This document shows, in pieces, positions 1-27,697 of a DNA stretch of 27,697 nt. Numbering within the stretch: position 1 is the stretch's first letter; each line of letters starts with the position of its first letter. A model generated the notes under the pieces. The model worked only from the letters and a program-made list of their open reading frames with translations. It did not search any database and was not told where the DNA came from. Position numbers and translations under genes: made by a program. Source of the stretch: a virus; the IMG/VR virus record IMGVR_UViG_3300009441_000916, positions 1 to 27,697 of that record. One strand, given 5' to 3'.

Positions 1-387
1 AAACTTAATGGAGGATTTCTAAAATTTAAATCAGGCAGTTGTCAAATTATTTGGGACGAGTTTATAAAATGTCCTGAAGTATGGCAATTAAATTGGTATA
101 AAACTGGTGTTGTACATTACAAATATTATGGAGAACAAAACTTTATTAATTGGATGTGTGATTTACATAAAATTAATTTAACATTAATGCCACCTGAATG
201 GGTTTGTAAACTAACAAATAATGAAGAAGAAGATAGATATAATAATTTTCAATATATGGAAAAATTTAATAAAGATTATATGATACTAGATAAACCAAAT
301 GATGATATTAAAGTTGTACACTTTGCTAATCCAAACGCCAATATACATACTAGTAAATATTCTTGGATAAAGGATTATTGGAAATGA
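1..387 (+). CDS. Glycosyltransferase-like protein, C-terminal part (5' end outside window)
   Basis: The frame is open from the first base of the window to a TGA at 385-387, so this is the last ~128 residues of a gene that begins upstream. It is rich in Trp, Tyr and Asn. A stretch near W18-E20 (WDEF), then P25-E-V-W-Q, resembles the part of the next gene that reads YNTFKKDPNMWQ, which suggests the two are tandem paralogues. The end (KVVHFANPNA, then WIKDYWK) resembles the C-terminal tail of small GT-A type glycosyltransferases common in T4-like marine phages, where a His in a V-V/I-H-F motif helps bind the donor sugar nucleotide. The gene overlaps the following gene by ATGA, so the two are probably translationally coupled. 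The catalytic DxD would lie in the missing N-terminal part. Sugar and acceptor are unknown; modification of virion proteins, host surface glycans or DNA are all possible. Confidence 0.6.
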   Translation, partial: KLNGGFLKFKSGSCQIIWDEFIKCPEVWQLNWYKTGVVHYKYYGEQNFINWMCDLHKINLTLMPPEWVCKLTNNEEEDRYNNFQYMEKFNKDYMILDKPNDDIKVVHFANPNANIHTSKYSWIKDYWK

Positions 388-956
388 GAATAATTTGTGT
401 AAATACAGGTACTAAATTTGACTCTTGGTATACAAGAAATCTGAAACATATGATAGATACATACTCTGGTTTAAAGTATGATGAGTTTGTTGTTATAGGA
501 GTTGAAAATTATAAAGGTGTTTTTAATAAACTTCAAATGTTTGACCTCTATAGAGATGGAGAAAACTTATATTTTGATTTAGATATTTGTATCTATGGTA
601 AAGTACCTAATTTAATTAGAAAAGACCCAACTGTTTTATACGCTTGGTGGAGAGATAGAAAACATACAACATTTAATTCATCTATTATATCTTGGACTGG
701 CGACCAATCTTATATCTATAATACATTTAAAAAAGATCCTAATATGTGGCAAGAAAAATACAATAAAGGTATTGATGAAATGTTAGAAAAAGAAAAATTA
801 GTTGTTAATAATTATGATAAAGTTTGTTATTCTGTAAAAGGTAATGAATATAAACCTAAAGATGATAACTATAGTATTATGTTATTTAATCAAAAACAAT
901 ACTTAATGGAACCAGGTTGGACTGGTTGGTGGACTAATTACTTTCTTTCCAGATAA
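384..956 (+). CDS. Small GT-A-like glycosyltransferase
   Basis: 190 residues. I place the start at ATG 384, which overlaps the TGA of the preceding gene (ATGA) and has AAGGA nine bases upstream; a TTG at 363 would extend it by seven residues but has no support. The N-terminus is a short beta strand (MRIICVNTG). In the middle is YFDLDICIYG, whose D-L-D fits the metal- and nucleotide-binding DxD motif of GT-A fold glycosyltransferases. It is followed by a Trp/Arg-rich stretch (AWWRDRKH) and TGDQSYIYN, typical of the acceptor side in such proteins. The length is short for a glycosyltransferase, as is usual for phage members. Its 3' end overlaps the convergent gene at 934 by 23 bases, leaving no room for a terminator. 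The function is inferred from fold-level motifs only; donor and acceptor are unknown. Confidence 0.6.
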   Translation: MRIICVNTGTKFDSWYTRNLKHMIDTYSGLKYDEFVVIGVENYKGVFNKLQMFDLYRDGENLYFDLDICIYGKVPNLIRKDPTVLYAWWRDRKHTTFNSSIISWTGDQSYIYNTFKKDPNMWQEKYNKGIDEMLEKEKLVVNNYDKVCYSVKGNEYKPKDDNYSIMLFNQKQYLMEPGWTGWWTNYFLSR

Positions 957-1425
957 TAATAAAATTGTCAAGTGCTTCTAATGGTGTTTTAGATTTTCTT
1001 ATAGCAGTTTTAACTTCTTCATTTTTAGAATTTTTTACTGTATCTTGTTCAAATAAAAAGATTTTAAAATTAAATAAACGGTCTATATGTTCTTGCTTAT
1101 CACTTAAAAAGAAGTCCATTAATAATTTGAAAAAATCAGAATCAACATTTTCTATTATTCTTTTTAAAAAACCTTCCTTCACAGCAACTTTTTTTACCAT
1201 TGACTCAAAATTTCGCCTCTCGTCTTTCTTTTTCTGCCAAGTATTTTCGTGAAGTTGGTCTAAAGAGCAAATTTCTAATAACTCTTTACAGATAGGATTG
1301 TCTGGATTGTATTCAAGTATATAAGGATATACTTTTGTTTCTTCATCATCTTTTAATAAAATTTCAATATTTTTTCTTTCATTGTCTATAAAACTCGCTG
1401 TAATAAAAGTGTCTTTAGTTATCAT
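934..1425 (-). CDS. Unrecognised phage protein, 163 aa
   Basis: I do not recognise a family. The protein is charged and mostly helical in appearance, rich in Lys and Glu, with no signal peptide or membrane segment. The start ATG at 1425 shares its A with the TAA of the upstream epimerase gene (TAATG), and AGGAGA lies about ten bases upstream, so it is translated together with the epimerase. It is the last gene of the leftward virion-module transcript and overlaps the convergent glycosyltransferase gene. An AATAAATA word (one mismatch to the T4 late promoter) lies at 1453-1460, but it is within the epimerase coding region and may be chance. The position at the end of the tail-fibre genes suggests a late accessory protein, but no function can be assigned. 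Confidence 0.75.
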   Translation of the reverse strand: MITKDTFITASFIDNERKNIEILLKDDEETKVYPYILEYNPDNPICKELLEICSLDQLHENTWQKKKDERRNFESMVKKVAVKEGFLKRIIENVDSDFFKLLMDFFLSDKQEHIDRLFNFKIFLFEQDTVKNSKNEEVKTAIRKSKTPLEALDNFIIIWKESN

Positions 1426-2177
1426 TAATTTGTTCTCCTGTTTTCTTCTATATATTTATTCAACTCATATTGAGGTTCCCAACCATAGCTTGTCATTGCG
1501 TCTATGTTTGCTTTGTTATCAAGTCTTTCAGTATCACCACCAACTCTTTTTTCAGGAGTAATACCAAAGTAGTTCATCATATCAGTTAACTTATGTGTAG
1601 TACCTGTGCCTATATCTATTGCACCTGTCTTTTCTTTAAATGCTGAAATTGATTTGTGTCTTAATATAGATTCAATCGCTGAACAAATATCATATACGTG
1701 TATAAAATCTCTACTATGATTTGTATTAATATATGGCACATCATTTTTTAATATTTTTGGTATCAACATAGTATCTCTTGCACCAGGTCCATATACAGTA
1801 GTAAATCTCATACCTAAAGCATTTGCTGGAGCAATTAGTTCCATACCATACTTGCTCATTGCATAAGGATTTCTCCAGGGTTCATATGCAGTACTTGAAC
1901 TTGCATATAAAATTCTTGTATTTTTAAAATGGTCAAAGATTCTTTGACTTACGATAACGTTTTGTTTCCAATAGTCTGTAGGATTTTCAAAACTATCTCT
2001 AACACCAGATAGTCCTGCTAAATGTATAACACAATCAACATCATAATTTAAATCACAAGTAAGTAATTCTTTACCTGTACTACGGTCTAAACCAATTACG
2101 TCAAATGATTTTTTTTCTAACCAAGTTGAAAGATTTTTACCAATAAATCCATCACTACCTGTTAATAATATCTTCAT
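1425..2177 (-). CDS. NAD(P)-dependent nucleotide-sugar epimerase/dehydratase (extended SDR)
   Basis: 250 residues. The N-terminal Rossmann motif is G7-S-D-G10-F-I-G13 (GxxGxxG), followed by an acidic residue after the second strand (D31), typical of NAD-binding extended short-chain dehydrogenases. IHLAG at 51-55 is the fourth-strand motif. SSS at 93-95 supplies the catalytic Ser, and Y105-A-M-S-K109 is the YxxxK pair. VYGPG and SRDFIHVYD match the substrate-binding C-terminal half of UDP-glucose 4-epimerase/GDP-mannose dehydratase relatives. At 250 residues it is shorter than the usual 300-340, so it is a compact member. The reaction is most likely epimerisation or dehydration of an NDP-sugar, but the substrate cannot be read from sequence. 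It lies beside tail-fibre genes and close to two glycosyltransferase-like genes, consistent with a small sugar-modification set. Confidence 0.88.
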   Translation of the reverse strand: MKILLTGSDGFIGKNLSTWLEKKSFDVIGLDRSTGKELLTCDLNYDVDCVIHLAGLSGVRDSFENPTDYWKQNVIVSQRIFDHFKNTRILYASSSTAYEPWRNPYAMSKYGMELIAPANALGMRFTTVYGPGARDTMLIPKILKNDVPYINTNHSRDFIHVYDICSAIESILRHKSISAFKEKTGAIDIGTGTTHKLTDMMNYFGITPEKRVGGDTERLDNKANIDAMTSYGWEPQYELNKYIEENRRTN

Positions 2178-2192
2178 AATAATATTTCATTT

Positions 2193-3356
2193 CTAACTCT
2201 TATTTATTTTCAAATACCAAGTATTTGCTGTATTTGCTGAACCATTTGGGAACTCTTGCGCTCTATAATCATCACCATCAACTTGGTGTGTTTGATAATC
2301 TCCTGTACCTGTCAGTATTGTATCTGCCATACCAGTCCCTCTATTTGTTCCTGTTGTATAACTGTAAGTTATTTTAAAACCATCTACTGAAGCAGCGGCA
2401 GTATATTTAATATGACTTGCTAATAAAGTTTCAAAAGCAACTTCTGTATAATCTCGTAAATCATTTCCACCCATTATATAAATTGGATTTCTTGTTAAAG
2501 TATTATCAGCACCATTGACTCTATGCAAATAATAATTTTGAATTGTTGTAGGTTGGTCTAGTGCCTCACCACCAATTGTATATGTGCCTGAAGCTTGACC
2601 TGTAAAATTTTGACTTAATGTTAATGTATTAGTATTAATTTCAGTTATATAAGTTGGACTTGTAGCTTTATCTGGTAGAGTTGAGTTGTCTTGTCTAAAA
2701 ATTGTCATCCCAACAGATAGGCTAGTTACATTATTTACAGTTATTGTATTTGTGCCATTTGCACCAAGACTAGAATAAGTTTTATCGTAGTTCTGTCCTA
2801 TTCCAGCAGCGTCACCTGTATAAGCAGTTGTATCTGCTTGAGTATTTACATAAATTGGTGTTGCGTCAACTAAAGTAGAACCTGCAACACTAGTTACTGT
2901 ATTAATATGATATGTTCCACCTTGTTCAGTTGTTGTAGTTGCTGCTACTAATTTATCTATTGCAGGATGTATAAATGTATCTTTAACATCTTGCAACGTC
3001 ATAGATTGAATATCTCCACCTGCTGTTTTATAGACAGGCCAAGTTTTTCCTGAATCAGTTGGTGTTGAACCAGAGGTTGGAGTTTGATTTATCTTATCGT
3101 AAGTAATAGTTACTGTTGTAGGTTCTTCTGTTGTTGCTTCATTAGGAAAAGAGGAATTATGTGTTGACATAACACCAGCTTGTTGTCTTGTATCAGTTAT
3201 TGATCCTACATTACCACCAGAAGCTATTACTGATAATGCTACAGATGGTGTTTGTGAATATTGATAAATTGCTTGTGATATTATTTGGTCAACTTCGGCC
3301 GAAGTCATTTCTTTCAAATTACCGCCTGTATAGTATAAAGGAGCTCGTACAGCCAT
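2193..3356 (-). CDS. Virion structural protein, probably tail fibre/baseplate-associated
   Basis: 387 residues, Thr/Ser/Gly/Asn-rich and low in Cys and charge, as in beta-rich phage fibre proteins. The N-terminus (MAVRAPLYYTGGNLKEM, then a helix with VDQIISQAIYQYSQ) resembles a conserved structural protein found downstream of the DUF4815 gene in T4-like cyanophages. That is recollection of the family, not a search. The central part has beta motifs around NTITVNNVTSLSVGMTIF. AGGAT lies about ten bases before the ATG. It follows another MAVR-starting structural protein by 11 bases, and the shared opening tetrapeptide may reflect a common attachment segment or chance. The exact role, adapter or fibre shaft, is not decidable. 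Confidence 0.7.
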   Translation of the reverse strand: MAVRAPLYYTGGNLKEMTSAEVDQIISQAIYQYSQTPSVALSVIASGGNVGSITDTRQQAGVMSTHNSSFPNEATTEEPTTVTITYDKINQTPTSGSTPTDSGKTWPVYKTAGGDIQSMTLQDVKDTFIHPAIDKLVAATTTTEQGGTYHINTVTSVAGSTLVDATPIYVNTQADTTAYTGDAAGIGQNYDKTYSSLGANGTNTITVNNVTSLSVGMTIFRQDNSTLPDKATSPTYITEINTNTLTLSQNFTGQASGTYTIGGEALDQPTTIQNYYLHRVNGADNTLTRNPIYIMGGNDLRDYTEVAFETLLASHIKYTAAASVDGFKITYSYTTGTNRGTGMADTILTGTGDYQTHQVDGDDYRAQEFPNGSANTANTWYLKINKS

Positions 3357-3367
3357 AATTTAATATC

Positions 3368-4300
3368 CTATGTAGCACTTCCAACAATTGTCTTTTGAGC
3401 TACTCCCGCTGAATTGTATATTACTAAAGTTGATGAAGATGTAAAGAGAGTACCTGTTGCATATCCTGTTGTATTAGTTAAAGCAACTGTTCCTGTTGAG
3501 TCAGGTATTGTTACTATTCTTTCTGCTGTAGGGTCTGTAGGTCTTATATATGTTTTAAATGCGTCATCTGTTGCACCTTCAAAATAAATACCTAAATTAC
3601 TATTTGCACCTGTTAAGTAAATATATCCACCTGTTGTTATATTATTTGTTGATATATGACTATTTCCAAAACTAACACTATCTCCTGTGCGAGCAGAAAT
3701 AGTATTTGTTCTTAATGTTCCTTCAACTTGAACATCATCATTAATATGAATTACAGTAGAATCTGTAGATGATATTGTATTACCAACTATTGAAACTGTT
3801 CCTAATGTATTCGTCCCACCTGTAGTTGTAATACTAGGCGCTATTAAATCATTTGCTGTAATAGAACCAGTTGTTGTAATATTTTCATTACCAAAATCTA
3901 TAGTACCACTTGAATCTAAAATAGAACCACTTTGTAAAGTCATAGTTCCTGCAGATACAATTGGAGATGATAAAGAAGTAGTAATATTAACAACATTTGT
4001 TAAACCAATTGTTAAAATATCTGGAACAGATACAACAGCAGTTGTTTGGTTTGAAACACCTTTAAATACAGCAGTTTGACCTGCACCAATTTGCTGTACA
4101 GTTGAAGTAGAATCTTCCATCTTCCAACCTTCAGCAGCAAAAATTTGCCCAGCTAATTCATTAACAGCACCTATGACACTAGTTGCTGACATTGAAGCGT
4201 CTAACGTTCCTATATCTCCAAAGTCATTTAGACACATATCGTTAAAATTCGTTCTAAATTGTTCTAGTGTATCTGTTAATGCTATATTTCTTACAGCCAT
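3368..4300 (-). CDS. Tail fibre-like structural protein
   Basis: 310 residues. The N-terminus (MAVRNIALTDTLEQFRTNFN) is a pattern seen at the start of many phage fibre proteins: a short assembly segment with F-R-x-x-F-N. A long Ser/Thr/Gly/Asn-rich region follows with alternating hydrophobics and repeated short phrases such as TTTGSITAN, TTTGGTNTLG and ISTNNITTGG, suggesting a triple-beta-helix or beta-prism shaft. The C-terminal part includes TYIRPTDPTAERIVTIPDS-like text that recurs in marine phage fibres. There is no catalytic motif. It lies two bases before the next small gene and belongs to the late leftward operon. Receptor-contacting function is inferred from composition and position only. 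Confidence 0.68.
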   Translation of the reverse strand: MAVRNIALTDTLEQFRTNFNDMCLNDFGDIGTLDASMSATSVIGAVNELAGQIFAAEGWKMEDSTSTVQQIGAGQTAVFKGVSNQTTAVVSVPDILTIGLTNVVNITTSLSSPIVSAGTMTLQSGSILDSSGTIDFGNENITTTGSITANDLIAPSITTTGGTNTLGTVSIVGNTISSTDSTVIHINDDVQVEGTLRTNTISARTGDSVSFGNSHISTNNITTGGYIYLTGANSNLGIYFEGATDDAFKTYIRPTDPTAERIVTIPDSTGTVALTNTTGYATGTLFTSSSTLVIYNSAGVAQKTIVGSAT

Positions 4301-4301
4301 T

Positions 4302-4517
4302 TTATTTTACAACCTTCTTAATTAAATCTTTAATTTCTCTTAAATCTTTCTTTAAATTATTTATCTCGGTACACATAACTCTAAATTTATCACCACTCAC
4401 TTCTCTATCTCTAAATCTTTTCATATAGATAGCATACTCGCTACTTCTTTTTACTATTGCGTTAGTTTCTACATTTCTAACTAAATCTGAATACCCTTCA
4501 ACTTTTATCACACTCAT
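4302..4517 (-). CDS. Small helical phage protein, 71 aa
   Basis: 71 residues with an opening M-S-V-I-K-V-E-G like small conserved proteins located between structural genes in T4-like cyanophages. The C-terminal third (NNLKKDLREIKDLIKKVVK) has heptad-spaced Leu/Ile and is a likely short coiled coil. There is no membrane segment. It sits between the DUF4815 protein gene (4-base gap) and a fibre gene (1-base gap), so it is co-transcribed with tail genes. There is no clear ribosome binding site before the ATG, so translational coupling to the upstream gene is likely. The function is unknown; a trimerisation or assembly helper for neighbouring fibres is speculative. Confidence 0.7.
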   Translation of the reverse strand: MSVIKVEGYSDLVRNVETNAIVKRSSEYAIYMKRFRDREVSGDKFRVMCTEINNLKKDLREIKDLIKKVVK

Positions 4518-4521
4518 TTGA

Positions 4522-7500
4522 TTAGATTGCTAATGCAATTCCTCTCATATCTTTTACTTTAGGTGGGTATGATGATATACTACCTTTCATTACAATTTTA
4601 GTTTGGAATGAAGTAAAGTCTGTTAATCCACTTACTGAATATTTGTATTCTCTAAATGTTGAATCATTTTCTGCAGGAGCAATTATAGTATCTTCGCTAC
4701 CATCTGAATTAAATGGCGTCCAATTTATATCTTCAATTTTTCTTGTTTCAGCACCACCAGATATTCTATAATAAAGTTTAACTTGTGAACTTGAACGTAT
4801 ATTTGCTGACAATCTTATATCAAGAGAAGTAGAGTTATTTTCTAAAACAATAGGTCTAGTTAAGTAAATACCTGCTGTTGAACTTCCAACTGGAGCAGTA
4901 TCATCAACAAAGTCTGGTGTATTACCAGTAGTTGGATTATTTAATCTATTTTGTATTGTATAAGCACTAACTCTTTGTAAATCTATAACAGGTGATACTT
5001 TAGTATTTGTAGTTTCCATTTCTATATTTACAAATAAAGATTTTACACCTGACATTTCATTTGTTTCATTAATTGCACTTGCAACCATTTTAGGTGAAGT
5101 ACAATAGATATTATCATTTGCAATTATAGAACCAGCATTTGCAACTGAAACTGTAATAAATTCTGATTCTGAACCGTGTATTGATTGTCCAGTAGTAGGT
5201 CTTAATTTATAAGACATACTAGTACCTGGTAAACTCATTGTTGATAAGTTTAAATTAATAACATCATACAATCTATTTTGTGTTGCATAAACAGCATTAC
5301 TTCCAATATCTCCTGAAGTAGTTGCGTTTGTTGAACCTGGTATTTGTATATCATAACTGTCTAAAGTTATATTTGATATACTCGTATATGTTCCATTAAT
5401 TGAACTATGCGCCAATCCATTATATGTTCCTGCAGGAACTCCAGATACAGTTACATTGTTTGATGTTCCGTGCATACCGTGATTTTGATGATACACTCTA
5501 ACAATATCAGAAGCATTTGTTGTTCTAATTGGATTGTTTTTTAATTTTCTTGATGGTAATACGTCATTAACAAGTGTAATTCTACCAATTGATTGTGTAA
5601 ATTCTGCTCTCTTCATTGTAAATTTAACATCTTCGTTTTGTTCAGCAGTCCAAGTTGAACCGTTTTGAGATTTAAACATAACACCAGCATATGGTTGTTG
5701 TGATATTGTTCTATCTGAACCTAATACTGTTTCACCTAATCTTCCAACAAATGCTGTATAAGCATTAGAGTTTGCCATAATGACAAAACAATACTCAACA
5801 TTTTCTTGTACATACACAGGACTTGCAAAATTAAATGTAGTCGCTGTTGTTGCGTCTGCACTTGTATTAACTGAACTTGGATTTAATGTTGTTTCACTAA
5901 ATGGTAAAATTGTTGATCCTGGATATCCATTTACTACTTCTCTTATTTGAACTGTAACTGGAATAGTAGTATCTTTTGTACCGAAAAATAAATCAACAGA
6001 AGTTAAGAATACACCACCAACATCATCAATCATAAATGTTTGTGCTAATGGATCAACCCAACCAACCGTTCTTTCACTTCGTCTTGTAGATGACCTTGTA
6101 ATACTTCTATTTTCTGTAGTACCTTGTCTTTCTATTCTTGCTTCTCTTGTTGAGATAATTGTATTCTGTACAGTTTCTAAAATTCCTCTTGCGACATAAT
6201 CTGCTTCTGCTGAAGTTTCTACATCTATACTTGTATCATTTGAAGATGAACTTGTTAATCTGAATACTCTTTGACCTGTTCTCCATCTTGGATTTGCGTC
6301 AACAGTTGGATCAGGAATTGCAAAAGTACCTGAACAAGCACCGTTAGCGTCTGATACAATGTTTCCACCTAATGAACCACCGTTTGGTGTACAATAAGTT
6401 GATACGTTAACACTATCAAAGTAAGGATAAACTTTTGTATTTGGTTTCATTCTTGTTCCACTAAATGTTATTGTTCTACTTCTAACAAATGGAACAAAAG
6501 CAACATTAACAATTCTGTCGCCAATTGAATTTCTTACTACTTGAGGAACTAATTGTTGTCTTAATCCTGTTCTTGTTTGTTGAACTGTTTGAGCAGTTTC
6601 TATTTCACTAGCAACCCAACGTCTTCTTCCAGATTGACCACTACCAACATCTCTACTTGAAACATCTCTAGTTGAACCTGACCAGAAATCTTGCCAATCA
6701 TTCCATACTGTTCCTATTTCAACACCGTTTAAACCGTTATTTGGAATTCCAGAAACTAATGTATCAAAACCACCAACATTGTTTATAACTAATTCTGGTC
6801 TTCTTTCTGTTTCTTTCCATTCATCACTTGGTGGTGTTAAGTCTACTGTACCTGACCAAGTAAATACATCAAATGGATTTACGTTTACACTCTTACTAGC
6901 AAAAGGTTGCGTTATTAAAGCAGTTTCACTAAAAGGTAATGTTAAACAATCTCCAGTTTTTTGATAACTTCCTGATGTTCTATCAGAAGCTACTATAGCA
7001 GTACCGTCATCATCTGCTTCTATTAATTGAACTGCGTCCTCATTAAACATAGGTCTTAATTCACCTTTTGCCATATCAATAGATGATTTGTAATCTTGAT
7101 TACCAACATCACCAATATTATGACCGCTAAAGTTATCTACAATAATTCCATTTTTAAATCTATCAAAACCATTTGCGTCTTGTATTTGTAAATTCTGTGC
7201 TTGTGTTTCTAACAATGATAATTGAGTATAGTATTCCATATTCTCAATTCTATTTTCTAAATTACCAATATCTCTCATTGTATATCTTCTGTTATCTGCT
7301 TTTTTAATAACAATATCATTTAAAGATATTACATATGATGGTAATTCTAAAGTATATAAATGCATTGCACCATCTAAAGTTTTTGGTACTTGTGGTTCTA
7401 ATGCACTTGCACCGTTAGAAACTTTAAAGTTTCCTTCTTTATCTAAAAAGATTTTATCTATTCTTGGTAAATAGTATTCAAAATCAGAAGTAATATCCGT

Positions 7501-10500
7501 TGCAAATTTAATAACATCAACTGTAGAAGCTCCTGTACCGTCATAAGAACGGTCTACGGTACCACTATCTATTGTTGAAGCGTCATCTACTCTTGGTCTA
7601 AAATCTAAGCAATCTCTTAAAACAAAAGACTGACCAGTTGTATCAGATATATAAGTTGGTATATTTTCATAATCAACAATACCTGAATAAGAGTCTACAT
7701 CAAAGTAATCTCCAGAACCGTGAGAGAAATAACTAAATGTAACTAATAATCTTCCTGTAGGTGTTAATGCACCTGTTATTTTTTTAATTCTTCCAATGTC
7801 ATAATAATTATCTCTTTGTCCTGTATCTAAAGTAAATCTATTTGTAATATCTGTATCACCTGCTATTGCATTTGTACTAAAGTCAGCAGACATCTTAACA
7901 GAGTCTAGTGTATAAACATCTGCTTTACTTAAACCAATTATTCCACTTTCTACAGTTGCTTGTGTAGAAATTTGTACTGTTTGTGAAGAATTTAAAGTTT
8001 TAGTTTTAGAACCTGCAACATTTCTATTAACTGTTGCTAATATTTTTACTTTATGTCCTTGATAATTAGTTCCAAAATTTAATGTTAAAGTTTTACCTGT
8101 TGGAGAACCACCCAACGTAAATATTGCTGCTGATAAATGATTAGTACCACTTACACTTAATATATCACCAATTGTACCACTTGGACCAGCACCAGTTGTC
8201 ATAATAGATACAGAAAAATCTTTTTCTACTAATCCACTAAATGTTTCATTTGTTCCTGCTGTAATTGAAGCGTCACCATTGCTTGATAATGTTGCTGTGA
8301 AATGTCTTCTAACTGCAAAATTTGTATCTGTTATTCCTGAATTAACAGTTGTCTTTAATGTTTTAACTGTTTCAGTCGGCATTTTAAATATAGAAACATT
8401 TTTATTTGAATCTTTTATTGCGCCTCGTCCTCTAGTAAACGGTGATTTTAAAACATCAGCACCTGCACCTAAAGTTACTGCAAAACTTGTATCGCTAATA
8501 ATATATGCAACTTCATTTGTTTCTTCAAGAGGAGTATTTGTTGTGTATGTAATTTTATCTCCAATTTTTAATTCATCTGTAAATCTTGTACCAAATCCAC
8601 TAATTATTTTTCCTGCACCTGCGACAGATATTGTACCTGTCAAATTAACATTATCTCTCACTACATCCGAGGTATACGTAGGAGAACCTGCCATTGCAAC
8701 TTGTTTAATATCAGAAGGACCAAAAGATGTTGCTGCTTGACGTCCTAGAATATTTGTTTGTAAAATCGCTGTATTACTTGAAGTTCCACCTGTAATTGTT
8801 TCACCTGCAACGAAACCACCTTGTACATTTGAAACTATTACAACTCCGTGTGTTGCATTTCCACCTGTGCCTGTTGTTGTACAGTTAACAGTAGTTGTTC
8901 CATCTAATTTATATAATTGAACATCTGTAGTGTTAAGTACTCTAACTGTAAATGTTCCACCAGCAGTTACAACTGAATCAATTGCCCAAGAAGTTGCACC
9001 TGCAATAGTAATTTGTTGTCCATCTTTAAGATTATGTGTACTAGTAAATTGACATAAGCTAGGATTTGCCGCTGTTAAATTTGTAATTGGAGCTGTTTCT
9101 GTTGTTGATGTTGATTGAACAACACCAGTTGCGCCAGAAGTAGAACCAGTTACAATTTCACCAGAAGTAAAACTTTGAGCTGTTAGTATATTTAAATGAT
9201 TAAACATTTCTATATCAAATAGATAATGTTTATGAATAGCAGAAGCACTTCCAAGATGTGGAAAAATATTGTTTGTAGCAGTACCAGATGAATATTCAAA
9301 TCCTCTTGTTTTTGCTCTACCTATTATATTAATACTTGATTCAGCACCAACATTAGGAGTACCTCTAACAGCAGTTGCTGTTTTATATAAGGTAACATTT
9401 TTAAATGATTCTGAATCTCCTGAAACGAAACCAACATCTGGAGCACCATATGTATTGGTTACATTTAAGTAATTGCCTAAATTAAATCTTGTTTTAAAAT
9501 TATTTTCTGAATCAAACTCTCTTGTCTTGTCAATATCAACAAAAGTTGTTCCTATTGTTTCTAATTCATAACCACGAACATATGCTTTACCAGGACCCAT
9601 ACCAACAGCAATTTTAGTTTCTTTTCCACCTGCGCCTGAAGTATAGATACCTCTATTATTTCCTGATATTAAATGTTCTCTTAAATCTAAATCAAAATCT
9701 CTTAATGCATAATCACCAGATTCATCAAATGTTCTACGAGCAAAAGTATCTTCTATTACAGCGTATTGTGTTGTTCTAACTTGATTTTGAATTATACCAT
9801 TTTTTAATCTTAACAACTCTACAAAGTTTGCGTCTGCTGTTGAAGATAAAGATAATTTTGTTAATGTTAAAAGTATTTTAAATCTATGAGCACCAGGAGC
9901 ATTTTGATTTGATGTTCCTTGAGCATTATCATTTAAAGATGAATCAGTATTAGGAGTTACAAAAGATTCTGTAACTAATAATCCAACTCTATATGAAGGT
10001 GTGTTTGTATATTTGTCTAGTATAACTGTCTGTGCTGAAACTTCAACGTGATATCCATTAATATAATAAACACCTGCTTGAACTTCGGCAGCACAACCTT
10101 TATGTGTTGAAGCAACAGTCGCTGTAGCAGCTAAAGAATTAATTGTACAATTTAATATTTCTGTATCAGTAAAAGAAGTTGATGTATTATCTGTTCCAGT
10201 TTTTGTATATTTTACAAATAATGTATCAGCATCTGTTCCGTCAGCGATAGCAACACCAACACATTTTGCAACAACGCCTGAAGTTGCACCTGTTAGAATT
10301 ATATCTTTATAATCTGCTAAAGTTGAGTTTGATTTTGCTGAAAGTTTTACTGAACTGTAATTTAAGTCGTACCCGATTTCTCCAGGTATAACCATAGCAC
10401 CTTTTTCAAATAGATGGTCACTAACTCTCTCTACTTGATTTTGTAATTGCGTCTGTGATTGTGTTAACTCTCTCGCCTGTACAGCAAATGCTGGTCTGAA

Positions 10501-10578
10501 TAGAACTCTATGAAATTTTTTACTTTCATTAAAGTCATCAAAGTAGGGCGATAAGTTAAAATCTGTTGGACTTGGCAT
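4522..10578 (-). CDS. Giant DUF4815-type virion structural protein (2018 aa)
   Basis: 2018 residues, the largest gene in the window. The N-terminus (MPSPTDFNLSPYFDDFNE, then FHRVLFRPAFAVQARELTQ) is the hallmark opening of DUF4815 proteins, which are large baseplate or fibre proteins of T4-like marine phages. A short helix-rich segment (about residues 30-60) is followed by a very long beta-rich Thr/Ser/Gly/Asn region with repeated GExVTGxTSxAT-like turns near residues 450-620. Near residue 1140 a conserved charged segment (RRYTMRDIGNLENRIENMEYY) forms the usual coiled-coil hinge of these proteins. AGGAG lies nine bases before the ATG. It directly follows gp8 in the late operon, consistent with attachment to the baseplate periphery. 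Its exact place, long-fibre base or host-contacting arm, is not known. Confidence 0.88.
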   Translation of the reverse strand: MPSPTDFNLSPYFDDFNESKKFHRVLFRPAFAVQARELTQSQTQLQNQVERVSDHLFEKGAMVIPGEIGYDLNYSSVKLSAKSNSTLADYKDIILTGATSGVVAKCVGVAIADGTDADTLFVKYTKTGTDNTSTSFTDTEILNCTINSLAATATVASTHKGCAAEVQAGVYYINGYHVEVSAQTVILDKYTNTPSYRVGLLVTESFVTPNTDSSLNDNAQGTSNQNAPGAHRFKILLTLTKLSLSSTADANFVELLRLKNGIIQNQVRTTQYAVIEDTFARRTFDESGDYALRDFDLDLREHLISGNNRGIYTSGAGGKETKIAVGMGPGKAYVRGYELETIGTTFVDIDKTREFDSENNFKTRFNLGNYLNVTNTYGAPDVGFVSGDSESFKNVTLYKTATAVRGTPNVGAESSINIIGRAKTRGFEYSSGTATNNIFPHLGSASAIHKHYLFDIEMFNHLNILTAQSFTSGEIVTGSTSGATGVVQSTSTTETAPITNLTAANPSLCQFTSTHNLKDGQQITIAGATSWAIDSVVTAGGTFTVRVLNTTDVQLYKLDGTTTVNCTTTGTGGNATHGVVIVSNVQGGFVAGETITGGTSSNTAILQTNILGRQAATSFGPSDIKQVAMAGSPTYTSDVVRDNVNLTGTISVAGAGKIISGFGTRFTDELKIGDKITYTTNTPLEETNEVAYIISDTSFAVTLGAGADVLKSPFTRGRGAIKDSNKNVSIFKMPTETVKTLKTTVNSGITDTNFAVRRHFTATLSSNGDASITAGTNETFSGLVEKDFSVSIMTTGAGPSGTIGDILSVSGTNHLSAAIFTLGGSPTGKTLTLNFGTNYQGHKVKILATVNRNVAGSKTKTLNSSQTVQISTQATVESGIIGLSKADVYTLDSVKMSADFSTNAIAGDTDITNRFTLDTGQRDNYYDIGRIKKITGALTPTGRLLVTFSYFSHGSGDYFDVDSYSGIVDYENIPTYISDTTGQSFVLRDCLDFRPRVDDASTIDSGTVDRSYDGTGASTVDVIKFATDITSDFEYYLPRIDKIFLDKEGNFKVSNGASALEPQVPKTLDGAMHLYTLELPSYVISLNDIVIKKADNRRYTMRDIGNLENRIENMEYYTQLSLLETQAQNLQIQDANGFDRFKNGIIVDNFSGHNIGDVGNQDYKSSIDMAKGELRPMFNEDAVQLIEADDDGTAIVASDRTSGSYQKTGDCLTLPFSETALITQPFASKSVNVNPFDVFTWSGTVDLTPPSDEWKETERRPELVINNVGGFDTLVSGIPNNGLNGVEIGTVWNDWQDFWSGSTRDVSSRDVGSGQSGRRRWVASEIETAQTVQQTRTGLRQQLVPQVVRNSIGDRIVNVAFVPFVRSRTITFSGTRMKPNTKVYPYFDSVNVSTYCTPNGGSLGGNIVSDANGACSGTFAIPDPTVDANPRWRTGQRVFRLTSSSSNDTSIDVETSAEADYVARGILETVQNTIISTREARIERQGTTENRSITRSSTRRSERTVGWVDPLAQTFMIDDVGGVFLTSVDLFFGTKDTTIPVTVQIREVVNGYPGSTILPFSETTLNPSSVNTSADATTATTFNFASPVYVQENVEYCFVIMANSNAYTAFVGRLGETVLGSDRTISQQPYAGVMFKSQNGSTWTAEQNEDVKFTMKRAEFTQSIGRITLVNDVLPSRKLKNNPIRTTNASDIVRVYHQNHGMHGTSNNVTVSGVPAGTYNGLAHSSINGTYTSISNITLDSYDIQIPGSTNATTSGDIGSNAVYATQNRLYDVINLNLSTMSLPGTSMSYKLRPTTGQSIHGSESEFITVSVANAGSIIANDNIYCTSPKMVASAINETNEMSGVKSLFVNIEMETTNTKVSPVIDLQRVSAYTIQNRLNNPTTGNTPDFVDDTAPVGSSTAGIYLTRPIVLENNSTSLDIRLSANIRSSSQVKLYYRISGGAETRKIEDINWTPFNSDGSEDTIIAPAENDSTFREYKYSVSGLTDFTSFQTKIVMKGSISSYPPKVKDMRGIALAI

Positions 10579-10587
10579 TTATCTCTC

Positions 10588-12048
10588 CTAAAATTCTATA
10601 ATCAGTTTGATATTCTCGGTTTGGTCAGCAGCTCTAGTAATTGGCGCTCTATTCTCAACATAAACTATTTCACCAGAACCGTGGTCAATTTCCGAACTAG
10701 AATATCCGTTTGAAAATGTTTGACTATTAACTGTACCTGTTGTCGTTGCAGGTGTTAAAGTTGCTGATGTATTCGCACCAGTAATAATATTTGTGCCGCT
10801 AAATGCTGTTTGATTACCGTTAGTATCTACTCCCTCATCATTGTGTCTTGTTTGAATATAATATAGAATTTTATTTGTTGGATCCCACTCTACTACTTTA
10901 CCAACTGCACCTGTGCTTGCTTGTGAAATTTTTTCATCAACTGAAAATGTTAAAGCACTAGTTGAACCAACAGCAGCACTTGTTGCTCTTAACGTAGAAC
11001 TTGTTGCTGCCGAACCTCCTGATTTCGGGTCTCTTATTAAACATACTTTTCTAAAATCGTTTGCAACAGTTATGTCACCTGAATTTGCTGATTCTGTTCC
11101 TTCTAAACTTGTATTCAACATAACAAAAAATCCACCTAAATCTTGTACTGCATTAAATCCGTGTCCACCTTTTGGTTCAATTATACAATCTAATTCTGTA
11201 GTAATTAATGCAACACCACCAGCAGCATTTATATCTGCAAGTTTAATATATGCGTAAGTATATCCTGTTCCTGGAGTAGTTACGGTTACCGCTGTAACTG
11301 CACCTGAAGCAATGGTTACTGAACAAACTCCACTTGATCCATCTCCTCGTATTGCAATACCTGTATGTGTTCCGTCTGTACCAGCAGAACCTGCTGTTTT
11401 AATTTTTATTATGTTAATTGCACCATCTACAGCAGCAGCACTAACTGTTCCGTTTGTAGAAACTGCCATAAAATCTACTGATAAAAAATCTGCTTGTTGA
11501 GCAGCAGTTAAAGTGTAAATATATTTCCACTTGTATCCATCAGCAGTTGCTAATATTGTTGTTGATGTTCCTGTAGGTTCTACAGTTGAAGTACCACCGT
11601 TATTATTATCTAAACATTTATATACGTTTCTAGCAGCAGTTAAAACATAGAAAGTTGCGTCATATAAAGTAGCAGCACCACTTGTTGAAGTTTGTGCTGT
11701 TGTTCCGCCTGTAATGTATTCTCCATAATCGTGTCTGTAATAATCATATACAGTAGCAGTCGTCCAATTTCTTCTAGGAATTGCAAATCCAGCATTTGTA
11801 CTTGCAACTTTTTTACAAGCAAGCAAGTCATCATATGTAAAATTTTGTGTATTTTCGTTGTCTATAGGAGTCACAGGTAATGCGTCTGTTCCTTCATTAT
11901 TTGTTCTTCCATCACCTCTTGTAGAAGTAGCAAATGGTTGAGGTCTTCCTATACCTAAATAGAAAGTATTTCCTGACGCTTCAGAAAACGCTTCTTGGAA
12001 TTGTTCCGAGTTGTGTATTCTGAATTTATTTGTTATAATTGCTGGCAT
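10588..12048 (-). CDS. 8: Baseplate wedge protein gp8 homologue
   Basis: 486 residues against 334 for T4 gp8. Landmarks match T4 gp8 from memory: an N-terminal ITNKFRIHN (T4 VTSKFR), FYLGIGRPQPF (T4 ITFGRSEPW), the IPRRNW motif near residue 90 (T4 VIPRRDW), YKCLDN, and GYKWKYIYTL (T4 GYVWEYLFEI). The C-terminus GSGEIVYVENRAPITR with ADQTENI parallels T4's EMIYMENRPPI and DQTEEI. The extra length is in the middle (about residues 200-400), a Gly/Thr/Ala-rich insertion with TPGTGYTYAYI-like text. gp8 is a dimeric wedge component that binds gp7 and gp10 in T4. The start is supported by AAGGA before the ATG and a TATAAATA late promoter just upstream. Downstream is the DUF4815 protein. Confidence 0.88.
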   Translation of the reverse strand: MPAIITNKFRIHNSEQFQEAFSEASGNTFYLGIGRPQPFATSTRGDGRTNNEGTDALPVTPIDNENTQNFTYDDLLACKKVASTNAGFAIPRRNWTTATVYDYYRHDYGEYITGGTTAQTSTSGAATLYDATFYVLTAARNVYKCLDNNNGGTSTVEPTGTSTTILATADGYKWKYIYTLTAAQQADFLSVDFMAVSTNGTVSAAAVDGAINIIKIKTAGSAGTDGTHTGIAIRGDGSSGVCSVTIASGAVTAVTVTTPGTGYTYAYIKLADINAAGGVALITTELDCIIEPKGGHGFNAVQDLGGFFVMLNTSLEGTESANSGDITVANDFRKVCLIRDPKSGGSAATSSTLRATSAAVGSTSALTFSVDEKISQASTGAVGKVVEWDPTNKILYYIQTRHNDEGVDTNGNQTAFSGTNIITGANTSATLTPATTTGTVNSQTFSNGYSSSEIDHGSGEIVYVENRAPITRAADQTENIKLIIEF

Positions 12049-12066
12049 TCTTATTTCCTTTATCTA

Positions 12067-12074
12067 TATTTATA
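12067..12074 (-). promoter_or_regulatory. T4-like late promoter before gp8
   Basis: Perfect TATAAATA on the minus strand in the 38-base gap between the LamG fibre gene and gp8. The A+T-only leader after it contains AAGGAAAT, giving a normal ribosome binding site before the gp8 ATG at 12048. There is no convincing -35, which fits a promoter used by a gp55-type late sigma factor. Confidence 0.72.
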
Positions 12075-12086
12075 CAAGTTTTCTAA

Positions 12087-13385
12087 TTAGTAATTAATTC
12101 CTATTCCGTGGAGTTGTGTTTCTTTAGTAGTATCTGTTTGATTAGCCCAAACAGCTTTGTAAATAACTCCTGTGCCACTTGTACAAGTGGTATCTCCTAA
12201 TCTTACTTGTTTAACACCAGTACTATAAACTGGATTAATAGTATCATAACTTGACGCTTCAGTCCAATTTGAACCATTATCACAACTGAAATATATCTTT
12301 AAATCCGTTCCAATAACTCCTGTACCAATACCATCTTTATAAAGCATTGTTCCAGCAACTTTTGTTTTAGCTACATCTACTGTATTAGCTGATTGAATTA
12401 ATGTTCCTGTTGCTGTTGATGTTGTACGTTCTTGTGGAGTAAAAGTTGTTCCATCAGGATATCTACAATTATTTGATATTCTCATTTCATCTAAATAACC
12501 GTTAAGAACACCATAACTATCAGTATAAGACCTTTTGCTTATCCATACATCACCACCTAAAGCACCAGTCATTAAATGATAACCAGAAGAACTTGGTACT
12601 GAAGCATATCCATCTTGTACACCATCTTTATAAAATCTTATTACATTTCCATCTCTAACTACTGCCATATGATACCAAGTACCTGTAGCCATAGCAGTAC
12701 TAGATTCAAAACTAAAGTCATCTGCTGTTGTTGTGCTATTTCTATGATAAACATTAAATTTTTGTTTCATTCCTGCACTAGGACTAATACCCCAATGCCA
12801 AGCACCACCAATATCTGTACTATTTGTTTTTGCTTGGTTGAATATATCATATCCGTGTGTGCCTGTATTAGTATTCATTTTTATCCAAGTTTCCATAGTC
12901 CAATCTCCTGTTCCCCAAATCCAATCATCACTATCTGGCATTGATAAAGAGTCATCTGAACCATCAAAGAAAGCAGAAGCAGTTCCGTATTTTTTATCAC
13001 CTGTATTTGTAGTAGGTTGATTACGTCTAGTTATTGTTCTATTGTGTGAAGAACTATCTGTAAATACTGTTCCAGCATTAGCACCATTATAATGCATTAA
13101 TGCTAAAGTATTAGCATCGCTTACAAATTCGTCAACTGCTGTTATAGCAGTTGTCATATGACCACTAACTCTATCACAATCAGTTTGTGTTCCTAGATTT
13201 GTGTCATCTGAAAAAGTATCTATAAAAGTATTCGGCAAATTGAAAGCTGCTGAAGATTCGTTTGTTGCTTCTCTTAAAGCCAAAGCTGTTACGTCATCTT
13301 TAACTGATTGCACACTTGCACCTAAAGTTATAGGGTTGCCATCTGCATTTACATTGTTAGCTCTATTTCTTGTTCTAATTCCCAT
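12087..13385 (-). CDS. LamG/concanavalin-A-like domain tail fibre protein
   Basis: 432 residues. Residues ~92-325 form a LamG_3-type jelly-roll. It opens with LALMHYNG and a D-S-S-S-H motif, continues with ASAFFDGSDDSLSMPDSDDW and WTMETWIKM, the strand GTWYHMAVVRDGNVIRFYKDG, and ends with LNGYLDEMRISNNCRY. These phrases are classic for LamG repeats, which bind glycans or act as structural lectin domains. The N-terminal ~90 residues (MGIRTRNRAN...) probably dock it to the baseplate. The C-terminal ~100 residues contain a DNGSNWTEA-like beta region. AGGA lies seven bases before the ATG. It sits between two other fibre genes, so a role as receptor-binding lectin is plausible; ligand unknown. Confidence 0.82.
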   Translation of the reverse strand: MGIRTRNRANNVNADGNPITLGASVQSVKDDVTALALREATNESSAAFNLPNTFIDTFSDDTNLGTQTDCDRVSGHMTTAITAVDEFVSDANTLALMHYNGANAGTVFTDSSSHNRTITRRNQPTTNTGDKKYGTASAFFDGSDDSLSMPDSDDWIWGTGDWTMETWIKMNTNTGTHGYDIFNQAKTNSTDIGGAWHWGISPSAGMKQKFNVYHRNSTTTADDFSFESSTAMATGTWYHMAVVRDGNVIRFYKDGVQDGYASVPSSSGYHLMTGALGGDVWISKRSYTDSYGVLNGYLDEMRISNNCRYPDGTTFTPQERTTSTATGTLIQSANTVDVAKTKVAGTMLYKDGIGTGVIGTDLKIYFSCDNGSNWTEASSYDTINPVYSTGVKQVRLGDTTCTSGTGVIYKAVWANQTDTTKETQLHGIGINY

Positions 13386-13386
13386 T

Positions 13387-14781
13387 TTATGATCCTAAAT
13401 ATCTAAACACTATTTCTGCACTAGCGGCAGGTGCTGTTATGAAAGTTAATGTTGTTGAAGAAATTGTATAATCGTCTGTTGGTACTAAACAAATACCATT
13501 TACATAAACTAAAATATTATCTACAGTTCTGCTAGCAATAATTGTAAATCCTGTTGTTGAACCATCACCAACATTTGTTTTATCTGTTGTGAAAGGTGTA
13601 GCACTAGCGGCAGCAGTTGGTACAAATTTTGTAGTTGAAGAACTCCAAGCCAATACTTGTCCATCAGTAATTCCTACCATACTTATATTTGAAATATCAT
13701 CAGCACTAGAATTTTCTGTTAACATTTCAACCCAACCTGAAGAAGTTGCTACATAAGGTTTAAGTGTATCTTCTGCTAAAGCAGGTGAACCTGAATACGT
13801 AGTATAACTAGGAAACGCTGCTAAATTTGCGTGATTAAATCTTATTGCTGAATTTTGTCCACTAACTGTTATATAAGCAGAACCTATTAATGATAAACCA
13901 TTTATAGTTGAAGCAGTTGTTCCTAATGAAATTGCTGTAGAACCAATAGTAACTGAATTATTTGCTAAATTAGCATTTGTAATTCCAGCAGTACCACTTA
14001 ATTCTGAATTTGTAATTCCTGAAGCAGTTAATGTAATTGTATCACCACTTACAACTGAACTTATACCAGCACTACCAGTTATTTTTAAAACATCTCCTTG
14101 TTCTATGGAAGAAGTTGTTGATGTATCATCTGCAATATTGAATAAAGAACCTGTAATTGTAGGAGTTGTAAGAGTTTTATTTGTAAGGGTTTGAAAACCT
14201 GATAATGATACTACATCACCTGATGGTGTAGTAATATGTGGACTTGTTAATGTTTTATTTGTTAAAGTTTGTGTTCCAGATTTAGTTACTACATCACCGG
14301 TTGGTGTGTTAATTTCTGGACTTGTTAAAATTTTATCTGTAAGAGTTTGAGCACCAGTTAATGTTACTACATCACCTGTTGGTGTGTTAATAACTGGACT
14401 AGTTAAAGTTTTACTTGTAAGAGTTTCTGTACCAGCAATTGTCGCAAAATTATCATCTGATAAAGCAGTATTAAATAGTGCTGTAGTACCTGTAATAGTA
14501 TTAGTTGCTAAATCAATTGATTTATTTGTTAATGTATCTGTTGATGTTTCTGTAAGAACTGTAGAGTCAATATCAAAAGTTACAGTATTACCAACTAAAG
14601 TTGTATCAATTCCAGTACCACCTGCTAAAAGACGTAATCTATTCAGGTCTATAGTAGAACCATCACCTATAGCAGTATAAATTTCATTAAAGTTATCATT
14701 TACAATACCACCACCAACACGTAGATTACTACCTGTTCCGTCATTTGCTGCTGAGCCTATATCTATTGATTTTTTTGTCAT
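13387..14781 (-). CDS. Tail fibre protein with TLTNKTLTSP repeats
   Basis: 464 residues. The N-terminus has the common fibre opening DIGSAANDGTGSNLRVGG followed by VNDNFNEIYTAIGDG, an attachment segment seen in many phage fibres. Residues ~120-212 hold three full 26-residue repeats and one partial (TLTNKTLTSP-x-I-x-TP-x-GDVV), a known fibre-shaft motif. A diverged copy occurs near residue 83. The rest is Ser/Thr/Gly-rich beta sequence, and the last ~70 residues (starting near DKTNVGDGSTTGF and ending in VFRYLG) resemble a small C-terminal beta domain found at the tip of marine phage fibres. AAGGAA precedes the ATG, and a TATAAATA late promoter lies 21 bases further up. It is likely trimeric. 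Confidence 0.82.
   Translation of the reverse strand: MTKKSIDIGSAANDGTGSNLRVGGGIVNDNFNEIYTAIGDGSTIDLNRLRLLAGGTGIDTTLVGNTVTFDIDSTVLTETSTDTLTNKSIDLATNTITGTTALFNTALSDDNFATIAGTETLTSKTLTSPVINTPTGDVVTLTGAQTLTDKILTSPEINTPTGDVVTKSGTQTLTNKTLTSPHITTPSGDVVSLSGFQTLTNKTLTTPTITGSLFNIADDTSTTSSIEQGDVLKITGSAGISSVVSGDTITLTASGITNSELSGTAGITNANLANNSVTIGSTAISLGTTASTINGLSLIGSAYITVSGQNSAIRFNHANLAAFPSYTTYSGSPALAEDTLKPYVATSSGWVEMLTENSSADDISNISMVGITDGQVLAWSSSTTKFVPTAAASATPFTTDKTNVGDGSTTGFTIIASRTVDNILVYVNGICLVPTDDYTISSTTLTFITAPAASAEIVFRYLGS
14146..14424 (-). repeat. Intragenic 78-bp tandem repeats in fibre gene
   Basis: Three complete copies and one partial copy of a 78-base unit (26 codons) encode TLTxKTLTSPxIxTPxGDVV followed by a variable 4-6 residue linker ending in Q. 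Copies differ at the DNA level mostly at third positions and in the linker, so they are diverged rather than recent duplicates. Copy number could change by recombination and alter fibre length. Confidence 0.8.
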
Positions 14782-14802
14782 TTATTCCTTAAATTACTTT
14801 AC

Positions 14803-14810
14803 TATTTATA
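14803..14810 (-). promoter_or_regulatory. T4-like late promoter before the repeat fibre gene
   Basis: Perfect TATAAATA on the minus strand in the 35-base gap after the gp7-position gene. Its predicted transcript would carry AAGGAA just before the ATG at 14781. It implies that the fibre genes can be transcribed separately from the wedge genes. Confidence 0.72.
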
Positions 14811-14816
14811 ATGATA

Positions 14817-17429
14817 TTACGGTGTTGTATCATCAAAAGTTGGACCAGTTTGAGAAAAATTAGTTACTGTATTACTAAACTCATTATTACTATAAGTTAA
14901 GAATGAAGGAAAAGCAAGATTCATCTTAACTTTCTGTCCTTCAGGATGAGAAGACATTAAGAAAACTCCACCTTGACCATCTAAACTAGTTCTTGTTCCA
15001 AATACTTTTAAATTATTTAATTGTTCAAACGTATGTCCTGTACCACCAACCGAAGTATTAAATATAGTATTTGCATACTTATTAAGTGTTCCCCATTTTG
15101 GTCCAGCATATGCGTAACCAGCTTTAACAAATTGACCACCTATTGTTGCCCTTTTTCTACTTAAATAATCTATCTCTAAACCTGGTCTTATTAAAGTTAT
15201 ATCTCTTTGATTTGCTTCAAAATGTTCATTTGTATTATGGTCTAAATCAATAGCTCCAGCTTCGTGAGCTTTTGGTCTTAAAGATGTTCCATCATCTATC
15301 GTTCCTAATCTTCTACCAAATATCACCGAGAATAAAGTGTTAAGAATTGCAATTAATGGTATTTCAACTTCCGTTCTACCAGAAACAGCACCAACTAATG
15401 GTAATGATCCTCTAACATCTAATCTTGAAGTAATATCTACTTGACCTGTAAAATAGAATCCTGCTGTATGCATTGTCTTTTTAAATGCATCCCGCCATAC
15501 TGAAATTGAACTAGCAACTTTTAATACATAAGAAAAATCTTGATAATATCTACTGTCTTGTACTTTCATTGTTACTTCAGAAATTTTACCATCTTCATTA
15601 ATAAATTTTCCATCTGTATCTGCAATTGAAACTACATTGACATTTGCTGTTGCAACATCAATTTTACTAATAGTTCCTGACCCACCTGAATCTGCTGATA
15701 ATACTTGACCTTCTGTAAATGCACCTGTAATATTTTTTATTCTTAATACATTTGTAGAAGTGTTATATGAAACAATAGTTCCTGACCCACCTGAAACTGT
15801 ACAAGATAACCCTACTGTAAATAGACCAGTAACACCTGTTAATACACAACTGTTATAAAATTCTAATATTGGAGGACTAGGAGCGTCTTGATATTTTTTA
15901 CCTAACTCAATTGTTTTTAATGCAACAATTCTTCCAATTTCATCACCCCACGCATTTACACTTCCATTTGCACCAAGTGTTGATGTTATAGTTACACTTG
16001 GTAATGAAGTATATCCTGTTCCATTATAAATTAAAAATATTTTTTCAATTGTTCCTGCACCTGTACTTTTTTCTTGCATAATACTATTACCAAAATATTG
16101 GTCGCCTGCCATAGTACCTTCTTCTAAAACTATTTGGTCTTCTACACCTGTAGCGTCATCTTTACTATTGTTTTGGTCTACAATACCACCATTAACAACT
16201 CTTACAAAACCACTTGCATTTAATCCACCTGTACCAGTATTATCAAATACTAATTTATCACCGACTTCATAATTTGATCCTTTATTATTAATTACAACAT
16301 CTGTAATTCCACCAGAACCAACTTCATCAATATTAAATATAGCACCTATACCACCTGCAACAACTTTAATTGTATCAGAAGTTTCATTTAATGCACCATC
16401 ATTTGTAAGTATTTTTGTTCCTGGAATACCAGTTATAGTTGCTTTAATATACCAATCGTCTTCGTCTGAAGCAGAACCTTGTATTGACTCACCAATTGTA
16501 AATGTTCCTTGAATAGAATCACTATTTAAAATAAATTCTGTAACTGTATCTGAACCTATTTGAAAATTGGTAACATTTTCAACAACTGCATAGGCTTTAC
16601 TATCTGCACCTGTAATTGTTCTTCCAACTAATTCTGTTGTATCGCCAATATCAGCAATCACTCTTAAAACTTTTAATGTATCATACTTACCATCTGATAT
16701 TCTTAATATTTGTTCTCTTGGATAAAAGGTTTGTGATTCTTCATTGAATAATATTCTAAAAAATATTTCGTGTCCTCTATTCGTTCCTTTTGAACGATAA
16801 AGTGATTTAACATTTTTTATAAGACTTCTTTTATTAACATTGTTTGCTAATGTATCTGGTAATGTTGCAAGAAACTCATCTCTAAAATTTGATAAGAAAT
16901 TACTTATTACACCGTCTGGGTCTCTAAAGTTAACTAGGTCGGCAATATTATTTACTGGATTAGGTTTATAATTATCTATTGTTGCATATGCATTTGAACT
17001 ACCACCTACAACTATTTCACCTGTTATAAATTTATCTTGAGCAGATATGAATAAACGTCCAGTATCTAAATCTTCTGTTAGTACAACAGCAGTTGCATTA
17101 GAAGTTTGTCCTGTAACTGTTTCACCTCTTTCAAATTTTCCATATTCAGTACCAGAAAAAGTTTCAAAAATAACTTTATCACCTGCGTCAAGTGATGTTC
17201 TTGCACTACCTTTAGCACTTGCGTTTAGTACTAAATTATTTGCTTGTGCTGTTTCTGTTTCTAATAAGATACCTTCTGTAGATTTAACAGAAGTTACTGA
17301 TAATTCAGAAGACTCTAATAATTGATAATAGACTTTAAGAAATTCAGCAAACTTTGGATGGTCAGTAACTACAAATTCAGGTAGTTGACCAGAAAGTATT
17401 GTTGAAATTTTATCATTAAACTTTGCCAT
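14817..17429 (-). CDS. Large baseplate structural protein at the gp7 position
   Basis: 870 residues. The N-terminus (MAKFNDKISTILSGQLPEFV, then HPKFAEFLKVYYQLLE) is a recurrent opening of T4-like marine phage baseplate proteins that follow gp6. After it come short beta motifs of the form GExVTGxTSNATAVV (near residues 100 and 140). Next is a helical segment (FRDEFLATLPDTLANNVN and NVKSLYRSKGTNRGHEIFF), then repeated beta domains with GGTGxxSxPxV turns. In T4 the gene between gp6 and gp8 is gp7 (1032 residues), the wedge protein that joins gp6 to gp10. I infer the equivalent from position and size, not from residue-level homology that I can see. The gene starts six bases after gp6 ends, in the same leftward operon. 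Confidence 0.66.
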   Translation of the reverse strand: MAKFNDKISTILSGQLPEFVVTDHPKFAEFLKVYYQLLESSELSVTSVKSTEGILLETETAQANNLVLNASAKGSARTSLDAGDKVIFETFSGTEYGKFERGETVTGQTSNATAVVLTEDLDTGRLFISAQDKFITGEIVVGGSSNAYATIDNYKPNPVNNIADLVNFRDPDGVISNFLSNFRDEFLATLPDTLANNVNKRSLIKNVKSLYRSKGTNRGHEIFFRILFNEESQTFYPREQILRISDGKYDTLKVLRVIADIGDTTELVGRTITGADSKAYAVVENVTNFQIGSDTVTEFILNSDSIQGTFTIGESIQGSASDEDDWYIKATITGIPGTKILTNDGALNETSDTIKVVAGGIGAIFNIDEVGSGGITDVVINNKGSNYEVGDKLVFDNTGTGGLNASGFVRVVNGGIVDQNNSKDDATGVEDQIVLEEGTMAGDQYFGNSIMQEKSTGAGTIEKIFLIYNGTGYTSLPSVTITSTLGANGSVNAWGDEIGRIVALKTIELGKKYQDAPSPPILEFYNSCVLTGVTGLFTVGLSCTVSGGSGTIVSYNTSTNVLRIKNITGAFTEGQVLSADSGGSGTISKIDVATANVNVVSIADTDGKFINEDGKISEVTMKVQDSRYYQDFSYVLKVASSISVWRDAFKKTMHTAGFYFTGQVDITSRLDVRGSLPLVGAVSGRTEVEIPLIAILNTLFSVIFGRRLGTIDDGTSLRPKAHEAGAIDLDHNTNEHFEANQRDITLIRPGLEIDYLSRKRATIGGQFVKAGYAYAGPKWGTLNKYANTIFNTSVGGTGHTFEQLNNLKVFGTRTSLDGQGGVFLMSSHPEGQKVKMNLAFPSFLTYSNNEFSNTVTNFSQTGPTFDDTTP

Positions 17430-17435
17430 TTGTCA

Positions 17436-19289
17436 TTAGTAGCTGGAAGTAGTTGTGTATCCCACACCTGCCTCAGCACTTCCTCCTACAAAACTATCAG
17501 CTGTAACCGTTATACTTGAATTTCCAATATCCATTTCAACAATTTGGTCTCTAACTGGAACAACATCATTAGAACTTGGTGTTACTTTTAATTCAACTAC
17601 TGTTGACACAACGCCTCTAATATTTGATATACTCGCAATGTTTAATGAATTGACTGTTATTGCACCTGTACTATAATCAATAGTACCTTGCGCTGAATTT
17701 AAATAAGATTTTACACCACTAGCTAAATAATATAATCTTACATTACCTGCGCCATCATCATCAAAAAAGCATTCATTATCATTACCATCTATTTTAAATC
17801 CTGATGAAGTTAATATACCACCTGTTGTTGATAAATGTCCAGAGTGTGGATTATATAATGCATTTCTAAAATATATACTATATTTTGAAGATGTTAAAAG
17901 TATAGGTTGGAAAGATTTTCTTATTTTAACAGTTGTGATGTTTGATAAAATACTATCATCTGTACTATCAATCAAACCTGTAACTTTTGAAAATCTGAAT
18001 ATTGAATCAAACTTTTGTAAAGTAGAAGCATTATAAGTTATTAACTTATCAACAACATCTGCCTTTATAGTATCAGCAGTTTTTGCTGTTGCCCTTGCGT
18101 CATACTTAACATTTGAAGTAATTAATACAGAAGTTGTTTCTGGATCTTTTATAATTGGTCTTACTGAAGCAACGTTATATGGTTTTAATTGAGTTACAAT
18201 ATCTTGTTTTGTTGTATCAGTTAAAATTTCTCCTGATTTTGCTTTGATTGAAATATTTACAACACCATATGTTGGAGTTTCATCATCTTCTCCACCCCAC
18301 GCACTAACTGATAATGCATTTGGATAAATTGATTTAATTAACGTTTCATAATCAGTTGCTGTAACTGCTCTATCTTGAGCACCATATTGTAAAGGTGCAT
18401 TAAATTTTATTGATTCATTTGTTTCTCCAATTGCACCACCAGAAGAATTTGATTCAGTTGTTAGAGTTACATTTGTAAAACCACCAACATTTCCTGATAA
18501 TGAAAATTTTGAAGCGCCGTTTGAATTTACTGTATTAGTTATAACGTATTCTAATATAATAACATTACCATCATCTAATTTTTTACCTGTTACACCATCA
18601 CCAAAATAAATTTCATACTTATTACTAGAACCTTCTTGTATAAAAAATGCTTTTGTTTCACTTGATACATTATTATAACCACCCGCTAAAGTATAAATGC
18701 TTTGCGTTGTATCTGTATTACTAGTTTGAACGGTAACTTTTAAAGTTGAAGTATCTGCTGAAGAACTAGGTATAAGAAATTTCTGGTCAGTATCATTTAC
18801 ATCATACGTATATTTAAATGTAACCAATGTTCCTTCATAAAGAGGTACATTTTCAAATTTATAAATTCCATTTACTGGTGTAATTGTTATATCTTCATTA
18901 GTTACGTATTGATATTCAACTGCGTCAACTGTAGTTGAGAAAACTGTTCCCTTCTGCATTGTAACCGAGGAACCTGTTGCATTATTAACTACAACATCAA
19001 CATAAGCTCTTGGTGCTCTAGGAGATGTAGGAGTATATCCTAACATCTTTGCTAATGAAACAATATTTTTTCTAATATCAGCACTATCCAAATACATTTC
19101 ATTAGTTGACATATTAGCAATGTATGACAAGTAATGGGTGTTATAAGATAGTACATCTAATAGAATAGATAAACTTGAACCTTCAAAATCATAGTCTTGA
19201 AACTGTGTTTGACTTTGTAAAAAAGTTTTTAAATTTACTTTTATTTTATCAAAATCTAATTCTGATACTTCTAGTTTATGTTGCGACAT
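17436..19289 (-). CDS. 6: Baseplate wedge protein gp6 (baseplate J family)
   Basis: 617 residues against 660 in T4. The N-terminal ~110 residues (FDKIKVNLKTFLQSQTQFQDYDFEGS, then LLDVLSYNTHYLSYIANMSTNEMY) match the diagnostic opening of gp6/baseplate J proteins, including the EGSxLSILLDVLSYNTHY stretch. This is followed by a beta domain, YEIYFGDGVTGKKLDDG (the F-G-D-G-x-x-G motif of baseplate J), and AVTATDYETLI near residue 320, another conserved family segment. gp6 dimers form the inner ring of the baseplate and make the iris that opens on sheath contraction. AAGGAT lies in the end of gp25, nine bases before the ATG, and the two genes are one base apart. Confidence 0.93.
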   Translation of the reverse strand: MSQHKLEVSELDFDKIKVNLKTFLQSQTQFQDYDFEGSSLSILLDVLSYNTHYLSYIANMSTNEMYLDSADIRKNIVSLAKMLGYTPTSPRAPRAYVDVVVNNATGSSVTMQKGTVFSTTVDAVEYQYVTNEDITITPVNGIYKFENVPLYEGTLVTFKYTYDVNDTDQKFLIPSSSADTSTLKVTVQTSNTDTTQSIYTLAGGYNNVSSETKAFFIQEGSSNKYEIYFGDGVTGKKLDDGNVIILEYVITNTVNSNGASKFSLSGNVGGFTNVTLTTESNSSGGAIGETNESIKFNAPLQYGAQDRAVTATDYETLIKSIYPNALSVSAWGGEDDETPTYGVVNISIKAKSGEILTDTTKQDIVTQLKPYNVASVRPIIKDPETTSVLITSNVKYDARATAKTADTIKADVVDKLITYNASTLQKFDSIFRFSKVTGLIDSTDDSILSNITTVKIRKSFQPILLTSSKYSIYFRNALYNPHSGHLSTTGGILTSSGFKIDGNDNECFFDDDGAGNVRLYYLASGVKSYLNSAQGTIDYSTGAITVNSLNIASISNIRGVVSTVVELKVTPSSNDVVPVRDQIVEMDIGNSSITVTADSFVGGSAEAGVGYTTTSSY

Positions 19290-19290
19290 C

Positions 19291-19794
19291 TTATCTTATC
19301 CTTTGTAAAGTAACTGAAACTGATTGTGGATTAGGTACACCTATAATATTAAAATAAATTTCTACTTGTAATCTGTTTTCATCTATAGCAGTACTTCTTA
19401 TTGGTCCTGCTATTTCATCTGCTCTTGAACCTTCTCCAAACTCATCTTCATTTATTCTAATACCAGTTAACTGGATTCTAGGTTCGTGATTAACTAAACA
19501 CTCTTCTATTTTTCTTTTTATAAACACATTAGTAACTGGACTATAATTTTCAAAAAGTAATTCTCTTACACCACAACCTAATTCAGGATGGAAAGGTCTT
19601 TCATAAAAATTTGTTTGTACTAAATTTCTGACTGCTCTTTTTATTGCTATTGCGTCTTCAACCACATTAACGTCATTAGTAATTGGATGTCTACCAAAGT
19701 CTAAATCCAAATCTTTAAACTTCCTAGATTGTCGTTTACTAGTACTTTTAACGTGCTTTGTATAATCGTTTAAAAATGATTGATTCTGTGCCAT
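19291..19794 (-). CDS. 25: Baseplate wedge protein gp25 (GPW/gp25 family)
   Basis: 167 residues, somewhat longer than the 132 of T4 gp25. The core DLDLDFGRHPITNDV, then EDAIAIKRAVRNLVQTNFYERPFHPELGCGVRELLFE, is the diagnostic gp25 signature. The E-R-P-F-H-P-E-L-G-C motif corresponds to the conserved ERxxxPxFG segment that contacts gp6 and gp53 and helps nucleate the sheath. The N-terminal ~25 residues (Lys/Arg/Ser-rich) are an extension, and the C-terminus is a beta strand pair. The gene is directly preceded by a TATAAATA late promoter whose expected start point is only a few bases before the ATG, so its own transcript would be nearly leaderless. It can also be read from the upstream bL12/PAAR transcript. 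Confidence 0.93.
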   Translation of the reverse strand: MAQNQSFLNDYTKHVKSTSKRQSRKFKDLDLDFGRHPITNDVNVVEDAIAIKRAVRNLVQTNFYERPFHPELGCGVRELLFENYSPVTNVFIKRKIEECLVNHEPRIQLTGIRINEDEFGEGSRADEIAGPIRSTAIDENRLQVEIYFNIIGVPNPQSVSVTLQRIR

Positions 19795-19803
19795 AACTGT
19801 ATA

Positions 19804-19811
19804 TATTTATA
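19804..19811 (-). promoter_or_regulatory. T4-like late promoter before gp25
   Basis: Perfect TATAAATA on the minus strand, nine bases before the gp25 ATG. With the usual T4 spacing the transcript would start about four bases before the ATG, with no ribosome binding site in the leader. Confidence 0.7.
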
Positions 19812-19815
19812 CAGT

Positions 19816-20121
19816 TTAACCCGCTCTTACGTTATTTGATCCATCAATCATTGCTCCCATATCAAAAGAATCTCCAACTCTTGCTATACTTTTACCTTGA
19901 GCTCTAACTGTAAAAGAACCTATATTAACTCTGGCTCCCATATGTGAAATACACGGTGGTATCGGGTTTTCTATGGTATGTGGTAAGGCAGGATCAAGAA
20001 TCCTGAGAATTGGTTTATTGTTTGCTCTAACTGTAAATTGTGTTGCTTTAACACCTATAACAGGATCACAACCGTGACCAGTTGCTCCTAAATCTATTAT
20101 ATCTCTACACACCTTTGGCAT
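19816..20121 (-). CDS. PAAR-like tail spike tip protein
   Basis: 101 residues from ATG 20121 (MPKVCRD...); a TTG at 20163 would add 14 residues but lies within the preceding tiny gene and is unlikely. The protein is short, Gly/Pro-rich and beta-repetitive. It has GATGHGCDPV at 13-22, TQFTVRANNKPILRILDP, a central HTIENPIPPCISHMGA and a second near-copy SFTVRAQGKSIARVGD. The twice-used FTVRAxxKxIxR phrase and conserved His/Cys residues fit the PAAR fold, a cone that caps the gp5 spike and binds a metal with His/Cys. T4 gp5.4 has the same role. The start overlaps the TAA of the tiny upstream gene (TAATG), indicating coupled translation. gp25 and gp6 follow directly. Confidence 0.85.
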   Translation of the reverse strand: MPKVCRDIIDLGATGHGCDPVIGVKATQFTVRANNKPILRILDPALPHTIENPIPPCISHMGARVNIGSFTVRAQGKSIARVGDSFDMGAMIDGSNNVRAG

Positions 20122-20216
20122 TATGCCAATATCCAAAGAACTACTATTACTACTAATACCCAATTAGGACAAGAATTTTTACTCATCCATTCTTTAACTT
20201 CTTTTATTTCTATCAT
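20121..20216 (-). CDS. Tiny putative membrane peptide, 31 aa
   Basis: A 31-codon frame: polar N-terminal half (MIEIKEVKEWMSKNSCPN) and a hydrophobic C-terminal half of about 13 residues (WVLVVIVVLWILA). Its ATG overlaps the TGA of bL12 (ATGA), and its TAA overlaps the ATG of the PAAR gene (TAATG), so it fits exactly in the gap with both junctions coupled. This arrangement, plus the abrupt hydrophobic end, argues for a real gene rather than chance. The hydrophobic stretch is short for a transmembrane helix and there is no signal cleavage site. The function is unknown; holin-like activity or a purely coupling function are both unsupported. Confidence 0.5.
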   Translation of the reverse strand: MIEIKEVKEWMSKNSCPNWVLVVIVVLWILA

Positions 20217-20575
20217 TTTAATTCTACCGTTCCTCCAACAGACTCTATATCTGCTTTAATTTTATCTGCATCCTTTTTTTCTTGGTCTTCTGCTATAACA
20301 GAAGGAAACTCTTCTACAAAAGTCTTTGCTTCAAGTAATCCCATATCTTTAAAAGCTCTAATTGCTTTAATAACACCTATTTTAGCACCTGCATTAAAAC
20401 CTGTTAAGACAACTTTGAATAAAGACTCTTCTTTTTCTTCTGATACTGCCGCTGGTGTACTTGTTAAAGTGTTTAAATCTAAACCCCAAGTTTTCTCTAA
20501 CCTTTTTGCTAAGTCACCTGCTTCAATAACTGTTAACTTACCTAATTGTTCTACTAACGTATCAATATTTGACAT
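20213..20575 (-). CDS. rplL: Ribosomal protein bL12 (L7/L12)
   Basis: 120 residues from ATG 20575, almost the E. coli length of 121. GGA lies seven bases upstream; a TTG at 20587 would add four residues and lacks support. The N-terminal dimerisation domain (LVEQLGKLTVIEAGDLAKRLEKTWGL), a short Ala/Ser/Glu hinge and a complete C-terminal domain are all present. The factor-binding helix AKIGVIKAIRAF keeps the Lys, Ile, Lys and Arg equivalent to E. coli K65, I69, K70 and R73, and LLEAK keeps the K84 equivalent. bL12 forms the ribosomal stalk that recruits and activates EF-Tu, EF-G, IF2 and RF3. Viral bL12 genes have been reported in aquatic phages. Here it lies inside the late baseplate operon between a small basic protein and the spike tip, so it should be made late. 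Incorporation into host ribosomes is inferred. Confidence 0.93.
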   Translation of the reverse strand: MSNIDTLVEQLGKLTVIEAGDLAKRLEKTWGLDLNTLTSTPAAVSEEKEESLFKVVLTGFNAGAKIGVIKAIRAFKDMGLLEAKTFVEEFPSVIAEDQEKKDADKIKADIESVGGTVELK

Positions 20576-20576
20576 T

Positions 20577-20783
20577 TTATCTTCCAATCTTATCTCTTCT
20601 ACCGATAGGTAGTTTTTGCCACTTGGTCATTTCTTGACCTTTCTTACTTACCCACTCAATATAGATTAATTTTTCTTTCACTTTATTTTGAAAAGACTTA
20701 ACTGCCTTTTTCCAACTCGTAGCAGTTATTTCTTCATTTATTTCTTTGTTATCTGTAAACTTAAACTTTTTTTTCTTTGACAT
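20577..20783 (-). CDS. Small basic phage protein, 68 aa
   Basis: 68 residues, strongly basic (many Lys at the start, KLPIGRRDKIGR at the end), with a central Trp-containing segment (TSWKKAVKSFQNKVKEKLIYIEWVSKKGQ) that may form one helix and two strands. I recognise no family. AAAAGG about ten bases before the ATG lies inside the preceding Cys-rich gene, and the stop is one base before the bL12 ATG, so it is co-translated with bL12. The basic charge could suit RNA or ribosome binding, which its neighbour would make attractive, but nothing in the sequence proves this. It would be the first normally led gene after the late promoter at 20929-20936. Confidence 0.65.
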   Translation of the reverse strand: MSKKKKFKFTDNKEINEEITATSWKKAVKSFQNKVKEKLIYIEWVSKKGQEMTKWQKLPIGRRDKIGR

Positions 20784-20922
20784 TCTTTTTTTTCCTTTTC
20801 ACTTTACATTTTTTATCATCACATCTACAATATTTACAGATTTCTATGTTTCTAGCTTCCATCATTTCAAATTTGGGTTCTCCACAATGGGATTCCCTAC
20901 CACAAGTATTGCAATATGTCAT
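20761..20922 (-). CDS. Cys-rich mini-protein, possible zinc ribbon (53 aa)
   Basis: 53 residues with seven Cys: C4-x2-C7, C13, C29-x2-C32-x-C34 and C39, then a very basic tail (KVKRKKKNVKEKK). Two CxxC pairs about 22 residues apart fit a small zinc ribbon. The ATG at 20922 has no ribosome binding site and lies only six bases after a TATAAATA late promoter, so it would be read from a leaderless message or not at all; a GTG two codons upstream is an alternative. The 3' end overlaps the next gene by 23 bases. The Cys pattern in an AT-rich background is unlikely to be accidental, so I keep it as a gene of unknown role, perhaps nucleic-acid binding. Confidence 0.5.
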   Translation of the reverse strand: MTYCNTCGRESHCGEPKFEMMEARNIEICKYCRCDDKKCKVKRKKKNVKEKKV

Positions 20923-20928
20923 AAACAC

Positions 20929-20936
20929 TATTTATA
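20929..20936 (-). promoter_or_regulatory. T4-like late promoter heading the bL12-baseplate operon
   Basis: Perfect TATAAATA on the minus strand at the upstream edge of the whole leftward virion module. I see no sigma-70 -35 at proper spacing. With T4 spacing, transcription begins at or within a base of the ATG at 20922. Confidence 0.72.
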
Positions 20937-21071
20937 ATAAAAATTACAAGTGTAAAGTGCCTACTGATTCGAAAATTTGTTGAAAATTTACAGTTTTTTA
21001 GAAAATAGAACAAAAATAGAACAACAAAGTAAGAAAACCTTGATTTTTCTCATTTTTTTTAAATTTTTCCC

Positions 21072-21100
21072 TTGACTTTACTAAATTTTTAGTGTATAGT
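21072..21100 (+). promoter_or_regulatory. Sigma-70-type early promoter (+ strand)
   Basis: TTGACT (21072-21077), a 17-base spacer and TATAGT (21095-21100): one mismatch in each hexamer at optimal spacing. It lies 28 bases before a membrane-protein ATG with a good ribosome binding site, so that gene is probably transcribed early by unmodified host polymerase. The surrounding stretch 20937-21071 is very A/T-rich and otherwise shows only a TGATTCGAAAA motif at 20965-20975. Confidence 0.75.
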
Positions 21101-21128
21101 TAACGTATAAGTTGAAAAGGAAAACATT

Positions 21129-21335
21129 ATGAAAAAACTATATGAATATTTAACAATTATTTGTTCTATATTAGGTACTTTTATGTTAATTGGTGCTGTC
21201 GGCGCAATTGACGGCGGTTATCACGGAATACCTATGAACGATAATTGGTTTTTGTGTGGTACTTTGTCATTGTTAGGAATTGCTATGTTTATTTTAGCAC
21301 TATACTCGCAAACATTGTATTCTGAACAAGACTAA
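21129..21335 (+). CDS. Small two-helix membrane protein, 68 aa
   Basis: 68 residues. It has a short basic N-terminus (MKKLYEY), a first hydrophobic helix (LTIICSILGTFMLIGAVGAI), a polar Gly/Asn/Asp loop (DGGYHGIPMNDN) and a second helix (WFLCGTLSLLGIAMFILALY), with a short acidic C-terminus. It is therefore a helical hairpin in the inner membrane. AAAGG lies eight bases before the ATG and a sigma-70 promoter just upstream, so it is a stand-alone early gene on the opposite strand to its neighbours. The stop overlaps the convergent hemC stop by four bases. I recognise no family. Superinfection exclusion or host membrane modification is typical for small early membrane proteins of T4-like phages, but that is speculation here. 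Confidence 0.75.
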   Translation: MKKLYEYLTIICSILGTFMLIGAVGAIDGGYHGIPMNDNWFLCGTLSLLGIAMFILALYSQTLYSEQD

Positions 21336-22210
21336 ACACTAGATTTTAGTAAATGACCTATTTCTATTCCTAGGTCGGCTGCTTTATCAATACTTTTAAA
21401 TGATTTTGAATAAAATCTATCTTTACCATCTGGTGAAAATAGTTCAGCTTCAAGATTAATCGTATTATCATCAATACTTGCAAATACACCTACCGCTGTA
21501 TCACAATCTCCTTCTATAACTTTTAAAACGTTTCTTTCTGCCTTAACACAATTATGTGTTGCTGTATGATTAACACTTTTTAATAATTCAATTATTTCTT
21601 TATCATTATTTCTACATTGTAAGGCAATAACTCCTTGACCAGCACAAGGTATCATTTCACTAGTTGTAAAAGTTTGAGAAATCTTGTTCTCTAAACCTAA
21701 TGATTGAATACCAGCATAAGATAAGATAATAGCATCAAATAAACCTTCATTAAGTTTTCTTATTCTTGTATCAACATTTCCTCTTATCAACTTACAATTA
21801 AGGTCTTCTCTTATTCTTTTTAATTGGAATTCTCTTCTAAATGAAGAAGTACCGATAATTGAATTTGGAGCTAAATCTTTTAAGTGTTTATTATCTCTAC
21901 TAATTAAAACTTCTCTTGGATCGTTTCTTTCTAAAAAACAGTTTGTTAATAAACCTTCTGTTTCTTCTGTTGGCATATCTTTTAATGCGTGAACAGCTAT
22001 ATCAATTTTTTTACTTAATAATTCTTCTTCAATCTTTTTAGAAAATAGTCCTTTACCTCCAGCTTCAGAAAGTCTTACATCTTTAAGTTGGTCACCCTTG
22101 GTTTCAATTTCTTTGATAATTACTTCTTTGTTTAATAATGCTTTAGCTTTTTCAGCATAGATACGTGCTAATTTACTTCCTCTTGATCCTATTATGAGTG
22201 ATGTCGGCAT
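21332..22210 (-). CDS. hemC: Hydroxymethylbilane synthase (porphobilinogen deaminase)
   Basis: 292 residues, close to the usual 300-315. It joins four porphobilinogens into hydroxymethylbilane in tetrapyrrole synthesis, in the cytoplasm. Visible family marks: IGSRGSKLA at 7-15, TKGD near 37-40, GGKGLFSKKIE at 51-61, HALKDMP at 74-80 with the catalytic Asp (D78, E. coli D84), GTSSFRR at 120-126 and RGNVDTR at 143-149 (cofactor-binding Arg residues). AGQG lies at 190-193, and EGDC has the dipyrromethane-cofactor Cys at 236 (E. coli C242). It therefore looks catalytically competent. It is the last gene of the leftward accessory operon and overlaps hemB by 19 bases. A weak AGAAG site precedes the ATG. 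The C-terminal domain is short but complete. Confidence 0.95.
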   Translation of the reverse strand: MPTSLIIGSRGSKLARIYAEKAKALLNKEVIIKEIETKGDQLKDVRLSEAGGKGLFSKKIEEELLSKKIDIAVHALKDMPTEETEGLLTNCFLERNDPREVLISRDNKHLKDLAPNSIIGTSSFRREFQLKRIREDLNCKLIRGNVDTRIRKLNEGLFDAIILSYAGIQSLGLENKISQTFTTSEMIPCAGQGVIALQCRNNDKEIIELLKSVNHTATHNCVKAERNVLKVIEGDCDTAVGVFASIDDNTINLEAELFSPDGKDRFYSKSFKSIDKAADLGIEIGHLLKSSV

Positions 22211-22986
22211 AATCTTCTTGCACCATAAGTTATCATATAATCAGCACCTGCTCTTTTGAATACGTGATATGTTTCTTCTAAATTACCAGGCTCACCTATT
22301 CCTAGATACTCACCTGAAGTTTGATATGCACCTACTTTTTTTCTTGTAAAGTATTTTATTGGTCCTATTAAATCTAAACTTGTTATACCAGGTTTTACCA
22401 TTAATTCATCTGCACCATCTTTAGCATATTTTACTGACCTTTCAATTGCACCGAATCTATCTGAAACATCTAATTGATAGGGTCTATGAATACCTTTTGG
22501 TATCTTCATTACATTACGCCAACCGCTATAAAACGTTGAACGAAATTTTGTACTATAACTCATTACAGGTATCTGACCATCATTAACTGCTTTAATATTC
22601 TTAACTGTATTGTCTTGACAATCACTTGGTGCTACTGTAGCACCTGACGCTGTGTAAATCTCTACGGCTGATTGTAATAATAGGTCATCTGTTTTTTCTT
22701 GGTCTCCTGTTACACAACAATGTCCATCGTGTGTATAAGAACATAAACATACATCAACATTTAATTTTATAGGTAACGTTGAAAGACTAGCGGCAGTTTC
22801 ACACACTTGGTTAAAGTTAAATAACTTAAATTCAGGTATGTAAAATAAAAGAAATTCTTTTACTCCTAAATCAATATCTTTCTTAACACGTTCAATGACT
22901 TCTTTAGTATTAAAGATTTTATTATCTTCTCCTAGTCCAGTTTCTCTTGTAGAATTACTGGCGAATATCGGTTGTATTAATCTCAT
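22192..22986 (-). CDS. hemB: Delta-aminolevulinic acid dehydratase (porphobilinogen synthase), N-terminally short
   Basis: 264 residues against 320-340 in most bacteria. It condenses two ALA into porphobilinogen. Zinc-type active site: DVCLCSYTHDGHC supplies C80, C82 and C90 (E. coli C120, C122, C130). Schiff-base lysines are K147 (MSYSTKF) and K198 (LMVKPG), matching E. coli K195 and K247. YQTSGEY at 221-227 and KRAGADYMITY near the end are also conserved. It begins MRLIQPIF, the barrel's first strand, so the ~28-residue N-terminal arm that clasps the neighbouring subunit and supports the octamer is absent, along with a further ~12 residues in the following loops. The start is firm: AAAGGA lies eight bases upstream and the ATG abuts the hemE stop. 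APSDCQD replaces the common APSxMMDG. It is probably active, with possibly altered assembly. Confidence 0.94.
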   Translation of the reverse strand: MRLIQPIFASNSTRETGLGEDNKIFNTKEVIERVKKDIDLGVKEFLLFYIPEFKLFNFNQVCETAASLSTLPIKLNVDVCLCSYTHDGHCCVTGDQEKTDDLLLQSAVEIYTASGATVAPSDCQDNTVKNIKAVNDGQIPVMSYSTKFRSTFYSGWRNVMKIPKGIHRPYQLDVSDRFGAIERSVKYAKDGADELMVKPGITSLDLIGPIKYFTRKKVGAYQTSGEYLGIGEPGNLEETYHVFKRAGADYMITYGARRLCRHHS

Positions 22987-23979
22987 TTAATAATCCTTTA
23001 CTGTTTTAACCAAATAATCAACCATATTAGGATCCGTTTCTTTTATAACACCGTGTCCTAAATTAAATATGTATGGATGGTCTTTGAAAATATTTAAGTA
23101 TTTTAAAGTTTGTTTTTTTAAATTTTCTTTATCTGTTAATAATACTTTAGGATCAAGTCCTCCTTGAACAGGAATATCTATTTCTTTGCATATAGAAATT
23201 GGGTCTACATCATAATCAATATTGACTACATCAGGTTTAACAATATTACAGTACTCTTTATAATTTTTAATACCTCTTGGAAAACAAATTACAGGAACAT
23301 TTAAAGACTTAACATAATTAACTAAATTTAATGTTGGTTTATAAACATACTCTGGTAAGTTTTTTTCTTCTAACAAACCAGCCCAACTATCAAAAATTTG
23401 TATTATCGTAGCTCCTGCTTTAATTTGTCGTTCAATGTGTATTTTTAAATACTTTTCTAAAATTATTAATGTTTTATTAATTAAAATTTTATCTTTAAAA
23501 AAGTCTTTTATTAGTTCTTTTTTAGGAGAGTGTTTATTAATCATATAAACTAAAAGAGTCCAAGGCGCACCCACAAAACCTATTACATTTTTATTTTTAA
23601 CTAACTTATTTTCACTTACTCTTTTTATAGATTTGTAAATAGGATATAATGTTCCTATAAAATCAATTTCATCTATAACATCTAAATCTAAATCACCTAA
23701 TTGTGGACCAACGTCTTTCTTAAATTCTACTATTTGATTTAACCCATACGGCAACATTAAGATGTCTGAAAAAATTATAGCAGCGTCTAGTTCAAATCTT
23801 TTAAGAGGTTGTAAGGTAATCTCGGAAGATAACTCAACATCTAAACATAAACTAATAAAATCTGGATTTAGTTTTCTAATCTCTCTAAACTCTGGAAGAT
23901 ACCTTCCTGCTTGCCTCATTAACCATATTGGTGTATTGGTTGTTTTTTTATTTAGTATAGTATCTTCAATGGGTGTCAT
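22987..23979 (-). CDS. hemE: Uroporphyrinogen decarboxylase
   Basis: 330 residues, slightly below the usual 345-355. It removes four acetate carboxyls from uroporphyrinogen III to give coproporphyrinogen III, the step that commits flux to heme or chlorophyll rather than siroheme or cobalamin. Both family signatures are present: PIWLMRQAGR at 17-26 and GFVGAPWT at 134-141. FSDIL carries the catalytic Asp (D72), Y145 sits after the second signature, QGGLDP is at 272-277, and NLGHG at 306-310 holds the active-site His. All key residues are kept. The ATG overlaps the TGA of the DUF454 gene (ATGA), and hemB follows with no gap. The codons are as A/T-rich as the neighbours, so any transfer from a host is old or came from a similarly A/T-rich host. 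Confidence 0.95.
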   Translation of the reverse strand: MTPIEDTILNKKTTNTPIWLMRQAGRYLPEFREIRKLNPDFISLCLDVELSSEITLQPLKRFELDAAIIFSDILMLPYGLNQIVEFKKDVGPQLGDLDLDVIDEIDFIGTLYPIYKSIKRVSENKLVKNKNVIGFVGAPWTLLVYMINKHSPKKELIKDFFKDKILINKTLIILEKYLKIHIERQIKAGATIIQIFDSWAGLLEEKNLPEYVYKPTLNLVNYVKSLNVPVICFPRGIKNYKEYCNIVKPDVVNIDYDVDPISICKEIDIPVQGGLDPKVLLTDKENLKKQTLKYLNIFKDHPYIFNLGHGVIKETDPNMVDYLVKTVKDY

Positions 23980-24386
23980 TTAAGCCAGGCAACCCTTTTA
24001 CCTGCCTTAATTCTTGAGTCTGCAATTTCTTTTGTTGCAGGATATCTCCACGCCCATACAGCACATAAAAACATAAAACTACTTGACCATAGTAATGCAT
24101 TAAGATTGTATGTTGTATACCAAAGAAATACTAATGAACTTGACATAACAAGTATCATTGAATATTTTGCATATTGTGGAAAGACTTTGTACTTTGTCCA
24201 ACCTGTTAAAAACTTACCAAAGTATTTGTGATTGTATAACCAGTCGTGCCATTTTTTAGATGATTTAGCAAATGCCCAAGCGGCAATTACTAGAAATATG
24301 CTAAATGGTATACCAGGTGTAATTACACCAATGTATGCCATACCCACACATAACCAACCTAATGTTAAATATAAATATCGTTTCAT
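23976..24386 (-). CDS. DUF454 (YbaN-like) inner-membrane protein
   Basis: 136 residues. The opening LTLGWLCVGMAYIGVITPGIP followed by FLVIAAWAFAKSSKKWHDWLYNHKYFG matches the DUF454/YbaN pattern: a Gly-rich first helix pair with a P-G-x-P turn, then A-A-x-x-F-A-+-S-S and a W-L-x-x-H-x-x-F-G segment. There are about four hydrophobic segments in all, with the last two near residues 78-112. The biochemical function of this family is not established. AGGA lies about nine bases before the ATG, and its stop overlaps the hemE start. Its coupling to heme enzymes and to an Fe(II) oxygenase-like gene is suggestive of a membrane role in the same physiology, but this is context-based inference. Confidence 0.85.
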   Translation of the reverse strand: MKRYLYLTLGWLCVGMAYIGVITPGIPFSIFLVIAAWAFAKSSKKWHDWLYNHKYFGKFLTGWTKYKVFPQYAKYSMILVMSSSLVFLWYTTYNLNALLWSSSFMFLCAVWAWRYPATKEIADSRIKAGKRVAWLK

Positions 24387-24395
24387 AATTTTTTC

Positions 24396-25103
24396 CTATT
24401 TTATGTCAGCTGCTACTCTTGAAGCAAAGCTAGATTGTTCTTGTTGTGTTTGTATTTCTTCAAGTGTCTTTGATTCATCTTTAGGATGATTAAAGTATAA
24501 ATTGCCTGATACACTTATTCTTTCTCCTTTTGTTTTAAAAGGAATTACTTGATGTCTTAATTGTGCAGGAAATATCCATAAGGTTCCTACTTCAGGATTA
24601 TAACCATATGTATGTTCTGCCCATTTTGGATTAGAGTGTTCACCATAATGAAACGTTATTCCACCAGGACCAAAACTCTTGCCTTTATAATTTGCTCTTT
24701 CTTCTGTTAAGTCTGGCGTCTTTAAATACATAACCCAAGTTAACATACCACTATGTGTATGTTCAGGATTAGCTTCATTCTCTTTCATATAATTCGCCCA
24801 TAAATCTATGAGTGTGAATTTTTTTGAAAATAAGTTTTCATCATATTGTTGTGAAATATAGTCTGCCATACTTTCTACATAATCATCTACGTATTGTTGA
24901 AACTCTTTTATAAACCATTTTTTATCTTCTTGTGGAAACCTTCGTTGGTCTTCCATTATACCTGCTAATTTTTCATTACCAGATCCTGGTTTACTTTTTT
25001 CACCTCGTTCTGTAAGTTCTGCTATAAATTCAGGATGCACTCTATACATAGCCACATACGGACCAAAATTTAAATTGCCACCTTTTTGTTCTTTATCTAT
25101 CAT
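24396..25103 (-). CDS. 2-oxoglutarate/Fe(II) dioxygenase-like protein
   Basis: 235 residues with the layout of phage 2OG-Fe(II) oxygenases. A helical N-terminal half comes first, then HTHSGMLTWVMYLKTP (H115, H117), a loop with GGITFHYGE, GTLWIFPAQLRHQVIPF (distal H184) and a 2OG-binding Arg in GERISVSGNLYFN (R195). The Fe(II) site is normally HxD...H. Here the aspartate is not obvious after H115 or H117, so the first ligand pair is uncertain. Substrates of such phage enzymes are mostly unknown. The ATG overlaps the stop of the upstream membrane protein gene, and DUF454 follows nine bases later. As iron-dependent enzymes and heme share iron demand, its place before the hem genes is notable. 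Confidence 0.82.
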   Translation of the reverse strand: MIDKEQKGGNLNFGPYVAMYRVHPEFIAELTERGEKSKPGSGNEKLAGIMEDQRRFPQEDKKWFIKEFQQYVDDYVESMADYISQQYDENLFSKKFTLIDLWANYMKENEANPEHTHSGMLTWVMYLKTPDLTEERANYKGKSFGPGGITFHYGEHSNPKWAEHTYGYNPEVGTLWIFPAQLRHQVIPFKTKGERISVSGNLYFNHPKDESKTLEEIQTQQEQSSFASRVAADIK

Positions 25104-25279
25104 AATGGATATTGTTCTGTTGGCGGTATTACATCATCATTATCTAAATACTTATCTGATATAATTGATAATGTAACTGCTATCATAGCAAGTCCAATTA
25201 TCATCCAAAGACCCTTTCCTTCTTCCCAGTTTGTTAATATTGACCATAGTACTTGTAGTCCGTTCATTTCATCATACAT
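25100..25279 (-). CDS. Small single-helix membrane protein, 59 aa
   Basis: I place the start at ATG 25279 (MYDEMNGLQV) because AGAGGAG lies eight bases upstream; an earlier in-frame codon at 25306 would add nine residues without such a site, and the next ATG at 25267 is also possible. One hydrophobic helix (LWMIIGLAMIAVTLSIIS) near residues 25-42 follows an N-terminal Trp/Glu-containing stretch, and an acidic C-terminus (DKYLDNDD) follows. The start overlaps the end of the preceding gene by 16 bases, and the stop overlaps the oxygenase start (ATGA). No family is recognised; it is a bitopic inner-membrane protein in the accessory operon. Confidence 0.65.
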   Translation of the reverse strand: MYDEMNGLQVLWSILTNWEEGKGLWMIIGLAMIAVTLSIISDKYLDNDDVIPPTEQYPL

Positions 25280-25476
25280 TGTGCTAACTCCTCTAAATCT
25301 TTCCAAAGTATATGTTTTAAAACATTTTTTTGTTTTACTTTATTAGATTGTTTCTTCTTATCTACAACTTTTAAAAAGTCAGGATAATTCTTATTTAGTT
25401 TCTTAATTATTGTTTTATATTCTTTTACGCTTCTTACATAATATTTCTTATTGCTCAATTTTTCTGTTATGTTCAT
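25264..25476 (-). CDS. Small basic protein, 70 aa, unrecognised
   Basis: 70 residues, very Lys-rich (NKKYYVRSVKEYKTIIKKLNKNYPDFLKVVDKKKQ, here cited only as a basic, helical stretch). A C-terminal helix (LWKDLEELAQCMMK) is amphipathic. There is no membrane segment or known motif. The ATG overlaps the TGA of the preceding 160-residue protein (ATGA), and the stop lies within the next membrane protein gene. Early T4-like phage operons contain many such small basic proteins that bind host factors, but no target can be named. Confidence 0.6.
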   Translation of the reverse strand: MNITEKLSNKKYYVRSVKEYKTIIKKLNKNYPDFLKVVDKKKQSNKVKQKNVLKHILWKDLEELAQCMMK

Positions 25477-25955
25477 CTTATGTCGTCCATTCTGTGTAAA
25501 ATTGCTTCTTGTTGTCTTTCATTATAAAACCTTATATGTTCTTCATCTGTAATAATTCCTTTTCGTCCATCACGTATAATTATCTTTAGTTCTTTACCTG
25601 TTAAATAAATTACTGGTGAGATATACCAGGTGCCTTGATAACTATAAGGTTTATTAACATCTGGATCCATAACGTAATCATATTTACTTTCTTGTTTCGG
25701 TATCGTATCATAATGCATTCCATTTTTATCTATGTTCCAACAATGATGTATAATAGGTGTTGCATTGATACTTTCATTATAATTATCAATCAACCAACCT
25801 GTTATAAACTTCGTCCCAAAGTTTTTTGCTTCTACAACAGACATAGAAATACACTCACGTCTTTGATAATCACTATTCGGTCTATGTTCAACCTTTTCTA
25901 TGTATTGTGCATTAGGTCTGTACTTTAGAAATTGTTGGGTCGCTTCTTTCATCAT
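25473..25955 (-). CDS. Unrecognised phage protein, 160 aa
   Basis: 160 residues, soluble, with a mixed alpha/beta look. A notable central part reads GWLIDNYN, then TPIIHHCWNID and GMHYDTIP, with several His, Trp and Asp that could form a metal or catalytic site. The C-terminal 40 residues are charged and helical (EEHIRFYNERQQEAILHRM). I do not recognise the family. The ATG is doubled (MMKEA), so the start may be one codon later, with only a weak GAAAAG upstream. It overlaps the preceding gene by 44 bases and the following by four, as is usual in this operon. His/Cys in HHCW invite a test for metal binding, but no function is assigned. Confidence 0.7.
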   Translation of the reverse strand: MMKEATQQFLKYRPNAQYIEKVEHRPNSDYQRRECISMSVVEAKNFGTKFITGWLIDNYNESINATPIIHHCWNIDKNGMHYDTIPKQESKYDYVMDPDVNKPYSYQGTWYISPVIYLTGKELKIIIRDGRKGIITDEEHIRFYNERQQEAILHRMDDIR

Positions 25956-26115
25956 TATTTTTACTTTTCACTAATTTATCTTTTAATGCTAACTTAATCT
26001 TTTTTAAGTCTTTTAAATCTTTCCAACTAGAGAAAGACCTATCGTTATTTCTTACCTCTTCTGATTGATTTACTTTTCTTTTTAACTCTTTGTGATTTGC
26101 TTTTAATAGCGCCAT
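25912..26115 (-). CDS. Small helical protein, DUF465-like ending, 67 aa
   Basis: 67 residues, highly charged, almost certainly a helical hairpin or coiled coil. The stretch LKDLKKIKLALKDKL resembles the C-terminal helix of DUF465/YdcH proteins (a K-L/K-x-x-K-L-x-L-K-D-E/K pattern), and HKELKRKVNQSEE could be the first helix; the match is weak and from memory. AAGGGA lies just before the ATG, so initiation is strong although the start sits 71 bases inside the upstream gene. The 3' end overlaps the next gene by 44 bases. Such long overlaps on both sides are unusual even here. Confidence 0.55.
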   Translation of the reverse strand: MALLKANHKELKRKVNQSEEVRNNDRSFSSWKDLKDLKKIKLALKDKLVKSKNNDERSDPTISKVQT

Positions 26116-26467
26116 ATTTGTCCCTTTCGTCTATATCGTGAATTCTTGGATTATATCCTTTAGGCCAATTCAGATTAATATGTAATGTAGAATCATCTTG
26201 ACATACTATTCTTATCTGGTGTCCAGTCGGTGTAGAGTTATCCCAATATCGTTTATAATTATTAATATTGATAACTTGATGTTTTAGTTTTTTTGATTTT
26301 TTTTCTACAGCGTCAAACATACTATTGTTGGGCGTGTTATTTGCTAAGTCATTCAGAAACTTATCATCAGGTGTACTCAATGCGTCATACGTTGCACTAT
26401 AGATACCTGAGTCTTCTGATTGAGCAACCTTTTGAGCAAAGGTCTCCATCATATTCTTTTTATTCAT
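26045..26467 (-). CDS. Unrecognised phage protein, 140 aa, first gene of the accessory operon
   Basis: 140 residues, hydrophilic. An N-terminal acidic, probably disordered region (ALSTPDDKFLNDLANNTPNN) is followed by a beta-like middle (HQIRIVCQDDSTLHINLNWPKG) and a very basic tail (KSKSQRVKKKSKSIRRGKK) suited to nucleic-acid or ribosome binding. No family is recognised. GGAG lies seven bases before the ATG. A four-codon frame (ATG AAT GAA TAA) overlaps the leader just before it. The gene is directly behind a near-consensus sigma-70 promoter and heads the transcript that ends with hemE-hemB-hemC. Confidence 0.65.
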   Translation of the reverse strand: MNKKNMMETFAQKVAQSEDSGIYSATYDALSTPDDKFLNDLANNTPNNSMFDAVEKKSKKLKHQVININNYKRYWDNSTPTGHQIRIVCQDDSTLHINLNWPKGYNPRIHDIDERDKYGAIKSKSQRVKKKSKSIRRGKK

Positions 26468-26487
26468 TCATAATCTCCTATTTGTCT

Positions 26488-26516
26488 ATAATACTATTTA
26501 TAACGTCAAATGTCAA
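26488..26516 (-). promoter_or_regulatory. Near-consensus sigma-70 promoter of the accessory/hem operon, with embedded late word
   Basis: On the minus strand TTGACA (26511-26516), a 17-base spacer and TATTAT (26488-26493): perfect -35 and one mismatch in -10. The spacer contains TATAAATA (26495-26502), so the same site could also serve a late sigma factor. Transcription would start near 26481, about 14 bases before the 140-residue gene's ATG with GGAG in the leader. No other strong promoter was seen down to hemC. Confidence 0.8.
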
Positions 26517-26570
26517 CTCTCCCTCGTTGCCCGCTCACAGCAACTACGATTGATTCGAAAAATTTAAGAC

Positions 26571-26599
26571 TTGACAAACAGCCATATACCTGTTATTAT
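26571..26599 (+). promoter_or_regulatory. Near-consensus sigma-70 promoter facing right, with adjacent late word
   Basis: TTGACA (26571-26576), a 17-base spacer and TATTAT (26594-26599), the same form as the divergent promoter 60 bases away. TATAAATA overlaps the -10 at 26597-26604. The transcript would start near 26606 and run through the 26628-26909 frame. The two -35 boxes are separated by 54 bases that contain a TGATTCGAAAA motif at 26551-26561. Confidence 0.78.
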
Positions 26600-26627
26600 A
26601 AATATAACTTTAGAAGGCTGCTACAAA

Positions 26628-26909
26628 ATGAAGTGAATTGTTCCTACTAAAAACAAAATCATTATAGAATCCCACCACAGTAGTCACTGCTTTTCCGATG
26701 TCGACTTTATCGTCTATTGCCAAAAAGCCCTTTATAGTCATTCACCATACAGAATAAGAATAACAGACTGGGAGCCAGAGTACTGTATTCTTTACATACA
26801 AACATTAAGAACCTATCATAGATGGAAGCCACTTACCTTTAAATACGTAAGACGTGGTCACTATATCTTTGTATGGAATAAGAGATATGTAAAAGGAAGA
26901 CGTTATTGA
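26628..26909 (+). other. Possible gene with in-frame TGA at codon 3, or RNA transcript
   Basis: Behind the promoter at 26571-26599, ATG 26628 is followed by AAG and then TGA (26634-26636). After it the same frame stays open for 90 codons to TGA 26907-26909. The would-be protein is rich in Tyr, His, Arg and Trp (for example YHRWKPLTFKYVRRGHYIFVW) and ends KGRRY. No ATG, GTG or TTG occurs in frame after the TGA, so translation would need an ATT start, readthrough of UGA, or the TGA to be a mutation or assembly error. AGAAGG lies ten bases before the ATG. The codons use more C-ending triplets (CAC, TAC, GTC, GAC) than neighbouring genes. It could instead be a short RNA. The rest of the gap, 26910-27049, shows only a weak CTCC/GGAG hairpin near 26928-26942. 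Confidence 0.45.
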
Positions 26910-27049
26910 TTTTGTTTGTTTGCCTTACTCCGTAACTTGGAGCATTCTTGAAGGACTGACACAGTTATATATAAGTTAGATGTTTCCGACTACGTAAGCA
27001 AAGACTATGAATATTATCACCAATATATAAACACTAAGCAAGGTTGCAC

Positions 27050-27415
27050 CTAATCATCTAGTCTATTATCCTCAGGCCAAACCTCATTAAACTTATCCCT
27101 TGCACGTAGGACTACTTTGCGACCAGGAGGTGCAAGTTTCTTAACTAACCAAGTAGGATCAAACTTCTCCCATTCAAATCTGTAATGTTCATTTTCAGGT
27201 ACCCAAGTAGGGTCTGGTGTTTCGTATGCCTCTTGTGGTAGTTTAGTCCAGATAGAATCAAAGAGTTCCTGTTCACTCAGCATACCCATTTGATTGTACA
27301 CCTTACCGTGCATTTCTTTAGCCATAGATTTCAACTTCTCTTTATTGTATTCTATCTTACGTTGAAAGTCCCAGTACTCTTTAATGTCGGCGTATGATTG
27401 TTTAGTAATAGTCAT
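27050..27415 (-). CDS. Unrecognised phage protein, 121 aa
   Basis: 121 residues. The N-terminal half is charged and helical (ADIKEYWDFQRKIEYNKEKL, then SMAKEMHGKVYNQMG); the C-terminal half is Trp/Pro-rich (DPTWVPENEHYRFEWEKFDPTWL), and PGRKVVLRARDKFNE closes it. No family or membrane segment is recognised. No ribosome binding site precedes the ATG at 27415; instead CCTAAATA, close to the late-promoter word, stands five bases upstream, placing a predicted start point on the ATG itself. It is separated from the next leftward gene by the divergent promoter region, so it ends its own transcription unit. Its codon usage is less A/T-extreme than the hem genes. Confidence 0.68.
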   Translation of the reverse strand: MTITKQSYADIKEYWDFQRKIEYNKEKLKSMAKEMHGKVYNQMGMLSEQELFDSIWTKLPQEAYETPDPTWVPENEHYRFEWEKFDPTWLVKKLAPPGRKVVLRARDKFNEVWPEDNRLDD

Positions 27416-27430
27416 AAGACTATTTAGGGA

Positions 27431-27457
27431 TCCGGCGTTTTTTTGGTGCTGGCCGGA
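27431..27457. repeat. TCCGGC/GCCGGA inverted repeat
   Basis: Perfect 6-base arms (27431-27436 and 27452-27457) around a 15-base loop with a T7 run, flanked on the right by A8. The GC-rich arms stand out in this A/T-rich stretch. The arrangement of the T and A runs does not make a standard terminator on either strand. It lies just upstream of the start signals of the 27050-27415 gene. Confidence 0.55.
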
Positions 27458-27509
27458 AAAAAAATGGCTATCGTTATATACTAAAGTTGTTATTGCATTT
27501 ATAGATTAA

Positions 27510-27532
27510 CTTTTGGTATACTATACTAAAAG
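27510..27532. repeat. 11-bp near-perfect palindrome in intergenic region
   Basis: CTTTTGGTATA and TATACTAAAAG are inverted around a single C at 27521, with one G-T pair as the only imperfection. A second short palindrome CCTATATAGG sits at 27538-27547. The gap 27416-27590 holds no gene that I can support. A TATAAATG word (minus strand, about 27496-27503) is a one-mismatch late promoter. An operator or a weak structure at the end of the right-hand gene are the options. Confidence 0.5.
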
Positions 27533-27590
27533 ACGATCCTATATAGGCCGTTTTTAAAAGTTTTTTTTAATATTTTTTGAGTTGAATTAA

Positions 27591-27697
27591 CTAATTTAAA
27601 TCTATTGTACTACCATAGTGTTTGACTGTGCCACTAGTGGATGATGTCTTCGTGCCTGATATGATTTCTGATTTATAGCCTTCTATTAGACTAGAGT
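27591..27697 (-). CDS. C-terminal end of a gene running in from the right edge
   Basis: Minus-strand frame open from the window edge to TAG at 27591-27593, giving the last ~34 residues: ...SLIEGYKSEIISGTKTSS, then TSGTVKHYGSTIDLN. Ser/Thr/Gly-rich text with alternating hydrophobics suggests the end of a structural protein, but this is too little to name a family. The window edge removes the rest. No clear terminator follows it. Confidence 0.55.
   Translation of the reverse strand, partial: SSLIEGYKSEIISGTKTSSTSGTVKHYGSTIDLN

What the first reader, a model, noticed from the sequence alone, without database searches (positions are those of the whole stretch)
21332..23979. Virus-encoded heme biosynthesis block hemE-hemB-hemC
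Three consecutive, tightly packed genes on the minus strand encode uroporphyrinogen decarboxylase, porphobilinogen synthase and hydroxymethylbilane synthase, each with intact key residues (HemE D72 and both signatures, HemB C80/C82/C90 with K147 and K198, HemC D78 and C236). They sit beside T4-like baseplate genes, so they are part of a phage genome and not a host fragment. Known marine-phage tetrapyrrole genes act mostly at the bilin end (heme oxygenase, bilin reductases); I do not know of a described phage set for the early common steps. It would raise flux from ALA to coproporphyrinogen during infection.
Basis: partly seen in the sequence, partly recalled or inferred. Interest (0 to 1): 0.92.

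Follow-up and report, generated by a model that had tools for sequence, protein, structure and literature searches.

The report
Phage-carried heme synthesis genes
A virus of SAR11, the most abundant ocean bacteria, carries three genes for the shared early steps of heme synthesis, and related marine viruses carry up to five such steps plus two that turn heme into bilin pigments, so these viruses probably keep their host's heme supply running during infection.

Summary
Confirmed, and larger than reported. Window 21332-23979 (minus strand) encodes intact HemE, HemB and HemC in a packed run with a DUF454 gene, in the cargo slot beside T4-like baseplate genes of a pelagimyophage-type phage. A distinct contig matches 19429-27697 at 98.9%, so it is not a chimera. 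23 of 25 contigs found with close HemB or HemC share the surroundings; some have hemF where hemE is here. HemE (83%) and HemC (79%) are SAR11-derived. HemB is not: it belongs to a clade seen only in viral contigs, with a zinc-type cysteine motif and no N-terminal arm; 28 of 33 SAR11-family HemB loci read have the magnesium-type motif. A 177-kb relative has alaS, hemB, hemC, hemF, hemO and a bilin reductase; a 107-kb contig has these plus hemE, with hemF-hemC-hemE-hemB contiguous. hemD was found in none of 30 records, so the host probably supplies it. Phage alaS, hemO, bilin reductase and ferrochelatase are published, and hemF with hemC was mentioned once (2020); I found no report of phage hemB, hemE or the near-complete set. 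Most likely role: sustaining tetrapyrrole flux during infection. Activity is untested. New variant of a known kind.

The parts
21332..22210 (-). hemC, hydroxymethylbilane synthase (292 aa), overlaps hemB by 19 nt
   Evidence: D78 and C236 present; nested in SAR11 in tree
22192..22986 (-). hemB, porphobilinogen synthase (264 aa), zinc-type cysteine motif, no N-terminal arm; clade seen only in viral contigs
22987..23979 (-). hemE, uroporphyrinogen decarboxylase (330 aa), SAR11-derived by identity and tree
23976..24386 (-). DUF454 (YbaN-type) gene, overlaps hemE by 4 nt; near heme genes in several phage contigs, not found in 60 SAR11-family genomes
24396..25103 (-). 2OG-Fe(II) oxygenase, recurring neighbour of the heme cassette
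22999..24396 (.). stretch unmatched in the 177-kb relative (hemE all but 12 bases, plus DUF454), which has hemF here
20213..20587 (-). ribosomal protein L7/L12 homologue, recurring downstream neighbour
19816..20163 (-). PAAR protein
19291..19794 (-). gp25-like baseplate wedge
   Evidence: baseplate wedge family; named gp25 after the Mosig annotation
17436..19289 (-). gp6-like baseplate wedge, 71.8% identical to Pelagibacter phage Mosig
10588..12048 (-). gp8-like baseplate wedge
   Evidence: baseplate wedge family; named gp8 after the Mosig annotation

Best explanation
A pelagimyophage (T4-like phage of SAR11) carries an auxiliary metabolic cassette for the common trunk of tetrapyrrole synthesis. 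HemB joins two ALA to porphobilinogen, HemC links four porphobilinogens into hydroxymethylbilane, host HemD closes the ring, and HemE decarboxylates uroporphyrinogen III to coproporphyrinogen III. This keeps or raises flux towards heme when host gene expression is shut down or bypassed. Relatives carry HemF in the slot, and some also have AlaS, heme oxygenase and a bilin reductase, so the cassette is one part of a modular phage route from glycine and succinyl-CoA through heme to bilins. Shown: intact genes, phage context, recurrence, SAR11 origin of HemC and HemE, a HemB clade seen only in viral contigs, dN/dS mostly well below 1. Inferred: enzyme activity, expression in infection, SAR11 as host, and the benefit (respiration, bilin or iron supply).
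For: Gene identity and residues; solved relatives. Phage context. Distinct contigs of the same lineage: L158 at 98.9% over window 19429-27697 and L030 at 97.5% over 17672-21794. Recurrence of the surroundings in 23 of 25 contigs, with hemF in some. SAR11 source: HemE 83%, HemC 79%, both placed within SAR11; HemF of relatives up to 69%, within SAR11. Pathway partners in one genome: 177-kb G006 has alaS, hemO, bilin reductase, hemF, hemB, hemC; 107-kb G089 has alaS, contiguous hemF-hemC-hemE-hemB, hemO, bilin reductase, DUF454. dN/dS: hemC 0.13-0.20 (5 phage pairs), hemF 0.06-0.29 (10 pairs), hemB 0.24-0.43 (the 9 pairs with the window).
Against: No activity, expression or flux data. The window is a fragment, so whether this phage also has alaS, hemF or hemO is unknown. 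HemB scores below the NCBIfam equivalog cut-off and lacks the arm that helps build normal HemB oligomers (recalled), so its activity is the least certain; its AlphaFold model is poor (mean pLDDT 58), although the 30 best PDB matches are porphobilinogen synthases. hemB dN/dS runs from 0.09 to 1.04 over 45 pairs (the highest at dS 0.02 or less) and resembles the structural gene gp6 (0.37-0.45), so selection on it looks weaker than on hemC. The hemE dN/dS (0.08-0.12) compares phage with SAR11 and so partly measures the host branch. The single-protein HemE scan found hemE in one other viral contig only, the sibling. The cultured relative Mosig has no hem gene in this slot. The HemE of the 107-kb contig scores below its equivalog cut-off (211.3 against 302.95).
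Confidence: 0.75

Rival explanations
1. The cassette mainly feeds phage heme oxygenase and bilin reductase, so its end product is bilins and released iron, not heme for respiration.
For: G006 and G089 carry both halves. A 2OG-Fe(II) oxygenase sits next to the cassette in many relatives. Mosig is reported to have hemO and pcyA/X (PMC11480375).
Against: Heme oxygenase was found in only 2 of 15 viral contigs with hem genes (fragments). None was noticed in the window, which was not searched with that model. Loci with hemB or hemC as the only pathway gene within about 10 kb exist (not each checked to be phage).
Confidence: 0.25
2. The genes are passengers picked up by transduction and are decaying or neutral.
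For: Gene content of the slot varies between close relatives; cultured Mosig has no hem gene there; some very close hemB pairs have dN/dS near 1.
Against: Intact frames and catalytic residues; dN/dS well below 1 for hemC and hemF and for most hemB pairs; a separate HemB clade with conserved motif in 37 of 37 viral rows.
Confidence: 0.05
3. Assembly chimera of phage and SAR11 DNA, or host contamination of a virus record.
For: HemE and HemC resemble SAR11; the record is a 27.7-kb fragment.
Against: A distinct contig aligns in one piece across the block; the surroundings recur in 23 of 25 contigs; the SAR11 hemE locus looks different, with a hemH match within the flanks in 79 of 80 loci and no hemB or hemC match; HemB is not the usual SAR11 type.
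Confidence: 0.01
4. HemB and HemC serve siroheme or cobalamin precursor supply (uroporphyrinogen III) and HemE is incidental.
For: Relatives exist with hemB, or hemB and hemC, but no hemE or hemF in the stretch held.
Against: HemE and HemF, which commit flux to heme, share the slot with hemB and hemC; the hemF-hemC-hemE-hemB cluster in 7 of 139 loci.
Confidence: 0.08

Closest known systems
Phage ALA synthase with hemO and pcyA/X cassette in pelagiphages and freshwater phages (Wegner et al. 2024, PMC11480375; abstract, introduction, section 6, discussion and passages read)
   Same: T4-like pelagiphages carrying tetrapyrrole genes; same reasoning about keeping heme supply in the infected cell; the 177-kb and 107-kb contigs here carry alaS, hemO and bilin reductase genes of these families.
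   Different: The words hemB, hemC, hemF and coprop- do not occur in its main text, and uroporphyrinogen only as an intermediate; supplements and figures not seen. The window acts on the steps after ALA.
Pelagimyophage PMP-MAVG-4 'deep ecotype' with coproporphyrinogen oxidase and porphobilinogen deaminase (Zaragoza-Solas et al. 2020, PMC7029224; passages and section 7 read)
   Same: HemF and HemC as in the hemF-hemB-hemC relatives here; group PMP-A, some of which have L12 as here. Probably the same group of phages (not tested).
   Different: One sentence; HemB and HemE not named in what I read; no analysis of origin or function there.
Ferrochelatase beside 2OG-Fe(II) oxygenase in pelagipodophages (PMC9599517; also PMC11561400; passages read)
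   Same: Heme-pathway gene linked to 2OG-Fe(II) oxygenase in SAR11 phages.
   Different: Last step of the pathway, podovirus-type phages; found here in 1 of 23 contigs (G019).
Viral genes listed as heme biosynthesis in environmental surveys (PMC9301287: ahbD; PMC13390420: ahbD and alaS; PMC13184970: category only; passages read)
   Same: Heme-pathway annotation of viral genes in water samples.
   Different: hemB, hemC, hemF do not occur in PMC9301287; no gene of the window's set was named in the passages of the other two.
Zinc-type bacterial porphobilinogen synthase (E. coli, PDB 1b4e/1i8j; species recalled)
   Same: Cysteine metal motif and both active-site lysines align.
   Different: Phage form lacks the N-terminal arm and some loops: 264 aa against 323.

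Membership tests
Auxiliary metabolic gene cassette of a T4-like pelagimyophage | Genes lie in a phage genome with structural neighbours, at a recurring locus | tested here: met
Auxiliary metabolic gene cassette of a T4-like pelagimyophage | Genes have cellular homologues and a host-like origin | tested here: met
   HemC and HemE; HemB only distantly
Auxiliary metabolic gene cassette of a T4-like pelagimyophage | Expressed in infection and changes host metabolism | not testable with these tools
   no expression data held
Porphobilinogen synthase (HemB) | ALAD family match with the two active-site lysines | tested here: met
   Pfam 2.5e-43; K147 and K198
Porphobilinogen synthase (HemB) | Passes the curated NCBIfam equivalog cut-off | tested here: not met
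   139.9 against 297 bits; HemB of the 107-kb contig 170.8
Porphobilinogen synthase (HemB) | N-terminal arm used in octamer assembly (recalled) | tested here: not met
   in-frame TAA directly before the ATG; alignment
Hydroxymethylbilane synthase (HemC) | Equivalog score, catalytic Asp and cofactor Cys | tested here: met
   319 against 164 bits; D78, C236
Uroporphyrinogen decarboxylase (HemE) | Equivalog score and catalytic Asp | tested here: met
   306.6 against 302.95 bits; D72
Complete phage heme pathway | HemD (uroporphyrinogen III synthase) encoded | tested here: not met
   PF02602 over cut-off in 0 of 30 viral records, window included; control rings in 12 of 14; records may be fragments
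Complete phage heme pathway | Ferrochelatase encoded | tested here: inconclusive
   1 of 23 contigs (G019); the window itself was not in that search
Complete phage heme pathway | Protoporphyrinogen oxidase encoded | not tested
   no family search made
Wegner-type valaS/hemO/pcyX cassette | alaS, hemO and bilin reductase in the same genome | tested here: inconclusive
   present in relative G006; the window is a fragment and was not itself searched with these models

The most novel reading that the evidence does not exclude
Marine T4-like phages carry a modular, nearly self-sufficient tetrapyrrole route (AlaS, HemB, HemC, HemE, HemF, then HemO and bilin reductase) in which the host supplies only HemD and the last two heme steps. 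Its HemB is a phage-specific, arm-less, zinc-type enzyme that stands in for the host's magnesium-type HemB and escapes its assembly-based control, so ALA made by the phage cannot stall at the host's porphobilinogen step.
Probability: 0.35. Interest if true: 0.85.

Novelty: new variant of a known kind. Interest (0 to 1): 0.72.

Why it matters
Tetrapyrrole genes in phages have been read mainly as bilin or ALA tools. Here marine phages hold the middle of the pathway too, which makes the open question 'what do phages gain from tetrapyrrole genes' testable as a whole path. The HemB form was found only in viral contigs (the only bacteria searched for it were SAR11-family genomes) and has a different metal motif from most SAR11 HemB read here. 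Linkage of DUF454 to heme genes is a hint at the role of a family of unknown function. SAR11 is among the most abundant groups of ocean bacteria, so control of its heme budget by phages could matter for iron and respiration at sea.

Tried and rejected
Chimera or host contamination: rejected and the synteny. Hits in the annotated phage collection (9 records for HemB, 10 for HemC, 12 for HemE, 2 for HemF; and with HemB, HemE and HemF of the 107-kb contig 9, 12 and 2) are all under 60% identity; the rows shown are named for Listeria, Salmonella, Staphylococcus, Escherichia and Acinetobacter phages, Salmonella strains and unnamed faecal phages, none a marine phage (2 of 12 rows not shown). I read most as bacterial sequence in the records, my judgement, not tested. 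The tools warn that records very near the window may be left out there. HemB structure prediction gave low confidence (mean pLDDT 58). The unknown 277-aa gene between hemF and hemB in some relatives gave 36 and had no Pfam match, so its function stays open. Promoter-like sites in 20000-27697 are at chance level, 38 found against 40.0 expected. The HemC and HemE profile scans of viral contigs gave 218 and 153 relatives, of which only the best 80 each were kept; many carry one hem gene only in the stretch held, I did not check each for being phage, and two HemC records look like isolate genomes by their number (recalled numbering), so I do not use these totals as phage counts. The HemE tree has a very long phage branch (L042) and the second HemB tree a long-branch warning, so deep placements there are unsure. 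Trees used part of what was held: 45 of 80 SAR11 HemE loci; the 30 SAR11 loci returned of 55 genomes with a HemC match and of 55 with a HemF match; identical rows dropped; HemB rows trimmed to the conserved start. In one search the host 'Mg' labels were given by default and were checked by motif only later. In one search one SAR11 hemC (L201) dropped out. Literature searches for phage hemB, hemE and the set: (one search was on DUF454); only the open PubMed Central library, no preprints; supplements not read.
Full report
What is in the window. The record is an IMG/VR virus fragment of 27,697 bases. On the minus strand hemE (22987-23979), hemB (22192-22986) and hemC (21332-22210) lie in one packed run: hemC overlaps hemB by 19 nt, hemB abuts hemE, and hemE overlaps a DUF454 gene (23976-24386) by 4 nt; a 2OG-Fe(II) oxygenase precedes it. 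Pfam E-values are 1.2e-80 (URO-D), 2.5e-43 (ALAD) and 5.1e-73 (Porphobil_deam). HemC and HemE pass the NCBIfam equivalog cut-offs, HemE narrowly; HemB does not (139.9 against 297 bits).

Phage context. Downstream lie an L7/L12 homologue, a PAAR protein and gp25- and gp6-like baseplate genes, then a gp8-like gene. gp6 is 71.8% identical to Pelagibacter phage Mosig EXVC030M. From gp25 to the far end the window is collinear with Mosig, and none of the hem proteins matches the 41.8-kb Mosig stretch that I fetched. So the hem genes sit in a cargo slot of a pelagimyophage-type genome. That the host is SAR11 is inferred from Mosig and from the origin of HemE and HemC.

Not a chimera.

Recurrence and modularity. 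Scans of viral contigs with the window proteins gave 22 loci for HemB, 12 for HemC and one for HemE, the sibling contig: 25 contigs in all. In 23 of them neighbours of the window cassette flank the hem genes as far as the contigs reach; some of these contigs are nearly alike. L019 and L020 have hemB in another neighbourhood, though a relative of one upstream window gene lies near. In several relatives an oxygen-dependent coproporphyrinogen oxidase, hemF (Pfam 6.4e-90; equivalog 331.3 against 297), lies where hemE is here: DNA of the 177-kb contig G006 aligns up to window 22998 and again from 24397, leaving out hemE (all but its last 12 bases) and DUF454, and carries hemF there. Arrangements seen are hemE-hemB-hemC, hemF-hemB-hemC, hemF-g277-hemB-hemC, and hemB with other neighbours.

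The rest of the pathway. Family searches in 23 viral contigs found HemE in 5, ALA synthase in 7 and ferrochelatase in 1. Heme oxygenase was found in 2 of 15. HemD was found over the cut-off in 0 of 30 records, the window included, with the control ringing in 12 of 14 genomes; one weak partial match in the 400-kb contig G098 stayed under the cut-off. G006 (177 kb, T4 portal present) holds alaS, hemF, hemB, hemC, heme oxygenase and a bilin reductase. G019 (43.6 kb) holds alaS, hemC, hemF, hemE and hemH; that it is a phage rests on its IMG/VR listing and one PHROG match of unknown function. Among 139 viral loci left after removing duplicates from 212, 7 have a contiguous hemF-hemC-hemE-hemB run, 3 of them with alaS within the stretch held. 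One of these, the 107-kb G089, also has DUF454, heme oxygenase and bilin reductase. G089 looks like a phage by its ribonucleotide reductase (70.1% to Mosig), phage-family DNA ligase and a PAAR/baseplate-hub match, but no T4 portal was found in it; it may be incomplete. Its HemE scores below the equivalog cut-off (211.3 against 302.95) and its HemF just above (299.6 against 297). Protoporphyrinogen oxidase was not searched.

Where the genes came from. The best bacterial HemE matches are SAR11 at 83%, and the tree puts window HemE with three SAR11 genomes (SH-aLRT 84, not starred; 45 of 80 SAR11 loci used). HemC is 79% identical to that of one of these genomes (G001), and all 7 near phage HemC rows form a clade within SAR11 next to G001 and G054 (98). 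HemF of the relatives lies in another SAR11 group (99), best identity 69%. HemB is different. In 60 SAR11-family genomes 48 had a match, 43 of them weak (33-39% over part of the protein) and 5 stronger (42-45% over nearly all of it). Of the 33 host HemB loci that I hold, the 5 stronger ones have the three-cysteine motif of zinc enzymes and 28 have the Ala-Asp-Asp motif of magnesium enzymes, G001 among them (the metal assignment of the motifs is recalled). The 37 distinct viral HemB rows form one clade against 9 host rows (98), all with three cysteines; 66 of 67 locus-level hits, duplicates included, start within 8 residues of the same place, the other being cut by its contig end. The tool warns of long branches in this tree. 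Apart from SAR11-family genomes no bacteria were searched for this form, so 'phage-only' holds for this sample. The window hemB ATG directly follows an in-frame TAA, so an arm cannot be encoded. That the arm builds the octamer is recalled.

Selection. Nei-Gojobori dN/dS (own script): hemC 0.13-0.20 for five phage pairs with the window and 0.15 against one SAR11 genome; hemF 0.06-0.29 for ten pairs; hemB 0.24-0.43 for the nine pairs with the window and 0.09-1.04 for all 45 pairs, the highest for pairs with dS of 0.02 or less; hemE 0.08-0.12 against three SAR11 genomes; gp6 0.37-0.45 for five pairs. This fits working enzymes, with weaker evidence for hemB.

DUF454. It lies against hemE here, beside hemB or in the same cassette in others, and against alaS in G017, G020 and G022, that is 3 of the 7 fetched contigs with alaS; in G089 it lies far from the hem genes. 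It was found in 0 of 60 SAR11-family genomes. One paper reports a DUF454 gene raised under iron restriction in Avibacterium (PMC7970244, passages). A role in heme or porphyrin handling is my inference.

Mechanism. Best supported: the phage supplies trunk enzymes so that tetrapyrrole synthesis continues or increases in the infected cell, with host HemD closing the ring. HemE and HemF commit uroporphyrinogen to heme. Why the phage gains from it (respiratory cytochromes, bilins, iron release) is open; G006 and G089 show that synthesis and breakdown genes can share a genome.

Known and new. Phage AlaS is published and active, with hemO and pcyA/X (PMC11480375: abstract, introduction, section 6, discussion, passages). 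One pelagimyophage was said to have coproporphyrinogen oxidase and porphobilinogen deaminase (PMC7029224; passages and section 7). Ferrochelatase in pelagipodophages is known (PMC9599517, PMC11561400; passages). Surveys list viral heme-biosynthesis genes such as ahbD and alaS (PMC9301287, PMC13390420) or the category alone (PMC13184970) (passages). PHROGs version 4 gave no match for window HemB, for window HemC and HemE, or for the HemF, AlaS and HemH of relatives that I tested. My literature searches found no report of phage hemB or hemE or the joined set; they cover only the open library, without supplements. I therefore rate it a new variant of a known kind.

Noticed in passing
L007:3570-4403 (also L005, L006, L008, L009, L011, L023): A 277-aa protein of unknown function with conserved cysteines sits between hemF and hemB, or near hemB, in several relatives; no Pfam match and a poor structure model.
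   Followed up: partly
window 20213-20587: Phage-encoded ribosomal protein L7/L12 homologue beside the heme cassette; L12 in some pelagimyophages is published (PMC7029224 passage).
   Followed up: partly
L139:9942-10940 (contig G019): A 43.6-kb viral contig carries ferrochelatase with alaS, hemC, hemF and hemE, five heme-pathway enzymes.
   Followed up: partly
L376 (contig of 399,796 bases, G098): A very large viral contig with a T4-type portal has a HemE relative (33%) and a HemC relative.
   Followed up: no
L171-L175 (genomes G050, G059, G082, G067, G037): Five of 60 SAR11-family genomes have a zinc-type HemB; four of them have the HemC match in a much longer frame of 493-516 aa, possibly a HemC-HemD fusion (not tested).
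   Followed up: no
L020:8895-10004: A DruA-like protein (Pfam PF14236, 1.4e-11) is encoded directly upstream of hemB in another viral contig.
   Followed up: no
L428:7009-14238 (contig G089): Several ORFs in a row with cysteine-rich starts that resemble radical-SAM proteins (named from recall, no search) in the 107-kb contig.
   Followed up: no
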